NCBI GenBank assembly: GCA_902770965.1 | Contig: CACXUY010000015.1 | Coordinates: forward strand, 1-64,000 | Direction: 5' to 3' | Origin: an uncultured Lachnospiraceae bacterium | Lineage (GTDB): Bacteria; Bacillota; Clostridia; Lachnospirales; Lachnospiraceae | DNA length: 64,000 bases | The notes under the pieces: model-generated | What the model saw: the letters and a program-made list of their open reading frames with translations, nothing else | What the model was told of the DNA's origin: nothing | The model's database searches: none | Made by a program: the position numbers and the translations under genes | Part shown: one piece after another, positions 1 to 64,000 of the stretch | Position numbering within the stretch: the stretch's first letter is position 1 | How the letters are laid out: every line of letters starts with the position of its first letter

Positions 1-11
1 GGTTTGCCAGA

Positions 12-45
12 GGCAGTATCCCACACAGATACTGCCTTTTTCTTT
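12..45 (+). terminator. Rho-independent terminator at left edge
   Basis: A perfect 9-bp inverted repeat (GGCAGTATC / GATACTGCC) with a 7-nt loop is followed by TTTTTCTTT. It probably ends a transcript that enters from the left of the window. A second copy of GATACTGCC lies about 25 bases downstream without a T-run. Confidence 0.75.
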
Positions 46-100
46 GGTTGTGCGGAGCCGATACTGCCTCTCCGGAAACCAAAGCGATAAACCTCGGGGG

Positions 101-117
101 CCGGGGCAGAGCCCCGG
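101..117. repeat. GC-rich perfect hairpin
   Basis: CCGGGGC-AGA-GCCCCGG is a perfect 7-bp hairpin just upstream of the truncated helicase, in sequence with no coding look. It may mark a rearrangement junction. Its function is unknown. Confidence 0.4.
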
Positions 118-148
118 GGTAATGTCTGAAGCGCCCACACTATAAATA

Positions 149-1336
149 ATGGTTTTTACTGACAACTACCTTGACAAATACCGTACCGGAAAGTCTACAT
201 TGATTAGGCATATTTCAAACTTTTGGGCGGATAAGAAGAAAATCTTTTTATCCAATACACACCCTGCAGTAGACAATATGCGTCGTAAAGTTACTGCTGG
301 GAAAAGCGAATATAGTACCATTGCGAAATTTCTTTCTCAGCGGAATAACAATACCGACTGCGATGTTCTCTTCATTGATGAGTGCAGTACAGTCAGTAAT
401 GACGATATGAGCCAAGTGCTTGAAAAAGCGAACTTCAAGTTGCTGGTTTTGGTTGGTGATGTCTACCAGATTGAATCAATTTATTTCGGGAATTGGTTCA
501 GCATTGCGCAGAAGTTTGTCCCTGCTGCATCCATCTTCGAACTTACTCATCCATTCCGAACGACAAATAATGAATTACTGACGGTATGGAACAGAGTCAG
601 AAATCTTGATGATTCAATTTTGGAGCCACTCGTAAAAAATGATTTTGTCGCACGACTTGATGAATCTATTTTTGAACACAGTGACGATGACGAAATAATC
701 CTGTGTCTCAATTATGATGGACTATATGGGATTAATAATATAAATCGATTTCTGCAGAATAGCAATCCGAATCAGTCGATTGTTTGGGGAATTAATATTT
801 ATAAGGTGGGTGATCCTGTTTTATTCAATGAATCGAATATTTTCTCACCGCTTATCCACAATAATTCTAAGGGGCAGATTGTCGGGATTAGACCGGAAAA
901 ACAGCAGATATGGTTCGATATTGAACTTGAAGAGTCAATTAATGAGATCGATGCATCGGACTATAGCTTCAAACTTATCGGTGAGTCTGAGAGTGGAAAC
1001 TCGATCATATCCTTCGGTGTTAACAAATATCGCAGCACTGATGAGGATGATTATGATAATGATTCAAGGGTCGTTCCGTTTCAGGTAGCATATGCGGTAT
1101 CCATCCATAAAGCACAAGGTCTGGAATATAATTCTGTGAAGATAATAATTACGAATGAAACCGAGGAACGTATTACGCATAAAATTTTTTACACAGCGAT
1201 TACACGCGCAAAGAGTAAACTGAAAATATACTGGAGTCCTGAAACGGAGCAATCGATACTTGGACATCTGGAAGTTAAGAATCCGAACAAAGACGCATAT
1301 CTACTAGCGCAATTATCATCACTGCAGCTGATATAA
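149..1336 (+). pseudogene. 5'-truncated UvrD/RecD-like superfamily 1 helicase
   Basis: The product resembles the ATPase and C-terminal part of a superfamily 1 DNA helicase. Visible motifs are a Walker A core TGKST near residue 14, a Walker B FIDEC near residue 75, a GDVYQIES motif III, and a C-terminal VSIHKAQGLEYNSV plus YTAITRAK (motifs V and VI). The Walker A loop is incomplete: the residues before TGKST read DKYR instead of the usual glycine-rich loop, and all upstream nuclease or N-terminal domain sequence is absent. No ribosome binding site precedes the ATG. The likely reading is the 3' part of a longer gene whose 5' end was lost by rearrangement. A functional short helicase is possible but less likely. 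Confidence 0.65.
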
Positions 1337-1420
1337 AAGAAAAGACTGGCGCTATCTTAGCGTACCCAATAAAGCCTAAAAGTGGAACACCGAGTGTCAG
1401 TCCTCTTTAAGGGAGAAAAA

Positions 1421-2131
1421 ATGAATTCAAAGCGCGGCTACGTCCCGGAAGATGAAAAAAACTTCTCTGCGGAAGCCATAAAAATAATGAAGACAGCATC
1501 CCGGCACATCTGTTACCTGTTGGATGAGGGATATGAGCTGAAGCAGGCTGCGGTTTTTGTCGGCAATCATTTTCTGCTTTCTGAAAGACAGCGTCTCGCA
1601 GTCGCAAGGAGCGTGGCTTCAAGAAAGCAGCTTGCGGAACGCAGCAGAAAGAAGATGGAGTTTCATGATCTTGTCAATAAAGAAGTATGGATCGATGGCT
1701 TCAACACCATCATCACATTGGAAGTGCTTTTGAGCGATTCACTTCTTTTTAGCTGTATGGATGAAACCATACGGGATCTTGCTGCTCTCAGAGGTACGTA
1801 CCGTCTGATTCCAGAAACGGCGGATGCTGTGCGGATGATACTCGGTTTGTTGCAGGAAGCCGTCGTGAGCAAAGTGAACATTTTGTTGGATGAACCTGTA
1901 TCAAATTCCGGAAGACTTAAGGTGCTCATTGCGGATGTTGCAGAAGAAAAACATTGTTCTTTTGATTTGGATATTCAGGTTTTGCGAGATGTGGATCGAA
2001 CACTTTACGGGAAGGAATATGTGATCACATCAGATTCTATTATACTGGATCATTGTCTCAGCTGGGTAAACCTGACAGCGGAGTGCTTGAAGCAGGCAGG
2101 AAAGAGCACATTACAGGTATGGGGACAATGA
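1421..2131 (+). CDS. DUF434/DUF5616 domain protein, possible PIN/NYN-like nuclease
   Basis: A 236-residue protein. I chose the ATG preceded by AAGGGAG; an upstream in-frame GTG lacks such a site. Residues about 25-75 match DUF434 (HICYLLDEGYELKQAAVFVG, then SERQRLAVAR). The rest matches DUF5616: VWIDGFN, LLDEPVSNSG and VITSDS carry spaced acidic residues that resemble a NYN/PIN nuclease core. That fold assignment is my inference. The protein is predicted to be cytoplasmic, with no signal peptide or membrane segment. The next gene (Nudix-DUF429) starts within about 30 nt on the same strand, so the two are probably co-transcribed and may act on the same nucleic acid or nucleotide substrate. The biological role is not known to me. 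Confidence 0.75.
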   Translation: MNSKRGYVPEDEKNFSAEAIKIMKTASRHICYLLDEGYELKQAAVFVGNHFLLSERQRLAVARSVASRKQLAERSRKKMEFHDLVNKEVWIDGFNTIITLEVLLSDSLLFSCMDETIRDLAALRGTYRLIPETADAVRMILGLLQEAVVSKVNILLDEPVSNSGRLKVLIADVAEEKHCSFDLDIQVLRDVDRTLYGKEYVITSDSIILDHCLSWVNLTAECLKQAGKSTLQVWGQ

Positions 2132-2156
2132 ATAATATGTGGGGGCAATGAAAAGC

Positions 2157-3335
2157 ATGAGAGCGATGAGAAACATGGGGAAGGTTTATAACTGCATTAA
2201 AGTTTATAACTGCATTGTGGTTTTTAATAAGGAAAAAGATGCCTCGCTCTTTTGCATGCGCAAAAATGAGCCATATAAAGGACGGTATAACTTTGTCGGT
2301 GGCAAAGTGGAACCGGGTGAGGAATCCGAAGCAGCTGCTTACCGTGAGCTGCAGGAGGAGACTGGAATCTGCAGACAGCAGATCCGGTTATTTCGGCTGA
2401 TGGACATCCGATATTATCATCAGGCTTTTGATCTGGAGCTGTATGTCGGACAGCTGGAAAGTGACATCGTTCTGAAAGAGGAGAAGAATCCGCTGTTCTG
2501 GCTTTCGCTGGATGAGGATTTTGCAGATAAGGATAAGTTTGCCGGCGAACAGAACATTGCGCATATCATGAATGTGGCTCTGCAGTATCCGATTCCGAGA
2601 AGAACCCATACACAGGACGGGCTTTATATCGGTGTGGATGGGTGCAGAGGAGGATGGATCGCAGCAATTCTGAATTATGGGGATTTGCTATTCAAGAGAT
2701 ATGCACGGATTGAGGACATCATTTCAGACTATCCGGATTTTGATGCATTCCTGATCGATATGGCAATCGGACTGCGAAATCATGAGGATCAGCTAAGACC
2801 GGATGATGCCGCAAAAGAGGAATTGGGGCGGAAGGCCTCTTCGGTCTTCCCGATCCCATCCCGGGATGCTGTATATGCCGAGGGAGAGGAAGCGCAAAAA
2901 CAGGCCAATATCCGCACTCTGGGGAAGAGTCTTGCGAAGCAGTCCATTGCGATCATTCCGAAGATAAAGGAACTGGACGTGTTCCTGAACTCCCATCCGG
3001 AGTACAAAAACAGGATTCTTGAGAGCCACCCTGAAGTTGTCTTTTCCAGACTGAATGGGGCTGTAGTGATAAGTAGGAAGAAGGATTTCGAAGGTTTTAT
3101 GGAGCGGGAGCGAATTCTGTCCGAGTATCTCGAACAGGATGGTGTTGCCGGATTATGGGAGAAGGCAAAAGATTATAAATGCAATTCGGATGATCTGATG
3201 GATGCAGCCTGTTTGGCCGTTGCCGCCGCTCTGCATGCGCATGATTTGACGGAGACGATTCCTGAGGAGCCGGAATCGGATGAAAATGGATTATTCATGC
3301 AATTGACCGTTCCCAGAAAACGGAAATCTGTATAG
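2157..3335 (+). CDS. Nudix hydrolase fused to DUF429 (predicted RNase H-like nuclease)
   Basis: About 392 residues. The N-terminal half is a Nudix hydrolase with a perfect box: G-x5-E-x7-REL-x-EE-x-G-I inside GGKVEPGEE...RELQEETGI. This predicts cleavage of a nucleoside diphosphate linked to another moiety. The C-terminal half, from YIGVDGCRGGWIAA, is DUF429, a family predicted to have an RNase H-like fold; early Asp (GVDGCRGGW), FLIDMAIGL and a late DDLMDAACLAVAA supply acidic residues. Four in-frame ATGs lie at 2148, 2157, 2166 and 2175. I chose 2157 because GGGGG lies 11 nt upstream, but the start is uncertain. An 18-bp tandem duplication near the start repeats KVYNCI. The gene probably forms an operon with the DUF434 gene. 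Confidence 0.8.
   Translation: MRAMRNMGKVYNCIKVYNCIVVFNKEKDASLFCMRKNEPYKGRYNFVGGKVEPGEESEAAAYRELQEETGICRQQIRLFRLMDIRYYHQAFDLELYVGQLESDIVLKEEKNPLFWLSLDEDFADKDKFAGEQNIAHIMNVALQYPIPRRTHTQDGLYIGVDGCRGGWIAAILNYGDLLFKRYARIEDIISDYPDFDAFLIDMAIGLRNHEDQLRPDDAAKEELGRKASSVFPIPSRDAVYAEGEEAQKQANIRTLGKSLAKQSIAIIPKIKELDVFLNSHPEYKNRILESHPEVVFSRLNGAVVISRKKDFEGFMERERILSEYLEQDGVAGLWEKAKDYKCNSDDLMDAACLAVAAALHAHDLTETIPEEPESDENGLFMQLTVPRKRKSV
2181..2216 (+). repeat. 18-bp in-frame tandem duplication
   Basis: Two copies of an 18-bp unit differing at one base encode KVYNCI twice at the N-terminus of the Nudix-DUF429 protein. The reading frame is kept. Confidence 0.85.
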
Positions 3336-3364
3336 AATTGTATACGATACGAAGCAGAACCACT

Positions 3365-3412
3365 AAAAAGTAGTATACGAAAACAAAACCAGCATAAAGT
3401 AGTATATGAAAG
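3365..3412 (+). repeat. Direct repeat of AAAGTAGTATACGAAA type
   Basis: AAAGTAGTATACGAAA and AAAGTAGTATATGAAA occur 30 bp apart, with a related TTGTATACGATA just upstream. They lie between the Nudix-DUF429 gene and the toxin-antitoxin region. They could be operator-like sites or a recombination scar; nothing in the sequence decides between these. Confidence 0.4.
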
Positions 3413-3636
3413 ACAAATATAAAACAATAGTCTTATTTGAAGAAGGTAACGAATCCGCGGACATGTATAACGCGCGGATGCGTTATCTTCATATATTTCC
3501 TCCGCAGGCATATATGCTGGACTTTGGCTGTGACTCCGACAGGGATGCAAAAGCAAAGCATTTTGGGAATATATCGCCTATTTACAATAAAAATGATACA
3601 TGGTATCATAATTATGATGGAATTATGACAAATTGA
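3406..3636 (+). pseudogene. Remnant of class I SAM methyltransferase (copy 1)
   Basis: The 76-residue reading frame carries ESADMYNARMRYL and YMLDFGCDSDRDAKA, clearly related to SADMYDARTCFL and YILDFGCGSGRDVKA in the second methyltransferase copy 860 bases downstream. Two glycines of the SAM-binding GxGSG loop have become Asp, and sequence similarity ends soon after the motif, so this copy cannot be a working enzyme. It is the N-terminal fragment of a duplicated gene. The toxin-antitoxin pair separates the two copies. Confidence 0.7.
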
Positions 3637-3649
3637 AAGGATGGATTAA

Positions 3650-3919
3650 ATGATTAATATTAGACCGGTTTCTGATCTGAGGTATAAATTTACAGAGATT
3701 GAAAGTATTGTGAAAGAAGGTTCTCCGGTATATCTGACAAAGAACGGATACGGCAGTATGGTCGTGATGAGCATTGATACCTATTCCAGCCTCGTAGACG
3801 GCACCGAAGATGCGCTTGATGAAGCGGATTATTATGCAAAATCCAGTTCAAGACGTATGTCACACGATGAAGTCTTTTCAGGATTGAGGAAACAGCTGAA
3901 TGATAAAAAAACAATATGA
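3650..3919 (+). CDS. Phd/YefM-family antitoxin
   Basis: An 89-residue protein with the Phd/YefM pattern: NIRPVSDLRYKFTEIESIV at the N-terminus (DNA-binding and dimer part), PVYLTKNGYGSMVVMSIDTY in the core, and a charged C-terminal tail that would wrap the toxin. A site reading AAAGGATGG precedes the ATG. It overlaps the downstream toxin gene by 20 nt, the usual toxin-antitoxin arrangement. The complex probably represses its own promoter. The absence of decay, despite broken genes on both sides, suggests the pair is maintained. Confidence 0.88.
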   Translation: MINIRPVSDLRYKFTEIESIVKEGSPVYLTKNGYGSMVVMSIDTYSSLVDGTEDALDEADYYAKSSSRRMSHDEVFSGLRKQLNDKKTI

Positions 3920-4217
3920 GTTGCAGTATCTTTCGCTGTTTTATGATGATTTGCAGCAGAAGCTGACGTATATAGGAGAGAAATTACGTAATCCTAAGGC
4001 TGCAGCAGATTTACTTGATGCTGTTGAAAAAGCGATTTTGGAGAGATCGACATGTGCGGAATCATTTGAACCGTATCCTTCAACAAGAAATCGCGAGAAT
4101 CCATATTATGCTATTTATGTAAAGAACTTTGTTGTTTACTATGTGGTCTTGGATCATAAGATCATGGAGATCAGACGATTTCTTTATAAAGGGCAGAATC
4201 GGTGGGATATGCTCTGA
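3900..4217 (+). CDS. RelE/ParE-family toxin
   Basis: A 105-residue protein of the RelE/ParE fold: YLSLFYDDLQQKLTYIGEKL is the N-terminal helical pair, and YYAIYVKNFVVYYVVLDHKIMEIRRFLYKGQNRW is the characteristic beta-sheet core and C-terminal strand. The length is normal for the family. Whether it acts on mRNA at the ribosome or on DNA gyrase cannot be read from the sequence; the YVKNFVVYYVV and RRFLY features fit the ParE side slightly better. It is translationally coupled to the Phd/YefM antitoxin through a 20-nt overlap. Confidence 0.87.
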   Translation: MIKKQYELQYLSLFYDDLQQKLTYIGEKLRNPKAAADLLDAVEKAILERSTCAESFEPYPSTRNRENPYYAIYVKNFVVYYVVLDHKIMEIRRFLYKGQNRWDML

Positions 4218-4266
4218 TACGAAGATTTTCAAAAGGGGCGAGGATTCGATTCTCCAAAAGGTAAAA

Positions 4267-4908
4267 ATGGAAGCTGTAGATACAACATTAGATCATTATC
4301 AAAAGAACGCAGAGCTCTTTTTCGAGGGAACCGTCTCCGCAGACATGTATGACGCGAGGACATGTTTTCTGTGTATGCTTCAACTGCAGGCTTATATCTT
4401 GGACTTTGGCTGTGGCTCCGGCAGGGATGTGAAAGCATTTTTGGATCAGGGATACTGGGTGGACGCAATCAACGGTTTTCCCGAATTGTGTCGCATGGCA
4501 GATGATCTGATCGGACAACCGGTGTGACAGATGCTGTTCGATGACCTTTCCGCATCTAACCAATATGACGGGATCTGGGCTTGTGGCTCTATCCTTCATT
4601 TGCCAAGATGCGAATTGGTGGATATCCCATTTGAGATTTCCGATGCCCTGAATACGGGCGGGATGTTGTACGCATCGTTAAAATACGGCAATCATGAAGG
4701 GATGAGGGGCGAACGGTATTTCATCAATTTCACGGATGAATCCTTGGGAAAGCTTATGGATGAGGTGTCGTTGCTGAGTATCGTGAATATATGGATCACG
4801 GATGATATGCGTCCGGAAAGGGAGGAGCGATGGATCAATTTCCCGGCAAGACGCAGCATGAAAATGATAGAACAAAACGGCGCTGCCCTATCTTTTCGGT
4901 ATCGGTAG
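4267..4908 (+). pseudogene. Class I SAM-dependent methyltransferase, interrupted by TGA (copy 2)
   Basis: The frame reads MEAVDTTLDHYQKNAELFF, then YILDFGCGSGRDVKAF (intact SAM-binding motif I), up to an in-frame TGA at 4525. It continues in the same frame with QMLFDDLSASNQYDGIWAC (motif IV region) and GGMLYASLKYG (motif VI). Relatives of this small methyltransferase usually have Arg or Lys at the stop position, so CGA to TGA is the simplest explanation. The C-terminus after ERWINF also departs from the family. It is therefore probably inactive unless the stop is suppressed. The enzyme's substrate in the intact family is not established. Confidence 0.75.
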
Positions 4909-4951
4909 CAGGCTGTCTAAAGAACTATATTTTCATCCAGATTGGATTTGC

Positions 4952-5537
4952 ATGATAAAGGATAATACGGTTTCGATTCTTGGATGGATTCAGTACGAGA
5001 AGGTCAGGTGGCTGCAGAATAACAATCCGGAGGTTCCGGACCTTGTTTACAAGCTGGCGCCGATGGATGAGAAGATGCGCAAACTCGGCAAAGTGCGCCT
5101 GCTTGGGAAGGGGATACTGGAGCTGTATGAAGTCAAGGATGTCTTTATAGAGGAATCCGTGCAGCCGAGGAATTATGACATTGATCACTTCATTTCGTGG
5201 TCGTTTGTCATGAATGATGAGCTGTGGAACCTGATGCAGATGGATTCTTCTCTCTTCCCTTAATTCGATGAGGAGCAACAGGCTGCTGCAGTGGGAACCG
5301 TTTTTCCAATGGTTATCCGGAAACGAGTATATCCTCTACTGGCTTATGTATGAGAAGCTGGGGCTTCATAAGCTTTTTGAAGGCTGCTAGCGAGATAATC
5401 TGCATTCGATCTGGGCAGGGCAGGAACTGTACCGGCCGGGGAATTCCCGGGGAGAGTTTGTCGGGATACTTAAGAAAAACATGTAGCCGGTGTATGAATC
5501 TGCGAAGCGGCAGGGGTATGAGATTTGGGTGAGGTGA
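4952..5537 (+). pseudogene. Decayed HNH endonuclease domain protein
   Basis: The first 103 codons end in RNYDIDHFISWSFVMNDELW, a typical HNH-type core (DHFIPWS in intact relatives). A frameshift near 5255 moves the frame, after which NSMRSNRLLQWEPFFQWL and NLHSIWAGQELYRPGNSRG continue the same family, with in-frame TAG codons at about 5388 and 5491. With one frameshift and two stops it is a pseudogene. The intact relatives are restriction-like HNH nucleases, so this was probably part of the same defence island. Confidence 0.75.
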
Positions 5538-5673
5538 GATAGGTGGGGGAGGTCTCACTGTTAAAATATTCATTTGTAAACAAAGCCAAAGTTACTCATA
5601 CTTCACAGCCAGAGGTTGAGAATTATGAGAAAAATTCAAAAAACATGGCAATGATGTGAATTGAGGGTATATT

Positions 5674-8600
5674 ATGACTTCAGTATTTTCTTGGGAAAGC
5701 TTTACAAGGATGCATGGCGGAGAACCTGGTGCACGAGATGTGTTTGAAAAGCTAGTTGATGAACTGCTTCGCGAGGAAAATCCCGGAAGGGATGTTCATA
5801 ATATCAAAGCAGTACAAGGAGATGGCGGAATAGATGTTTATGTTGATCAAGAGAAGGGTATTGATATCTATCAATGTAAGTTTTTTATGGGAAGCATGAA
5901 TACTAGCCGGTGGAATCAGATTAAAGAATCTTTTTCCAGAGTGATGGAATTCAAAGAAATGAATGTGCTTCATTGGTTTCTTTGCATGCCTAGGGAAATG
6001 CAGAAGGAAGATATTAAGAAGTGGGATAAATTTAAAAATGACAGAAAGTCATATGGTATAGAGATCCGATTTGTCGATGGAAACGAGATTATAAATCGTA
6101 TGCAGAGCTGTGATCGGGATAGTGGGACTGGACTGATTGAAAAGTATTTTATTGGTGGAGGTAAAGGACTAAATAAGAAACACATAAATAATTATGATGA
6201 CCAAGCGGATACCCTTGATTTCCACAAGGTCCGCAAGCTTGCAGACGGTCTCTGGGTCAATTGGGAGACGGGCCGTCTTGCAAAGGATTTTCGCTCGGCA
6301 CGATCATTTGATCAGGGAGAGCAAGGGAGCGAGGAAGTCGGCGCAGGGAAGCTTTCCCCTACCCAGCTTCGTCTGCTTTCTGTCCTTGTTCAGGGCGAGG
6401 GTATCACTGTCAGTTTAGAGGAGCTGTTCTGGAGAGGCAGACTTTTTCCGAAACGGAAGGATAAATATGCCATCGAGATTAATGCTGTAGATGACAAGTG
6501 TGCGGACGATAGTCGTGCAGATAGCAAGAATGCAGATGGCAAGAGTTTAGATAGCAAGGGCACAGATGACAGTAGTGCAGATGACAGCAGTGCAGATGGC
6601 AAGGGTGCTGATGATAGTAGTGCACATGATAGTGGTGCAGATGGCAAGAGTACAGTCCTAGCTCTGAAAGCTCAGAGGGAACCGACCCGGGAAGAGATAG
6701 AGGAGATAGCAAAAGAAGAGACAGAATCACTTCGTACGGTTTTAACAAAGTTTTGCAACAGCGATTCCGGCGTGATTCTGTCGGCAGAGGATGGAAAGGG
6801 TTTTTATTATTCAACTTCTTTCAAAAAAGAGAGGAATGATTCCGAGGAGGATCTCTTTTCCGAATATGAAGGCTGTTCGTCAAGAGAAGATTATAATAGT
6901 CTGAAAACAGAACTGAATGGAGGCAAGGCTTACTGCCAGAATGCACAGGCATGGTTGAGGCGTTACTATAATGATCTCTGCTGCTTCTTCGAAAGCAGGG
7001 TTACAAATGCGAGAAACAGCAGCAAAAGTGAAGCGGAAGTCTTTGGCGACTACACCATGGTTGAAGCTTACATGAACGCCTATTCGGACACTAGCAACAG
7101 CAATGAACGGTCAGAAGTTCTGTTGGACGTTGTGGAGAACTGGCACACAAGAGACGATGCTTTTGGAAAGGTGCTCGTGCTACACGGACAGCCGGGTGAT
7201 GGCAAGTCGACCTTCTGCAAAAAGGCAGTCTATGCGCACTGCAAAGAAGGGTGGCTGGTAAAGACCCCACAGGTCTTTTATTTCAGCATCAATACTGCGG
7301 ACAGTGTGATCTATGAAGGCAAAGAAATGAATCTTGCGAAAGCCTTCTGCATATCTGATAAGTTTAAGAACAGATATCCTCTGGATCTTAGCATATTGGA
7401 AGAAGTAGCACTAAGTGATAAGGCCACGAAGGACGTGCTCAGGGGTTCCCTCATCATTCTGGACGGCTTCGATGAGTTTGTCAGCGGTCGGACAAATGAA
7501 TCGGGCACGATTTCCTTCTCAGGCTTCTACGATGAAGTACAGGAATGTGCCGGGAGGCTGCACTGTAATGTCATCATCACGTCCCGGACGATGTGCATCG
7601 AAGCAGAACTGAAAGGGACGAAATTCAACGATCCATCCGAGACCAATGTGGCTTCTTTTGCTCCGATGAAGATCGATCGGCAAAGGGCTATGATCGACCG
7701 GATGATTGAGCTGGAAAGAATCGGACGGAATAAAAAGGGTTCCTGCTCGTCTGCTGAAAAACAAGAAAAGGAAGTTGCGGAATGGGAAAGAAAAGCGAAG
7801 CAGCTGGAGGATTACCGGGACAATGTATTAGAGAAGATCTGGCTCGGCAGCAATCAGAAATACGAAAAGATAGAAGAGCTTCTGAGAGTCCCGATTTTGT
7901 TCCGAATGATTACAGCCATGCAGTTCAGGGATTTTGAGCAGACAGATACCGTAGCTGAACTGTACAGCCATCTGTTCCATTCGCTTTTGAAATACAAGAA
8001 ATACGAAGAGACTGAAAAGCACGATAAAAAGCACGATAAGGGGAAGAGCTTAGAGGAAAAACTGGTTGAGAGGTATGAAGAAATAGCCATCGGCATCCTC
8101 AATTACGGCAATGGGATCTGTCCATTTCAGATAAAGGATGATCTGGACGAGAAGCTGGTGTACTACTTCTATACAACAAGAGATGGCAATGGACTTGGGT
8201 ACATTGGTTTCCTGCACACATCCTTCTATCAGTATTTTCTTGCCAGGTTCATCGTCTCCGCAGTGAGAAAACTTGCGCTCACCATGTCAGAGCAGGCAGC
8301 CTCCTCAGATGATAAATCCTTTCCGGAGGAGTTTATAAAATTGTTCACAAGCCTGAGAGCTGAAAAGATCGGAGACCCGGATTTCTGGAAGCTTGTTTCG
8401 CAGCTAGCCCGGTTTGAGCAGGAAGAGAATCGTTATGGCGCGGACAACGACTGTCTTTTGTTCCATTCGCACAAAAAGCGTATCGGGCAGGCGCACATTC
8501 GGTATGTGCTCGGCTGTCTGAACCGAGAGGATCTGATCGAGCATGTTATGCGAAAAGGCGATCCCTACGAAAGGTGTGATGCTCAGGATGGTATAAGCAG

Positions 8601-10440
8601 GAAGAGAAACCGCTTTGAGGATATGGAAAACGCAATCTTCAACCTCGTCAGTGCCTGCACTGCGATCGAAAAAGGCTGTCTGGCGAAAAATGAGGTGAAT
8701 GAGAAGACGTTGATAGACATGTCGGCGGACAATAAAGAAAACAAATACAACAAAGAAAACAAGTACCACAAAGACCGCATCACTTACGTTGATTATCCGA
8801 ATGTCTGCGAGCTTATCCGCAGAGGGAATTACAGCGGTCTTTTTCTGGAAGAAGTGAATCTGGACAGCTGCAGCCTGGAGAATGCGCATTTGAGCAGCGC
8901 ACATCTTGCCGGTGTTTGCCTGAATCATACGAATCTGGACGGAGTGGATCTGGAAGGAGCGGATCTTCGCGGAGCTTTTCTTCAGAACGCAAAGATGCGA
9001 AAGGCAAATCTGGCAAAGGCGGTTCTTGACGAAGCACACATGGAGCAGGCCGAACTGCATTTTGTCGGGAAGGTGATGGATCCGATCGCTTCTGGACCTT
9101 ATGGAACCGATTATTATGCGTCAAGAATACGAGAGGAAGGAGCTAATCTGGAAGGAGCCAGCCTTAAAGGCGCACATCTGAACGGAGCGTTTCTGGCAGG
9201 AGCGAATCTGGACAGGGCGGATCTGCGAAAGGCATGTCTGGAAAGCTCGATTTTGATTGCGGCAAGTTTAAAGGGCGCTTATTTACGCGGTGCGGATTTC
9301 AATGATGAACTGGGCGTAAGCAGACCGGGACCGTCCCACAGAGCAGATCTTTGCGCAGCAGATCTGCATAAGGCCAATTTGGAAGACGCAAGGCTGGAGG
9401 GTGTGAATCTGGTCTGGGCGAACCTGAAGGAAGCATCCCTCGTCCGGGCGAATCTCCACAAAGCCCAGCTGGGGCGTGCATGCCTAATTGGTGCGTCCTT
9501 AGAAGAGACGGATCTCAGGGGAGCAGATTTTGAAAACGCGAATCTTGACGAAGCGTACTTGAAAAGAGCAAAGCTTGACAAGGAAACAGTGAGCAGTCTT
9601 GACAGTTCCAGCCTTAGAGGCGCTTACCCTGACGATGATCAGATAAAGCAGGCAGCAGAATGGGGTTTTACTGATTTTAGGAAAAAAACGGAAAGGAACA
9701 GAATTCATCGACTGCTGATAGTATCTGAGGAAGAGAAGACATTTAAAGAAATCCAGGACAGCTTTCCGGATATCCAGAAATCGATTATTCGGAAACCGAA
9801 TATCCGAAAAGAGATGATCGTGGCTTTTGGTCGATATCCACAGGACGTTCAAAACGAAAGCGGACTCTTTGTTCCCGAACCGCTTTTGTGGCGTGTGCTT
9901 GAAGTGGACGAAAAACAAAAACGAGCACTCTTAATCACGGAAAGGTTGATCGATTGTAGGGGATATCACGAACGATGGGAAGATATTACTTGGGGAAAAT
10001 GTACTTTAAGGCAGTGGATGAACGATGATTTCATCCGACAAGCCTTTACGGCGGAAGAAGCATCGCTGATTTTGAGGGTGTGGAATGAAAATCCGGGTCA
10101 TTATAGGAGAGGCATGAGAGGCATAGACATGTACGTTGATGACGGAAATGCAACTTGGGACAGAGTTTTTGCGCTTAGTTTGGACGAGGTGAGGAGAAAA
10201 GACTATTTCAGCAACCCGAATGCCAGAACAGCAAGCATGACGCTCTACGCAAAACAGAAAACTTCAGACGGATATTATACGGGCTGGTGGTGGTTGCGCT
10301 CGCCCGGCATCCATAGTAACTATGCTGCGTGTGTCCTCACCTACGGCGACGTCGCTTATGAGTACGGTTACTCCGTCGATTATTCTGGTGCTTCTGTTCG
10401 CCCCGCTTTGTGGCTGAATCTGGAATCTGAAATCTTTTAA
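5674..10440 (+). CDS. Mrr-like nuclease / winged-helix / NACHT NTPase / pentapeptide / DUF6273 protein
   Basis: A 1588-residue multidomain protein with no membrane segment. Residues 1-165 look like a PD-(D/E)XK nuclease: E25, GGID (D54) and QCK (Q67, K69). Residues about 185-370 resemble an OmpR-type winged helix (LADGLWVNWETGRLA, LSPTQLRLLSVLV, LRTVLTKF...GKGFYYS) split by an Asp/Ser/Ala-rich tandem-repeat insert at about 271-328. A NACHT-type NTPase follows: Walker A GQPGDGKST (505-513) and Walker B LIILDGFDEF (593-602), with helical sequence up to about 1050. Pentapeptide A(D/N)LxG repeats fill about 1056-1303 in three blocks. Residues 1382-1588 are DUF6273, ending WWWLRSPG...VRPALWLNLES. 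The layout suggests a STAND-type sensor with a nuclease effector, plausibly anti-phage. This role is inferred. GAGGG precedes the ATG. Confidence 0.8.
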   Translation: MTSVFSWESFTRMHGGEPGARDVFEKLVDELLREENPGRDVHNIKAVQGDGGIDVYVDQEKGIDIYQCKFFMGSMNTSRWNQIKESFSRVMEFKEMNVLHWFLCMPREMQKEDIKKWDKFKNDRKSYGIEIRFVDGNEIINRMQSCDRDSGTGLIEKYFIGGGKGLNKKHINNYDDQADTLDFHKVRKLADGLWVNWETGRLAKDFRSARSFDQGEQGSEEVGAGKLSPTQLRLLSVLVQGEGITVSLEELFWRGRLFPKRKDKYAIEINAVDDKCADDSRADSKNADGKSLDSKGTDDSSADDSSADGKGADDSSAHDSGADGKSTVLALKAQREPTREEIEEIAKEETESLRTVLTKFCNSDSGVILSAEDGKGFYYSTSFKKERNDSEEDLFSEYEGCSSREDYNSLKTELNGGKAYCQNAQAWLRRYYNDLCCFFESRVTNARNSSKSEAEVFGDYTMVEAYMNAYSDTSNSNERSEVLLDVVENWHTRDDAFGKVLVLHGQPGDGKSTFCKKAVYAHCKEGWLVKTPQVFYFSINTADSVIYEGKEMNLAKAFCISDKFKNRYPLDLSILEEVALSDKATKDVLRGSLIILDGFDEFVSGRTNESGTISFSGFYDEVQECAGRLHCNVIITSRTMCIEAELKGTKFNDPSETNVASFAPMKIDRQRAMIDRMIELERIGRNKKGSCSSAEKQEKEVAEWERKAKQLEDYRDNVLEKIWLGSNQKYEKIEELLRVPILFRMITAMQFRDFEQTDTVAELYSHLFHSLLKYKKYEETEKHDKKHDKGKSLEEKLVERYEEIAIGILNYGNGICPFQIKDDLDEKLVYYFYTTRDGNGLGYIGFLHTSFYQYFLARFIVSAVRKLALTMSEQAASSDDKSFPEEFIKLFTSLRAEKIGDPDFWKLVSQLARFEQEENRYGADNDCLLFHSHKKRIGQAHIRYVLGCLNREDLIEHVMRKGDPYERCDAQDGISRKRNRFEDMENAIFNLVSACTAIEKGCLAKNEVNEKTLIDMSADNKENKYNKENKYHKDRITYVDYPNVCELIRRGNYSGLFLEEVNLDSCSLENAHLSSAHLAGVCLNHTNLDGVDLEGADLRGAFLQNAKMRKANLAKAVLDEAHMEQAELHFVGKVMDPIASGPYGTDYYASRIREEGANLEGASLKGAHLNGAFLAGANLDRADLRKACLESSILIAASLKGAYLRGADFNDELGVSRPGPSHRADLCAADLHKANLEDARLEGVNLVWANLKEASLVRANLHKAQLGRACLIGASLEETDLRGADFENANLDEAYLKRAKLDKETVSSLDSSSLRGAYPDDDQIKQAAEWGFTDFRKKTERNRIHRLLIVSEEEKTFKEIQDSFPDIQKSIIRKPNIRKEMIVAFGRYPQDVQNESGLFVPEPLLWRVLEVDEKQKRALLITERLIDCRGYHERWEDITWGKCTLRQWMNDDFIRQAFTAEEASLILRVWNENPGHYRRGMRGIDMYVDDGNATWDRVFALSLDEVRRKDYFSNPNARTASMTLYAKQKTSDGYYTGWWWLRSPGIHSNYAACVLTYGDVAYEYGYSVDYSGASVRPALWLNLESEIF
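6484..6655 (+). repeat. 15-bp tandem repeat inside winged-helix region
   Basis: About eleven imperfect copies of a 15-bp unit encode ADDSS/ADGKG pentads. The array splits the winged-helix domain of the 1588-residue protein. The period keeps the frame, so copy-number change would alter only linker length. Confidence 0.85.
10282..10440 (+). other. Candidate diversified variable region at DUF6273 C-terminus
   Basis: From the ATC after SPG up to GCT in VRPA, 31 of 33 consecutive codons end in C or T, unlike the rest of the gene. Adenine-directed mutagenesis of AAC/AAT codons in a template repeat would give such NNY codons. The region closes with a conserved VRPALWLNL stretch where a homing site would sit. 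No template repeat or reverse transcriptase is visible in this window. Confidence 0.45.
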
Positions 10441-10443
10441 TCC

Positions 10444-10456
10444 TGCGCGAAGCGCA
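10444..10456 (+). other. Small hairpin just after the stop codon
   Basis: TGCGC-GAA-GCGCA starts 3 nt after the TAA of the large NACHT gene. It has no T-run, so it is a poor terminator. Some diversity-generating retroelements have a hairpin at this place next to the homing site; the similarity here is only positional. Confidence 0.4.
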
Positions 10457-10537
10457 TAATCTCCGATTACTTTATGAAATGTTCAGGAGAAGGTTGGCCT
10501 CTTTTCACAAGACTCGCTTGAGTCATCACTCAGAGAT

Positions 10538-10593
10538 TCATCAGGTAATCAACCACTTGGGCTCACTCATAGAATCATCAGGTAATCAACCAC
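10538..10593 (+). repeat. 19-bp direct repeat pair
   Basis: TCATCAGGTAATCAACCAC occurs twice, starts 37 bp apart, in the non-coding stretch between the large NACHT gene and relB. It may be a duplication scar. No function is visible. Confidence 0.7.
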
Positions 10594-10641
10594 CAACCAC
10601 CTGAGGAATCCGATACGAAGAGGTGAATTTAACGGTATACA

Positions 10642-10920
10642 TTAATCGTCAGCCTCCAGGGCGTGTTTTAAGTCTTCCATGCTGGTGTATCCCGCGACAT
10701 CAGGGTCACGTGATATCCTGCGCGCTTCTGCCATTGCTTCGAGAGTTTCCTGATTGTATTTTGGCAGTTCTATGGGGAAAGGAAGCCCGCCTCTGAGGAT
10801 ACACTGACGAAGAAAAATATTAACTGCGCTGGATATATCCATGCCGAGTTCAGAGAAAAGGCTGGCGGCCTGTTCCTTCACTTCTGAGTCAATACGGATT
10901 TGAGTAGGGATTGTAGCCAT
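10642..10920 (-). CDS. RelB/DinJ-family antitoxin, without adjacent toxin
   Basis: A 92-residue protein. TQIRIDSEVKEQAASLFSEL and MDISSAVNIFLRQCILRGG form the ribbon-helix-helix DNA-binding and dimerisation part typical of RelB/DinJ, followed by a toxin-wrapping tail (NQETLEAMAEARRIS). GGAG lies upstream of the ATG. In this family a YafQ/RelE toxin gene normally follows immediately; the 200 bases downstream encode nothing recognisable. It is therefore an orphan antitoxin here. A 14-bp palindrome 37 bp upstream is a likely binding site for autoregulation. Confidence 0.85.
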   Translation of the reverse strand: MATIPTQIRIDSEVKEQAASLFSELGMDISSAVNIFLRQCILRGGLPFPIELPKYNQETLEAMAEARRISRDPDVAGYTSMEDLKHALEADD

Positions 10921-10956
10921 GATAATTATCTCCTATATAAAGGTTTTAGGATGTTG

Positions 10957-10970
10957 ACTCACTGGTGAGT
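10957..10970 (-). promoter_or_regulatory. Palindromic operator candidate upstream of relB
   Basis: ACTCAC-TG-GTGAGT is a perfect palindrome. On the minus strand it lies just downstream of a TATACT that could serve as a -10 box. The position and symmetry suit binding by a ribbon-helix-helix dimer such as the RelB product. No experiment supports this. Confidence 0.45.
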
Positions 10971-10988
10971 TACAGTATAAGTCCTTGA

Positions 10989-11039
10989 GGTAAGCAGCCA
11001 GCAGGTGAAAGCTTGCTTTCGGTCTGCTGGCTGCTTACC
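10989..11039. repeat. Long near-perfect hairpin
   Basis: GGTAAGCAGCCAGCAG pairs perfectly with CTGCTGGCTGCTTACC, and an inner GAAAGC-TT-GCTTTC forms a second stem. There is no T-run on either side. It separates relB from a SAM-hydrolase remnant and may be an element end or a transcript-stabilising structure. Confidence 0.7.
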
Positions 11040-11083
11040 GAAAGACAACAGGTAAAGCTAAGGGCCTGCGAAGTAGGCGGAAA

Positions 11084-11338
11084 GTGCGAATATCTGTCGT
11101 TGGGGCGGGAGTACGAAGCACGGAGCTCGTCCTGTATACAGATCTGGATGACATTTCCAAATACGGCAATGTCAAGCTTCATATCGATGGCAGGAGAACC
11201 CTGAATGAGGACTGGGAGAACGCCGGGATAGGTTATGGTGATATCGTGGAGGTCAGTTTCCTGGATCAGACGATAGATGTGCCGGTAGTCAAGGAGTTCG
11301 GCGAGGCGGCATCACGAATCATGCGTTGTGGTTATTGA
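11084..11338 (+). pseudogene. C-terminal remnant of SAM hydroxide adenosyltransferase (DUF62)
   Basis: The 84 codons include LYTDLDDISKYGNVKLHID, YGDIVEVSFL and DVPVVKEFGEA, which resemble the C-terminal beta-barrel of S-adenosylmethionine hydroxide adenosyltransferases, a family that hydrolyses SAM to adenosine and methionine. The much longer N-terminal catalytic domain is absent, and upstream sequence runs into the perfect hairpin, so only the 3' end survives. No ribosome binding site is seen. Phages carry SAM hydrolases to evade restriction, but chromosomal forms are also common, so origin is unclear. Confidence 0.55.
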
Positions 11339-11724
11339 AGGGAATCAAATCGAAATCACGGTTTAAGAATTGAGATTACGGCGTGACGATAGTAGTTAAC
11401 GCATGGAAGATTGAATGTGAGATTGAATGAAAAAATGAGGCAGGGAGAAGCATGCTCCCTGTCTCATAGTTTTACGATATTTCTAGCCTGTCAGTTGTTT
11501 AAGCTAATTATGACAAATCTTTCCATCTGTCTTCTGCTTTAGTTTTGGAATAATCATGTAGTCGTCATTGTTATGACAGTTGGCAATCACATTATTATGT
11601 GGAAAAGTGTGACCATAATCACATTTTTATACATTTTATTGTGATGCAAATAATATTTGTATTATATGCGTTTACGTCTGCATTTACTCGTACCCTGCTC
11701 TGGTTCGTGTACTTACCCTTATCC
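11339..11724. other. Intergenic region downstream of thrS
   Basis: 386 bases between the SAM-hydrolase remnant and the 3' end of thrS. It holds a terminator-like hairpin near its start; the rest is AT-rich with no convincing gene. Confidence 0.6.
11437..11473 (+). terminator. Terminator-like hairpin
   Basis: GAGGCAGGGAG and CTCCCTGTCTC pair with one G-T wobble around a 7-nt loop. A short T-stretch (ATAGTTTT) follows. It may serve plus-strand transcripts. Confidence 0.55.
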
Positions 11725-13758
11725 TTATTCTTCTTCAACCTTCACCTGGCGTATTGCCTTGGTCCTGATCTCCTCGCTTATCGCAGAGATGAAGTCGGCG
11801 AGGGGCTTTGAGCCTTCGTCTCCTTCATAGGCGCTGCGCACGGAGACCTCGCCGGTCTCCTGTTCCTTAGCTCCCACGATCAGCATGTAAGGGATGCGCT
11901 CAAGGCGGGCGGCGCGGATCTTGTATCCGATCTTCTCGTTGCGCTCGTCTATCGTGGAGAAGATGCCGTTCTTCTTAAGCTCGGCGTTGACTTCGGCGGC
12001 GTAGTCGGCGAACTTCTCGGAGATGGGCAGTACGCGGACCTGCTCAGGGCACAGCCAGGTCGGGAAATGTCCGGCGTATTTCTCGATCATCCATGCGAGG
12101 GTGCGCTCATAGCAGCCGAGGCTCGTGCGGTGGATGATGTAGGGACGCTTTTTCTCACCGTCCTTGTCGGTATACCACATATCGTAGCGCTCAGACAGGA
12201 ACATGTCGAGCTGGATCGTGATCATTGTGTCTTCCTTACCGTATACGTTCTTGGCCTGGATGTCGAGCTTCGGTCCATAGAAGGCGGCCTCACCTTCAGC
12301 TTCCGTGTACTTAAGTCCGATTTCATCGAGGATCTTGCGCATGGCATCCTGAACCTTGTCCCAATCCGCTGCCGTGCCGAGATATTTATCCGGGTTCTTG
12401 GGATCCCACTTTGACATGCGGTAGGTGACATCCTCCTCAAGTCCGAGGGTCGTCAGGCAGTATTTTGCCAGCTTAACACAGTTCTTAAACTCCTCGTCGA
12501 TCTGCTCAGGCGTGCAGACCAGATGCCCCTCGGAAATCGTGAACTGGCGCACGCGCGTCAGGCCGTGCATCTCGCCGGAATCCTCGTTGCGGAACAGCGT
12601 CGAGGTTTCGCCCATGCGGTAGGGAAGGTCGCGGTAGCTCTTAGCGCGGGCTTTGTAAACATAGTACTGGAAAGGGCAGGTCATCGGACGAAGCGCATAA
12701 ACATCGTTGTCGGAGTCATTCTCGATCATTGCGATATCCTGGACCCCGTTGAAATTCTCGTGAGGCTGGGCAGAGTCGAGCTGCTCCTTGTCATCATAAC
12801 CGAAGACGAACATGCCGTCCTTGTAGTGGTACCAGTGGTCGGAAATCTTGTAGAGGGAGGACTTGGCCATGTAAGGCGTGCGGGTGCGGACATAGCCCCA
12901 CTCGTAATCCTCGAGATCTTCAATCCAACGCTGCAGCCTCTGTATGATCTTCGTGCCGCGGGGCATGAACAGCGGGAGACCCTGTCCGATGACATCGACT
13001 GTCGTGAAGATATCCATCTCCCGGCCGAGGCGGTTGTGGTCCCTCTTCTTGATGTCCTCGAGATGCTTAAGGTGCGCTTCCAAGTCTTCCTTTTTCGTGT
13101 AGGCCGTGCCGTAGATGCGAGTGAGCATCTTATTGTGCTCATCGCCTCTCCAGTACGCTCCGGAGGAGGAGATGAGCTTGTACGCCTTGATGGGCTTCGT
13201 GCTCATGAGGTGAGGGCCGGCGCAGAGATCCACAAAATCTCCCTGACGGTAGAAGGAAATCTCCTCGCCTTCGGGAAGGTCTTCGATGAGCTCGACCTTG
13301 TAGGGCTCATTTCTCTCCTTCATCAAGGCGATGGCCTCGTCGCGGGGCAGCGTGAACTTCTCCAGACGGTCGCCCTTCTTGATGATTTTCTTCATCTCCG
13401 CTTCGATCTTGTCCAGGTCTTCACGGTTGAAGGGAGCCGACTCGAAGTCATAGTAGAAGCCGTCTTCGATAGAAGGACCGATGGCAAGCTTTACGTCAGG
13501 ATAGAGATGCTTTACAGCTTCAGCCAGTACATGTGAGGTGGTATGGCGGTAAGCCCTTTTGCCTCTGGGATCATCAAAGGTCAGTATGTTGAGCGTGGCA
13601 TCATGATCGATCATGGTGCGCAGGTCTTTTTCTTCGCCGTCGATCTCCGCGAGGCAGGCGACGCGGGCCAAGCCCTGGCTGATGTCAAGAGCTATGTCGT
13701 AAGCGGACTTCGGTTGATCGTACTCCATGACGGAGCCGTCTTTAAGTGTGATTTTCAT
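11725..13758 (-). CDS. thrS: Threonine-tRNA ligase
   Basis: 677 residues, slightly longer than typical for bacterial ThrRS. It charges tRNA-Thr with threonine in the cytoplasm. Order of domains: an N-terminal TGS domain (1-61); the editing domain with HTTSH (H72, H76) and DLCAGPH supplying the zinc and editing residues; then the class II catalytic core with RPMTCPFQYYVYK, motif 2 YRMGETSTLFRNEDSGEMHG and motif 3 region SLGCYERTLAWMIE. The C-terminal anticodon-binding domain starts at WLCPEQVRVLPIS. AAGGAGG lies upstream of the ATG. Expression is controlled by the T-box leader directly upstream, which senses uncharged tRNA-Thr. The sequence appears intact. Confidence 0.97.
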   Translation of the reverse strand: MKITLKDGSVMEYDQPKSAYDIALDISQGLARVACLAEIDGEEKDLRTMIDHDATLNILTFDDPRGKRAYRHTTSHVLAEAVKHLYPDVKLAIGPSIEDGFYYDFESAPFNREDLDKIEAEMKKIIKKGDRLEKFTLPRDEAIALMKERNEPYKVELIEDLPEGEEISFYRQGDFVDLCAGPHLMSTKPIKAYKLISSSGAYWRGDEHNKMLTRIYGTAYTKKEDLEAHLKHLEDIKKRDHNRLGREMDIFTTVDVIGQGLPLFMPRGTKIIQRLQRWIEDLEDYEWGYVRTRTPYMAKSSLYKISDHWYHYKDGMFVFGYDDKEQLDSAQPHENFNGVQDIAMIENDSDNDVYALRPMTCPFQYYVYKARAKSYRDLPYRMGETSTLFRNEDSGEMHGLTRVRQFTISEGHLVCTPEQIDEEFKNCVKLAKYCLTTLGLEEDVTYRMSKWDPKNPDKYLGTAADWDKVQDAMRKILDEIGLKYTEAEGEAAFYGPKLDIQAKNVYGKEDTMITIQLDMFLSERYDMWYTDKDGEKKRPYIIHRTSLGCYERTLAWMIEKYAGHFPTWLCPEQVRVLPISEKFADYAAEVNAELKKNGIFSTIDERNEKIGYKIRAARLERIPYMLIVGAKEQETGEVSVRSAYEGDEGSKPLADFISAISEEIRTKAIRQVKVEEE

Positions 13759-13825
13759 TTATTTTTCCTCCTTAAAATGTTTGCAAATGTGTGCAGCTGT
13801 TGAGTCTTCATTGTCTGCAAAAAAG

Positions 13826-14136
13826 AAAAATCCCTCACGCATCCTTTCGGATTCATGAGGGACGAGTAAGCTTTACCCGCGGTTCCACCCTGATTATTCT
13901 TTTGCTATCCGCTGTAATGGAGAGCAATGAGAAACCACTTGATTATGACCGTAACGGGGTCTGCCGTGCCTGATTGGGGCCGCTCAGAGGTGGTCTTCAC
14001 CGCTCATTCGCCGGATCACTCGCACCATTTGCGATCCTCTCTTTTGGCTTCATGAACGGTTACTCTTCTCGTCAAAGCTTTGGAATATTCGATTTGCGGT
14101 TGGAGTCAGCTCTACACGACTGTTTTGCTGACTTTC
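13826..14136 (-). ncRNA. T-box leader (tRNA-Thr sensing) of thrS
   Basis: Read on the minus strand, the leader has the antiterminator motif GGGTGGAACCGCG (13890-13878), followed by a terminator stem (TCCCTCATGAATCC / GGATGCGTGAGGGA, 13862-13831) and a T-run. Upstream, GGTGAAGACCACC contains the likely specifier ACC (13994-13992), a threonine codon followed by A as is common. Uncharged tRNA-Thr should stabilise the antiterminator and allow thrS transcription. The stem I pairings were not folded computationally. Confidence 0.92.
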
Positions 14137-14140
14137 AATG

Positions 14141-14168
14141 ATTATAGCATCTTTATGTTTTTTGTCAA
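14141..14168 (-). promoter_or_regulatory. Promoter of thrS T-box transcript
   Basis: On the minus strand TTGACA and TATAAT are separated by 16 bp, both perfect consensus, directly upstream of the T-box leader. Confidence 0.85.
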
Positions 14169-14180
14169 TCACCAGAGTGT

Positions 14181-14215
14181 ACATCCATAGCACGCCTGTG
14201 CTGGGCTGTGCTGGC
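14181..14215 (+). repeat. Family B repeat fragment
   Basis: CATAGCACGCCTGTGCTG matches the left arm of the family B palindromic repeat. The loop and second half are lost. A family A element follows immediately. Confidence 0.6.
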
Positions 14216-14256
14216 GTAATTATTCAGCATCCTGAGTCTGGGGTGCTGAATAGTTG
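14216..14256. repeat. Family A palindromic repeat
   Basis: GTAATTATTCAGC and GCTGAATAGTTGC are terminal inverted repeats enclosing about 15 bp. The same ends occur at four other places in the window. Confidence 0.75.
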
Positions 14257-14689
14257 CTTTTACTGTTCCTAAATAGGGCTTAAGCCCCTTTTGGGGACTG
14301 AAACTTAATTTTTCGCTTCAGCTATTGATTATTTAATCGGTATGATTTACAAGAGATGTTTTTATAATGATCTTAACTCAAGTAGCTTAGCTATTTTGCT
14401 ATAGTTTGCTTGAGGATTCAATCAGGAAGAAGTGTCGATGTTTATGCATACTCGAGTTTTCAGCAAAATCAGGCGATATGATCATATGACCACCACTAAC
14501 AATTCCTATGTACATTTCTCGGTCATCTTGGTTCTTACCGCCATTTATATCTGGATCATAACTCGACCTTCAATAATTCTTGCCAATGTATTACACGGAT
14601 TAATAATATAATAACGGGATAAAGCAGCTGTGTTTTTCTTTGGCTACGATAATCAATCCCTATCCGATCAATATATTAGTCGTTTATTG
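14257..14689. other. Intergenic, nothing recognised
   Basis: 433 bases between the family A repeat and the XRE regulator gene. AT-rich, with many stops in all frames. I see no gene, RNA or repeat I can support. Confidence 0.5.
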
Positions 14690-14980
14690 TTAATGCATTT
14701 GTTTCTTCTTAAACAGCTCAACCAGATGGGATATGGCACTGACCTCCTCTTCTGTAAGTCCGCTCACATCCACTATTCTTTCATGCTCAATGCCTAATAG
14801 ATAATCGGTTGATACATGAAAAATAGAAGCCAGCTTGATAAGTATTTCAGGTGAAGGGCTTCTTGTACGAAGTTCATAGTAACTGACCACAGTTTTTGTT
14901 AATCCGAGCTGAAGAGCCAGCTGCTGCTGTGTAAGTCCCGCAGTTGTTCGTAATTCTTTGAGTCTTGCTCCGAAGTCCAC
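14690..14980 (-). CDS. XRE-family HTH transcriptional regulator
   Basis: A 96-residue protein. RLKELRTTAGLTQQQLALQL and LTKTVVSYYELRTRSPSPEIL form a Cro/C1-type helix-turn-helix, and KLASIFHVSTDYLLGIE is the usual end of the HTH_3 domain. The C-terminal 25 residues (LTEEEVSAISHLVELFKKK) are a short helix for dimerisation. It is transcribed away from the AT-rich lipoprotein gene and may regulate it. No sensor domain is present, so the inducer is unknown. It could be a remnant regulator of a mobile element. Confidence 0.88.
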   Translation of the reverse strand: MDFGARLKELRTTAGLTQQQLALQLGLTKTVVSYYELRTRSPSPEILIKLASIFHVSTDYLLGIEHERIVDVSGLTEEEVSAISHLVELFKKKQMH

Positions 14981-15152
14981 TAATTTGCACCTCGATTCTT
15001 GTTTTAGTTGACTTTCAGAAGAAGTTTAAGTAAAATGAGTACAATAATGGTTAACAAATATATCAATATAGGTGTCTAAGTATAATATTGGACGACGTAT
15101 TGAACCCAAAGGATTATTGGTCTAGAACGAGAAACATAGATGAAGGGTGTAA

Positions 15153-16097
15153 ATGCTCATGAAACATTGTCGGTTGGTTTTATTATTTTTAACCCTTATG
15201 TTGAACTGTTTTATCCTTTCTGCACTGGGGTGTTCGTTAGGAGATGGAAGCGTAATACTATGTGATTATAAGAATATTACAATACCGGAGGATGTGATGC
15301 TAATAAGTGATGAAGATTTGAGTTCAGCAATTGCTGTAGATATGTATGTATATAATGTATTGGTTCCAAAAAGCAGAAATGCAGATATAGTGGAATATGG
15401 AGATGTCGTAAAGGTGTATATTGATATCAATTACAGCAGAGGTGAAAAAGAAGTTATTATTGGAGCAAATATGCTAGGAGAGGATTTTGATGAGAATATC
15501 TTGGGAATGAAGGTTGGCGATCAGTTTGATTTTACTCTTGATGGGGTTATTGGGCAGGTCACAGTACAATCTATATTAATGTTTGCTGATTCAATCAATG
15601 ATAAAATCGCCAAACAATATTACGACTGTGACTCTGCTCAAGAGGCCATTATAAAAATAAAACATGAATTATTAAAAACAAAAGTGTTTGATTATATTTA
15701 TCCTCAAATAATACGAAATAGCCGAATTAGCGAATATCATCAAGAACGAAATAAATATGTGAACAGGGTTGTGAATTTGGTTGTTCAAGATGCGGTGGAC
15801 GAGGGATATGACATTAATGAGGATGGCTCAATAGACACTTACCTTAATGCTGAAATGGGAATGTCTTTGCCAGAATATCGTCGAGAGTTAGAGACATTTT
15901 ATGATGAATATCTTATTCTTAGGGAGCTTTTCTCACAAGAAGATGAGTATATTTCTCAAGAAGAATTGGATTCATATAACATTGATATGTCTGAATATGC
16001 TGGGAGTCTATATAAAAACCTGGGCAGAGAGTACGTTATATATAATGTATATTATGACAAACTTCCGGATTTATTGATGAAATACTATCAAAAGTAA
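15153..16097 (+). CDS. Putative trigger-factor-like lipoprotein
   Basis: A 314-residue exported protein. A hydrophobic N-terminus (LVLLFLTLMLNCFILSALGC) ends in a lipobox-like ALGC with Cys27. The mature part resembles trigger factor: YKNITIPEDVMLISDEDLSS followed by VEYGDVVKVYIDI and FDENILGMKVGDQFDFTL, the last being the pattern of its FKBP-type prolyl isomerase domain, then a long helical C-terminus. By analogy it may act as an extracytoplasmic foldase. Base composition is clearly more AT-rich than neighbouring core genes, which points to transfer. The small secreted protein gene downstream is the likely partner. The family match is by eye and moderate. Confidence 0.6.
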   Translation: MLMKHCRLVLLFLTLMLNCFILSALGCSLGDGSVILCDYKNITIPEDVMLISDEDLSSAIAVDMYVYNVLVPKSRNADIVEYGDVVKVYIDINYSRGEKEVIIGANMLGEDFDENILGMKVGDQFDFTLDGVIGQVTVQSILMFADSINDKIAKQYYDCDSAQEAIIKIKHELLKTKVFDYIYPQIIRNSRISEYHQERNKYVNRVVNLVVQDAVDEGYDINEDGSIDTYLNAEMGMSLPEYRRELETFYDEYLILRELFSQEDEYISQEELDSYNIDMSEYAGSLYKNLGREYVIYNVYYDKLPDLLMKYYQK

Positions 16098-16100
16098 TAT

Positions 16101-16115
16101 AAACTATCACCTGTT
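16101..16115 (+). repeat. Left arm of 15-bp inverted repeat pair
   Basis: TAAACTATCACCTGT, four bases after the lipoprotein stop codon, is repeated perfectly in inverse orientation at 16623-16637. The pair encloses the whole gene for the small secreted protein. Confidence 0.85.
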
Positions 16116-16152
16116 CGTATTTATTGCTTATATAAAGGAGGAGTTGGGAGTT

Positions 16153-16581
16153 ATGAAATCAATTAAACGTATCATGGCAGTGTTGTTGTCGGTTGTTACT
16201 ATTTGTAGCATTTTGCCAGTTAATACTTTTGCATCTGTGTGGCGTACTGGAGATTTTAGCCAGTATGCATCAAACTGGACTTCTTCGCATACGGTTACAG
16301 CAAAAAACAAAAATAATTATACTTCCGTCAAAATATATACATATAAGTGTGATCGTGGCGCTGGACATTCTGGAGCGTGCAAGAATTCTAGAAGAGTGAA
16401 TGGAGTATATTATGTAGAATGTAAATCTACTGGTGGATGGTACAATTATACTGGTAACGGGGTAGCTCAGATTGGGTTGCCAGGTGTTAATTCTTTTCAG
16501 ATTCGTCTAAGACTCAGTAGTAACAACCAATTTCAGCATTGGGCACTTGAAGGCAATGATAATGTGAAATCCATTTCATAA
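16153..16581 (+). CDS. Small secreted Cys-containing protein
   Basis: A 142-residue protein. The ATG is placed by AAAGGAGG about 10 nt upstream; an in-frame TTG nine bases earlier is too close to that site. MKSIKRIMAVLLSVVTICSI is a classical Sec signal peptide, with a likely cut after TFA (residue 27). The mature 115 residues are Asn/Ser/Gly-rich and contain CDRGAGHSGAC and a later Cys, so a disulfide is possible. I do not recognise the family. It follows the trigger-factor-like lipoprotein with the same AT-rich composition and is enclosed by a perfect 15-bp inverted repeat. A toxin, bacteriocin-like or adhesin role would be guesswork. Confidence 0.75.
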   Translation: MKSIKRIMAVLLSVVTICSILPVNTFASVWRTGDFSQYASNWTSSHTVTAKNKNNYTSVKIYTYKCDRGAGHSGACKNSRRVNGVYYVECKSTGGWYNYTGNGVAQIGLPGVNSFQIRLRLSSNNQFQHWALEGNDNVKSIS

Positions 16582-16622
16582 GATTCATCTTATTAACAGA
16601 ATCTATTCGTTTGCTTAATATG

Positions 16623-16637
16623 ACAGGTGATAGTTTA
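16623..16637 (-). repeat. Right arm of 15-bp inverted repeat pair
   Basis: ACAGGTGATAGTTTA, the perfect reverse complement of the arm at 16101-16115, lies about 40 bp after the secreted-protein stop codon. Confidence 0.85.
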
Positions 16638-16651
16638 TCCATAAAAGACTG

Positions 16652-16699
16652 ATAACTGAGTATAATGTACTGCTAAATTAGTACACTATACTCAGTTAT
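16652..16699. terminator. Strong palindrome, probable terminator
   Basis: ATAACTGAGTATA pairs perfectly with TATACTCAGTTAT, and an inner TGTACT/AGTACA extends the stem. The following TATTATTG is only weakly T-rich, so a terminator role is probable but not certain. Confidence 0.6.
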
Positions 16700-16771
16700 T
16701 ATTGCTGATAGAACTAATGCTTTGTTTATACTGGAATTGGTAATTTGATAAGAAGTTAATGAAACAGTATA

Positions 16772-17425
16772 AATCCCCAAGCAGAGCTTGGGAGACTAAC
16801 AGATGCTGGAAGCGATAAACGGAGTAAAAAAAGAAACTCCGCTGTATAATAGATGTTGGTCTGGCAAACCGCATCATATACAACGGAGGTGTCCAATGGA
16901 CGACTTAAGTCTAGCACATAGCAGGTGCAATTGCACGTACCACATTGTTTTTATACCGAAGTACCGCAGAAAAGTAATGTTTGGAGCCCTGCGTAAGTAA
17001 GTAGGGGAAATTCTGGGTAGGGTATGCAAAATGGAGGAAGTAACAATTATAAAGGCAGCAACATTGCCGGATCATGTACACATGTATGTATCGATCCCGC
17101 CGAAGCTGAGTGTGTCAAAGGTCGTGGGACGGATCAAAGGAAAGAGCGCACTGATGATATTTGACAGGCATCCAGAGTACAGGGAAAGGTATAATGCGAA
17201 ACGGTGGGTAACGTGAATGAAGAAACAAAAAAAGTATATAGCGGAGCAGTATGAAAGAGACCGCATGGAAGGTGACTCTGGGAAGTAACAAAGAGCCGCT
17301 TTCAAGCGGCCACCAGTAAAAAAGCAATGGTTTGTCAGACCGCCTTTATGCGGAATAGTAACATTGGCCCTGTAGGGCCAACATCAAACCACCAACAGGG
17401 CTGGTGGTTCGTGACTAGAGTGATG
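16772..17425 (+). mobile_element. Degenerate IS200/IS605-type element
   Basis: The segment starts with a hairpin (CCCAAGC-AGA-GCTTGGG) as seen at left ends of IS200-type elements. It contains a broken Y1 transposase and ends with several hairpins (GCCGCTT/AAGCGGC, TTGGCCC/GGGCCAA, AACCACCA/TGGTGGTT). The exact ends are not marked by target duplication, as expected for this family. Confidence 0.7.
16896..17317 (+). pseudogene. tnpA: IS200-type Y1 transposase tnpA, inactivated
   Basis: The frame begins LAHSRCNCTYHIVFIPKYRR, the typical TnpA_IS200 N-terminus, and has PDHVHMYVSIPPKLSVSKVV with the HxH metal site (HUH motif). An in-frame TAA at about 16998 interrupts it after FGALRK. Downstream, the segment that should hold the catalytic Tyr (FWAEGYYVSTVG in intact relatives) is missing or frameshifted, leaving only KKYIAEQYERDR. 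It is therefore dead on two counts. Intact TnpA would cut and join single-stranded DNA at the subterminal hairpins. Confidence 0.82.
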
Positions 17426-17600
17426 CCAAAATTCATCATGTACATATAGTCCAGAATAAAATAAGTTAATGTGATGGTGAAAACATATTCCTAGCAGCAA
17501 ACAGTCAAGCGCGATTTACCAAATCGTACTTGACTATTATTTTGTTATGGTTATATACTCCTTATATACTCTAGGAAATAGTCGTGAGGAGGTGAGTCGT

Positions 17601-19001
17601 ATGTTTATCGGCAGAGAGCGGGAGCTTGCTTCGTTGAACAAGCTGTATGATTCTGGGAAATTTGAGTTCGTTGTGCTATACGGTCGCCGCCGCGTGGGCA
17701 AGACGGCTTTGATAAATCATTTCATAGATGGAAAGGATGCCATCTATTTCATGGGCGTAGAAAGCAATGAGAGACAGAATCTTGACAATTTCAGCAAAAG
17801 CGTGATTGAATATACAAACAGTATTGAGATGGAGACAACATTTTCGTCCTTCCAGTCTGCGCTTGAGACGGTATTCCGCCTGTCTGAAGGTAAGCGTATC
17901 ATCCTGGCCATCGATGAATACCCTTATATCGCAAGGGCATCAAAAAGTCTGGCATCCACCTTGCAGCTGCTCATAGATCGGTTTAAGGACAGCTCTCGCA
18001 TGATGCTGATTCTCTGCGGTTCGTCCATGTCATATATGGAAGATCATGTTCTTGCCTACAAAGCCCCGCTCTATGGCAGAAGAACAGCGCAGATCAAGCT
18101 GCTCCCGTTCGATTTTGGGGATGCTTGCCGTTACCTCAAACATTATTCTCCTGAAGAGAAGGCACTCGCATACGGAATCATGGGCGGCACGCCGCAATAC
18201 CTCATGCAAATAGACGACCGCTTGAGCATTGAGGAGAACATCAAGGGAATCTATCTTGATCCTGTCTCTGCGATATTCGAGGAACCGATAAATCTCTTGA
18301 AGCAGGAGGTCAGGGAGCCGGGACTTTACACCGCAATCATTACGGCTATCGCATCCGGGGCTTCCCGCATGTCTGAAATATCGACCAAGGTGGGAGAGAA
18401 TACGAATGTCTGCGCCACCTATCTCAAGAACCTTGTTGAATTGGATCTTATTCAAAAAGAGACCCCTTACGGAGAGAAGGCATCAAAAAAATCGATATAT
18501 TCAATCAACGACAATATGTTCCGTTTCTGGTATAGATTTGTCCCGGAAAATGCTTCCTTGATTGCTCGCGGAGCGGCTGACCTTGTATACGGACGCATAG
18601 CAGCGCAGCTGCCCAATTATATGGGCAAAGTATTTGAAGAGATATGTAAGCAATACCTGTGGAAACTGCTGTTGAAGGGTGAATCTCCGGTGGACTTTGC
18701 TTCCATAGGTCGTTGGTGGGGCAGTGACCCGGTCAGAAAATGTCAGGTCGAGATCGACATTATGGGCGAACAGGACAATGACACTGCGGTGTTTGCTGAG
18801 TGCAAATGGACAAATGAGAAGGTGGATCTAAATGTGCTGGAGACGCTCATCGAACGCAGTGGGTTGTTCGCATATAAGGATAAGCATTATTTCGTATTTT
18901 CAAAAACGGGTTTTACAAAAGGCTGCATGGATAAAGCAGCGACATTGGGGAATGTTGGCCATGTGGCATACGAAGAAATATTGGACTATATCATGAAGTG
19001 A
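17601..19001 (+). CDS. AAA-type ATPase with DUF234 PD-(D/E)XK-like C-terminus
   Basis: 466 residues; AGGAGGTGA before the ATG fixes the start. Walker A is YGRRRVGKTAL near residue 25 and Walker B is RIILAIDEYPYIA near residue 100. A winged-helix middle (ASRMSEISTKVGENTNVCATYLKNLV) follows. The C-terminal DUF234 part has VEIDIMG and FAECKW, matching the E...D...ExK pattern of restriction-like nucleases. This is the family often labelled archaeal ATPase/DUF234, whose cellular role is unsettled; links to mobile elements or defence have been suggested. It stands alone, downstream of the dead IS200 element and inside the accessory region. It has no membrane segment. Confidence 0.85.
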   Translation: MFIGRERELASLNKLYDSGKFEFVVLYGRRRVGKTALINHFIDGKDAIYFMGVESNERQNLDNFSKSVIEYTNSIEMETTFSSFQSALETVFRLSEGKRIILAIDEYPYIARASKSLASTLQLLIDRFKDSSRMMLILCGSSMSYMEDHVLAYKAPLYGRRTAQIKLLPFDFGDACRYLKHYSPEEKALAYGIMGGTPQYLMQIDDRLSIEENIKGIYLDPVSAIFEEPINLLKQEVREPGLYTAIITAIASGASRMSEISTKVGENTNVCATYLKNLVELDLIQKETPYGEKASKKSIYSINDNMFRFWYRFVPENASLIARGAADLVYGRIAAQLPNYMGKVFEEICKQYLWKLLLKGESPVDFASIGRWWGSDPVRKCQVEIDIMGEQDNDTAVFAECKWTNEKVDLNVLETLIERSGLFAYKDKHYFVFSKTGFTKGCMDKAATLGNVGHVAYEEILDYIMK

Positions 19002-19192
19002 AGCAGCTTTCTCTGCAAAGGGATAACAGGGATAAGCATTCGTAACTCATAAGAGGAGTTGCGTAGGCTGAACCTGTAAGGCAGCTATTGTTGCGGTAAA
19101 CCGTTCAGGAAAAAAGGAGTCGCATAGACTTGGTCTGCAAGCCAGATGATAATGCATTAAAGTTAACATCAATAGAGGAGAAAAGAGCTACG

Positions 19193-19825
19193 ATGAACAC
19201 AATGAAGGATAAGCTGCATACCGGTGAGCTTTATCTGCCGGGCGATGATGAGATAATGAAGGAGCAGGTCGTATATCAGGATCTGCTATGCGAATACAAT
19301 CAGACAAAGCCCTCAGAATCGGAGAAAAGAGCCAGAATGCTGAAGCAGATGCTCGGCGACTGCGGCGAGGGCGTGTATATCGAAGCACCGTTTTATGCCA
19401 ATTTCGGTGGGCATAACTGCCATTTCGGAAATATGATCTATGCGAATTATCACCTGACTTGTGTGGACGACACCCATATCTATGTAGGGGACTATACGAT
19501 GTTCGGCCCGAACGTGACCATTGCGACCGCCGGACATCCCATCCTGCCTGAGCTTCGCGAGAAGCTCTACCAGTTTAACATGCCGGTGCATATAGGAAGA
19601 TGCTGTTGGATAGGCGCGGGAGCCATCATCATGCCCGGGGTCACGATAGGCGACAACACCGTGATCGGGGCCGGCAGTGTGGTGACGAAGGACATCCCGG
19701 CAAATGTCGTGGCGGTCGGCAATCCCTGCCGCATCATGCGCGAGATAGGAGAGAGGGACAGGGAGTATTACTTCAAAGACAGACAGATAGAGCCGGGGCT
19801 TGTTTCGTTTGCCGCAGATATGTGA
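19193..19825 (+). CDS. Sugar O-acetyltransferase (maltose/galactoside acetyltransferase type)
   Basis: 211 residues from the ATG after AGAGGAG. The N-terminal maltose acetyltransferase domain (MKDKLHTGELYLPGDDEIMK) is followed by a left-handed beta-helix of hexapeptide repeats: FGPNVTIATAGHPI contains the catalytic His, and IGRCCWIGAGAIIMPGVTIG plus VIGAGSVVTKDIP complete the coil. The enzyme transfers acetyl from acetyl-CoA to a sugar hydroxyl, probably as a detoxification step; the true substrate is unknown. Length and motifs are normal, so it should be active. Confidence 0.9.
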   Translation: MNTMKDKLHTGELYLPGDDEIMKEQVVYQDLLCEYNQTKPSESEKRARMLKQMLGDCGEGVYIEAPFYANFGGHNCHFGNMIYANYHLTCVDDTHIYVGDYTMFGPNVTIATAGHPILPELREKLYQFNMPVHIGRCCWIGAGAIIMPGVTIGDNTVIGAGSVVTKDIPANVVAVGNPCRIMREIGERDREYYFKDRQIEPGLVSFAADM

Positions 19826-20160
19826 CGGCGATTTAACACGTGAGCCATTTGCGTTAGTTTGTTTCCACGTGCATAAAGAGCATATCGAACATATGTCGGC
19901 GGTTATAATATCTGACACGTACCTCTGCCACGCAAGATATGAACAAGCACCCAACTTGACACATATTGACACATAACAATTGTCTGTATATCAGGTATGA
20001 AAGAAGAAGACAGCTGTTGCAGATAAGCGTGAAGAGATCTGGCGTATTGCGAATGCAGGGAAGGTTCGTTGAAGCGTAAAGCGCGGAACAATCCTGAAAG
20101 CAATTTTGACGTATAAATACAGTTTGGGGCAAATATAATGATAAGTTGGGAGCGAATATA
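19826..20160. other. Intergenic region before nudC
   Basis: 335 bases without a supported gene. It contains two TTGACACATA-like boxes (near 19950) that could be -35 elements. The segment right before nudC is partly duplicated (GGGGCAAATATAATGATA and GGGAGCGAATATAATGATA). Confidence 0.45.
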
Positions 20161-21006
20161 ATGATACAGGATTTGGGCAGCCACAAGTTAGATAATCGTT
20201 ATTATTCTGAGCGTCTTCCGAAAGAGGATGATGCCGTGATATCTTATGTTGGCCGTAAAATACTGATACGAGAGCTTGATGAGGCGAGGAAGCTGGTTCT
20301 TCCTACGGTGGCGGAATATGCTGGAACAGCAGACTATGCCGGAGCGGCAGAACTGATCTATCTCTTCTCAGTCGATGGACGAGGCTTTTTCATGACATTG
20401 GTGCAGATGGATCTGCCGGGCTATTCTTATATGTCTCTGCGTGACATCAGGGCTATCGCGCTTGAACCACAGGAGTATGTCTTTGCCGCGTTCACGGCGG
20501 TACATCTCGGAGAATGGTATCGTAGGAAAAGATACTGCGGAGCCTGCGGAGCGCCGCTTGGCCCAGATAGCAGGGAACGAGCCATGAGGTGCTCGTCCTG
20601 CGGGGAAGTATTTTACCCCAGGATAAATCCGGCTGTTATCGTGGGAGTTATTGACCATGGCCGCCTTCTGATAACCAGATATCTGCGAGGTTATGGTCAC
20701 AATGCCCTGGTGGCGGGTTTCGCGGAAATCGGAGAGACACTAGAGGAGACGGTCGCCCGCGAGGTCATGGAAGAGACCGGACTTCGTGTGAAGAACATAA
20801 GATACTATAAATCACAGCCATGGGGCATCGCGAGTGATCTGCTAACCGGATTTTTCTGCGATGTGGACGGCGATACTCAGGTAAAGCTTGACGGGCAGGA
20901 GCTGAAGTCCGCCATATGGACACTCCGCGAGGAGATCACCTGGCAGCCGCCTGAATACAGCCTCACGGCAGACATGATGAAAGCGTTCCGTGAAGGTTGG
21001 ATATAA
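20161..21006 (+). CDS. nudC: NAD(+)/NADH diphosphatase NudC
   Basis: 281 residues. An N-terminal NudC-like domain is followed by a four-cysteine zinc ribbon (YCGACGAPL...CSSCGEVFYPR) and a Nudix domain with box G-x5-E-x7-REVMEETGL. The SQPW motif that marks NudC-type NADH pyrophosphatases is present (KSQPWGIASD), though the residues after it differ from the usual PFPxS. The enzyme splits NAD(H) into NMN(H) and AMP and, in other bacteria, removes NAD caps from RNA 5' ends. The start is the ATG after GGGAGCGAATATA. Confidence 0.92.
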   Translation: MIQDLGSHKLDNRYYSERLPKEDDAVISYVGRKILIRELDEARKLVLPTVAEYAGTADYAGAAELIYLFSVDGRGFFMTLVQMDLPGYSYMSLRDIRAIALEPQEYVFAAFTAVHLGEWYRRKRYCGACGAPLGPDSRERAMRCSSCGEVFYPRINPAVIVGVIDHGRLLITRYLRGYGHNALVAGFAEIGETLEETVAREVMEETGLRVKNIRYYKSQPWGIASDLLTGFFCDVDGDTQVKLDGQELKSAIWTLREEITWQPPEYSLTADMMKAFREGWI

Positions 21007-21052
21007 GATGATATAGATCGCATGAGATAATCAGTTATGCGGAATCCATGGA

Positions 21053-21355
21053 ATGAGTAATCAGGAAATGAATAATTTGGAAATGACCATAACACCTGTC
21101 AGTTATTTTATAGCCATAAATTGTCTTGCGTTTGCTTTGTATGGGATCGACAAGCAGAAGGCAAGAAAAGGCAGATGGAGAATCAGCGAGAAAACATTGC
21201 TGTGTATAGCTATAGCCGGAGGAAGCTTAGGGGCACTTTTGGGGATGCATATATTCCGCCATAAGACCAGGCATCCGCAATTTCGCTTTGGACTGCCGAT
21301 AATACTGATCATTCAGTTGGCTTTAGCGTTTTTTATTTACATTAAGCTGATGTGA
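21053..21355 (+). CDS. DUF1294 membrane protein
   Basis: A 100-residue integral membrane protein. PVSYFIAINCLAFALYGIDK is the first membrane segment and its YGIDKQKA is the DUF1294 signature; WRISEKTLLCIAIAGGSLGA and GLPIILIIQLALAFFIYIKL are further segments. A conserved RHKTRHPQF loop lies between. The function of the family is unknown. ATGs at 21053 and 21068 are both possible starts. It ends right where the Shango-like operon begins, but a promoter downstream suggests separate transcription. Confidence 0.88.
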   Translation: MSNQEMNNLEMTITPVSYFIAINCLAFALYGIDKQKARKGRWRISEKTLLCIAIAGGSLGALLGMHIFRHKTRHPQFRFGLPIILIIQLALAFFIYIKLM

Positions 21356-21421
21356 TGGATGATTTAGCGAGTCATAGCCAGGAACGTCATGACAGATCAA
21401 AATCAAGCAAGCTTTATCATC

Positions 21422-21449
21422 TTGTCTTTTCTTTCCTTTTGCTTATAAT
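21422..21449 (+). promoter_or_regulatory. Promoter candidate of the Shango-like operon
   Basis: TTGTCT and TATAAT are separated by 16 bp. This lies upstream of the start I prefer for the first gene and downstream of the most distal in-frame start, which supports a shorter first protein. Confidence 0.6.
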
Positions 21450-21510
21450 TAAAGGTAATACATTGTCATCGATGGCAGAACTGATTCGGCGGTCGAAGAG
21501 GAGGCGGCGG

Positions 21511-23574
21511 ATGGAGCTTGCGGAGCTGACGGCTTATGCAAAAGAGAAATATCAGATGGAAGAGATGCATAAGTGGGCGGGTTTCCCGGGATTTTCAGTT
21601 CTCTGTCATCCGCAGACCGGACAGTGGATAGCCCTGCTTATGCGCCAGTGGGATTCGGATTCCGGCATGACGATAGAGCGCTGTGATTTGAAATGCGGCG
21701 TGAGAGCATTATCCGAGTATCGCAAGCCTTATCTGTCATCCCCGATTCGCATGCAAGGTTCAAAGTGGATAGGTATCTCCTTCGGCAGGGAGACAGAGGC
21801 AGAGGTGATCCTTGCCCTATTTGACAGAGCTGTTGCGCTGGGTAACGGAAATATTAACTTAGGCAATAAAATTGTAGCTTTGAAAAATGGGACCATTGGC
21901 TCCGGCGACGGAAAAGTTAATGGCGGTATATCCGGTATCTACAGGGACACTGTGCTTCCGAAGCCGTCAAGAAGATATGCTCAAGAAGCCGCCATACCGG
22001 CCCGTATTCATGAGATGCAGCGTCTTTATGAATACGGCAGGGAATCAATGGAAGCAAGGGCCAGGAATTTCTATCGGCAGGCCGCGTTCATGCAAGATTA
22101 TGAGGATGACTATCCGTGGAGCGGCTCTTTTGAGCATTATTATCCAACTTACCACGATATGACGTCCAGACAGCTTCGTGGGTATTTTTCCTGGAGGACT
22201 CAGGTTCGCCGGGGGGAGTACAGGGAGCTTCCCGCTTCAGCGGCCTGCGTATATATTTTCGAGCTTATCAACGGCATCGGAATTAAGTCGCCTCTTGACG
22301 GTCTTGAAAAGATGAAGGAGTTTGAGAGAGCATATCTGCGGCCGGGTCTCGGCGGACAAGGACTATTTGCGACGAAATTAAAGCGATATATTGCTCAATG
22401 GATGCAGGATTACTGCATAGTGAAGAGGGTTTCGCCCGAAATAGCGATGAATTATATGCCGCAGCTTGATGTGGATAGAAGCACAGCGCTTTCAGTGCTT
22501 AAAAGTCCGGAAAATGCCGGCGATGAAGGAGTGTTTAGTGCGTTGTGCGGCATCTCAAGCTGCAGTCTCTCAAAAAGCTCCGCCTACAAGAAGGACAGGG
22601 AGCGCACGGCGCACCTTGTAGCTGAGTCGTGGCGCAAAGCAGCTTCACAGTATACTGCGCACGGCAGAGACCTCTTCACCCTCTGCTTTGGCAGGAGAGT
22701 GACGAGGCACTGGTATCCTTTTTCAAATGCGGTATACTATTGGGAAGCGGCCACAGATGCCGAAAAAGATTTCTCATATGAAATAAATGGCTGTGTTTAT
22801 CGTTGTAAAGACGGCGGTTTTAAGGTCAGCTCCTATGAGAGCATCAATTTCGATCTCAAGCGGATCAAGAGCTTCTTGCATGAAGCGGATCATCAGATTC
22901 GGGCATATCTTAAGTCCGGAAGGTATCTTATCGGAAAGCCGGAGGGAGAATGGGCAGCCCCCTTTATCAAGGCTGCAATCGAGGATGACAGGAGGGCAGC
23001 AGCGGAAGCCGCAAAGCCGAAAATCACGATTGATCTGTCAGGACTCGAGAGGATCCGACAGGAAGCCAATGCCACCCGCGACAGCCTCTTGACCGATGAA
23101 GAACGCCGTGAGTTGGAAGAGTATTCCGAATACTCAAAACACACGACAGGTAAAGAATCTGATAGAAACAGAGAATCCAAGATAAATATAAAAACCGGAA
23201 TCCACAAAATGTCCGTTTTACAAAGCGGACCAGATGAAGTGTCATGCGTGGATGCAGCAGTCAATCCACGAACAGAATCATCTGCAGGGCGTGAGATTAA
23301 TATAAAAAAAGCAGCCGGTATAGGCCGCGAAGACCAGACAGGGCAAGCAGGTGGGCTGTCATCTGCCTACACGGATATCCTGCGGATTCTTTTTGACGGA
23401 GGCTCGCCTGAAGCATTGATCAGGGAGAAGCATCTGATGCCATCCATTGTGGCGGATGCGATCAATGAAGCACTCTTCGATGAGATAGGAGATATAGTCA
23501 TTACCTGCGAGGATGACCGCCTCTCTTTGGTCGAAGAATACGAAGCGGATCTGGCCGATCTGTTCCAATGGTAG
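21511..23574 (+). CDS. sngA: TerB-domain protein of Shango-type defence system (SngA)
   Basis: 687 residues from the ATG preceded by GAGGAGG (spacing 6); longer in-frame starts at 21355 and 21472 have poorer sites. The N-terminus (KWAGFPGFSVLCHPQTGQW) resembles an MmcQ/YjbR-type domain. The middle (SMEARARNFYRQAAFMQDY, SRQLRGYFSWRTQVRRGEY) is the TerB N-terminal domain. The C-terminus (FDGGSPEALIREKHLMPSIV, INEALFDEIGD) is a TerB C-terminal domain. A Gly/Asn-rich insert (GNGNINLGNKIVALKNGTIG) and a charged linker separate the parts. Together with the downstream ATPase and helicase this matches the three-gene Shango anti-phage system. The protein's mechanism is not known. Confidence 0.82.
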   Translation: MELAELTAYAKEKYQMEEMHKWAGFPGFSVLCHPQTGQWIALLMRQWDSDSGMTIERCDLKCGVRALSEYRKPYLSSPIRMQGSKWIGISFGRETEAEVILALFDRAVALGNGNINLGNKIVALKNGTIGSGDGKVNGGISGIYRDTVLPKPSRRYAQEAAIPARIHEMQRLYEYGRESMEARARNFYRQAAFMQDYEDDYPWSGSFEHYYPTYHDMTSRQLRGYFSWRTQVRRGEYRELPASAACVYIFELINGIGIKSPLDGLEKMKEFERAYLRPGLGGQGLFATKLKRYIAQWMQDYCIVKRVSPEIAMNYMPQLDVDRSTALSVLKSPENAGDEGVFSALCGISSCSLSKSSAYKKDRERTAHLVAESWRKAASQYTAHGRDLFTLCFGRRVTRHWYPFSNAVYYWEAATDAEKDFSYEINGCVYRCKDGGFKVSSYESINFDLKRIKSFLHEADHQIRAYLKSGRYLIGKPEGEWAAPFIKAAIEDDRRAAAEAAKPKITIDLSGLERIRQEANATRDSLLTDEERRELEEYSEYSKHTTGKESDRNRESKINIKTGIHKMSVLQSGPDEVSCVDAAVNPRTESSAGREINIKKAAGIGREDQTGQAGGLSSAYTDILRILFDGGSPEALIREKHLMPSIVADAINEALFDEIGDIVITCEDDRLSLVEEYEADLADLFQW

Positions 23575-23586
23575 ATCCACTTTCAT

Positions 23587-23657
23587 ATAGCATTATGCAT
23601 AGTATAGCATTATACATAGCATTATATATAGCATTATACATAGCATTATATATAGCA
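23587..23657 (+). repeat. 12-bp tandem repeat between sngA and sngB
   Basis: Five copies of TAGCATTATAYA, with a short interruption after the first, fill the gap between the two genes and end about 10 bp before the sngB ribosome binding site. They can fold into weak AT-rich hairpins. Confidence 0.85.
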
Positions 23658-23676
23658 GCTCGAAAGGATAATATAC

Positions 23677-25005
23677 ATGAATGACGGCAAAAAAGTGCCA
23701 AGAAGAATATCTCAGACGGTGATCAACTCCCTGAAGGGAGGCGTGGTTCCGCGCATAGGCCTGCCGTATATCACCGTCGGCCGTAAGGATGAGATAGAAG
23801 CCCTGCTTCGGGACGTCGACATCATTTCCGAAGGAGGAGCTTCTTTTCGTTTCATCGTAGGCAGGTATGGTTCGGGCAAGAGCTTCCTCATTCAGACTAT
23901 CCGAAATTACGTCATGGACAGAGGCTTCATAGTCGCAGACGCGGATCTTTCTCCCGAACGCCGCCTGCAAGGGACGAGGGGGCAGGGACTCGCCACTTAT
24001 CGTGAGCTCATAGGCAACCTCTCAACGAAGACCAAGCCCGAGGGCGGAGCGCTGACGCTGATAATGGATCGATGGATAAATGCCGTTCGGAGCGAAGCCA
24101 TTATCGAGACCGGTCTGGATTCAGACGACCCGGCCCTGACACTTGCGGTTGAGAAGAAGATCTATGCCGTGACGTCATCGGTCAGTGAGCTTACCCATGG
24201 CTTTGAATTTGCCCGTCTTCTTTCCTTATATTACAGCGCATATGTCAGTGGAGATGACGAGACTAAGTCAAATGTTGCGCGTTGGTTTCGCGGTGAGTAC
24301 GCTCTGAAAAAAGAGGCGAAGGAGACGCTGGGGATAAATGTGGTCATAACGGATGACGACTGGTACGAGTACCTCAAGCTCTTCGCGACGTTCTTCAGGC
24401 TGGCCGGCTATACAGGTATGATGATCATGATCGATGAGCTGGTCAATATTTATAAGATTCCGAATACTATAACTCGCCAGTATAATTATGAGAAAATGCT
24501 GACGATGTACAACGACACCCTGCAGGGGAAAGCCAGATATCTGGGCATCATTATGGGGGCGACGCCACAGGCACTTGAGGATAAGCGAAGAGGAGTATAC
24601 AGCTATGAGGCGCTGCGTTCCCGGCTGGCGGAGGGACGCTTCTCAAGACCGGGCGCCAGGGATCTGCTCGCGCCTGTCATCCGACTTGACCCGCTTACCG
24701 CCGAGGAGATGCTGGTGCTCTGCGAGAAGCTTTCGGACATGCATGCGGGGCTTTACGGCTATGAGAAGACGATAACCGATAACGAGCTGGCATCATTTAT
24801 CAAGCTGGAGTACGGACGCATCGGCTCTGACCGTAACATTACGCCAAGGGAAGTGATCAGGGACTTCATTGAACTGCTCGATCTGTGCTGGCGGAATCCC
24901 GGGATGACAGCCGGTCAGCTTCTTGAATCAGATGAGTTTTCATTTACCGAATCGGAGGCTGTATCGGATAAAGCAGAGATAGGTTTTGAAGGTTTCACTA
25001 TCTGA
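23677..25005 (+). CDS. sngB: DUF2791 (BrxD-like) ATPase of Shango-type system (SngB)
   Basis: 442 residues; AAAGGATAA precedes the ATG. The N-terminus (AINSLKGGVVP-like region, YITVGRKDEIEALL) and Walker A (GRYGSGKSFLIQTIR near residue 65) match the DUF2791 P-loop family, which includes BrxD of type 2 BREX. Walker B is GMMIMIDELVNIYK, and a sensor-like GIIMGATPQALEDKRRG follows. It should form an ATP-driven complex with the helicase encoded next. The end after SDEFSFTESEAV is acidic and probably disordered. It is read as the second gene of the Shango operon; BREX itself is excluded because pglX/pglZ-type genes are absent. Confidence 0.85.
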   Translation: MNDGKKVPRRISQTVINSLKGGVVPRIGLPYITVGRKDEIEALLRDVDIISEGGASFRFIVGRYGSGKSFLIQTIRNYVMDRGFIVADADLSPERRLQGTRGQGLATYRELIGNLSTKTKPEGGALTLIMDRWINAVRSEAIIETGLDSDDPALTLAVEKKIYAVTSSVSELTHGFEFARLLSLYYSAYVSGDDETKSNVARWFRGEYALKKEAKETLGINVVITDDDWYEYLKLFATFFRLAGYTGMMIMIDELVNIYKIPNTITRQYNYEKMLTMYNDTLQGKARYLGIIMGATPQALEDKRRGVYSYEALRSRLAEGRFSRPGARDLLAPVIRLDPLTAEEMLVLCEKLSDMHAGLYGYEKTITDNELASFIKLEYGRIGSDRNITPREVIRDFIELLDLCWRNPGMTAGQLLESDEFSFTESEAVSDKAEIGFEGFTI

Positions 25006-25009
25006 TTAT

Positions 25010-25138
25010 GTAATGATTCAGCACCCCAGACTCGGAATGCCGCACATCCCTGGTTGTGGGGGGGGCAGAGGCGCTGCGTGCCTTGTACGCCCAGGCTTGG
25101 AATGCCGCGCATTCCTTGTTGTGGGGCTGAATAGTAAC
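25010..25138. repeat. Family A palindromic repeat inside the Shango operon
   Basis: GTAATGATTCAGC and GCTGAATAGTAAC are the ends. Inside, a CTYGGAATGCCGC / TGTTGTGGGG module is present twice, making this the longest copy in the window. It starts 4 nt after the sngB stop codon and ends 24 nt before sngC. Confidence 0.85.
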
Positions 25139-25162
25139 ATGTTTTGTACGGAGCATCACCGC

Positions 25163-27409
25163 ATGAATGTATTTGAGAGATATGCGTACTTCATACAGGA
25201 TTATATTTATCGCTCAGGCTGGAAGAGTCTCAGAGGTGTTCAGAACGCCGCGGGGGAAGCGATATTCGGCACAGATGAGAACGTGCTGCTGACGGCATCT
25301 ACCGCGTCCGGGAAGACGGAGGCGGCATTTTTCCCTATTCTCACCCTGCTTGATGAGAAGCCTTCAGACACGGTTGGAGTGCTCTACATAGCGCCTCTCA
25401 AAGCTTTGATAAATGACCAGTTCGGACGGCTGAACGAACTATGTGAAGAAGAGGGTATTAAGGTGACCCGCTGGCACGGCGACGCGTCACAGACAAAAAA
25501 GCGCAGTCTGTTAAAGAAACCGTCAGGTATACTTCAGATCACGCCTGAATCTCTCGAATCGCTGCTGATAAATAAAAACATGGAGCTGGTATCGCTCTTC
25601 GGTGACCTGCGGTTCATCGTGATAGACGAGATCCATTCGCTGCTTCGCGCCGACCGGGGACTTCAGACATTCTGCCTCATAGAGCGCCTGTGCAGGCAGG
25701 CCGGCTGCAGCCCGCGCCGTATCGGACTGTCCGCGACCATCGGAAATCCTGAAGAAGCCGGCAGATTCCTTGCCGCAGGAAGCGGAAGGGGAACGGTGAT
25801 TCCTCGCATAGAGGGCGGCAAAGAGCTGTGGAGGCTCACCATGGAGCATTTTTACAACACCTCACCTCAGGCGGATGAGGGCAGGGAACTCATTGCGGAT
25901 ACGCCAAAGATCGAAGAACCTACCGATTATGCTCCTATGACAGCGGATCCCGGACTGGGATATATATTTGAGCACACGCGAGGAAAGAAATGCCTGATTT
26001 TCACCAACTCGCGGGAGGAATGCGAGGCCGTCTGTCAGAGCCTTCGCCAGTATTGTGAAGCCAGACGCGAGCCGGACCGCTTCCTCATCCATCACGGCAA
26101 TCTTTCCGCCTCTTACCGAGAGAGCGCGGAGGAGGAAATGAAGGACGATGATTCCCTTATGTCAGTCTGCGCTACCGCGACGCTGGAGCTTGGCATAGAT
26201 ATAGGGCGGTTGGAGAGAGCGTTTCACATAGACGCGCCCTTTACTGTCTCAGGCTTCCTGCAGAGGATGGGGCGAACCGGCAGACGCGGCAGTCCAGCGG
26301 AGATGTGGTTCGTGATGCGGGAGGAGCATCAGGAGGCCAGGGCGATGCTGCCGGACAGCATACCCTGGTATCTGATCCAGGGGATAGCTATAGTGCAGCT
26401 TTACGCCGAAGAGAGATTCGTCGAGCCTCCAAGAACAGACCGTCTTCCATACAGCCTGCTGTATCATCAGACCATGAGTACCCTGGCTTCCTGCGGCGAG
26501 ATGACGCCGGCAGAGCTTGCGTCGAGGGTGCTGACCCTGAATTGTTTTAAACGTATAAATCAGGATGATTACAGGCTCCTGCTGAAGCATTTGCTTGAGA
26601 TCGGTCACATCAGCCGCACGGAAAACGGCGGCCTGATATTGGGACTGCCCGGAGAGCGGGTAGTCAACAATTACAAGTTCTATGCTGTTTTTCAGGAGAA
26701 TGTTGAGTACACAGTGCGCTCAGGCTCTGAGCAGCTCGGTACCATAGTGAAGCCGCCGCCGGTTGGCGATAAGATAGCCATAGCCGGACGGGTCTGGGTT
26801 GTGGAAGAAGTGGACCACAAGCGAAGGTGTGTGTACTGTACCCTGGTGAAGGGGAATATCCCTGCTTATTTTGGAGATGTAGCCGGCGATATCAACACGA
26901 GAATACTGGAACGTATGTACAGAGTCTTGTCGGAGGAGAATGCATATCCGTACCTTATGCCTCATGCGGTATGCCGTCTTGCGGAAGCCCGCGAGGTTTT
27001 TAGTAAGTCGAAGATTACCGAGAGGCCTCTGGTCAGTCTTGGGGGCAAGATGTGGGCGCTGTTTCCTTGGCTGGGGAGCTATGCCTTCCTTGCGTTGGAG
27101 CGCTTTTTGAAGATCCGCTGCGGCGAACGGCTTGGCTTAAAAGGTCTCAATTCATCGCGTCCTTATTATATGCAGTTCACTATGCAGGCAGATGAAGCAG
27201 AGTTTTATGAAATACTCTGCGAAGAGGCATCGAAGGAATGGAATCCTATGGAGCTTGTCTACCCTAAAGAGGTTCCGGTTTTTGAAAAATACGATGAGTA
27301 TGTACCGAAGGAGCTGGTAAGAAAGGGGTTTGCGCTGGGCGTGCTGGATGTAGCCGGCATGATGGACCGGGTCACGGAATGGAGCAGATATAAAGAGCGC
27401 TGTGAATAG
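25163..27409 (+). CDS. sngC: Lhr/BrxHI-like DEAD/DEAH helicase of Shango-type system (SngC)
   Basis: 748 residues from the ATG after ACGGAG; an apparent longer frame reads back through the repeat element and is rejected. Superfamily 2 motifs are complete: Q-motif region SLRGVQNAAGEAIF, Walker A TASTASGKTEAAF, Walker B VIDEIHSL, motif III LSATIGNP, and C-terminal ATLELGIDIG and FLQRMGRTGRRG (motifs V and VI). The long C-terminal part matches the Lhr/BrxHI subgroup. It would translocate on nucleic acid and provide the main enzyme activity of the defence complex. No nuclease domain was seen in it. Confidence 0.87.
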   Translation: MNVFERYAYFIQDYIYRSGWKSLRGVQNAAGEAIFGTDENVLLTASTASGKTEAAFFPILTLLDEKPSDTVGVLYIAPLKALINDQFGRLNELCEEEGIKVTRWHGDASQTKKRSLLKKPSGILQITPESLESLLINKNMELVSLFGDLRFIVIDEIHSLLRADRGLQTFCLIERLCRQAGCSPRRIGLSATIGNPEEAGRFLAAGSGRGTVIPRIEGGKELWRLTMEHFYNTSPQADEGRELIADTPKIEEPTDYAPMTADPGLGYIFEHTRGKKCLIFTNSREECEAVCQSLRQYCEARREPDRFLIHHGNLSASYRESAEEEMKDDDSLMSVCATATLELGIDIGRLERAFHIDAPFTVSGFLQRMGRTGRRGSPAEMWFVMREEHQEARAMLPDSIPWYLIQGIAIVQLYAEERFVEPPRTDRLPYSLLYHQTMSTLASCGEMTPAELASRVLTLNCFKRINQDDYRLLLKHLLEIGHISRTENGGLILGLPGERVVNNYKFYAVFQENVEYTVRSGSEQLGTIVKPPPVGDKIAIAGRVWVVEEVDHKRRCVYCTLVKGNIPAYFGDVAGDINTRILERMYRVLSEENAYPYLMPHAVCRLAEAREVFSKSKITERPLVSLGGKMWALFPWLGSYAFLALERFLKIRCGERLGLKGLNSSRPYYMQFTMQADEAEFYEILCEEASKEWNPMELVYPKEVPVFEKYDEYVPKELVRKGFALGVLDVAGMMDRVTEWSRYKERCE

Positions 27410-27412
27410 TTC

Positions 27413-27572
27413 TGTGAAATGTTCTGCGAAAAGTACTGAGAAAAGTTCTGCGAAAAGTTCTGCGAAGAGTTCTGAGAAAAGTACTGAGAAAAGCGCTGCG
27501 AAAAGTTCTGCGAAAAGTTCTGAGAAAAGTGCCACGAAAAGTGCCACGAAGAGTTCTGAGAAAAGTGCTGCG
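27413..27572 (+). repeat. 12-bp tandem repeat after sngC
   Basis: About thirteen imperfect copies of AAAAGTTCTGCG-type units begin right after the helicase stop codon. They read as an open frame of Lys-Ser-Ser/Thr-Ala/Glu tetrads (from a GTG at 27402). I treat it as a minisatellite; translation is unproven. Confidence 0.85.
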
Positions 27573-27612
27573 AGTATATGGGTTCACTGTATTAATAAAG
27601 AGGGGTCAAGAC

Positions 27613-28809
27613 ATGGATAAGCGAGAGACAGACGGCAGCGAAAAAAAAGCTATCGATATGAGTGAAGATATGATGCAGCTGAAAAATGACGGCTGTCTGC
27701 CGGGTGAAGACATAAGCAAGGCCGGTACGTCGTTGACAGGCATTGAAGGACCGGACCGCATTGCCACTGCGCCGGTCAAGCGGCGGGAGCGCGATTTTGG
27801 CCTCGACTGTGTCAGAATATTGGCGGTATGCATCCTCTTTTGGCTCCATTTCTACCTGAGAAACGGTTTCTATTACTCTGAAGTCACTGATTTCTTCGGT
27901 TTTGTAGCTGTGAGCTTTCGTTCCGTATTCATGTGCTGTATCCCGCTGTTCCTGATGCTGACCGGATACCTGCACTGCGGAAAGGAATGGACAGCCTCCG
28001 GTTACCGCTCCATACTCCCTATATTGGTCAGCTACACCTTGGTCTCCCTGATTCACCTGGTCTACAAGATAGGCCTAATGAATGTGGACAAAACAGCAGG
28101 CGAATGGGTGCTGGAGTTCATTTCATTTAAAATGGCCGACTACAGCTGGTACATAGGGATGTATATCGGTCTTTTTCTGCTGATCCCGCCCATGAACCTG
28201 CTTTGGTCTGCCGCAAAGGATAAGAAACAGCACCAAGGGATAGTAATTACCTTCGTCTGCGTCACATTCCTTACATCCACGGTGAATACATTTACGGAGT
28301 TTTTGGGTACAAATATCCTGCCGGCATATTTCACCCAGATCTACTATGTCACTTATTACTTTATTGGCTGCTATATACGAACCTACCGTCCGAAGGGGAA
28401 TTGGCGGATAATGCTTCCGTTGGTGCCGGTCCTTGGAGGGGTGGCAGCTCTGGTAAATGTACTTACAAGAGAGGACGCGGCCAGCTTTTATTCGGGCTAC
28501 AGCGCAAGCTACAGCAACCTGATCATCGCGGCGATGTCTGTGCTTATGTTCCTTTCGGTCTATACGCTGAAAACAAACAGCGCCTTGCTGAAGAAGATAG
28601 CGGCTGCCATCTCGGGCGTTGTCCTTGAGATGTATCTTTTGTCGTATCTGTTCGATTCAAATATTTATGTTATGTACAAGGGAAGCTATGGGATGAGGGA
28701 TTACATCTGGGTCGGTTTCCTGATGACGCTGGCTGTCTTTGCGCTGTCGTTCATAGCTGCCAGAATCGTTAACAGGATCACAAAATTAATAGTAAGGTTA
28801 TTTGTATGA
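27613..28809 (+). CDS. Acyltransferase family 3 membrane protein
   Basis: 398 residues; GAGGGG precedes the ATG. After a 60-residue cytoplasmic lead comes the acyltransferase 3 pattern: RDFGLDCVRILAVCILFWLH (with the catalytic-region His), then about ten membrane segments such as CIPLFLMLTGYLHCG, YIGMYIGLFLLIPP and LIIAAMSVLMFLSVYTL. Members of the family O-acylate sugars of cell-wall or surface polymers at the membrane. The substrate cannot be read from the sequence. The stop codon overlaps the next gene's start (ATGA), so the two are translationally coupled. Confidence 0.88.
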   Translation: MDKRETDGSEKKAIDMSEDMMQLKNDGCLPGEDISKAGTSLTGIEGPDRIATAPVKRRERDFGLDCVRILAVCILFWLHFYLRNGFYYSEVTDFFGFVAVSFRSVFMCCIPLFLMLTGYLHCGKEWTASGYRSILPILVSYTLVSLIHLVYKIGLMNVDKTAGEWVLEFISFKMADYSWYIGMYIGLFLLIPPMNLLWSAAKDKKQHQGIVITFVCVTFLTSTVNTFTEFLGTNILPAYFTQIYYVTYYFIGCYIRTYRPKGNWRIMLPLVPVLGGVAALVNVLTREDAASFYSGYSASYSNLIIAAMSVLMFLSVYTLKTNSALLKKIAAAISGVVLEMYLLSYLFDSNIYVMYKGSYGMRDYIWVGFLMTLAVFALSFIAARIVNRITKLIVRLFV

Positions 28810-29342
28810 GGAAAAGAATTGGAGAAAGACACGTCAAGGGCCGAAAGGCTTATTACCATATGGCAGTGCGGACCGCCCGAAACAAGGCAAGGGATCGGAA
28901 GGAAATATCCAACAAGGAGATGCTTGCCGAGCTTTTCACAGATAAACATGTGAGGGAAATGAAAAGGTATAGACAGCACGGTCAGGTATCCACATATGAG
29001 CACTGCAAGAACGTGGCGAGATTGAGCTGCAAGGTTGACAGGAAGCTCCGCCTCCATTCAAACAAGGAAACCCTGATCAAAGGCGCGATGCTTCACGACT
29101 TTTACCTTTATGACTGGCACGAGGGTGATGGCGGCACTCATCGCCTCCATGGATTTTCTCATGCTGAGACGGCGTGCAGAAACGCGAGGAAATATTTCAG
29201 CACAGACGCGGCAGTCAACCATGTGATCTATTCTCATATGTGGCCGCTGAACCTGACTAAGATCCCGGCTTCAAGAGAGGCGTGGGTCGTATGCTTTGCG
29301 GACAAGATCGCCGCGTTAAGCGAGACATTATTCAGGAAGTAA
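28806..29342 (+). CDS. HD-domain phosphohydrolase
   Basis: 178 residues. Metal-binding positions are visible as TYEHCKNVARL (first His), MLHDFYLYDWH (the HD pair), GFSHAETA and VIYSHMWPL, then CFADKIAALSE. The family usually hydrolyses nucleotides or phosphate esters. The N-terminal 45 residues are basic (KGRKAYYHMAVRTARNKARD). The ATGA overlap with the acyltransferase gene indicates an operon, but the functional link is not evident. A family B repeat follows the stop codon. Confidence 0.87.
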   Translation: MRKRIGERHVKGRKAYYHMAVRTARNKARDRKEISNKEMLAELFTDKHVREMKRYRQHGQVSTYEHCKNVARLSCKVDRKLRLHSNKETLIKGAMLHDFYLYDWHEGDGGTHRLHGFSHAETACRNARKYFSTDAAVNHVIYSHMWPLNLTKIPASREAWVVCFADKIAALSETLFRK

Positions 29343-29343
29343 A

Positions 29344-29457
29344 CATTCATAGCAAGCCTGTGCTGCCACAACGTATGAAAGTTGTGGCAGCATACAGGCG
29401 ATGTATGTATGTATCGCTATATAGCCACCCGCTTCGGGGGACCGACTTTCAAAGTAA
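29344..29457 (+). repeat. Family B structured repeat
   Basis: The core GCTGCCACAAC / GTTGTGGCAGC is a perfect 11-bp stem with an 8-nt loop, flanked by an outer GCCTGT/ACAGGC pairing, then the tail hairpin CACCCGCTTCGGGGGACCGAC. It begins right after the HD-gene stop codon. Confidence 0.88.
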
Positions 29458-29564
29458 CTACAGTTTTTCAAAGATGTTTCGGGCGGTGAGTCCTCCGCTA
29501 TGGTTTTTTGATCACATATGTGCTAAACTAAACCAGTTATCTTATCTGAACGCAAAAGAATTCT

Positions 29565-29604
29565 GGCTATTCAGCACCTCTGGCCTGAGATGCCGAATAA
29601 TTAC
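29565..29604. repeat. Family A palindromic repeat
   Basis: GGCTATTCAGC and CGAATAATTAC form diverged terminal inverted repeats around about 18 bp. It lies upstream of the diguanylate cyclase gene. Confidence 0.6.
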
Positions 29605-29690
29605 AAAGCATAGTCATATTTTTAATTGCTTAGCATATCTCAAGTCTTTTGTACATAGGCTCCCTGGCGGGTATGGGAGGCATATTGATC

Positions 29691-30734
29691 ATGGAATTCA
29701 TATCGAACATGGACGGCATAGCAAACGTTAAAAGAAAACTGTACATGAGCAGTGTGATGAGAAAAAAACAAGCATCGGAAATAGGGAGTTCTGATTCATT
29801 AAACGACACCGCTCATATGGATAATCTGGCAAATTTAGACAGCATTGAGGAGCGTCTGCGGAACAAGACGCTGATGCAAAGACAATTCGCTCTGTCGGCA
29901 GGGGTTTTATGCACGACAGCAATGATGTCACTGCTGATAGCACTGGTCTATTTTATGAATATCCCCAATCCCAACATGATCCTGATCGCTGGACTTGTTC
30001 TGTGCTCCGCGCTCTTTGGTTTCAGCGGAGGCTTGGTTGCTGCCGTTATCATGGGTATGTACACTATTTACTTTTTCTCCTTCAACCATAGCTTTATACA
30101 TTTTAACAGCGAAGGCATGATGAAGGTAGTCGTATCATACATAGGGATCATTATAGATATGGTACTTGTATGTTCGTTAAAAAGCGCGGAAATCCAGGCC
30201 TTCAGCGATATAGATGAGCTTGTGAAAAGACTTCATAAAGAAAATGAGATGCTGCACAGCATATCTATGTTCGACGCGCTGACCGGGATCAGAAACCGGA
30301 TGGCGCTGAGGCATGACTGTGACCTTTTCAGGAACTGCGAAGTGACTGTGATGATGCTTGACCTTGATGATTTCAAGGCCATTAATGATACGAAGGGACA
30401 TGAGGAGGGAGACAGGGTCCTCATCGACATAGGTAAGCTTCTGGCGAGCACCTTCGGCAGGAATCAGTGTTATCGCTATGGCGGAGATGAGTTCGTTGTC
30501 GTCTCCACGAAACTGACCTCGGAGGAATTCGAAGAGAAGCTGGATTTCATGAAGAAGAGGCGGCCGGTGGTTGAGATGAACGGAGTGATGTCAGAGATAA
30601 ACTATTCCGTGGGGTACATTCATAGGTTTGTCACCGGCGCGAGTGAACTTAATGACCTGTTCGCGGAAGCGGACGTGCGTATGTATCGGACCAAACGTGC
30701 CAAGAAGGAAGCCGGAACAAGCATAAGGGAATGA
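29691..30734 (+). CDS. Membrane diguanylate cyclase (GGDEF)
   Basis: 348 residues; I chose the ATG 10 nt after GGGAGG over an upstream TTG. Three to four membrane segments occupy about residues 70-165 (LCTTAMMSLLIALVYFM, MILIAGLVLCSALFG, VVSYIGIIIDMVLVC), then a short helical linker (ELVKRLHKENEML) leads to the GGDEF domain. The active site reads YGGDEFVVV, intact, with FDALTGIRNR and LDLDDFKAINDT also conserved, so it should make cyclic di-GMP from two GTP. No inhibitory RxxD is obvious. It ends at a bidirectional terminator facing copA. Confidence 0.93.
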   Translation: MEFISNMDGIANVKRKLYMSSVMRKKQASEIGSSDSLNDTAHMDNLANLDSIEERLRNKTLMQRQFALSAGVLCTTAMMSLLIALVYFMNIPNPNMILIAGLVLCSALFGFSGGLVAAVIMGMYTIYFFSFNHSFIHFNSEGMMKVVVSYIGIIIDMVLVCSLKSAEIQAFSDIDELVKRLHKENEMLHSISMFDALTGIRNRMALRHDCDLFRNCEVTVMMLDLDDFKAINDTKGHEEGDRVLIDIGKLLASTFGRNQCYRYGGDEFVVVSTKLTSEEFEEKLDFMKKRRPVVEMNGVMSEINYSVGYIHRFVTGASELNDLFAEADVRMYRTKRAKKEAGTSIRE

Positions 30735-30775
30735 TGAATAGTTACTGATTTAGTTAGTAGGAAATAAAACCAAAT

Positions 30776-30820
30776 CGGCCGGTCAAGGCATCCGCTCGAT
30801 ATGGATGCTTTGACCGGCCG
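30776..30820. terminator. Bidirectional terminator between GGDEF gene and copA
   Basis: CGGCCGGTCAA pairs with TTGACCGGCCG, and inner GCATCC/GGATGC extends the stem to 17 bp with one mismatch. It lies between two convergent genes. T-runs are short on both sides. Confidence 0.7.
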
Positions 30821-30856
30821 TCGTGCTGTTTCACCGTAATGGGATCGCATTCCGTA

Positions 30857-31060
30857 TTACCTGATCCCGCCGTATTCGTAACCTGCGCCCTCTACGGCAG
30901 CTTTGATGTCGGCTTCAGCGATATCGGCTGTGGTCTCAAGAGTTACGAGGTTCTCATCATGGTTCGCGGAAGCGCTTGCCACGCCTTCGAGTTTTTCAAG
31001 TGCCTGCTTAACATGAGCCTCACAGTGGGCGCACATCATGCCTTTGACAGTGATTTCCAT
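30857..31060 (-). CDS. copZ: CopZ-like copper chaperone from an internal start
   Basis: In frame with copA, an ATG is preceded by a perfect AAGGAGG with 11-nt spacing. The 67-residue product (MEITVKGMMCAHCEAHV...) is a complete heavy-metal-associated domain with the CxxC site at residues 10 and 13, the size of a free CopZ. Free CopZ delivers Cu(I) to the ATPase. I infer that the same reading frame gives both a fusion protein and a separate chaperone. Internal initiation is predicted only from the site's strength. Loss of an old copA stop codon would explain the low-complexity linker. Confidence 0.55.
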   Translation of the reverse strand: MEITVKGMMCAHCEAHVKQALEKLEGVASASANHDENLVTLETTADIAEADIKAAVEGAGYEYGGIR

Positions 31061-33787
31061 CGTTGTAGTATCCTCCTTATGATTATAAGTGTTGGCTGCT
31101 TCGCCGGAGTCAGCCGCAGCAGAGCCCGCGAAGACGGTATTTGGGGTGGAGTGATCTGCAGCGTCATGCCCTGCGGAATCATTCTTTGAGCAGTCGGTAT
31201 CTGCCGGGCCTGAGTCGGATGAATAACCATCGATGATATTTTTTTCCGTATCATGGCCATACATTTCCTCGGAAGGGATAACCAGGAGCGGCTTGCTGCC
31301 GAGGGGATTCTTCAGGGGCTTGTCTTTTGAACCGTCGTCAGGTTTAAAAAGATTCAGCCGGAGCGCGTTCATGACCACACAGAAGCTTGACAGGCTCATG
31401 GCTGCCGCTCCGAACATGGGGTTCAAGGTCAAGCCGAAGGAGTGAATGTAGGCCCCGGCGGCAAGCGGGATGCCGACAGCATTGTAGAAGAATGCCCAGA
31501 ACAGGTTCTGATGGATGGTCTTGAGCGTAGCGCGGCTGAGCCTTACGGCGGCGGAGACGTCTGAGAGTCGGCTCTTCACGAGAACGACATCGGCGGCATC
31601 GAGGGCTACGTCGTTGCCGGCTCCTATGGCGATTCCGATGTCAGCCTGAGTAAGGGCCGGGGCATCATTGATTCCGTCACCAACCATGACGACCTTACCG
31701 TGTTCTTGCAGCTTGCGGATGACATCCTGCTTCCCGTCCGGTTTCACTCCGGCGGCTACCTCATCCACACCTGCGGTCTTCGCGATAGCCGCAGCGGTTT
31801 TCTCATTGTCGCCGGTGAGCATAACCACGTGCAGGCCCATGTTTTTGAGCTCTGAGATGGCCATGGCCGAGTCTTCTTTAATTACATCCGCGACAGAGAT
31901 GATGCCGAGAAAACGCTTCCCGGAGCAGAAAAACAGCGGTGTCTCGCCGCTCATGGACAGCTCGTCCGCCAGCTTTTTATCATTCTGTCCTATAGGCGCT
32001 ATCGAGGACACAAGCTCCATATTGCCGCCGTATACCATCTCGCCATTGATCATGGCGCACAGACCGTTCCCGGACAAAGCCTTGAAATCCTCAGCCTCAG
32101 AGGGAAGCAGTCCTTTCTCAGCGCCGTAATTGACTATGGCTTTTGCAAGAGGGTGCTCGGATTTGCTCTCCAGTGAAAAGGCGGCGCTCAAAAGCCGCGT
32201 GGTATCTGCGTGGCGTGATGAAGCAGAAAACTCAGCCTGAGCGGCAGAGCGGTTTTTATTGGCGCATTCCGGGCTGTTAACCGAGCCGGTCCTCGTGATG
32301 ATTCCCGGATCGTTAGCCGACTCGGTTACTGTGACGCTTCCCGGACCGTTAGCCGACTCGGTTACTGTGACGCTTCCCGGACCGTTAACAGAACCGGTCC
32401 TTGTGATGCTATCAGCCGGGTAGATTCCTGCCACTCTCGGTTCACCCTTTGTGATGGTTCCGGTTTTGTCAAGCGCGACTATCTGCGCTTTGCCTGTCTC
32501 CTCCAGGGAGACGGCAGTTTTGAACATGATGCCGTGCTTTGCCCCCATGCCGTTTCCTACCATGATGGCGACAGGCGTGGCGAGTCCGAGCGCGCAGGGG
32601 CAGCTGATGACGAGGACAGATATAGCCCTTGCCAGGGAGAACCCGAAGCTGCGTCCCACCGCCAGCCAGATGACGAAGGTGACGGCCGCGATCCCGATGA
32701 CGGCGGGGACAAATATGCCGGACACCTTGTCGGCGATCTTGGCTATCGGGGCTTTTGTGGCTGCCGCGTCACTAACCATCCGTATTATCTGTGACAGGGT
32801 CGTGTCTTTTCCGACCCTTGTCGCCTCGCAGACCATGTAGCCATTTTCGTTTATGGTAGCTGCGGACACCGTGTCGCCGGGTTTTTTGTCGACAGGTATG
32901 CTCTCACCGGTGAGGGCAGCCTCATTTACCGCGCTGTTTCCTTCGATCACAAATCCGTCGACGGGAATATTTGATCCGGGGCGAACGACGAACCTGTCGC
33001 CCGTCCTTAGCTGTTCAATTGGGATCTCCGTCTCGGCTCCTTCCTTAAGCACGATGGCTGTCTTGGGGGCGAGCTTCATGAGGCTCTTGAGCGCGTCGGT
33101 GGTACGTCCCTTCGATATGGCTTCGAGCAGCTTCCCGACGGTGATGAGCGTGAGTATCATTGCGGCGGATTCAAAATAGAACTCCTCCATATAGGCGGAG
33201 ACGCCCGCAATGTCGCCGGCTTTTGAGGCAGCCGTCATGGCGAAGAGGGCATACACGCTGTACGCGAAGGAGGCAGCCGAACCCATGGACACAAGAGTGT
33301 CCATATTCGGGGCGCCGTGGATGGCACCCTTGAAGCCGCTTATGAAAAAGCGCTGGTTTATAACCATGACCGCCGCGGAAAGCAGCAGCTCATAGATGCC
33401 CATGGCTATATGGTTTCCGTGCAGGAAGGACGGCACAGGCCAGCCCCACATCATATGTCCCATGGAGACGTACATCAGTGGCAGGAGGAGCAGCAGGGAT
33501 GCTATGAGGCGGTTCCTTATTCTGGGAGTCTCTGTGTCTTTCAGCTCATTGTCATAATCAGGCACGGCTGATTCCTGAGAGCCATAGGACTGCTTCAGGC
33601 TGGCACCGTAGCCGGCATCGGTTACTGCTTTTATGATATCCTGAGGGGAGGCAGTACCCTCGACACCCATTGAGTTGGTGAGCAGACTGACTGCGCAGTT
33701 CTCAACTCCCGGCAGGGCTGACACAGCTTTCTCGACCCTCGCCTGACAGGCGGCACAGCTCATTCCTGTGACGTTGTATTGTTCCAT
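30857..33787 (-). CDS. copA: Copper-translocating P-type ATPase with C-terminal CopZ-like domain
   Basis: 976 residues from the ATG preceded by GGGAGGATC. The N-terminal metal-binding domain has GMSCAAC (Cys11, Cys14). It is a P1B-type pump with eight membrane segments: TGES in the actuator domain, SCPCALG (CPC metal site), phosphorylation site DKTGTIT, SEHPLAKA (HP motif), and MVGDGINDAPAL. It exports Cu(I) at ATP cost. Two features are odd. A 12-residue repeat array sits just after DKTGT. Also, the frame continues through a 65-residue Asp/Ser-rich linker into a second metal-binding domain (GMMCAHC, Cys919 and Cys922) that has its own ribosome binding site. No regulator gene (copY or csoR) is adjacent. 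Confidence 0.95.
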   Translation of the reverse strand: MEQYNVTGMSCAACQARVEKAVSALPGVENCAVSLLTNSMGVEGTASPQDIIKAVTDAGYGASLKQSYGSQESAVPDYDNELKDTETPRIRNRLIASLLLLLPLMYVSMGHMMWGWPVPSFLHGNHIAMGIYELLLSAAVMVINQRFFISGFKGAIHGAPNMDTLVSMGSAASFAYSVYALFAMTAASKAGDIAGVSAYMEEFYFESAAMILTLITVGKLLEAISKGRTTDALKSLMKLAPKTAIVLKEGAETEIPIEQLRTGDRFVVRPGSNIPVDGFVIEGNSAVNEAALTGESIPVDKKPGDTVSAATINENGYMVCEATRVGKDTTLSQIIRMVSDAAATKAPIAKIADKVSGIFVPAVIGIAAVTFVIWLAVGRSFGFSLARAISVLVISCPCALGLATPVAIMVGNGMGAKHGIMFKTAVSLEETGKAQIVALDKTGTITKGEPRVAGIYPADSITRTGSVNGPGSVTVTESANGPGSVTVTESANDPGIITRTGSVNSPECANKNRSAAQAEFSASSRHADTTRLLSAAFSLESKSEHPLAKAIVNYGAEKGLLPSEAEDFKALSGNGLCAMINGEMVYGGNMELVSSIAPIGQNDKKLADELSMSGETPLFFCSGKRFLGIISVADVIKEDSAMAISELKNMGLHVVMLTGDNEKTAAAIAKTAGVDEVAAGVKPDGKQDVIRKLQEHGKVVMVGDGINDAPALTQADIGIAIGAGNDVALDAADVVLVKSRLSDVSAAVRLSRATLKTIHQNLFWAFFYNAVGIPLAAGAYIHSFGLTLNPMFGAAAMSLSSFCVVMNALRLNLFKPDDGSKDKPLKNPLGSKPLLVIPSEEMYGHDTEKNIIDGYSSDSGPADTDCSKNDSAGHDAADHSTPNTVFAGSAAADSGEAANTYNHKEDTTTMEITVKGMMCAHCEAHVKQALEKLEGVASASANHDENLVTLETTADIAEADIKAAVEGAGYEYGGIR
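31072..31078 (-). promoter_or_regulatory. Internal Shine-Dalgarno inside copA
   Basis: AAGGAGG on the minus strand, 11 nt before the internal ATG of the CopZ-like domain. A perfect site is unlikely by chance at precisely this domain border. Confidence 0.65.
32272..32411 (-). repeat. 36-bp tandem repeat in copA
   Basis: Four units of 36 bp encode 12-residue repeats of the SVTVTESANGPG type right after the DKTGT region. The middle two are almost identical at the DNA level. The frame is preserved. Confidence 0.85.
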
Positions 33788-34203
33788 TTCGATCCTCCCT
33801 GGTGAGCTTTTCACATGTCTTCGTTACATCAGCGGTTCGTGTGCACCAACCCTGTCAGTATATTATACATTTGAGAGACCGGTACTGCAAGTGGCCATAT
33901 AGAAGCATAAAGCAAGCATAAAGCAAGCATAAAGAAGCCACGAAAAAGGTATAAAAAAGTGAGTTGAACGGCTAGCCTGAATGATGTAAAATATTTGATG
34001 CCATAGAGCGAGGCATAGTAAGATTATGCCGTTAGCTGAATCGATAAGGCTCGACAGCGCGGACACAGCGGACGCTCTCTCACGTCTGCCACGAATGACC
34101 GTAGACGGTGATAAGTCGTGAAAACGAGGACACAGCACATAGCCAGGTCGCAGGGTTTGCGCGTCTATCGAGACTGTTTATAATAATGCAAAGGAGAACA
34201 ACT
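33788..34203. other. Intergenic region between copA and a small conserved gene
   Basis: 416 bases. It holds three copies of an 11-bp AAGCATAAAGC repeat (33902-33935) and, from about 34030, a GC-richer stretch that looks structured (GACGGTGATAAGTCGTGAAAA and nearby pairs). I could not assign it to a known RNA family. Confidence 0.4.
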
Positions 34204-34428
34204 ATGAATATCAACCCGATGAAGCTCATGGGTCTTAAGGACAAATTCAACAACAGCAGGAGATCACACCCGAAGTTCGTGCAGTTTGTGGACGCTGTTT
34301 CAAAGAGGGTCGAGAAGGGCACGGTAGTTGATGTGAAGGTCACGCTGCCCGACGGCAAGGTGATCGAAAGCAACATCAATATTAATGACGCGGACATCGA
34401 GCTTCTCAACGCGCTGAAGGGTATGTGA
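34204..34428 (+). CDS. Small conserved hypothetical protein
   Basis: 74 residues; AAAGGAG precedes the ATG. The product is soluble, Lys/Asn-rich, with a helical N-terminus (LMGLKDKFNNSRRSHPKFVQ) and a two-stranded C-terminal part (VVDVKVTLPDGKVIESNI, INDADIELLNALKGM). No Cys, no membrane segment. I do not recognise a function. The good ribosome binding site, balanced codon use and sharp end before a family B repeat support a real gene. It stands between repeats and is not obviously part of an operon. Confidence 0.75.
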   Translation: MNINPMKLMGLKDKFNNSRRSHPKFVQFVDAVSKRVEKGTVVDVKVTLPDGKVIESNININDADIELLNALKGM

Positions 34429-34442
34429 CCTGTTATTTCCTT

Positions 34443-34550
34443 GGAGTCGGCACCCATGAAGCGGGTGCCATATAGGGATGCATAGATACATCGCCTGTAT
34501 GCTGCCGCAGCTTTCATATGTTGTGGCAGCACAGGCGTGCTATGGATGTT
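34443..34550 (-). repeat. Family B structured repeat, inverse orientation
   Basis: Reverse complement of the family: tail hairpin first (CACCCATGAAGCGGGTG), then GCTGCC...GGCAGC. Two mismatches weaken the core stem. It lies between the small conserved gene and a second inverse copy. Confidence 0.85.
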
Positions 34551-34666
34551 ATTAGGAAGAGCTGCTGTTCGGGACGAAGTTCTGAACAGTTACGTTGCTT
34601 TTTAAGCGGATACATGTTATTCTATTTATTATGCTTTTCGCAACTGCATCTCTCAGGTCACATTAC

Positions 34667-34782
34667 TTTAGAAGTCGGTCCCTGCGAAGCAGGGTGGCCA
34701 TATAGGGATGCATAGATACACCGCCTGTATGCTGCCACAGCTTTTATACGTTGTGGCAGTACGGGCGTGCTATGGATGTTTA
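34667..34782 (-). repeat. Family B structured repeat, inverse orientation, in deacetylase leader
   Basis: A complete inverse copy ending about 6 bases before the AAGGAG of the polysaccharide deacetylase gene. It would therefore be part of that gene's 5' leader if transcription starts upstream. Its tail hairpin is CCCTGC-GAA-GCAGGG. Confidence 0.85.
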
Positions 34783-34797
34783 CTTAAGGAGAAAAAT

Positions 34798-36318
34798 ATG
34801 GGTAACAGCAGCTATACGGAGGATGAAGCCAGAAAACAGCGCAGGAATAATCGCAGGGAGAGGGAGAGGGCTGCGGTTCGTATGCGGCTCATACTGTCGG
34901 CGGTTATACTTGTTTTTGCATTCGCAGCGATCGCTCTGGCTATCATGCTGTCCAAGCGTGATGGTGATAATATTGACAATGACGGCTTTGAGACTCCCTC
35001 GGAAGTCACCACTGAGGCTCCTACAGATGAGGCGGAGAGTGAGAGCGCGGCAGCTGCGGCTCTTGCTGAGAAGGCCATAGAGGATGCCAAGCTTCTTGCG
35101 GCAGGTTACGATTATGACGGAGCCATCTCGCTGCTCGAACAGATCCCGGATTACCAGACCTATTCCGAGATCAACAACGAGATCTCAAGATACAGGGTTG
35201 AGAAGTCTGCCTGTGTGGCTGTTGATGTGGACAAGGTCCCTCACATTTTCTATCACTCCCTCATCAATGACACGAATCGCGCCTTCAACGTATCCGCGGT
35301 CGGGGCATCTATGGTGGACGGTCTCAACGCCTGGATGTGCACGGTCGAGGAATTTGATGAGATCACACAGAGGATGTACGATAACGGCTATGTATTCGTG
35401 CGCCTTCGTGACCTCGTAGTACAGTCCACTGATGCTGACGGTACGATTCATTTCTCTAAGAATACAAACCTGATGCTGCCCAAGGGCAAGAAGGCGGTTG
35501 TGCTTTCCATCGATGACCTCAGCTATTATCACAGCTACGAGGCCGCCGGATATCCGGACAAGCTCGTGCTCGATGATCAGGGCAAGGTTAAGTGCCAGTA
35601 CACTGATGCCGCGGGCAATGTTAATATAGGCGACTACGATGTGGTGCCGCGTCTGAATGCCTTCCTTGAAGCGCATCCGGACGGAGCATATAAGGGAGCC
35701 AGAGGCCTCATCGCTCTGACCGGCTACAACGGCGTTTTCGGTTACAGGACCGATATTGATTACAGCGTGAAGCTGAAGCTGCAGTCAGACCAGAAGGCGT
35801 GGCTGGACAAGCATCCCGAGTTTGATTATGAGAAAGACATCGCGGATGCCAAGGTGATCGCGGAAGCCCTCAAGGCGGAGGGCTGGGAATTCGCCAGCCA
35901 TACCTGGGGACATCTTTCCGTCACCAACAAGTCTGCCGAGCAGCTCAAGACCGATAATGAGAAATGGATGAATACGGTCGCCAATATCGTCGGACCGACA
36001 GATACGATCATTTTCGCGCATGGCAATGACATAGGCAACTGGAGGGATTACAGCCAGGACAATGATAAGTTCGCCTATTACAAGAGCGCGGGATATAATT
36101 TCTTCTGCAATGTCGATGGATCCCAGCCCTACTGGGTACAGATCAGGGATAACTATGTCAGGCAGGGGCGCATCAATCTTGATGGTTACACCCTGTCCCA
36201 GGCCAAAGCGGGAAACGAGAAGGTGCTGAATGTTCTTGGCAATCTTTTCCCCAACCCGGAGAATGTTTTTGACGAGAGAAGGCCTCAGTCTGTCAGCACC
36301 GGGAATTCCAAGAACTGA
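34798..36318 (+). CDS. Membrane-anchored polysaccharide deacetylase family protein
   Basis: 506 residues; AAGGAG precedes the ATG. A basic N-terminus (RKQRRNNRRERERAA) leads into one membrane anchor (LILSAVILVFAFAAIALAIM), a Glu/Ala-rich helical linker and then a NodB-type domain: AVVLSIDDLSYY supplies the metal-binding Asp pair, FASHTWGHLSV is the conserved H-x-x-x-H, and IIFAHGNDIGNW a later motif. Such proteins deacetylate N-acetyl groups in cell-wall or surface glycans. The active-site set looks complete, although IDDL replaces the common FDD(G). It acts outside the membrane. Confidence 0.88.
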   Translation: MGNSSYTEDEARKQRRNNRRERERAAVRMRLILSAVILVFAFAAIALAIMLSKRDGDNIDNDGFETPSEVTTEAPTDEAESESAAAAALAEKAIEDAKLLAAGYDYDGAISLLEQIPDYQTYSEINNEISRYRVEKSACVAVDVDKVPHIFYHSLINDTNRAFNVSAVGASMVDGLNAWMCTVEEFDEITQRMYDNGYVFVRLRDLVVQSTDADGTIHFSKNTNLMLPKGKKAVVLSIDDLSYYHSYEAAGYPDKLVLDDQGKVKCQYTDAAGNVNIGDYDVVPRLNAFLEAHPDGAYKGARGLIALTGYNGVFGYRTDIDYSVKLKLQSDQKAWLDKHPEFDYEKDIADAKVIAEALKAEGWEFASHTWGHLSVTNKSAEQLKTDNEKWMNTVANIVGPTDTIIFAHGNDIGNWRDYSQDNDKFAYYKSAGYNFFCNVDGSQPYWVQIRDNYVRQGRINLDGYTLSQAKAGNEKVLNVLGNLFPNPENVFDERRPQSVSTGNSKN

Positions 36319-36430
36319 TCATTTGCCGCTCTGAGATCTATGCAGTTGGCGGCGCTTGAGGTATAAAACAGCAGGTTTATTGCCGGTATCAGAACCGACG
36401 GGACAACAACACTAAAGGAGCGAAATTGAG

Positions 36431-37516
36431 ATGGGCAAGATCATTTTGACAGGAGACCGCCCTACGGGACGGCTTCATGTCGGACATTACGTGGGATCTC
36501 TTAGAAGGCGCGTAGAGCTTCAGGATTCAGGAGAATTCGAGCAGATATTCATAATGATAGCGGATGCTCAGGCGCTGACGGACAATGCGGAGAATCCTGA
36601 GAAGATTCGCTCCAATGTCGTGGAGGTAGCTCTTGATTATCTGTCTGTCGGTCTTGATCCTGAAAAGATTACCATCCTGATCCAGTCAAGGATACCGGAG
36701 CTGACGGAGCTGACGCAGTACTACAGCAATCTCGTGACTGTCTCAAGGCTTCAGCGAAATCCTACCGTCAAGTCGGAGATCCAGATGAGGAATTTCGAGA
36801 CGAGCATACCGGTCGGTTTTTTCTGCTATCCCATAAGTCAGGCAGCTGATATAACTGCCTTCAAGGCGACCACTGTCCCTGTCGGCGAGGATCAGGAGCC
36901 TATGATCGAGCAGACCAGGGAGATCGTGCGTAAATTCAACTCGGTATATGGCAAGACTCTGGTGGAACCTGAGATTCTGCTGCCTGACAACAAAGCCTGC
37001 ATGAGGCTGCCCGGCACCGATGGCAAAGCCAAGATGAGCAAATCTCTGGGCAATTGCATCTATCTGTCCGAGGAGCCGGAGGACATCCGCAAGAAGGTCA
37101 TGAGCATGTTCACTGACCCTGACCACCTGAAGGTATCAGATCCGGGCAAGATCGAAGGAAATACGGTATTTACTTATCTTGACGCGTTCTGCCGCACGGA
37201 GTATTTTGAGGAGTTCCTTCCTGAATACGCAGGGCTTGACGAGCTCAAGGCTCATTACCAGAGGGGCGGCCTTGGGGACGTGAAGGTCAAGAAATTCCTC
37301 AACAACTGCCTTCAGGCTGAGCTTGCGCCCATCAGGACGAGAAGGCTCGAGTACCAGAAGGACATTCCCTATGTATATGAGATCCTGAAGAAGGGCAGCG
37401 AGAAGGCTGAGGAGGTCGCGGCGAAGACACTGGCGGATGTAAAAAAAGCCATGAAGATAGATTATTTTGAAGATCCTGAGCTGATAAGCTCACAGCAAGC
37501 CAGATACAACGGCTGA
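36431..37516 (+). CDS. trpS: Tryptophan-tRNA ligase
   Basis: 361 residues. Class I aminoacyl-tRNA synthetase with the HIGH-type motif in [13 protein letters not shown] and the KMSKS loop in AKMSKSLGN. It attaches tryptophan to tRNA-Trp. The length and the AIDQ-like region ([17 protein letters not shown]) are normal. AAAGGAG lies upstream. I see no T-box in the 110-base leader, in contrast to thrS. The stop overlaps an ATG of the dapF frame, and trpS-dapF-LCP appear to be read as one unit. Confidence 0.96.
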
Positions 37517-37557
37517 TGTGCGCGATGCAGCCACTGCGGGCGGCGGAGGTGTATTTT

Positions 37558-38424
37558 ATGCGGTTTACAAAGATGCACGGAATAGGAAATGACTACGTAT
37601 ATGTCAATTGTTTTGAAGAAGAGCTGCCCATGGATCCCGCAAGGCTGTCAGAACTTGTCAGCGACAGGCATTTCGGCATCGGTTCGGACGGCCTGATTCT
37701 CATAAAGCCATCCGAAGAGGCTGATTTTGCCATGGACATATATAATGCCGATGGTTCAAGAGCCATGATGTGCGGCAATGGCATCCGTTGTGTCGCGAAG
37801 TATGTATACGATCATGGCATGACGAATGTGACGACCTTCAGGATAGAGACGCTTGCCGGAATCAAGGAAGTCGATCTCACGGTGAAGGATGGGACCGTGC
37901 GTCTGGTAAGTGTAGATATGGGGCTTCCGAAGCTTTTGAGCGGCGGCCAGGAGCTGGAACTCTCGCCGGATGTCTATGCCGGCTGCAGAAAGCTCCCGAA
38001 TAAAGGAGTGTGGGAACAGCTTGATGTTCATGGCTGCGCCAAGGAGATGATAGCTATATCGATGGGGAATCCTCATGCGGTCTTCTATATGGAAGCTCTT
38101 GACGGACTGGACATAGCCAGCATCGGACCGTTTATTGAAAAACATCCTCGTTTCCCGGACCGCACCAATGTGGAATTTGTTCAGGTGATTGACAGAGAGA
38201 ACATCATAATGAGGGTTTGGGAGAGAGGTTCCGGAGAGACTATGGCCTGCGGCACAGGTGCCTGCGCTTCCGCGGTGGCGACTATGCTTGCGGGTTTTGG
38301 GGACGATACGATAAATGTCAGGCTGCTTGGCGGAACGTTAAGCATACGCCGCGACGAGTCAACAGGGCATGTCATAATGACAGGTCCTGCCACCGAGGTG
38401 TTCAGGGGAGATTTTGATGTCTGA
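37558..38424 (+). CDS. dapF: Diaminopimelate epimerase
   Basis: 288 residues from the ATG after GGCGGAGG; an earlier in-frame ATG overlapping the trpS stop lacks a site. The enzyme converts LL- to meso-diaminopimelate for lysine and peptidoglycan synthesis. The two catalytic cysteines are in MMCGNGIRCVAKY and ETMACGTGACASA, and FTKMHGIGNDYVY is the N-terminal signature. The protein appears complete. It overlaps the following LCP gene by 8 nt, which fits a shared role in cell-wall building. Confidence 0.95.
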   Translation: MRFTKMHGIGNDYVYVNCFEEELPMDPARLSELVSDRHFGIGSDGLILIKPSEEADFAMDIYNADGSRAMMCGNGIRCVAKYVYDHGMTNVTTFRIETLAGIKEVDLTVKDGTVRLVSVDMGLPKLLSGGQELELSPDVYAGCRKLPNKGVWEQLDVHGCAKEMIAISMGNPHAVFYMEALDGLDIASIGPFIEKHPRFPDRTNVEFVQVIDRENIIMRVWERGSGETMACGTGACASAVATMLAGFGDDTINVRLLGGTLSIRRDESTGHVIMTGPATEVFRGDFDV

Positions 38425-39493
38425 TCATGAATCCAATAAGAAAGCCAAAAGCAGATACCGCAGACGAATGACCGTGCTGATCATCCTGGAAGTATTTTTC
38501 CTGGCACTGACGCTGTTCATGACTTTCTGTTATGCTGTCGTACAGAGGAAATGGTCTCTTGTGGAGACGATCAACTTTGTCGATGGAGAGATAGAGGCGA
38601 ATGTCTTAGAGAGCGAGGCAGTTGCCGTACAAGAGAAATATACCACCATCATGTTCTTCGGAGTCGATGCGAGGGATAACGACAGCCTGGTGGATGAGGC
38701 GAATGCGGATACAGATATCATCTGCTGCATCAATAACGAGACCAAGGAGATCAGGCTTGTTTCCATACTCAGGGACACCTTCCTTGAGACCAGCAGCGGC
38801 AAGCACGGAAAGCTTACGGCACACTATGCGGCATACGGCGTGAGAGAGGCGCTTAACACGATAAACAGGGACTTTGACCTTATGATAGGCAACTATGTCA
38901 CAGTGAACTGGAAGGCCGTCGCGGACACCATAGACCTCATGGGCGGCATGGACATAGAGATGTCCGCGGCTGAAGGGAAGGCGATAAACCAGTTTATCTG
39001 GGAGGTTATAGATGCCACGGGCATACAGTCGCAAAAAGTGAGTGAGACCGGAGGCCTTTACCATCTGGATGGCGTACAGACTGTCACTTATGCCAGGATA
39101 CGCTCGGTGGGGAAGGAGGATATCACGCGCGCCGAGCGGCAGAGGACTGTCATAAGGCTCATGCTTGAGAAAGCCAAAGATATGAATATGGCAACACTGA
39201 GCCGCATAGCGGATACGGTGCTGCCGGGCATTTCCACCAGTCTCAGACTGAACGATATCTTATCGCTGCTGTCCTTTGTGGGAGACTATGAGATAGGCCT
39301 CACCGCGACTGTTCCATTTGAAGGATATTACATCAATCAGGAAGGCGGCAGTTATTACGTGTACTGCGATACTCTCGTGGATAATGTTTCCATGCTCCAT
39401 AAGATCCTTTACGATGAGAAGGATTATGAGCCGTCGACATACGTCAAAGAGCTCAGTAAGTATATCACGAAGTACGCCAAGAGACATCCGTGA
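38417..39493 (+). CDS. LytR-CpsA-Psr (LCP) family glycopolymer transferase
   Basis: 358 residues; start overlaps the end of dapF, with AGGGGAG upstream. One N-terminal membrane segment (VLIILEVFFLALTLFMTFCY) anchors an extracellular LCP domain: TTIMFFGVDARD, ADTDIICCIN, IRLVSILRDT, KLTAHYAAYG and YARIRSVGKEDITRAERQR are the ordered signature blocks with the Arg and Asp residues that bind lipid pyrophosphate. The family attaches secondary polymers such as teichoic acids to peptidoglycan. Length is normal. Confidence 0.93.
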   Translation: MSDHESNKKAKSRYRRRMTVLIILEVFFLALTLFMTFCYAVVQRKWSLVETINFVDGEIEANVLESEAVAVQEKYTTIMFFGVDARDNDSLVDEANADTDIICCINNETKEIRLVSILRDTFLETSSGKHGKLTAHYAAYGVREALNTINRDFDLMIGNYVTVNWKAVADTIDLMGGMDIEMSAAEGKAINQFIWEVIDATGIQSQKVSETGGLYHLDGVQTVTYARIRSVGKEDITRAERQRTVIRLMLEKAKDMNMATLSRIADTVLPGISTSLRLNDILSLLSFVGDYEIGLTATVPFEGYYINQEGGSYYVYCDTLVDNVSMLHKILYDEKDYEPSTYVKELSKYITKYAKRHP

Positions 39494-39769
39494 TGGATTG
39501 CTGGTATCGCTGTCCGGCGGCGGCTCGCAGCGCGAAATCATGCCGATGCTTACAGGTCTGTGGTCATGCAAGTTGTTTTCACAGGCGGTCATGAAGGATT
39601 CCTTTCATACTTGTTTGTAACCGTCCTGGCATGTGGATTTACTGCGAAAAGGCACATTTTTTTTACAGGAACAACACAAAATCATCACAAAGGTCTGTTA
39701 GACTGTGGAACGTCAAACAAATGAACCGTTTCCTGTCTGACAGATTTTTTATATAGGAGGATATCTAAG

Positions 39770-41446
39770 ATGGAAGATAATTATCAATACGGTGGCAGCG
39801 ACCGCGGCAATAATCCCGTAAATGAAGGCTATGACGGCATGAACAGCAGCTTTAATAACAGCGATGGCGGCTCCGGCAACAGTGATGGTGACGGCGGTTA
39901 TTACAGCAATAACGGAAGCGGTTATAACAGCGGCAGCTTTAATAACAGCAGTTATAACAATAACAACGAGGGATATAACAATAACAGCAACAGCTATAAT
40001 GGCGGTAACTTTGGCGGCGGGCCTGGCTTCGAGCCGGAGAATGGTGACCATAAAAAGAATGGGCCCGGACGCATCATTGCGGCGATCGCGGGCATAGCTA
40101 TCATTGGCGCGGTGGTGTGCGCCGCAGCCTGGGGGCTTGACAAGAACAAGACTGATCCTGCCGCGGTCCAGAACAGGATGGCGCAGGCAGAGTCCTCCAC
40201 ACCTGCGGCTGAGGCAACTGAGACAAAAGAATCCGCCAAGGCTGATGAGGAACCCTCTTTCGGTATCTCCCCTGCCGGCAGCGGTGAGGCAGACGCTGAC
40301 AGCCAGACAGCTTCGGGACAGGCAGATTCCCTTCCTAAGGCCGGAACCGATTTATCCGTCGCTGACGGCGAGAGCCTCATACAGAGTGAGGTTATCAAAT
40401 CCTCGGGACTTGCCGATATCTCTTATACTGACGCGGTATCCGTTGTCGAACATGACATGCCCGCTATCGTTTCTATCACCAGCACTGTCGTATATCAGAA
40501 TTTCAGCCAGTTCGGTTACAATCCGTTTGGAATGGGCGGGACCTATACTGCTACCGGAGCTGGTTCGGGAGTTATAATCGGAGATGACGGCACTGATATT
40601 TTGATAGTGACCAACAATCACGTCGTCGAAGATTCGGATTCACTTACTGTGACGTTCTGCAACGAGACCACAGCGGATGCCGCGATCAAAGGCACGAATG
40701 CGACCAACGATCTCGCAGTCGTGGCGGTACCGCTCTCAAGCCTTGATGACAGCACCCTGGATGTGATTCGCTGCATTGAGATAGGCGACAGCGACAGCCT
40801 GGTGCTCGGACAGAGAGTGATAGCTATCGGCAATGCCTTGGGCCTTGGACAATCGGTGACCACAGGCGTGATCAGCGCCATGAGCCGCCAGATCACTACG
40901 GATGAAGGCACGACCATGAACCTCTTGCAGACCGATGCCGCGATAAACCCCGGCAACAGCGGAGGCGCGCTGCTTGACGCGAGCGGAAAGCTCATAGGAA
41001 TAAATGTTGCCAAGTCCGGCATATCGGGTTCTGAGGGCGTAGGCTTCGCGATCCCGATCACAGGCGCGAAAGAGATCATCACCGAGCTTGTGCATCAGCA
41101 GACAAGGAAGAAGGTAGATGAGTCGCAGTACCCTTATCTTGGAGTCAAGCTTCAGGACATTAATTCCTCTATAGCGAGGATGTACAACATGCCGGTCGGT
41201 ATCATGGTATATTCACTTGAACCTGACAGTCCTGCGGAGAAGGCAGGGATCAGGAAGAACGATATCATCACGAAATTCGATGGCCAGACTGTAAGAGCGT
41301 ATTCTGATCTGAGCGGGCTGCTTCCTTACTATGCAGGCGGCACTACGGTAGAAATAAGCGTGCAGCGTTTTGAGAACGGGGAGTACAGCGAGGTTGTTAT
41401 CCCCGTGACACTCGGACTGAAATCCGACTATTCTGAACAGAGATGA
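39770..41446 (+). CDS. HtrA/DegP-like membrane serine protease
   Basis: 558 residues; TAGGAGG precedes the ATG. The N-terminal 90 residues are an Asn/Ser/Gly/Tyr-rich cytoplasmic tail, followed by one membrane segment (IIAAIAGIAIIGAVVCAAAW) and an acidic linker. The trypsin-like domain has the triad: VTNNHVVEDSD (His), ATNDLAVVAV (Asp) and NPGNSGGALLD (Ser). A single PDZ domain (YPYLGVKLQDI to GTTVEISVQRF) ends the protein. It should degrade or refold misfolded exported proteins outside the membrane. The Asn/Ser-rich tail is unusually long. Confidence 0.94.
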   Translation: MEDNYQYGGSDRGNNPVNEGYDGMNSSFNNSDGGSGNSDGDGGYYSNNGSGYNSGSFNNSSYNNNNEGYNNNSNSYNGGNFGGGPGFEPENGDHKKNGPGRIIAAIAGIAIIGAVVCAAAWGLDKNKTDPAAVQNRMAQAESSTPAAEATETKESAKADEEPSFGISPAGSGEADADSQTASGQADSLPKAGTDLSVADGESLIQSEVIKSSGLADISYTDAVSVVEHDMPAIVSITSTVVYQNFSQFGYNPFGMGGTYTATGAGSGVIIGDDGTDILIVTNNHVVEDSDSLTVTFCNETTADAAIKGTNATNDLAVVAVPLSSLDDSTLDVIRCIEIGDSDSLVLGQRVIAIGNALGLGQSVTTGVISAMSRQITTDEGTTMNLLQTDAAINPGNSGGALLDASGKLIGINVAKSGISGSEGVGFAIPITGAKEIITELVHQQTRKKVDESQYPYLGVKLQDINSSIARMYNMPVGIMVYSLEPDSPAEKAGIRKNDIITKFDGQTVRAYSDLSGLLPYYAGGTTVEISVQRFENGEYSEVVIPVTLGLKSDYSEQR

Positions 41447-41519
41447 ACATAGAATGATCAGGTCAGCCTGACCGCAGAGGGCTATGGAGAATGTGCCTGG
41501 CCTGAACGGAGGTGACCAT

Positions 41520-41562
41520 AAAAAGGCGAACCGCAAGTGACATCGCGGTTCGCCTTTTTCTT
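41520..41562. terminator. Strong bidirectional terminator
   Basis: AAAAAGGCGAACCGC pairs perfectly with GCGGTTCGCCTTTTT around a 10-nt loop. It lies between convergent genes (htrA and the DUF4364 gene) with A- and T-runs on either side. Confidence 0.92.
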
Positions 41563-41564
41563 TG

Positions 41565-41612
41565 GCAGTCGCCCCCACAGAGCGGGTGGCCATATAAGGA
41601 TGCAGCATCACG
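41565..41612 (-). repeat. Family B repeat fragment, inverse orientation
   Basis: Only the tail part remains (GCGGGTGGCCATATAAGGATGCA). It directly follows the terminator. Confidence 0.6.
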
Positions 41613-41639
41613 CAAGAACAGGCTGAGATGTAATCCGGC

Positions 41640-42164
41640 TCAGGCATCGCTGCTTAATAGTTCCTTAACGGTAAACGCGTATATGCTCTGGCTAGCCTTC
41701 TCCCAGTTGTCACACATGATCTCTGCCTGTTTCTCGCTGGGGGCGGAGAGTTCAAGCCGTATCAAGGTCTCGCGGCCCTCTCTGATCTCGCAGGTCACGG
41801 AGTATCCGGAAGGAGTCCTTGTATAACCGGAGCGCGTGCCCACCTCATTGCGAAGCCGCAGCTTGTTCTCGCGGAGGAAGACGTTGATGTCATCCACTAT
41901 GCCCTCAGAGATATCCTTGCCGAAATACACCAGCGTCTCCTCGCCTTCTCTGGTGATCTCGTAGGTCGTGCTGTGCCTGTTCTGATCATGTCGGACCAGA
42001 TGGGCTTCGAGGAGGTCGTCAAGTGCCTGCTGCAAAGTGAAATGGTCGGTGTACTCATGCCCGAGCATTAATTCGGAAATATGAGAGTAAGAGAGCGGGA
42101 ACTTAGCCTGCCTCAGCATGTAAAGAACCATGAGTTTATACAGTGTCAATGGATCTGGAGTCAT
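41640..42164 (-). CDS. DUF4364 family protein
   Basis: 174 residues. The sequence TLYKLMVLYMLRQAKFPLSY, ISELMLGHEYTDHFTLQQAL and THYEI-like YEITREGEETLVYF match DUF4364, a Clostridia-typical family whose N-terminal half looks like a winged helix (PadR-like). The C-terminal half is mainly beta (SGYSVTCEIREGRETLIRLE). The function is not established; a regulatory role is plausible. GGAGG lies upstream of the ATG. It is followed by the strong terminator shared with the htrA gene. Confidence 0.88.
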   Translation of the reverse strand: MTPDPLTLYKLMVLYMLRQAKFPLSYSHISELMLGHEYTDHFTLQQALDDLLEAHLVRHDQNRHSTTYEITREGEETLVYFGKDISEGIVDDINVFLRENKLRLRNEVGTRSGYTRTPSGYSVTCEIREGRETLIRLELSAPSEKQAEIMCDNWEKASQSIYAFTVKELLSSDA

Positions 42165-42208
42165 ATATAACCTCCGGCCTCGGGCAGTCCAAGTTAGCCG
42201 CGGCCATT

Positions 42209-43357
42209 TCAGATATGTTTCTTCACAGCTTCAGCGACCACATCCGCGACATGAGGCGCGAAGGCTTCTGGCAGAATGTAATCATCGCTGAGCTTATCTT
42301 CAGGGACAAGGGATGCTATGGCTTCGGCGGCGGCGAGCTTCATCTCCTCGGTGATAGCCGCGGCACGTCCTTCCAAGGCTCCTTTGAAGATGCCCGGGAA
42401 GATGATGACGTTGTTGACCTGGTTGGGAAAATCGCTTCTTCCGGTGCCGATAATGCGCGCACCTGCCTTTTTCGCCAAGTCTGGCATGATCTCGGGAATG
42501 GGGTTGGCCATGGCGAAGAGTATGGCATCTTTGTTCATGGAGGCAACCATCTCCTCGGTCACGATCCCCGGAGCGGATACTCCTATGAATATGTCCGCGC
42601 CTTTTATCGCGTCGGCGAGCGAACCTGTCATCTGGGTGGGATTGGTGAACTCGGCAAGCTCCTTCATCGCCCAGTTCAGGTCGGGGATATCCTTGTGCAG
42701 GATGCCGAATTTGTCGCACATGGTTATATCGTTGAATCCATAGCGGTAGAGAAGCTTGCAGATAGCCGTTCCGGCTGCTCCGGCTCCGCTCATGACGATA
42801 CGGCAGTCTTCTTTCTTCTTGCCGACAACCTTGAGAGCGTTGATGACTCCGGCGAGGACTATGATGGCTGTGCCGTGCTGATCATCATGAAAGACGGGTA
42901 TGTCGAGCCGCTCTTTCAGTTTGCGCTCGATCTCGAAACAACGGGGAGCCGAGATGTCCTCAAGGTTGATGCCTCCGAAGACAGGCGCTATGCGGACGAC
43001 CGTCTCGACAATCTCGTCCACATCCTGAGTGTCCAGACAGATAGGGAAGGCGTTGATGCCTCCGAATTCCTTGAAGAGGACGCACTTGCCTTCCATGACA
43101 GGGGCGCCGGCCAGAGGGCCGATGTTGCCAAGACCTAAGACCGCGGAGCCGTCAGAAACAACCGCGACAGTGTTCTGCTTGATGGTATACTTATACGCAA
43201 GCTCAGGATCCTTACTGATCTCCCGGCAGGGCGCCGCCACGCCGGGTGTGTACGCCACGGACAGGGCATGCCGTGAATCGACGGGCATCTTTGCTGTGGT
43301 ATCGATCTTTCCTTTCCATTCAGCGTGCAGACTGATGGCTTCCTCGTCAATCGTCAT
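42209..43357 (-). CDS. NAD(P)-dependent malic enzyme
   Basis: 382 residues. It oxidatively decarboxylates malate to pyruvate. The order of motifs is normal: [15 protein letters not shown] (Tyr), [31 protein letters not shown] and [16 protein letters not shown] (metal site), then the nucleotide-binding fold [11 protein letters not shown] and [15 protein letters not shown]. It is the short bacterial type without a phosphotransacetylase domain. AAGGAG precedes the ATG. It is read in the same direction as the DUF4364 gene, 45 bp apart, so the two may be co-transcribed. Confidence 0.95.
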
Positions 43358-43385
43358 AACTTTTCTCCTTAACCATTAATGTAAT

Positions 43386-43425
43386 CATCCATAGCACACC
43401 TGTGCTGCGACAAAGTTTATAATAA
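43386..43425 (+). repeat. Family B repeat fragment
   Basis: ATCCATAGCACACCTGTGCTG matches only the left arm of the repeat. It lies upstream of the malic enzyme start on the opposite strand. Confidence 0.55.
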
Positions 43426-43487
43426 CAATTAAAATGAGTGAAATCAAGACGAAGTTGATTTTGGGGCTTTTATTTATGTGTATAATG

Positions 43488-43695
43488 TGTTAGAATGGTT
43501 AAAGCCTTGAAAAGTAGGGCGGCATTTATCATACTCCGTTACAGCCTCATTTGTGCTGCTGAGGCTGAGTATGTTTCAGGTTTTGTACCAGGCTCTTTCT
43601 CAACAATCTCTATCATTCATTTCTGTTTGCTCTGTCAGATTAATATATATGATCTGCACTGCTCAATGCAGATTATTTTTGTATTATTTTTGCTA
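43488..43695 (+). ncRNA. Candidate structured RNA or leader upstream of rho
   Basis: A TATAAT at 43481 (weak -35) starts a stretch of about 200 bases with no good gene. It contains a bulged hairpin (CATACT...CAGCCTCA / TGAGGCTG...AGTATG, 43530-43573) and ends with a terminator stem ATCTGCA/TGCAGAT plus TATTTTTGTATTATTTTT. It could be a small RNA or an attenuator for rho. I cannot match it to a known class. Confidence 0.4.
43652..43695 (+). terminator. Rho-independent terminator upstream of rho
   Basis: ATCTGCA pairs perfectly with TGCAGAT around an 8-nt loop. TATTTTTGTATTATTTTT follows. Placed in the leader of rho, so it may act as an attenuator. Confidence 0.65.
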
Positions 43696-43824
43696 TGTTT
43701 TAGGATTTATAGCTTTTTGAGATGCGGATGATCGATGTATTATCCTGCGATGAGATGAATAATGTGCTGTAAAAGGGAAAGATGCCGTCATGCTGGGAGC
43801 TATTATTTGCATGGGAGAAAAGAT

Positions 43825-46221
43825 ATGCAGGAAGACTTTAAGGGGAAGTCTGTTGCCGAGCTGCGAACGCTGGCAAAGAGCATGGGGCTGAGAGGAATCA
43901 GCACCCTGAGAAAAGATGAGTTGGTAAGTCTTATTACCGGCGCGATTGGAGAAAAGGAACAGGATATAACAGAATCAATTGATTCATCGGCAGCCGAGGC
44001 CGATGAAGGGCTTGGAGTGTCGGAAAACTCCAGAGATGGTGAGGCTAAAGCAACGTATGGCGTTAGGCGCACTGCTGATCAGGGCGATGAAAGCTATGAC
44101 GGTGACGGAGCGTCTGACGGCGCGTCAGCTGATTACATCCAAGACGGTGATGATGCCTTTGACGATGTCGGCGGTCAGGCAGGCAGGCAGATGTCCGGCA
44201 CGGCAAGGTTCAACGGCAAGGTCATCAACAAGAAGAAGGTTCATTTTTCACGGTCTGTAAACCCTTCTTACTATTCTGATTCAGGGAAAAATAACAACAT
44301 TAAAGGCGGTATGCAGGACAGGGATGCCGAGGACAGGTCTCCGTATGGGGGACAGGTAGGTTACCGGCAAGACCAGCCTCAGAATGTCCGTCAGGATGTC
44401 CAGCAGGATTACCGGCAGCAGGATAGCCGCCAGTCAGTCCAGCGTGATTATCCGTTAAGGTCATATGGGCGGGATTATGCCCAGAAGACCTACGGCCGAT
44501 CAGACCTTCAGCGGGACAACCAACGTGACTATGGCCAGAGGACCTACGGCCGCCAGGATAACCAGCGCGATTATGGGCAGAGATCTTATGGCCGTCAGGA
44601 CAGCCAGCGCGACTATGGGTCAAGATCCTATGGCCGCCAGAATTCTCAGCGCGACTACTGGCAGCAGCCTTATTCGAGGCAGGACAGCCAGCAGGACGGC
44701 TATATGCGTCAGGATCAGCGCGATTATGTTCGCCAGGACAGCCAGCAGGACGGTTACGTCCGCGGCCAGCGCGACTATGTACGCCAGGATGCCCAGCAGG
44801 GCATCTATGGGCGCGAAGGTATAAGAGACAATTCCCGGCAAGACGGGACGCAGAGGGATTCCTTGAGGGGACCTCAGCGGGACTTTGGCCGTCAGGACGG
44901 CCAGCAGGACAGCTACGATCGCGTAGGCCAGCGTGATTATACTGGACAGCAAAGAGATAATGCCATGAATATTGACGGCATGAAAGGGTATGCGCAGGAT
45001 TCCCCTGATCGCATGGATGAGCAAAGAGACATGAACACCAGAGGCGGACGGACCCCGGTTTCGCCTGAAGATATCCGCGCCTTAGACAGCGGGCAGGTCA
45101 CGGAAGGCCTGTTGGAGGTCATGCAGGAAGGCGGGTATGGTTTCATCCGTTCTAACAATTACATGCCCGGAGAGAACGACATCTATGTGTCGCCGTCCCA
45201 GATCAGGCGATTTAACCTGAAGACAGGCGATTATGTAGCCGGTTCTGTGCGCATAAGCACCGGTCAGGAGAAATTCCCCGCCCTGCTTTTCATACATAGC
45301 ATAAATGGGCAGGATCCGGAAGAAGCGGTGAAATGCAAACGCTTTGAGAGTATGACTCCTATCTTCCCGAATTCGAGGCTGAACCTTGCCTGCGACGACG
45401 GGAAGCTGGCGATGAGGGTCATCGACCTTATGGCTCCTATCGGAAAAGGACAGAGAGGCATGATAGTGTCCCCGCCCAAAGCCGGTAAGACCACGCTCAT
45501 GAAGCAGATAGCCAGGGGCATAACCAAGAACCACAAAGATATGCACCTCATTATACTGCTTATCGATGAGCGCCCGGAGGAAGTGACTGATATTCAGGAG
45601 ACTGTGACCGGGGACAATGTCGAGGTCGTGTTCTCCACCTTCGATGAAGCGCCGGAACACCATAAGAGGGTGGCTGAGATGATTCTCGGAAGGTCTAAGA
45701 GGCTTGTGGAGCAGGGAAAGGATGTCATAATCCTTCTTGACAGCCTCACGCGCCTGACAAGAGCATACAACCTCACTGTCACCCCCAGCGGAAGGACTCT
45801 GTCCGGCGGTCTGGATCCTGCCGCTTTGTTTATGCCGAAGAAATTCTTCGGAGCTGCCAGGAATATGAAAGAAGGAGGCAGCCTCACTATCATAGCGACG
45901 GCCCTCGTTGATACGGGAAGCCGCATGGATGATATTGTGTTCGAGGAATTCCGCGGGACTGGCAACATGGAGGTCGTGCTTGACCGTAAGCTGTCGGAGA
46001 GGCGCATTTTCCCTGCTATTGAGCTCACTAAGTCGGGCACGAGGCGGGATGACCTCCTTCTCACCAAAGAAGAATTCGAATCCGTATTCCTGCTTCGCCG
46101 TGAGCTGAACGGCCTGAAATCCGAGGAAGCGGCGGAGAAGATCATAGATATGTTCGCGAGGTCAAAGAGCAATGACGAAGTGGTTGAGATGGCACGCAAA
46201 GTGAGGTTTGCGGACATCTGA
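43825..46221 (+). CDS. rho: Transcription termination factor Rho with long disordered insert
   Basis: 798 residues against about 420 in enteric Rho; GGGAG precedes the ATG. Residues 1-40 are the Rho_N domain (ELRTLAKSMGLRGISTLRKD). Residues about 50-415 are an Asp/Gly-rich then Gln/Arg/Tyr-rich disordered stretch, including 14-residue repeats such as QRDYGQRSYGRQDS. The RNA-binding cold-shock-like domain follows (EGGYGFIRSNNYMPGENDIY), then the ATPase with VSPPKAGKTTLMK (Walker A), LIILLIDERPEEV (Walker B), the Q-loop and R-loop. It unwinds RNA from RNA polymerase. Rho proteins with such inserts condense or form prions in other bacteria. Confidence 0.95.
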   Translation: MQEDFKGKSVAELRTLAKSMGLRGISTLRKDELVSLITGAIGEKEQDITESIDSSAAEADEGLGVSENSRDGEAKATYGVRRTADQGDESYDGDGASDGASADYIQDGDDAFDDVGGQAGRQMSGTARFNGKVINKKKVHFSRSVNPSYYSDSGKNNNIKGGMQDRDAEDRSPYGGQVGYRQDQPQNVRQDVQQDYRQQDSRQSVQRDYPLRSYGRDYAQKTYGRSDLQRDNQRDYGQRTYGRQDNQRDYGQRSYGRQDSQRDYGSRSYGRQNSQRDYWQQPYSRQDSQQDGYMRQDQRDYVRQDSQQDGYVRGQRDYVRQDAQQGIYGREGIRDNSRQDGTQRDSLRGPQRDFGRQDGQQDSYDRVGQRDYTGQQRDNAMNIDGMKGYAQDSPDRMDEQRDMNTRGGRTPVSPEDIRALDSGQVTEGLLEVMQEGGYGFIRSNNYMPGENDIYVSPSQIRRFNLKTGDYVAGSVRISTGQEKFPALLFIHSINGQDPEEAVKCKRFESMTPIFPNSRLNLACDDGKLAMRVIDLMAPIGKGQRGMIVSPPKAGKTTLMKQIARGITKNHKDMHLIILLIDERPEEVTDIQETVTGDNVEVVFSTFDEAPEHHKRVAEMILGRSKRLVEQGKDVIILLDSLTRLTRAYNLTVTPSGRTLSGGLDPAALFMPKKFFGAARNMKEGGSLTIIATALVDTGSRMDDIVFEEFRGTGNMEVVLDRKLSERRIFPAIELTKSGTRRDDLLLTKEEFESVFLLRRELNGLKSEEAAEKIIDMFARSKSNDEVVEMARKVRFADI
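44505..44690 (+). repeat. 42-bp tandem repeat within rho
   Basis: At least four imperfect 42-bp units encode 14-residue repeats (NQRDYGQRTYGRQD and variants). They continue into looser DxQRDYVRQD repeats up to about 44950. Confidence 0.8.
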
Positions 46222-46383
46222 GGCGCTGAATGTTATTATATTTTATAAAACGGCAGCTTGCTTTTTCCCATGAACTGTGTTAACATGGTGTTTGCTGTTC
46301 TTTTGGACGGTCTGTAATTAGAATCAAGGGCAGGGGAGCTTGCTTTGTCTGCCCATCGAATTTGATGATGAGAGGTGAGTAAG

Positions 46384-46590
46384 ATGCAGGAAGGAATTCA
46401 GCCTAAGTACTACGAGGCAAAGGTGACATGCAACTGCGGCAACGAGTTTACAGTGGGTTCCACCAAGCCCGAGATCCACGTCGAGATCTGTTCAAAGTGC
46501 CATCCTTTTTACACTGGCCAGCAGAAAGCAGCTAACGCCCGCGGCAGGATCGAGCAGTTTAATCGTAAGTACGGCTTTAAGAATCAGTAA
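46384..46590 (+). CDS. rpmE: 50S ribosomal protein L31
   Basis: 68 residues. GAGGTGA precedes the [13 protein letters not shown] and [10 protein letters not shown] carry the four cysteines of the zinc-containing L31 type, and [15 protein letters not shown] is the usual C-terminus. Placement directly after rho is the standard Clostridia order. A possible regulatory hairpin with GGGCAG/CTGCCC lies in its 160-base leader. Confidence 0.97.
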
Positions 46591-46639
46591 GGATTATAGT
46601 GGCTGGTCACAGATAAACCTTTTTAGAGGACGCAGTTTC

Positions 46640-46676
46640 GAGACCTTGGGGATGCTTTCTCCAAGGTCTCTGCTTA
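46640..46676 (+). terminator. Terminator after rpmE
   Basis: GAGACCTTGG pairs with CCAAGGTCTC, and the inner GGA/TCT region extends the stem. TGCTTATTT follows, a weak T-run. Confidence 0.6.
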
Positions 46677-46756
46677 TTTATCCAAAGGCCGTGCAAGGAA
46701 TTATTGGCAGATGGCCATAACTGAATAGTAGATTCAGTCAGAGGAGATTCGGTTAT

Positions 46757-47956
46757 ATGAAGACATCCGGTATAGGCGGACAGGCGGTTCTTGAGGGCAT
46801 CATGATGCGTAATGGCAGCAAATACGCTGTAGCTGTAAGGAAGCCCGACAAAGAGATTGCCGTTGTCGAGGATACTTACAAGAGCTTATGGAGCGACAGC
46901 AAAGCCGCGAAGCTTCCTTTTATCAGGGGAGTGTTCAGTTTTATAGACAGTATGGTTCTTGGAATAAAGACCATTAACATTTCGGCTGACTTTTATGCCG
47001 AGTATGAGGATGAAGACGAGCCTTCCGAGAAAAAACCTGAGAGGAAGTCGTTTTTAGAGAAGCATTTCACAGAGGAGCAGATCAGTGGAGTAATCATGGC
47101 GGCGACCATGGTCGTGTCTTTCCTTTTAGCGATGTTCATCTTTATGATGATACCGGTCTGGATAGCCAGCTTTTTCAGAAAGCTGACGGACAGTAATGTC
47201 CTGACGGCGCTCATCGAAGGCTTGCTCAGGGTGCTGATCTTCATCGTTTATATACTTCTCATAGGACGGGTCAAGGACATAGAGAGAACCTATATGTACC
47301 ATGGGGCGGAGCACAAGTGCATAAACTGCATTGAAACCGGGCTGCCGCTCACTGCGGAGAATGTAGCAAGAAGCTCCAAGGTTCATAAGAGATGCGGTAC
47401 GAGCTTTCTGCTTTTTGTCATGCTCATAAGCGTTTTCTTTTTCATGTTCATACATGTTGAGAACATCGGACTTAGGATGCTCTCGAGGGTGGTCCTCATT
47501 CCTGTGATAGCGGGCATTTCATATGAATTCATTCGTCTGGCGGGCAATTCAGACAATCCGGTTGTGAACGCGCTTAGCAAACCCGGACTGTGGATGCAAG
47601 CCCTGACGACGAAGGAACCGGAGAGCGACATGATTGAGGTCGCCATAAAAGCAGTTGATCGGGTGTTTGACTGGAAGGCATATCAGGAAGAGGTTTTTGG
47701 CTCAGGAAAGAAATCTTCGCATACAAAAACAGGCGTTGAGGAAAAAGACTTTCCGGGGAAAGATCTTCAGAAAAAAGACTTTCAGGGGAAAGCTCCTCAG
47801 GAAAAAGATCCTCATGAAGAAGATTTTCATGAGGAAGAGCTTCGGGAAAGAGGCTTAAAGGCGCAGAAAAGGACACCCAGATCCAGAAAGAGAGTTTTGG
47901 GTTCAGAGAGGGACTCTCAGACACAAACAGAGACCTTCGAATTCGAAAAGAAATGA
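46757..47956 (+). CDS. DUF1385 membrane protein with repetitive charged tail
   Basis: 399 residues. SGIGGQAVLEGIMMRNGSKY is the DUF1385 N-terminal signature and YMYHGAEHKCINCIE its central motif, with GTSFLLFVMLISVFFFM and other hydrophobic stretches making about five membrane segments. The function is unknown; the gene sits between rpmE and prmC in many Clostridia, suggesting a link to translation or cell-envelope work. The last 90 residues are a charged tail of EKDF(P/Q)GKxxQ-type repeats not typical of the family. The tail's DNA (47738-47840) repeats with 24-27 bp periods. Confidence 0.9.
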   Translation: MKTSGIGGQAVLEGIMMRNGSKYAVAVRKPDKEIAVVEDTYKSLWSDSKAAKLPFIRGVFSFIDSMVLGIKTINISADFYAEYEDEDEPSEKKPERKSFLEKHFTEEQISGVIMAATMVVSFLLAMFIFMMIPVWIASFFRKLTDSNVLTALIEGLLRVLIFIVYILLIGRVKDIERTYMYHGAEHKCINCIETGLPLTAENVARSSKVHKRCGTSFLLFVMLISVFFFMFIHVENIGLRMLSRVVLIPVIAGISYEFIRLAGNSDNPVVNALSKPGLWMQALTTKEPESDMIEVAIKAVDRVFDWKAYQEEVFGSGKKSSHTKTGVEEKDFPGKDLQKKDFQGKAPQEKDPHEEDFHEEELRERGLKAQKRTPRSRKRVLGSERDSQTQTETFEFEKK

Positions 47957-47965
47957 GTCCGCGGC

Positions 47966-48889
47966 ATGACCTACAGGGAATTGAGAAACAAGGGCGTAGA
48001 AATGCTTGAAGCCGCGGACGTCCCGGATGCGGATTACGATGCCGGAGTGCTTCTTTGCGAAGCCTCCGGACTTGATCAGGCTGCCCTTTTCATGAGGCTT
48101 TCAGCGGAGGCTGAGGAAGGGCTTGCTGTCAGGTATATGGAGATGTTAAGGGATAGGGCAGGCAGGAAGCCGCTGCAGCATATCTTAGGGACAGCGTGGT
48201 TCATGGGTCTGCCCTTTCTCGTGTGCAGAGATGTGTTATGTCCCAGACAGGACACGGAGGTGCTTGCCGAGGCGGCACTTGCTGAAGCAGAGTCACAGCG
48301 GAAGCCATATATGGAACAGACGGCATATATGGGACAGATGGCATATATGGAACAGACGGCATATATGGAACAGACGGGCAAAAAGGTTCTTGATCTTTGT
48401 ACAGGATCAGGATGCCTTGCGGTGAGCCTTGCGGTACTGGGGCGGTTTGACACGGTAGTTGCTACTGATCTGTCGGAGGCGGCCCTTGCTGTCGCAAGGA
48501 AGAACGCGGCTGCCAATGGCAGAGTGATAGATTTCCGGCAGGGTGACTTGTTCACGCCTGTGGGGGACGATGAACTCTTCGATATTATTGTGTGCAATCC
48601 TCCGTACATACCTTCTGGAGAATTGAAGGATCTGATGCCTGAGGTAAGAGACCATGAGCCGGCCGCGGCCCTGGACGGAGGGAATGACGGCCTTGCTTTT
48701 TACAGAAGGCTCGCCTTAGGTTTGTGGAGGCATCTTGCTCCGGGAGGAGCTTTTTTTCTGGAATGCGGAGCCGGACAGAGCGGTGAGGTGATCGGGCTGC
48801 TGATGGAAGAGGGCAGGTATGAAGGACTCCATGTGACTAGAGATCTTGCGGGACATGACAGGGTCGTCTCCGGGAGACTTAAGCCATAG
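47966..48889 (+). CDS. prmC: Peptide chain release factor N5-glutamine methyltransferase
   Basis: 307 residues. It methylates the Gln of the GGQ motif in release factors; its substrate RF1 is encoded just downstream. VLDLCTGSGCLAVSLA is the SAM-binding motif and IIVCNPPYIP the NPPY catalytic motif. The N-terminal helical domain is normal (PLQHILGTAWFMG). Between them, after AEAESQRKP, four copies of a six-residue YMEQTA repeat are inserted directly before the SAM site, which is absent in typical PrmC. The start is the ATG nine bases after the DUF1385 stop; the ribosome binding site is poor, so coupling is likely. Confidence 0.95.
   Translation: MTYRELRNKGVEMLEAADVPDADYDAGVLLCEASGLDQAALFMRLSAEAEEGLAVRYMEMLRDRAGRKPLQHILGTAWFMGLPFLVCRDVLCPRQDTEVLAEAALAEAESQRKPYMEQTAYMGQMAYMEQTAYMEQTGKKVLDLCTGSGCLAVSLAVLGRFDTVVATDLSEAALAVARKNAAANGRVIDFRQGDLFTPVGDDELFDIIVCNPPYIPSGELKDLMPEVRDHEPAAALDGGNDGLAFYRRLALGLWRHLAPGGAFFLECGAGQSGEVIGLLMEEGRYEGLHVTRDLAGHDRVVSGRLKP
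48306..48377 (+). repeat. 18-bp tandem repeat in prmC
   Basis: Four units of CATATATGGAACAGACGG, units 1, 3 and 4 identical, encode YMEQTA-type repeats just before the SAM-binding motif. High identity suggests recent expansion. Confidence 0.92.
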
Positions 48890-48946
48890 GCCGGAATAGA
48901 CTGATCATGGCAATGTCGGAATGGCAAATGCGAAGGACATATTAAA

Positions 48947-49026
48947 ACCGGGGAATGAATAGTCAAGGTGAAGGACAGAATAATAAGACCGGGGAAAAAA
49001 TAGTCAAGGTGAAGGATCGGATTTGA
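48947..49026 (+). repeat. 41-bp tandem duplication between prmC and prfA
   Basis: Two units starting ACCGGGGAA and ending near GGTGAAGGA, period 41 bp. The unit contains AATAGTCAAGGTGAAGGA. It is non-coding. Confidence 0.75.
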
Positions 49027-49086
49027 TGCTTTAAAGATCTGGGACAAAGTGCCAGTGACATGGAATGTCGGGAGAGATAAGTAAAT

Positions 49087-50157
49087 ATGCTGGATAGACT
49101 TGACGACTTGCTGAAACATTATGAAGAGATTCAGGCAGAGCTTTCAGAACCCTCCGTGGCTCAGGACGCGGAGCGTTTCCGCATGCTCATGAAGGAGCTG
49201 AATGACTTGACTCCTCTGGCCGATGCCTATCGAAGCTATATTGCCGCGATATCCGATGAGGAGGACAGCCTTCATTTGTTGGAGGAGGAGAGTGATGAGG
49301 AGCTTCGTGAGCTCGCTAAAGATGAACTCGCGGATGCCAGAAAGCGCAGGCAGGAGCTTAAGGAGGAGATCCGGCTTCTGCTCCTCCCAAAGGATCCTAA
49401 TGACGACAAGAATGTGGTAATGGAGATACGTGCGGGGGTAGGCGGCGATGAGGCTGCTCTTTTTGCGGCTGATCTCTACCGTATGTACAGCCGTTACGCG
49501 GAACGCTGCCATTGGAAGACAGAGCTTGTGAATGTCAGTGAGAACGGCATCGGCGGCTTTAAGGAGATAGTATTCATGATCAACGGACAGGGAGCGTTCT
49601 CAAGACTTAAGTTCGAGAGCGGGGTCCACCGGGTTCAGAGAGTGCCGGAGACTGAGTCAGGCGGGCGCATACATACCTCTGCGGCATCTGTTGCTGTCAT
49701 GCCGGAGGCCGAGGAGGTCGATGTGCAGATCGATATGAATGACTGCCGTTTTGATGTGTTCAGGGCTTCGGGTAACGGCGGGCAGTGCGTCAACACTACC
49801 GATTCCGCAGTGCGCCTCACCCATATCCCAACGGGAATAGTGGTATCCTGTCAGGATGAGAAATCTCAGATCAAGAACAAGGCCAAGGCGATGAAGGTGT
49901 TGAGATCCCGTCTTTTTGACCTTGAGCTGAGGAAGAAGCAGGACAAGGAGGCATCGGAGCGCAGGAGTCAGATCGGAAGCGGGGACAGGTCAGAGAAGAT
50001 AAGAACTTATAATTTCCCTCAGGGACGCGTGACGGATCACAGGATCAAGCTGACCATCCACAGGATAGACGCGGTTATGGATGGCGATCTGACGGAACTC
50101 ACAGACAGCCTAATCGCGGCAGATCAGGCTTCGAGGCTCTCTGGACAGAACATGTAA
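49087..50157 (+). CDS. prfA: Peptide chain release factor 1
   Basis: 356 residues. It reads UAA and UAG stop codons. [17 protein letters not shown] is the RF1-type region around the stop-recognition loop, and [19 protein letters not shown] holds the GGQ motif that triggers peptide release. The C-terminal [19 protein letters not shown] is also typical. The residue after GGQ is Cys where His is more usual. The partner methyltransferase prmC is directly upstream. Because RF1 is intact, the in-frame TAG codons in the HNH remnant are best read as true stops. Confidence 0.96.
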
Positions 50158-50382
50158 TATACCTTTTACGATGAGGATAGTGTGCATTTTTGGTTATAGT
50201 GTTCGATAATTTTAAATTTTTCCATTTTATACAAAATATAATATTGACTACACAATCAAATTGCAGTAAACTCCAATCGTATTTATTCTTTTGAAGAATT
50301 GGGTAATGAAGATGTCCATTTCCTCTGGCGTTATCATACGTCGTCGAAGATGATACGAGTAACAGAATAAGAGAGGTAAAAA

Positions 50383-50766
50383 ATGGAAGGCAGAGATTTA
50401 ACGAATAGCCAGAAGCTTATCATGAGATGTGTCTGGGACTACGAGGGCGGAACGGATATCTCCTACAGCGAGCTGCTTAAGGTTCTGAGGGAGGATTTTG
50501 GCCATGATTACAAGTTGGTTACGCTTGTAACTTTCTTGAGGCAGATGTCGGAGAAGGGCTACCTGGTTACATACCGCCGCGGCAAGTCTGCTTATGTCAA
50601 GCCCTTAGTTTCAAAAAGCGAGTATATTGCTTACGTGGCTGAGGATACGATGGATTTTTGGTTCGGTGGGAAGGCTGTTGCCATCCTCGAGGCTCTGGAA
50701 TCAAAGGGACGTTTCACTTCCGAGGACGTAGAGCAGATAAAGCTTTTTATCGAAGGCAGGGAGTGA
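50383..50766 (+). CDS. BlaI/MecI/CopY-type transcriptional repressor
   Basis: 127 residues; AGAGAGG precedes the ATG. The winged-helix pattern is LTNSQKLIMRCVWDYEGG, then SYSELLKVLREDFGHDYKLVTLVTFLRQM (recognition helix region) and GYLVTYRRGKSAYVKPLVS (wing), followed by a C-terminal dimerisation helix. Relatives repress beta-lactamase or copper genes and are released by BlaR1 protease or metal. No BlaR1, beta-lactamase or copper gene is adjacent, and the CxC metal motif of CopY is absent. Its target is unknown. Confidence 0.88.
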   Translation: MEGRDLTNSQKLIMRCVWDYEGGTDISYSELLKVLREDFGHDYKLVTLVTFLRQMSEKGYLVTYRRGKSAYVKPLVSKSEYIAYVAEDTMDFWFGGKAVAILEALESKGRFTSEDVEQIKLFIEGRE

Positions 50767-50838
50767 GTCCGTAAGCATATATGCCGGATATCGTAAGCAG
50801 GAATCCCCGGAATATAAGGGTGTTGTTTGCGATGTAAG

Positions 50839-50954
50839 CATTCATAGCACGTCTGTATGCTGCCACAACGTATGAAAGTTGCGGCAGCTTACGTGCGTGT
50901 ATGCGTGCATCCCTATATAGCCACCCGCTTTGCGGTGACCGATTTTCAAGGTAG
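50839..50954 (+). repeat. Family B structured repeat
   Basis: GCTGCCACAAC / GTTGCGGCAGC core stem (one mismatch), then the tail hairpin CCACCCGCTTTGCGGTGACC. It follows the BlaI-type gene. Confidence 0.86.
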
Positions 50955-50955
50955 A

Positions 50956-50998
50956 CACAGAAAGATGCCGGGAAAACATCAGTCGGCGTCTTTCTGTG
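50956..50998 (+). terminator. Terminator after repressor gene and repeat
   Basis: CACAGAAAGATGCCG pairs with CGGCGTCTTTCTGTG (one G-T/A-C type irregularity) around 13 nt, then TTTGTTCTTG. Confidence 0.65.
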
Positions 50999-51031
50999 TT
51001 TGTTCTTGCTGTCTATTCTTGCGCCAACTAA

Positions 51032-51082
51032 TAAAAACCCTGATCAATCCACGCAGAGAAGTCGGAATTGACCAGGGTTTTA
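51032..51082 (-). terminator. Terminator of argS
   Basis: On the minus strand AAAACCCTGGTCAAT and ATTGATCAGGGTTTT pair with one mismatch and are followed by TATT. It lies 11 bp after the argS stop codon. Confidence 0.8.
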
Positions 51083-51092
51083 TCAGTCATGT

Positions 51093-52961
51093 TTACATCC
51101 TTTCGGGGGCTTCGAAGCCAAGGATGGAAATGATCTCAGAGAGCACCAGGAGGGTGAAGCGGAGCAGCGCGATCCACCCGCCTTGGCGAGCTTCGTCAGC
51201 CTCCGTCAGGATCTTGGTCTCGTGATAGAAGCGGTTAAAGCCATCGCAGATCTCATAGGCGTACTGGCAGAGGCGGTGAGGAGCTTTTTCGGCGGCTGCC
51301 GAGGAAATGACGTCGTTGACCTTTGCCAGGACGAGATGCAGGTCTTTCTCAGTGGTGTTCTGCGCGGGGCGTATCAGAGTGCCGGTATCGGCAGACATGT
51401 TGGCGCTGATTTCGTCATTGCCGTAAATCATGGTATCGGCATCATCATTGACGCTGTCACATGCATATGAAGCAGTGGCGTTTTTTGCATGAGCAGTCCG
51501 TCCCTCCGCATACTTTGACAGGATGGACTTGATCCTAACCATGGTGTAAAGGATATAAGGTCCCGTGTTGCCCTCAAAGGAAATGAAGCGGTCAATGTCG
51601 AACACATAGTCCTTGGTTGCCTGATTTGAGAGGTCGCCGTACTTCAGGGCGGCAAGGCCTACGAGGCCGGCGGTCCTGGCTGCTTCATCATCGGGGATGG
51701 CTTCATTCTCGCGGATGCGGGCGTACACCGCCGAGTCGATGTCCGATATCAGCTGCTCAAGGCGCATGACTCCGCCGTCCCTGGTCTTGAAGGGTTTTCC
51801 GTCCTTTCCGTTCATGGTGCCGAAGCCAAGGAAGGTAAGGGCTGTCTCGGGCGGGACGATGCCGGCCTTGCGGGCGACTCGGAACACCTGCGTGAAGTGC
51901 ATGCTCTGCCGCTTGTCCACGATATAGAGCACTTCGTCAGGACGGTAGTCCTTCATTCGCTGGATGAGGGTCGCGAGGTCAGTCGTGGCGTAGAGGGACG
52001 CGCCATCGCTCTTCCTGATGATGCAAGGCGGCAGCTCTTTTGAGTCGCTCTCCTCAGCGACATCCACGACCATAGCGCCTTCGCTCTGATACAAGAGGTT
52101 CTGCCCCTCAAGAATCCTGAAAAGCTCGGGTATGAAGGCCTGAGCGTCGCTCTCGCCCTTCCATACCTCGAACTCGACACCCAGGCTGGCATAATTCTTC
52201 TTGAGGTCAGCGATGGAGACGTTCAGGATGTGGCGGAACAGAGCCGTGTAGCCAGGGTCACCCTGCTGCAGCCTGAGAGTCGCAAGATGAGCAGCCTCAG
52301 CGAAAGCCTCGTCCTCCTTGGCCTTTTTGCTCGCTTTCGGATATATGTCCTCAAGGTCTGAGATGGTGAAGGGGGCTTCCGAAGGATAGCATCCGGTGTA
52401 GGCTTCATCGAAATAAGGCAGGTCGGGGTGACGGGCTTTGGTCTCTTCTATGATGAGTCCCATCTGAAGACCCCAGTCGCCCAGGTGGATGTCTCCGATA
52501 CATTCATATCCAACGAAACGCAGGAGCCTCTTCACGCTCTCGCCTATGATGGCCGAGCGCAGATGCCCGACATGGAGGGGCTTGGCCACATTGGCTCCGC
52601 CGTAGTCGAGGATGATGGTTTTGCCGGTTCCTGTCTGTGCGCAGCCGAGATGGCTGGACGCGTTGAGACCGTTTAAGTAATCCGCCAGGTAGTCCGCGCC
52701 GATACGGAGGTTTAAAAAGCCGGGGCGAGCCGCCTCGCACAATGAGAACATGCTGTTCTTGCCAAGCTCTGCTGACAGGGCTTCGGCTATCTCCATAGGA
52801 TTTTTGCGGTATTTCTTAGCCGCCGCGAGCGCGCCGTTGCACTGATATTCCGCCAGGTCAGGGCGGTTTGAAAGTGATACCTTGGCGAAGGATGAATCGT
52901 AGCCGCAGCGGTCAAAAGCCTCCACAAGGACGGTTTCTATTTTTTCCATTAATGTGTTCAT
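51093..52961 (-). CDS. argS: Arginine-tRNA ligase
   Basis: 622 residues, against about 560 usually. The N-terminal Add-1 domain (LVEAFDRCGYDSSFAKVSLS) precedes the class I core with the HIGH-type motif in ANVAKPLHVGHLRSAIIGES; the KMSKS motif is replaced by GKPFKTRDGGVM, as in many ArgRS. GPYILYTMVRIKSILSKY marks the start of the C-terminal DALR anticodon domain, where a 40-residue low-complexity segment (HAKNATASYACDSVNDDADT onward) is inserted. It charges tRNA-Arg. No T-box was found upstream. Confidence 0.95.
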   Translation of the reverse strand: MNTLMEKIETVLVEAFDRCGYDSSFAKVSLSNRPDLAEYQCNGALAAAKKYRKNPMEIAEALSAELGKNSMFSLCEAARPGFLNLRIGADYLADYLNGLNASSHLGCAQTGTGKTIILDYGGANVAKPLHVGHLRSAIIGESVKRLLRFVGYECIGDIHLGDWGLQMGLIIEETKARHPDLPYFDEAYTGCYPSEAPFTISDLEDIYPKASKKAKEDEAFAEAAHLATLRLQQGDPGYTALFRHILNVSIADLKKNYASLGVEFEVWKGESDAQAFIPELFRILEGQNLLYQSEGAMVVDVAEESDSKELPPCIIRKSDGASLYATTDLATLIQRMKDYRPDEVLYIVDKRQSMHFTQVFRVARKAGIVPPETALTFLGFGTMNGKDGKPFKTRDGGVMRLEQLISDIDSAVYARIRENEAIPDDEAARTAGLVGLAALKYGDLSNQATKDYVFDIDRFISFEGNTGPYILYTMVRIKSILSKYAEGRTAHAKNATASYACDSVNDDADTMIYGNDEISANMSADTGTLIRPAQNTTEKDLHLVLAKVNDVISSAAAEKAPHRLCQYAYEICDGFNRFYHETKILTEADEARQGGWIALLRFTLLVLSEIISILGFEAPERM

Positions 52962-53328
52962 ATTTTTTCCTCATAAGCCCGCAGACTCCTGCATGAGCGT
53001 TGATTCGGTACCGCTGCGCAACTAAAGAGCAAGAATCGCTAAGTGCTTCATGCTCTGAAGCCGGGTCTTATACAGCAGCACAGACAATATTTGCTGAGTG
53101 GTGCAACCACACCATTGTAAGCTTTGATGGAGAAAAAAGCAAGGGCGGATACAGCAGCCAGATTACAGCACAGAGGATAGTAAACCCGGCAAGCGTTCAG
53201 TGCGTGCACGCTCTGCGACAGGGCTTTATATAGTATATGGTGATACGGGGCATCCAAGCGATATCGTCTCAGCGGTATTGAATCACCAGCCGGGCCTGAT
53301 TCCATGCTGATTCCATCGTGGTTCTTCC
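52962..53328. other. Intergenic region upstream of argS
   Basis: About 370 bases between the argS start and the promoter of hisC. No T-box motif, no gene with a credible ribosome binding site and no repeat of either family was found. Confidence 0.5.
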
Positions 53329-53358
53329 TTGACGAGTCACTTTCACATGTCTTATAAT
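53329..53358 (+). promoter_or_regulatory. Promoter candidate for hisC
   Basis: TTGACG and TATAAT are separated by 18 bp. The predicted transcript would run through the family A repeat before reaching hisC. Confidence 0.55.
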
Positions 53359-53393
53359 AAAGAATCGCATAGCTGCTCAGTGGAAATATAGTC

Positions 53394-53469
53394 GTAACTA
53401 TTCAGCACCCTAGACTCGGGATGCTGCGCATCCCTCGTTGTGGGGCGGACAGAGGCGCTGAATAATTAC
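53394..53469. repeat. Family A palindromic repeat
   Basis: GTAACTATTCAGC and GCTGAATAATTAC are 13-bp terminal inverted repeats with one mismatch around about 50 bp; inside, GGGATGC-TGC-GCATCCC is a second perfect hairpin. Same module as in the Shango copy. Confidence 0.88.
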
Positions 53470-53523
53470 ATATAGTCTATATGAGACAATTGCGGACAAA
53501 AGTATGGAAGGCGGCAGAAATAA

Positions 53524-54582
53524 ATGAAGCCATGGATGATGAATCTGCGCAAGATAGAACCCTATGTGCCGGGCGAGCAGCCCAAATCGCTGCATGTCAC
53601 TAAGCTGAACACGAATGAGAATCCCTATCCGCCTGCTCCCGGTGTGAGGAGAGCGCTCGCGGAGATGACTGACGAACAGCTTCGCCGGTATCCTGATCCT
53701 GCCTGTATGGTTCTCACGGATGCCATCGCGGATTATCATGGGGTCGGTCGCGACCAGGTGTTTGTTGGCGTGGGTTCGGATGATGTTTTGGCAGTGGCAT
53801 TCCAGACATTTTTTAATTCTGACAAGCCGCTTCTTTTCCCGGACATCTCATATGCGTTTTATGAAGTCTGGGCGAAGCTTTTCCGTATACCATACAGACG
53901 TATGCCGCTTACGGAGGATTTCCGTCTCAGGGCGGAAGACTACAAGACTGAAAACGGCGGAATCATTTTCCCCAATCCCAATGCTCCGACATCGATCCTT
54001 GAGCCGCTGGAATTCATAGAAGATATTGTGAAAAGCAACCCTGCTAGCGTTGTGGTGATAGACGAGGCTTATATAGATTTCGGTGGTGAGTCGGCGATAC
54101 CGCTTATAGAGAGGTATGACAATCTGGTCGTGGTGCAGACCTATTCAAAGTCGCGTTCCATGGCCGGGATGAGGATCGGTTTTGCCATCGGGAGTCCTGA
54201 GATCATTGCCGCTTTGAATGCAGTAAAGTTCTCTTATAATTCATATACGATGAACGCGGCCGCGCTTTCGGCGGGTGTAGAGGCTCTGAAGGATGAGGGA
54301 TATTTCAGGGACTGTATCGGACGGATATGCAGGACAAGAGAAGAGGCGGTCACGAGGCTTGCGGAGCTTGGCTTCTCCACAACAGGATCGGCGGCGAATT
54401 TCCTCTGCGTGAGCAATTCTGAGCTTGACGCAGGGAGGCTCTTCCGCGACCTAAGAGAATCGAATATATTCGTGAGGTATTTTGACAAGCCCAGACTCGC
54501 GGACAAGCTGAGGGTAACTATAGGCACCCCGGAACAGATGGAGGTGCTGTATGGTTTCCTTCAGGGCTACAGGCAGTCCTGA
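53524..54582 (+). CDS. hisC: Histidinol-phosphate aminotransferase-like enzyme
   Basis: 352 residues. A fold-type I PLP enzyme: NTNENPYPPAP, GVGSDDVLAVAF, FPNPNAPTSI, VVIDEAYIDFGG, and TYSKSRSMAGMRIGF with the PLP-binding Lys, all in HisC order. It transaminates histidinol phosphate in histidine synthesis. No other his gene is nearby, so a second role (for example an aromatic or other amino-acid aminotransferase) is possible. GGAAGG lies upstream. The sequence appears intact. Confidence 0.9.
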   Translation: MKPWMMNLRKIEPYVPGEQPKSLHVTKLNTNENPYPPAPGVRRALAEMTDEQLRRYPDPACMVLTDAIADYHGVGRDQVFVGVGSDDVLAVAFQTFFNSDKPLLFPDISYAFYEVWAKLFRIPYRRMPLTEDFRLRAEDYKTENGGIIFPNPNAPTSILEPLEFIEDIVKSNPASVVVIDEAYIDFGGESAIPLIERYDNLVVVQTYSKSRSMAGMRIGFAIGSPEIIAALNAVKFSYNSYTMNAAALSAGVEALKDEGYFRDCIGRICRTREEAVTRLAELGFSTTGSAANFLCVSNSELDAGRLFRDLRESNIFVRYFDKPRLADKLRVTIGTPEQMEVLYGFLQGYRQS

Positions 54583-54772
54583 GGGCAGGTGGCCATAACC
54601 ACAGCCGCAAGAATGTAAGATAGGCTTTCATGGCCTTTAGCAGGCTGTCATTCATAACAATTAGCATGAAGGAAAAGCTTTCAAATGCCGTTTTAAGGGT
54701 TGGGTAAAACAACAATCGTAAAATATGGACGATAAGCGTGATAATACGGATGATATAAGGAGATAAGACAAC

Positions 54773-55321
54773 ATGAAATGGATGATCGCGTCTGACATAC
54801 ATGGCTCGGCGAAATATTGCCGCATGGTTTTTGAACGTTTCAGGGCAGAAGGGGCGGACAGGCTCCTGCTGCTCGGCGACCTGCTCTATCATGGACCGAG
54901 AAATGATCTGCCCGATGAGTATGCCCCTAAGGAGGTCACGAAGCTTCTTAACGACAATAAAGATGTCATAGTCGCCGTAAGAGGCAACTGCGACGCAGAG
55001 GTAGACCAGATGGTCCTGGAATTTCCCATAATGGCCGATTACGCGGTATTTCCTATGGGGGAATCAATTGTTTTCGTGACCCATGGTCATCTTAATGGAG
55101 AGGACAATCCGCCGCCTCTGAAGAAAGGGGATATATTGCTGCACGGGCACACCCATGTGCAAAGGTGCGTGCCCCATGATAACTTCGTATACATGAATCC
55201 CGGCTCCACGTCTCTGCCCAAGGAGGACAGCGTTCGCGGATACATGCTCTGGGAGGATCGCGGCTTTGTGTGGAAGAACCTTGAGACAGGTGAGACCATC
55301 ATGACATACGAGGCAGTCTGA
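54773..55321 (+). CDS. YfcE-type metallophosphodiesterase
   Basis: 182 residues. A calcineurin-like phosphoesterase with the motifs IASDIHGS (D, H), LLLGDLLYHGP (GD), AVRGNCDAEVD (GNC/N in place of GNHD, the YfcE type), VTHGHL and HGHTHVQ. It hydrolyses phosphodiesters in vitro in relatives; the natural substrate is unknown. AAGGAG precedes the ATG. Its TGA overlaps the ATG of queD, so it is probably translated together with the queuosine genes, though a functional link is not known. Confidence 0.92.
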   Translation: MKWMIASDIHGSAKYCRMVFERFRAEGADRLLLLGDLLYHGPRNDLPDEYAPKEVTKLLNDNKDVIVAVRGNCDAEVDQMVLEFPIMADYAVFPMGESIVFVTHGHLNGEDNPPPLKKGDILLHGHTHVQRCVPHDNFVYMNPGSTSLPKEDSVRGYMLWEDRGFVWKNLETGETIMTYEAV

Positions 55322-55743
55322 TGTATTTTTTGAGCACGGAAAGCAGTTTTGACGCGGCGCATTTCCTGAAGGATTATGAAGGAAAATGCAGTAATATACA
55401 TGGACATCGTTGGCGCGTTAAAGCGGAGATAATGGGCGGGGTTCTCAGCGAAGATATTCAGACCAGGGGGATGCTCGTGGATTTCGGTGATCTGAAGGCG
55501 GACCTGAAGTCTGTTTGCGATGCCTTGGATCATTCGCTCATATATGAGACCGGCAGCCTAAGAACCGAAACAATAGACGCGCTCCGGGAGGAGGGCTTTC
55601 GGATGAATGAATTCCCCTGCCGCCCGACAGCGGAGAATCTCGCTGCCTATATATGCGGCAAAATGCAGGAGAGAGGCTATCGGGTGAAAAGGGTGGAAGT
55701 ATATGAGACCCCTGCTAATTGCGCGGCGTATGAACCTGATTGA
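55321..55743 (+). CDS. queD: 6-carboxytetrahydropterin synthase
   Basis: 140 residues. It converts dihydroneopterin triphosphate (made by FolE, encoded downstream) to 6-carboxytetrahydropterin, the second step to preQ0. FDAAHFL and IHGHRW give the zinc-binding histidines, KCSNIHGH contains the catalytic Cys, and LDHSLIYE and VEVYETP are further signatures. The start overlaps the phosphodiesterase stop (TGATG). The length is normal. Confidence 0.94.
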   Translation: MYFLSTESSFDAAHFLKDYEGKCSNIHGHRWRVKAEIMGGVLSEDIQTRGMLVDFGDLKADLKSVCDALDHSLIYETGSLRTETIDALREEGFRMNEFPCRPTAENLAAYICGKMQERGYRVKRVEVYETPANCAAYEPD

Positions 55744-55819
55744 GCGGAATGCGTCAGAGCATATAGAACCTGACCGAGCAGGGGGACAGCATAGCTATTA
55801 AGAACCTGATCAAGAAGTA

Positions 55820-55925
55820 ACATTCATAGCACGCATGTGCTGCCACGACGTGTAGAAGTCGTTGCAGCATACATGCGTGTATGAATGCATACCTATATGG
55901 CCACCCTGCTTCGCAGGAGCAGCAG
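55820..55925 (+). repeat. Family B structured repeat between queD and queE
   Basis: Core GCTGCCACGAC / GTCGTTGCAGC, with one A-T pair of other copies changed to G-C on both arms; outer CACGCATGT / ACATGCGTG is perfect. The tail hairpin is CCCTGC-TTC-GCAGG. Confidence 0.88.
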
Positions 55926-55981
55926 ATGACTTACAGAGGCACAACAAACGGGTTTTTAAATATGTGAGAAAGGAAACGTTC

Positions 55982-56863
55982 ATGAGGCTTGCGGAGAGCT
56001 TTGTCAGCATAAATGGAGAAGGTCCACGGGCGGGAGAGCTTGCGCTGTTCCTGCGCTTTGTCGGGTGCAACCTCAGCTGCAGCTATTGCGACACTCGCTG
56101 GGCGAACGAGCCGGGATGTGAATATGAGGACAAAAGCATAGAGGAGCTCATAGATCTCGTTGCCTCATCGGGAATAAAGAATGTCACCCTGACAGGCGGA
56201 GAACCTATGCTGCAGCAGGAGCTGCCGGCACTAGCGAGAGGACTTCTTAGGCTTCATGGCATTCGGATAGAGATAGAGACGAACGGCGCGGTGTCCCTCT
56301 GTGAGATGGCCGGTATACGAGCGAAGGCAGAACCATACGAAGATATGCCTGGTCAGCCAGACGAGGCGGGCTTATCTGATGATGGGAGCAGCCGAATGGA
56401 CGGAACAGGTTTGTCTGATGAAGTGCCTGGTCAGCCAGGCGAGGCGGGCTTATCTGATGATGAGAAGACAGTAACAAGGAAACACGAGAACAAATCAGGG
56501 AACAAACCCAAGAATAAATCAGGGAACAAACCTGTGAACGCCGTGCGGTTAAGCTTCACCATGGACTACAAGCTTCCCTCAAGTGGGTGCGAGTCGGCTA
56601 TGCTGACGGACAATTTCCGCTATTTAAGGCAAGAGGATACAGTGAAATTCGTGTCCGGCAGCCGTGAAGACCTTGAACGTGCCGCGGACATAATTTCACA
56701 GCATAACCTTACAGAGCGCTGTCATGTATACATCAGCCCTGTATATGGCAGCATAGATCCACAGGATATAGTGGGATTCATGGCTGAGAGAAAGATGAAC
56801 GATGTAAGGCTCCAGCTCCAGCTGCACAAGCTGATATGGGATCCTTGCAAGAGAGGCGTATAA
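55982..56863 (+). CDS. queE: 7-carboxy-7-deazaguanine synthase (radical SAM)
   Basis: 293 residues, about 70 more than usual; AAAGGAAAC precedes the ATG. It rearranges 6-carboxytetrahydropterin to CDG using SAM and a 4Fe-4S cluster. The cluster cysteines are in FVGCNLSCSYCDTRW and the SAM site in TLTGGEPMLQ. Residues about 118-186 are an insert made of a GQPxEAGLSDD repeat and NKSGNKP repeats between the core strands (IEIETNGAV and FTMDYKLPSSG). The rest, including VKFVSGSREDLE and HVYISPVYGS, is normal, so activity is expected. It joins folE with no gap. Confidence 0.93.
   Translation: MRLAESFVSINGEGPRAGELALFLRFVGCNLSCSYCDTRWANEPGCEYEDKSIEELIDLVASSGIKNVTLTGGEPMLQQELPALARGLLRLHGIRIEIETNGAVSLCEMAGIRAKAEPYEDMPGQPDEAGLSDDGSSRMDGTGLSDEVPGQPGEAGLSDDEKTVTRKHENKSGNKPKNKSGNKPVNAVRLSFTMDYKLPSSGCESAMLTDNFRYLRQEDTVKFVSGSREDLERAADIISQHNLTERCHVYISPVYGSIDPQDIVGFMAERKMNDVRLQLQLHKLIWDPCKRGV
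56340..56540 (+). repeat. Repeat-rich insert in queE
   Basis: A unit around CCTGGTCAGCCAGACGAGG (encoding PGQPxEAGLSDD) occurs twice, 84 bp apart, followed by two 24-bp units encoding NKSGNKPx. All are in frame. Confidence 0.8.
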
Positions 56864-57433
56864 ATGATTGACACAGCAGCTATAGAGAAACATATCAGAG
56901 GGATTATTGAGGCGCTTGGAGATGACCCGAACAGGGAAGGCCTCGTTGATACTCCGAAGAGAGTGGCGGCGATGTATGAGGAAGTGTTCGCCGGCATGAA
57001 TTATACAAACCATGACATAGCTGAGATGTTCGGCAAGACCTTCGAGGAAGGCTTCGAGGAGACGGACGACAGGAAGGTTGTCGTCATGAAGGACATAGAT
57101 ATTTTCTCATACTGTGAGCATCACATGGCGCTGATGTATGATATGAAGGCTACAGTCGCCTATGTTCCTCATGGCAGGGTCATAGGTCTTTCTAAGATAG
57201 CCAGGGTATGCGACATGGTCAGCCGTCGGCTGCAGCTTCAAGAACGTATAGGCCGCGATATCGCCGATATAATTTCGGAGATCACAGGGAGTCCTGACGT
57301 CGCGGTAACCATCGAGGGCTGCCATAGCTGCATGACCTCCCGAGGCATACGGAAAAGCAGCAGCAAGACCTATACCGTGGAGCTTAGGGGGCGTTTCAGG
57401 GAAGATGCGCTGATGCAGTCATACCTGAAGTAA
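56864..57433 (+). CDS. folE: GTP cyclohydrolase I
   Basis: 189 residues. It makes dihydroneopterin triphosphate from GTP, the entry to both folate and queuosine. [34 protein letters not shown] (zinc Cys and His), [16 protein letters not shown] and [17 protein letters not shown] (second zinc Cys) are all conserved. It starts directly at the queE stop codon. Placement within the que cluster argues that this copy serves preQ1 synthesis, though it can also feed folate. Confidence 0.95.
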
Positions 57434-57434
57434 A

Positions 57435-57549
57435 CATTCATAGCACGCATGTGCTGCCACGACGTATAGAAGTCGTTGCAGCATACATGAGTGTATGAAT
57501 GCATCCCTATATGGCCACCCTGCCTCGCAGGGGGCCGGCTTTCAATGTA
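57435..57549 (+). repeat. Family B structured repeat between folE and queC
   Basis: Nearly identical to the copy between queD and queE (GCTGCCACGAC / GTCGTTGCAGC). It begins right after the folE stop codon and ends 3 bp before a family A element. Confidence 0.88.
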
Positions 57550-57552
57550 AAC

Positions 57553-57593
57553 GTAACTATGCAGCATCTCGAGTTGCGTGGCTGAATAATTAC
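57553..57593. repeat. Family A palindromic repeat
   Basis: GTAACTATGCAGC and GCTGAATAATTAC enclose 15 bp. It is the shortest class of copy and abuts a family B element, as near 14.2 kb. Confidence 0.8.
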
Positions 57594-57617
57594 AAATGAT
57601 ATTGGCAGGAGGAAGAT

Positions 57618-58310
57618 ATGAAGGCTTTGGTGCTGTCCAGCGGAGGCGTGGATTCAACGACTGCCCTTGCGCTTGCGGTAGAGAAATATGGGAGTGAGAA
57701 CGTGGTCGCGCTGTCTGTGTCTTATGGGCAAAAGCATGACAAGGAGCTGCGCGCCGCGGAGGCTGTGGCAGGCTACTACGGAGTTGAGCAAAAGTTCCTT
57801 GATCTGAGCAGAATATTTGAATACAGCGACTGTTCGCTTCTCGCACGCTCCACAGAGGAGATCCCTGAGGAAAGCTATGCCGAGCAGCTGGAGCATCGGG
57901 CAGGGGAAGCTCCCGTTAGTACTTATGTGCCCTTCCGCAACGGGCTCTTCCTGGCATCCGCCGCGAGCATGGCTCTGAGCCTCGGCTGCGGGGTCATCTA
58001 TTATGGCGCTCACGCCGATGATTCCGCGGGCTGTGCCTACCCTGATTGCTCACCTCAGTTCAACGATGCGATGAATGAGGCTATTTATCAGGGGAGCGGA
58101 AGACAGCTTCGCATAGAGGCTCCTTTCGTGAACATGAACAAGGCAGAGGTCGTGAAGACAGGGCTGGGGCTCGGAGTGCCATATGAGCTTACGTGGTCTT
58201 GTTATGAGGGCGGCGAGGAACCTTGCGGTAAATGCGGCACCTGCATCGACAGGGCAGCTGCTTTTGCCGCCAACGGAGTCGAGGATCCAGCCCTGTTGGG
58301 AAGAGTATAG
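57618..58310 (+). CDS. queC: 7-cyano-7-deazaguanine synthase
   Basis: 230 residues; AGGAGGAAG precedes the ATG. It turns CDG into preQ0 with ATP and ammonia. LSSGGVDSTTAL is the PP-loop, SVSYGQKHDKEL and YVPFRNGLFLASAAS are family blocks, and CYEGGEEPCGKCGTCIDR holds the zinc-binding cysteines near the C-terminus. Length is normal. It precedes queF in the same direction with about 90 bp between. Confidence 0.95.
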   Translation: MKALVLSSGGVDSTTALALAVEKYGSENVVALSVSYGQKHDKELRAAEAVAGYYGVEQKFLDLSRIFEYSDCSLLARSTEEIPEESYAEQLEHRAGEAPVSTYVPFRNGLFLASAASMALSLGCGVIYYGAHADDSAGCAYPDCSPQFNDAMNEAIYQGSGRQLRIEAPFVNMNKAEVVKTGLGLGVPYELTWSCYEGGEEPCGKCGTCIDRAAAFAANGVEDPALLGRV

Positions 58311-58402
58311 CAGCTTTTTTGACCGCCTCCTAACGGGAATGCTCAGTATACCAAGTATGGGGGCGAATAGTTATAAATAATTCATATAGGACGGTTTGAG
58401 CC

Positions 58403-58897
58403 ATGGATGAAAAAAAGAGAGAGAGGGAGGGACTCAAAGCCCTCGGCAGTAAAGTCACCAATTATGATATACAGTACAGCGGTTCTTTGTTGGAGCGTTT
58501 CTCGAACAAACATCCAGATAACGATTATTTTGTAAAATTCAATTGTCCGGAATTCACGAGCCTGTGTCCGATCACGGGACAGCCTGATTTCGCGACGATA
58601 ACCATATCCTACGTCCCGGACGAATATCTCGTGGAGAGCAAGAGCCTCAAGCTATACCTTCTTTCGTTCCGCAATCATGGGGATTTCCACGAAGACTGCG
58701 TGAATATCATTATGAAGGACATCATCGCGCTGCTCGATCCGAAATATATCGAGGTATTGGGGCGTTTCCTTCCCAGGGGCGGGATCTCTATCGATCCATA
58801 TTGCAATTACGGCAAGCCCGGGACGCGCTGGGAGCAAGTGGCGTGGGATCGCCTTGCCAATCATGACATGATGCCTGAGAAGGTTGATAACAGGTGA
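58403..58897 (+). CDS. queF: NADPH-dependent preQ0 reductase
   Basis: 164 residues, the short (unimodular) type. It reduces the nitrile of preQ0 to the amine of preQ1. The catalytic Cys is in [14 protein letters not shown], the NADPH motif is ESKSLKLYL, and [13 protein letters not shown] and [13 protein letters not shown] are further signatures. It completes the preQ1 set with queD, queE, folE and queC. tgt and queA, needed for the tRNA steps, are not in this window. Confidence 0.95.
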
Positions 58898-58946
58898 GCA
58901 TTGCTCCGATCATTTATGGCGTAGCTTTTTCTGCCCCTGGATGTGA

Positions 58947-59086
58947 GATGCCGCGGCATAAGCCGAATATAGTCAGGAAGACGGCCGGATAGATGCCGCG
59001 GCATAAGCCGAATGCAATCAGGAAGACGGCCGGATAGATGCCGCGGCATAAGCCGAATACAGTCAGGAAGTCAGGCAGACAGCCGG
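58947..59086 (+). repeat. 45-bp tandem repeat after queF
   Basis: Three copies of a 45-bp unit starting GATGCCGCGGCATAAGCCG. GATGCCGCGGCAT contains a palindrome. The minus strand could read as 15-residue repeats, but it has no start context. I regard it as a non-coding minisatellite. Confidence 0.9.
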
Positions 59087-59388
59087 ACAATGCTGCGGCG
59101 CCGGGCCGGCAAAGTCTATAAAGGGGCATGTTAAGATAAGGTGAGTGCTAAAAAAGAGCCGGATGAGCAGTGAAGGTTCCCAGAAAAGCTTAAAAGTATA
59201 TAAAAAACGCAAAAAAAACATAAAGAAATTACAAAGAAATGTTGAAAAAAATGCCGCAGCAGGAGTATACTTTATAGGATTACGATAATTGCGAGCTGTT
59301 TTCCTCAATAGACATGGTCAGAGTCCGATTCCTGACGGCTGCAAAGCCCATGCTCAAAGGTGACAGGTCTGCGTAAGGGAGTTTATAG
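59087..59388. other. Intergenic region before a hypothetical gene
   Basis: About 300 bases, AT-rich with A-runs (59200-59250). It probably holds the promoter of the next gene, but no clear -35/-10 pair stood out. Confidence 0.4.
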
Positions 59389-59916
59389 ATGGATGCTTCT
59401 GCTTATCTCGACAGAATCCTCGAACTGTATGCGCCCACCTTCGACATCGAGCGTCCGCGCACGGTAGATGGGATATGTTTCGATGCTTACGGCTTTTTTT
59501 CTTCCTTGAGTGAGAGATATGTGCTCGTAAAGGACGCGAAGCTGTGGTCGGTCAATGCCTTTGAGCACGCTTTCTTTCGCGTCATGGACAGCATCGAGCC
59601 TGAAGATATCTCTGTTGCGAAAAGCCTTGTCGAAGGGCCGATCCAGTCTGAATTCATCACGAAGGGGAAGAAATATCCTGAAAGGGATCATCTGCACTCA
59701 CTTATCACTGTTGTTCTCATAAGCAAGAGAGCTGTGGGAGAAGAGACTGCTGAAAAGGCCAGGCACTTTCGATTTGACAGAAGCTATCTCTTCACGCTGA
59801 GGGGGTACAGCGAGGGGCGGCTTATCGCGGTGGATCTCGAGAACAAGAAGGTCCATACCAACAAAGCTGCCGCTAAGCTCAGAGGGCTGTATGAGAAAGC
59901 CATGAGGAGGTCATGA
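59389..59916 (+). CDS. Hypothetical protein, no family recognised
   Basis: 175 residues, soluble, without signal or membrane segment. It begins MDASAYLDRILELYAPTFDI. Blocks such as DAYGFFSSLSERYVLVKDAKL, FEHAFFRVMD and ITVVLISKRAVGEETAEKAR look like an alpha/beta fold with a basic C-terminus (KKVHTNKAAAKLRGLYEKAM). I do not recognise it. It is read in the same direction as cstA, about 50 bp upstream, so an operon is likely; a regulatory or accessory role for the transporter would be a guess. The ribosome binding site is only moderate (AAGGGAG). Confidence 0.75.
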   Translation: MDASAYLDRILELYAPTFDIERPRTVDGICFDAYGFFSSLSERYVLVKDAKLWSVNAFEHAFFRVMDSIEPEDISVAKSLVEGPIQSEFITKGKKYPERDHLHSLITVVLISKRAVGEETAEKARHFRFDRSYLFTLRGYSEGRLIAVDLENKKVHTNKAAAKLRGLYEKAMRRS

Positions 59917-59969
59917 GAAAGCCATGAGGAAGAAAGATTCGCTATGTTAAAAAATGGGAGGTCAGATAA

Positions 59970-61718
59970 ATGAACGCTGCATTAATATTGATCGTTAGTG
60001 TCGCGCTGCTTCTGTGCGGCTATGTCTTCTATGGAAGCTGGCTTGCGAAGCAGTGGGGGATCGATCCTAAGCGCAAGACGCCCGCTCATGTGCATGAGGA
60101 CGGAGTAGATTACATGCCCGCCGAGACACCGGTTTTGCTCGGGCATCATTTCTCATCCATAGCAGGAGCAGGTCCCATAAACGGTCCTATCCAGGCTGCC
60201 ATTTTTGGATGGGTACCGGTATTCTTGTGGGTTGTCATCGGAGGCATTTTCTTCGGCGGAGTGCATGATTTTGGCGCTCTTTTTGCCTCTGTCAGGAATG
60301 ACGGTAAGTCCATCGGCGAGGTTATCGACGATACCATGGGCGCGAAGGCAAAGAGGCTTTTCCTCGTATTCGGATACCTCACGCTCCTTCTCGTGGTCGC
60401 TGCTTTTGCTTCCATAGTGGCAAGCACCTTCGGAAGCACTACTGCTGCCGGAAAGGCTCTTGAGGGCGCTGCACTTGCCGCGAACGAGTCTACCGCTATG
60501 ATCTCGATCCTTTTCATCATGTTAGCCATAGCCTTTGGCTACCTGGTTTACCGCAGGAACATGAACATCAAACTGGCGTCGGTGTTCGGCATTATCGGCA
60601 TTGCGCTGATTGTCGCGATCGGGCTCAACTGGCATCCGGTTTCGCTGTCATACCAGACCTGGATGATAGTGATAGGCGTCTACATCATGATAGCCTCAGT
60701 CACCCCGGTATGGATCCTGCTTCAGCCCCGTGATTACCTCAGCTCATTCCTGTTGTATTTCATGATTATCGTGGCTGTCATCGGAATAATCGGCGCTGCC
60801 CTCACCGGCAATGCGACGCTTGCCATCCCGGCTTTTAACGGAATGAAGGCTCCCGCCAGCAATGGTCTTTTCACCACAGGTACGATATTCCCGGCACTAT
60901 TTGTCACCATCGCCTGCGGCGCTATCTCTGGCTTCCACTCGCTGGTCTCTTCGGGCACGTCCTCGAAGCAGATCGATAACGAGAAAGACGCGAAGCCCAT
61001 CGGCTATGGCTCGATGCTCATCGAGTGCGCGGTCGCTATCATTTCCTTGTGCGCGGTAGGCTTTGTCTGGGCAGATGCTTCATCCGCGGCTCCTGCGGAA
61101 GCGGGCCTCACTTCCCCCACATCCGTCTTCGCGAAGGGAATCTCTTCCATGATAGGAACCTTCGTAGGAGCTGAGAGCGGCATCGTGAGCATCGCCTACT
61201 CGATGCTTATCCTGGCCGTGTCTGTGTTCTGCCTTACTTCACTGGACACCGCGACGAGGCTGGCTCGTTACATGTTCCAGGAATTCTTCACGGAGAAGGG
61301 GCAGACCTACAAGGACACCAAGGGCATCCGCCGCGTGCTGTCAGACCCTTATGTCGCGACTTTTATCACCGTCGTCCTGGGTCTTGCCCTCGGCCTGACG
61401 GGCTACAGCAAGATATGGCCGCTCTTTGGCGCAGCCAACCAGCTGCTCGCGGCGCTAGGACTTCTGGCTGTCTGCGTGTGGCTCGGAAAGATCGGCCGCA
61501 ACAACAAGATGTTCTATATCCCTATGTGCTTCATGCTGGTGGTCACGATCTCTTCCTTGATCCAGACCATTATGGCTAAACTGAATGTGATCACATCCGG
61601 CGGAGCGGACACCGGCTGGGCCATCCTTCAGGCACTGATCGCTGTAGTGCTCATCATCCTTGCTGTGATTCTCGCGCTTGACAGTGTCGTGACGCTCAAG
61701 AACCAGTCCGGCAAGTGA
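59970..61718 (+). CDS. cstA: CstA-family carbon starvation/pyruvate or peptide transporter
   Basis: 582 residues with about 14-16 membrane segments. TPAHVHEDGVDYMPAETPVL and GHHFSSIAGAGPINGPIQAA are the CstA signature, and ISGFHSLVSSGTSSKQIDNE is another conserved loop. Members import peptides or pyruvate during carbon limitation. It is the shorter form, close to CstA of Gram-positives. GGGAGG precedes the ATG. No LytS/LytT-type or BtsSR-like regulator is adjacent. A strong terminator follows. Confidence 0.93.
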   Translation: MNAALILIVSVALLLCGYVFYGSWLAKQWGIDPKRKTPAHVHEDGVDYMPAETPVLLGHHFSSIAGAGPINGPIQAAIFGWVPVFLWVVIGGIFFGGVHDFGALFASVRNDGKSIGEVIDDTMGAKAKRLFLVFGYLTLLLVVAAFASIVASTFGSTTAAGKALEGAALAANESTAMISILFIMLAIAFGYLVYRRNMNIKLASVFGIIGIALIVAIGLNWHPVSLSYQTWMIVIGVYIMIASVTPVWILLQPRDYLSSFLLYFMIIVAVIGIIGAALTGNATLAIPAFNGMKAPASNGLFTTGTIFPALFVTIACGAISGFHSLVSSGTSSKQIDNEKDAKPIGYGSMLIECAVAIISLCAVGFVWADASSAAPAEAGLTSPTSVFAKGISSMIGTFVGAESGIVSIAYSMLILAVSVFCLTSLDTATRLARYMFQEFFTEKGQTYKDTKGIRRVLSDPYVATFITVVLGLALGLTGYSKIWPLFGAANQLLAALGLLAVCVWLGKIGRNNKMFYIPMCFMLVVTISSLIQTIMAKLNVITSGGADTGWAILQALIAVVLIILAVILALDSVVTLKNQSGK

Positions 61719-61803
61719 TCATCATAGTGATCGTCATTTCGATTGTTGCTGTAGAAATAACGGAAATAATATATAATAGTAGTATAAAGCAATAGAAAGA
61801 CGC

Positions 61804-61848
61804 AAAAAAACAGACTGCGCAGAAGAGACTCTGCGCAGTCTGTTTTTT
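61804..61848. terminator. Strong bidirectional terminator after cstA
   Basis: AAAAAACAGACTGCGCAG pairs perfectly with CTGCGCAGTCTGTTTTTT around an 8-nt loop. It serves cstA and the convergent metallophosphoesterase gene. Confidence 0.93.
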
Positions 61849-61863
61849 AGTAAACCTCCACTA

Positions 61864-62457
61864 TCAGATCTCCACAACCTTATAACCGCACACGTTGAAA
61901 ATCTTAGTTCCGGAGGGGTGGAGGTGTTCTTTTTTTATGAGTCCATAGCTGGAATGCACATGCCCATGGAGCATATAATGAGGGTGGTAGTGCCTCATAA
62001 CGCTGTTGAAGGTTTCGAAGCCGGTGTGAGGGAGGTCATCGAGGTCACCGTACCCCTTCGCGGGGGCATGGGTGACAAGTATGTCGATGCCGCCCGCGCG
62101 GGCGACTGCGAAGCTAAGCTTCATGGCCCGCATGAACATAGCTGTCTCGGAGTACTGGTTTTCACCAGGCTTGTACCTCATAGAGCCGCCAAGTCCCATG
62201 ATCCTTACGCCGTTGTGTACTACAAGCTTGCCGTCTATACAGTCACAGCCTCCCGGAGGTTCCTCCTGATAACGGTCATCGTGGTTGCCGTGTACATAGA
62301 GCAGAGGCACATTTACCATAGTAGTAAGAAATTCGAGATAGGAGGCCTTAAGGTCTCCGCAGGAAATAATGAGATCGATATCCTTAGTCCTGTCGTGCTT
62401 CCAGTAATCCCAGAGCAGCGGCTCCTCAACATCGGCGATCGCCAAGATTTTCATCAT
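61864..62457 (-). CDS. Metallophosphoesterase
   Basis: 197 residues. Calcineurin-like motifs are IADVEEP (first Asp, with the usual His replaced), ISCGDLKASY (GD), VHGNHDD (GNHD), VTHAPAKGYG and LHGHVHSSYG. The first motif differs from the canonical DxH, so metal binding may be altered. The substrate is unknown. An ATG codon pair (MMK) leaves the start uncertain by one residue. Its 5' end lies 7 bp from the stop of the BMP-domain gene, so the two are co-transcribed. Confidence 0.9.
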   Translation of the reverse strand: MMKILAIADVEEPLLWDYWKHDRTKDIDLIISCGDLKASYLEFLTTMVNVPLLYVHGNHDDRYQEEPPGGCDCIDGKLVVHNGVRIMGLGGSMRYKPGENQYSETAMFMRAMKLSFAVARAGGIDILVTHAPAKGYGDLDDLPHTGFETFNSVMRHYHPHYMLHGHVHSSYGLIKKEHLHPSGTKIFNVCGYKVVEI

Positions 62458-62464
62458 TCAAACC

Positions 62465-64000
62465 TCATATCTCCGCCTTCCCGGGCATGTGGAAGCTGTT
62501 CGCTCTGACGGCTTTCTTTGCTGTATCAGTGAGTTCGTCAAGCTCGGGAACCCTTCCGATCACGTTTTCGTTCAGCCAGTTCATGTTCACTATCTCGTCT
62601 GCCGAAAGGGCAGGATCATTTGCCGCCTTTACGAGGCCGTTTTGGCTGTGGAGTTCTCCGTCAAAGGGGGTAAATGTGCCTGAGATGATCCCCTTTTTCA
62701 ATGCGGAGTAGAGGTTGGTAACGCTGAAAGGGATATTACCTGTCAGCTCCACGTCGACGACCCCTGACGACATCCCCCACCAGTAATTCAGCGCCTGGTC
62801 TCCTATGGCGGAGGTCTCGTCGTGCCATGCGCCGTTCAGGAGGGTGAGGGCGATGAGGTCGTAGTACCAATTCCAGTTCCAGCGCGGACTTGCGATGTTT
62901 TGGATGGTACCGTCCTCAAGATGGGCATATAGGCCATATTCCGAATCCAGCTTTGAAGGCTTGATGAGGTCAGGACCGGAGATAATGGTCAGTCCCTCTC
63001 TATAGAGGCGGTCGCGCCAGTCCTTGTTCTTGATGCATGACCAGGCAAGATAGATCCTGGCATCGGGATCGACCATGGAAGCTCCTATAGAGAAAGCGTT
63101 GAGGTCGGCCAGTGCCCCGCAGATGGGGTAGGCAGCCACGTAACCTATACGATGGTCTTTTGACAGGGCGGCCGCAAGCACCCCCAACAGGAATTTAGAC
63201 TCATAAAGCCTTCCGTAAAATGTGCGCACGAGATCGTGATGCAGATGCACCGAGCAATTGATGAATTTCAGCGAAGGCCAGGCGGCGGCTGCCCTCAAGG
63301 AATCGTCCATCTGGGCGGGCGACGTAGTTACGATCAGATTCGCGCCCTGCTCAGCTGAAGAACGGACGATGGCGTCGAAGGTGTCTCCCTCACCGCAGCA
63401 ATGCCTGGCGGTCGTCTTAACATAGCCGCGCATGTCTTTCTCCATGAGAAGCCGTCCTTCCTCGTGGGCGTTGTTCCAGCGTGAGGTCAGGGGCGTGCCG
63501 TCGTACATGAACACGATCTGCAGAGGCTTGGATTTGGAGAAGGTCTTAGGCGTCCTAAGGATGGAAGAGAGCAGGCTTTTGCGGCTGCTTCCTGGGTTAG
63601 GATTCTCAGAGAAGACGATTCGGTCTCCGCCTGCCTTGATCTTGAATTCCTTCCATATGCGTTCTATGCGTTGGCGTATTTCCTTATCGCTCTCGGATAT
63701 CAGGCTCTCGGCAGGATAGAAGCTTAGATAGAGCAGGAAGGCTTCCGCGTCCGCAAGCGACAGGGTGCCGCCTCCGCTGTTGTGATAAATACTTGTGAAA
63801 AGGTAAAACGTGGACTTTAGGAAGCGCACCTTCTCCTCAGGCCAGGGTGATTCGAGATCCATGCCGACCAGTTCAGCGAGCCTCTCATAGCTTCCCAGAC
63901 GTGTGAATGAAAAGTCATATACCCCCACGCAGCGGAAGAATTTGAGAAATTCTTTGTACAGCCGGTATTCATCGGAATCCGATTCCGGAGGGACGATCCT
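62465..64000 (-). CDS. BMP-domain protein without a visible signal peptide (5' end cut by window)
   Basis: The frame is open to the right edge, giving at least 511 residues; the true start lies outside. The C-terminal 320 residues resemble the basic membrane protein (BMP/PnrA) substrate-binding fold: QIVFMYDGTPLTSRWNNAHE, GANLIVTTSPAQM, GVLAAALSKDHRIGYVAAYP, IYLAWSCIKN and WWGMSSGVVDVEL. The preceding 190 residues (SFTRLGSYERLAELVGMDL, YLFTSIYHNSGGG) are helical and soluble. ABC-transporter BMP proteins are lipoproteins, so this soluble fusion suggests a cytoplasmic nucleoside sensor. That is inferred; the missing N-terminus could still hold a signal. No ABC transporter genes are in the window. 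Confidence 0.75.
   Translation of the reverse strand, partial: RIVPPESDSDEYRLYKEFLKFFRCVGVYDFSFTRLGSYERLAELVGMDLESPWPEEKVRFLKSTFYLFTSIYHNSGGGTLSLADAEAFLLYLSFYPAESLISESDKEIRQRIERIWKEFKIKAGGDRIVFSENPNPGSSRKSLLSSILRTPKTFSKSKPLQIVFMYDGTPLTSRWNNAHEEGRLLMEKDMRGYVKTTARHCCGEGDTFDAIVRSSAEQGANLIVTTSPAQMDDSLRAAAAWPSLKFINCSVHLHHDLVRTFYGRLYESKFLLGVLAAALSKDHRIGYVAAYPICGALADLNAFSIGASMVDPDARIYLAWSCIKNKDWRDRLYREGLTIISGPDLIKPSKLDSEYGLYAHLEDGTIQNIASPRWNWNWYYDLIALTLLNGAWHDETSAIGDQALNYWWGMSSGVVDVELTGNIPFSVTNLYSALKKGIISGTFTPFDGELHSQNGLVKAANDPALSADEIVNMNWLNENVIGRVPELDELTDTAKKAVRANSFHMPGKAEI

What the first reader, a model, noticed from the sequence alone, without database searches (positions are those of the whole stretch)
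10282..10440. Codon pattern of a retroelement-diversified variable region in a defence-like NACHT protein
31 of 33 consecutive codons near the end of the DUF6273 domain end in C or T, whereas the rest of the gene has no such bias. Adenine-specific mutagenesis of AAC/AAT codons in a template repeat, as in diversity-generating retroelements, yields exactly NNY codons. The segment lies at the very C-terminus, ends in a conserved VRPALWLNL stretch, and is followed by a small hairpin. Together these suggest a hypervariable ligand-binding tip on a nuclease-NACHT sensor. No template or reverse transcriptase is visible here, so the template would act from elsewhere or be lost.
Basis: partly seen in the sequence, partly recalled or inferred. 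Interest (0 to 1): 0.85.

Follow-up and report, generated by a model that had tools for sequence, protein, structure and literature searches.

The report
Retroelement-rewritten tip on nuclease-NACHT sensor
A gut-type Lachnospiraceae bacterium carries an NLR-like nuclease receptor whose last ~30 residues bear the marks of being written by an error-prone retroelement that randomises adenines, so a known way of making variable binding tips has been used on an immune-type sensor in this family; the retroelement itself is missing from the genome assembly.

Summary
In detail: 31 of 33 codons (10303-10401) are NNY, the maximum of the gene, and this is not explained by amino-acid content. The same ~155-bp block recurs at four other places in this genome, with near-constant ends and a variable middle; the genes are only ~50% identical just upstream. 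No template or reverse transcriptase is in the assembly. However, complete DGR cassettes with homologous templates exist in related genomes. The variable columns here coincide with such templates' adenines (24/27 versus 9/51 at non-A sites, p=8e-10), and the downstream hairpin sits at the same offset as in two complete cassettes. The protein is an LmuA/Avs2-type nuclease fused to NACHT, pentapeptide repeats and C-terminal DUF6273; an ortholog with its own variable tip exists in another genus. DGR-diversified NACHT proteins are known from multicellular bacteria. A nuclease-fused DUF6273 version, scattered as cassette-less targets in Lachnospiraceae, appears new. Whether the DGR is still active in trans or has been lost is unresolved.

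The parts
5674..10440 (+). 1588-aa nuclease-NACHT-pentapeptide-DUF6273 protein
   Evidence: ORF; Pfam; PADLOC LmuA
5716..6117 (+). N-terminal nuclease-like effector domain (aa 15-148), motif GDGGIDVYVDQEKGIDIYQCK at aa 49-69
   Evidence: PADLOC LmuA E=3.5e-15; ortholog in G564 matches LmuA and Avs2; motif positions
7132..7659 (+). NACHT/STAND NTPase core (aa 487-662), Walker A GQPGDGKS aa 505-512, Walker B-like LIILDGFDE aa 593-601
   Evidence: Pfam NPHP3_N over cut-off, NACHT model below its cut-off; motifs; paralog C5a matches NACHT E=6.6e-8, over cut-off
8848..9585 (+). pentapeptide-repeat solenoid (about aa 1059-1304)
   Evidence: Pfam PF00805 E=4e-43; NCBIfam
9925..10419 (+). DUF6273 domain (aa 1418-1582)
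   Evidence: Pfam PF19789 E=2e-24; fold model matches phage DUF6273 models
10281..10308 (+). constant 5' flank of the variable block (GGGCTGGTGGTGG...CCCGGC, protein WWWLRSPG)
   Evidence: near-identical in five own copies although DNA upstream is 46-61% identical
10309..10395 (+). variable core, 29 codons, 27 NNY; includes one extra codon (GCT) relative to the other copies
10396..10422 (+). constant 3' flank GTTCGCCCCGCTTT-GTGGCTGAATCTG (VRPALWLNL); templates of relatives share it up to CCCGCTTT
10423..10443 (+). conserved stretch between variable repeat and hairpin (GAATCTGAAATCTTTTAATCC); the stop codon found here in three of the four other own copies (TAATCTG) is GAA in this copy, adding ESEIF
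   Evidence: alignment
10444..10456 (+). hairpin TGCGC-GAA-GCGCA, candidate target-recognition element, +34 from CGCCCCGCTTT, as in G467 (+34) and G386 (+33)

Best explanation
The C-terminus of this protein is a variable repeat (VR) written by a diversity-generating retroelement (DGR). A template repeat rich in AAC/AAT is copied by an error-prone reverse transcriptase that puts random bases opposite adenines, and the cDNA replaces the block at the end of the DUF6273 domain, guided by the constant 3' flank and a downstream hairpin. The protein is an Avs2/NLR-type immune sensor: an N-terminal LmuA/Avs2-like nuclease effector, a NACHT oligomerisation switch, a pentapeptide solenoid, and a DUF6273 ligand-binding tip whose residues are randomised. 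Binding of a ligand by the tip would trigger NACHT assembly and nuclease activation. The DGR acts, or acted until recently, in trans on several dispersed targets in the genome; its cassette is not in this assembly. Shown by sequence: the block, its A-site variation pattern, homologous templates and RTs in relatives, the domain architecture. Inferred: retrohoming in this strain, sensing, nuclease activation, phage defence.
For: NNY run beyond amino-acid content. Five copies of the block in the genome, on C15, C61, C25, C5 and C6. They vary at 24 of 27 sites where all three independent relatives' templates have A, against 9 of 51 where none has (p=8e-10; p=1.8e-8 with the G386 template alone). 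Synonymous sites in the block flanks are more often identical than upstream in every one of the 11 pairs tested (nominal p<0.05 in 9), while the genes upstream are 46-61% identical at DNA level. Complete cassettes with the same block: G386 (VR gene, Avd, TR, RT, with 24/24 TR-to-VR changes at A), G467, G297, and an RT with an AAC/AAT-rich template in G565. The G386 RT best matches in PDB the 8ub7 group of reverse transcriptases (E=1.5e-47) and among phages the nd12 RT (47% identity); its Avd neighbour matches NCBIfam DivGenRetAVD. Hairpin in register. Nuclease-NACHT-pentapeptide-DUF6273 ortholog with its own variable tip in G564. In the literature DUF6273 carries the VR in gut phage DGRs and resembles C-type lectins (PMC10743442, PMC11792537).
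Against: No RT or template in this genome, none in G001, and no second match to the predicted template in G564. The window's own copy departs from the others at 8 columns that a template A would not readily explain, so it was written by a different template or has drifted. The window's hairpin stem is 5 bp with a 3-nt loop, short of the 7-10 bp stem and GRNA loop described for phage DGRs (PMC3240598). A C-type lectin fold was not recovered against PDB. No within-species variation could be tested.
Confidence: 0.85

Rival explanations
1. Relic (shares the DGR origin, differs on present activity): the block was written by a DGR in the past, but the cassette has been lost from this lineage; the tips now evolve by ordinary mutation and selection.
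For: No RT or template in the own genome (93.65% complete) nor in G001, and no extra template match in G564. Two of the five copies are gene fragments (C61, C6). The window copy has 8 departures at columns not readily explained by a template A, and C6 has 7.
Against: C61, C25 and C5a agree with one template at nearly all such columns (0, 0 and 2 departures), while synonymous sites just upstream are mostly changed, so writing was recent on the scale of gene divergence. The assemblies are fragmented drafts that can miss a ~3-kb mobile cassette.
Confidence: 0.45
2. Capture: a ready-made DUF6273 tip was acquired by recombination from prophage DGR targets, and the host protein was never itself a retrohoming target.
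For: DUF6273 VRs are known from gut phage DGRs (PMC10743442, PMC11792537); the G386 RT has phage relatives.
Against: The DUF6273 domain upstream of the block is about as divergent as the rest of the proteins, and only the ~155-bp block is homogenised, starting where the templates start. The conserved stretch and hairpin sit at the end of the NACHT gene itself.
Confidence: 0.1
3. Ordinary diversifying selection and gene conversion among paralogous receptors, without reverse transcription.
For: The paralogs share the block, and positively selected tips would vary mostly at codon positions 1 and 2.
Against: Does not predict C/T at third positions of synonymous-choice codons (20/21), coincidence with adenines of templates in other genera, or homology of the block to TR/VR pairs of complete cassettes.
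Confidence: 0.04
4. The NNY run is only the amino-acid composition of the DUF6273 C-terminus.
For: N, D, Y, H, F and C are NNY by definition; another DUF6273 protein of the genome is also NNY-rich (C16 25/28).
Against: Synonymous resampling fails in 100,000 draws; the more diverged TIR-DUF6273 protein C5c has only 19/28.
Confidence: 0.01

Closest known systems
DGR-diversified NACHT/STAND-CLec targets of Thiohalocapsa PB-PSB1 and other multicellular bacteria (PMC10907252)
   Same: STAND NTPase protein with a C-terminal DGR-written tip, proposed antigen sensor; several targets, some apparently served in trans
   Different: There the tips are CLec/FGE-type, the effectors discussed for the STAND targets are adapter- or protease-based, and hosts are multicellular. 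Here a nuclease is fused in the same chain, the tip is DUF6273, a pentapeptide solenoid intervenes, the host is Lachnospiraceae, and no cassette is in the assembly
Avs2 / antiviral STAND
   Same: N-terminal nuclease of the Avs2/LmuA type plus STAND NTPase plus C-terminal sensor
   Different: Characterised Avs sensors are not DGR-written (from memory); here the sensor is pentapeptide + DUF6273-VR; anti-phage activity untested
DUF6273 DGR targets of gut phages (tentaclins, Faecalibacterium prophages; PMC10743442, PMC11792537)
   Same: VR in the DUF6273 domain; homologous RT; in Faecalibacterium prophages the VR is at the C-terminus of DUF6273
   Different: Those are phage-encoded, thought to be receptor-binding or decoration proteins; here the target is a cellular NACHT protein
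VMAP-ternary conflict systems with DGR (PMC7159879)
   Same: Conflict-system protein with a DGR-diversified C-terminal domain
   Different: vWA-MoxR-VMAP architecture, FGS domain, cyanobacteria and gammaproteobacteria

Membership tests
Diversity-generating retroelement target (VR) | variation concentrated on sites that are adenine in a template | tested here: met
   24/27 vs 9/51, p=8e-10, using templates of relatives; not testable against a cognate template
Diversity-generating retroelement target (VR) | cognate template repeat in the genome | tested here: not met
   no template-like match in the 2.80-Mb draft assembly; homologous templates only in relatives. Absence in a draft is weak evidence
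Diversity-generating retroelement target (VR) | DGR reverse transcriptase in the genome | tested here: not met
   no PF00078 hit, no match to the G386 RT; the same PF00078 search found the RTs of G386 and G297
Diversity-generating retroelement target (VR) | constant flanks and downstream hairpin | tested here: met
   flanks; hairpin at +34, same offset as complete cassettes, but stem and loop shorter than the phage consensus
Diversity-generating retroelement target (VR) | variation within a population | not testable with these tools
   one genome in the genus, no read data
Avs2/antiviral STAND | N-terminal nuclease effector | tested here: met
   LmuA E=3.5e-15; ortholog LmuA/Avs2; activity not tested
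Avs2/antiviral STAND | STAND NTPase with Walker motifs | tested here: met
Avs2/antiviral STAND | whole-length match to an Avs family model | tested here: not met
   only the nuclease part matches, in the ortholog; no Avs model hit for the window protein
Avs2/antiviral STAND | phage-triggered defence | not testable with these tools
   bench experiment
DUF6273 (PF19789) | Pfam gathering score | tested here: met
   86.6 bits vs 23.5
C-type lectin fold | structural match to a solved C-lec domain | tested here: inconclusive
   model pLDDT 82; PDB search gave only insignificant lectin hits; best viral matches include DUF6273 proteins; the literature reports C-lec for other DUF6273 (PMC10743442)

The most novel reading that the evidence does not exclude
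A gut/rumen-type Firmicute runs an anticipatory immune repertoire: one DGR, perhaps on a mobile element, acts in trans on several dispersed NLR-like receptors (nuclease-NACHT, another NACHT, possibly TIR proteins), rewriting their binding tips in living populations.
Probability: 0.35. Interest if true: 0.9.

Novelty: new variant of a known kind. Interest (0 to 1): 0.72.

Why it matters
It extends DGR-written immune-type sensors from multicellular environmental bacteria to Lachnospiraceae, and ties the variable tip directly to a recognisable nuclease effector in one polypeptide. That makes a simple test possible: does tip sequence determine what triggers the nuclease? It also shows that DGR targets can lie far from any cassette and be found from codon pattern alone.

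Tried and rejected
Search for the template and RT in the own genome by DNA, by Pfam and by the G386 RT protein: none. Exact flank and template patterns in viral contigs: none. Predicted template against phage records: none. NACHT region against plasmids: none; against 397 family genomes: only the two own copies. Fold comparison to PDB for a C-type lectin: inconclusive. N-terminal nuclease against PDB sequences: nothing significant. Fetching contigs of G564 to look for an RT: stopped after 20 contigs because the fetched fraction was too small. Pure amino-acid composition as explanation: rejected. Hairpins with GAA-type loops also occur elsewhere in the genome, so the hairpin alone is weak evidence; its offset is what counts.

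Full report
OBSERVATION. The gene 5674-10440 (+) encodes 1588 aa. Codons 10303-10401 contain 31 NNY of 33, the maximum of the gene; the next best separate window has 25. Given the same amino acids and the gene's own codon use, 21.9 would be expected, and none of 100,000 resamplings reached 31.

COPIES IN THE GENOME. The window is C15:1-64000 of a 2.80-Mb draft, 93.65% complete, 78 contigs. The last ~160 bp of the gene recur at C61, C25, C5 and C6, at 78-83% identity. The alignment shows nearly constant ends (GGGCTGGTGGTGGCTGCGCTCGCC... and ...GTTCGCCCCGCTTTRTGGCT) and a variable middle; similarity continues past the stop codon. Just upstream of the block the own copies are only 46-61% identical, with synonymous sites mostly changed; in the block flanks synonymous sites are mostly identical. 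Something has written this block separately from the rest of the genes.

TEMPLATES IN RELATIVES. A predicted template (A at every variable position) found real templates in relatives. G386 has, in order, a DUF6273 gene with VR, an Avd-like gene, a template and an RT. All 24 template-to-VR differences are at template adenines. G467, of another family in the order, has the same arrangement, and G297 a similar one. G565, in the genus of G001, has an RT and an AAC/AAT-rich template. The G386 RT is closest in PDB to the 8ub7 group of reverse transcriptases (from memory these are the Bordetella phage BPP-1 DGR structures), and among phages to that of nd12, a DGR phage (PMC10743442). The Avd matches NCBIfam DivGenRetAVD, below that model's cut-off.

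A-SITE TEST. At sites that are A in all three aligned templates (G386, G467, G565) the five own copies vary at 24 of 27; at sites A in none they vary at 9 of 51 (p=8e-10). With the G386 template alone: 27 of 33 against 12 of 57 (p=1.8e-8). Sites are treated as independent, so the p-values are nominal. Variation is at codon positions 1 and 2 (17 and 16 of 32) more than 3 (7 of 32). C61 and C25 agree fully, and C5a nearly so, at the columns a template A would not readily explain; the window copy departs at 8 and C6 at 7, and the window copy has one extra codon. So the window copy may come from another template version, or be older.

HAIRPIN. TGCGC-GAA-GCGCA at 10444-10456 begins 34 nt after CGCCCCGCTTT; in the complete cassettes G467 and G386 a hairpin begins at 34 and 33. 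C25 and L036 have hairpins at 51 and 53, and G564 has GGCGC-GAAA-GCGCC further down. In BPP-1 such a hairpin is required for efficient homing (PMC3240598). The window's stem is shorter than the phage consensus.

PROTEIN. The N-terminus matches LmuA; the G564 ortholog matches LmuA and Avs2. A NACHT-type NTPase, pentapeptides and DUF6273 follow. Identity between the window protein and G564 is 37% in the nuclease, 53% in the NACHT core, 46% in constant DUF6273, 100% in both block flanks and 32% in the variable core. The paralog on C5 keeps the NACHT-pentapeptide-DUF6273 body with a different N-terminus. L036 (Lachnospiraceae MAG S14M_St_42) has a third version, split into two ORFs, with a weakly DUF4365-like N-terminus.

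WHERE IS THE MACHINERY? No RT is found in the own genome or in G001; no template in either; and G564 has only the VR itself among matches to a predicted template. Either the cassette is on an element missed by draft assembly or binning, or it has been lost. The data do not decide.

KNOWN OR NEW. DGR-written NACHT-CLec proteins are known in multicellular bacteria and are proposed antigen sensors, with some targets apparently served in trans (PMC10907252). DUF6273 is a known VR carrier in gut phages and resembles C-type lectins (PMC10743442, PMC11792537). I found no description of DUF6273-VR tips on nuclease-NACHT proteins in the papers searched; most subscription papers are not covered. I file it as a new variant of a known kind.

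Noticed in passing
L025:9508-15876 (-) (G000:C5): Three genes with N-terminal TIR domains close together, two of them ending in DUF6273; the first (C5b) has 29/36 NNY and recognisable block flanks, the second (C5c) only 19/28, as if older or decayed variable tips.
   Followed up: partly
L085:6348-7148 (-) (G000:C16): Membrane-anchored-looking DUF6273 protein with 25/28 NNY codons in the same segment but without the close DNA match to the block.
   Followed up: partly
L100:3-1580 (-) (G564:C235): Near the G564 nuclease-NACHT ortholog lies a protein with a similar nuclease fused to a bSEFIR-type domain (PADLOC bSEFIR E=1.7e-71), suggesting a defence island.
   Followed up: no
window 10423-10440: The TAA stop that follows CTG in copies C61, C25 and C5a is GAA in the window copy, so the protein gains five residues (ESEIF).
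   Followed up: yes
window about 6490-6670: Low-complexity Asp/Ser/Ala-rich repeat (ADDSSADDSSADGKGADDSS) between nuclease and NACHT.
   Followed up: no
L036:589-5629 (-): The G001 version is split into two ORFs between NACHT and pentapeptide parts; frameshift, assembly error or two genes not resolved.
   Followed up: no
G001:C365 (L070), G566:C4 (L101:3602-5575): Secreted-looking multi-domain proteins with DUF6273-like segments; after RPALKLNL their DNA (TCATCTGTCATCTTC) resembles the post-VR stretch of the window; possibly further old targets.
   Followed up: partly
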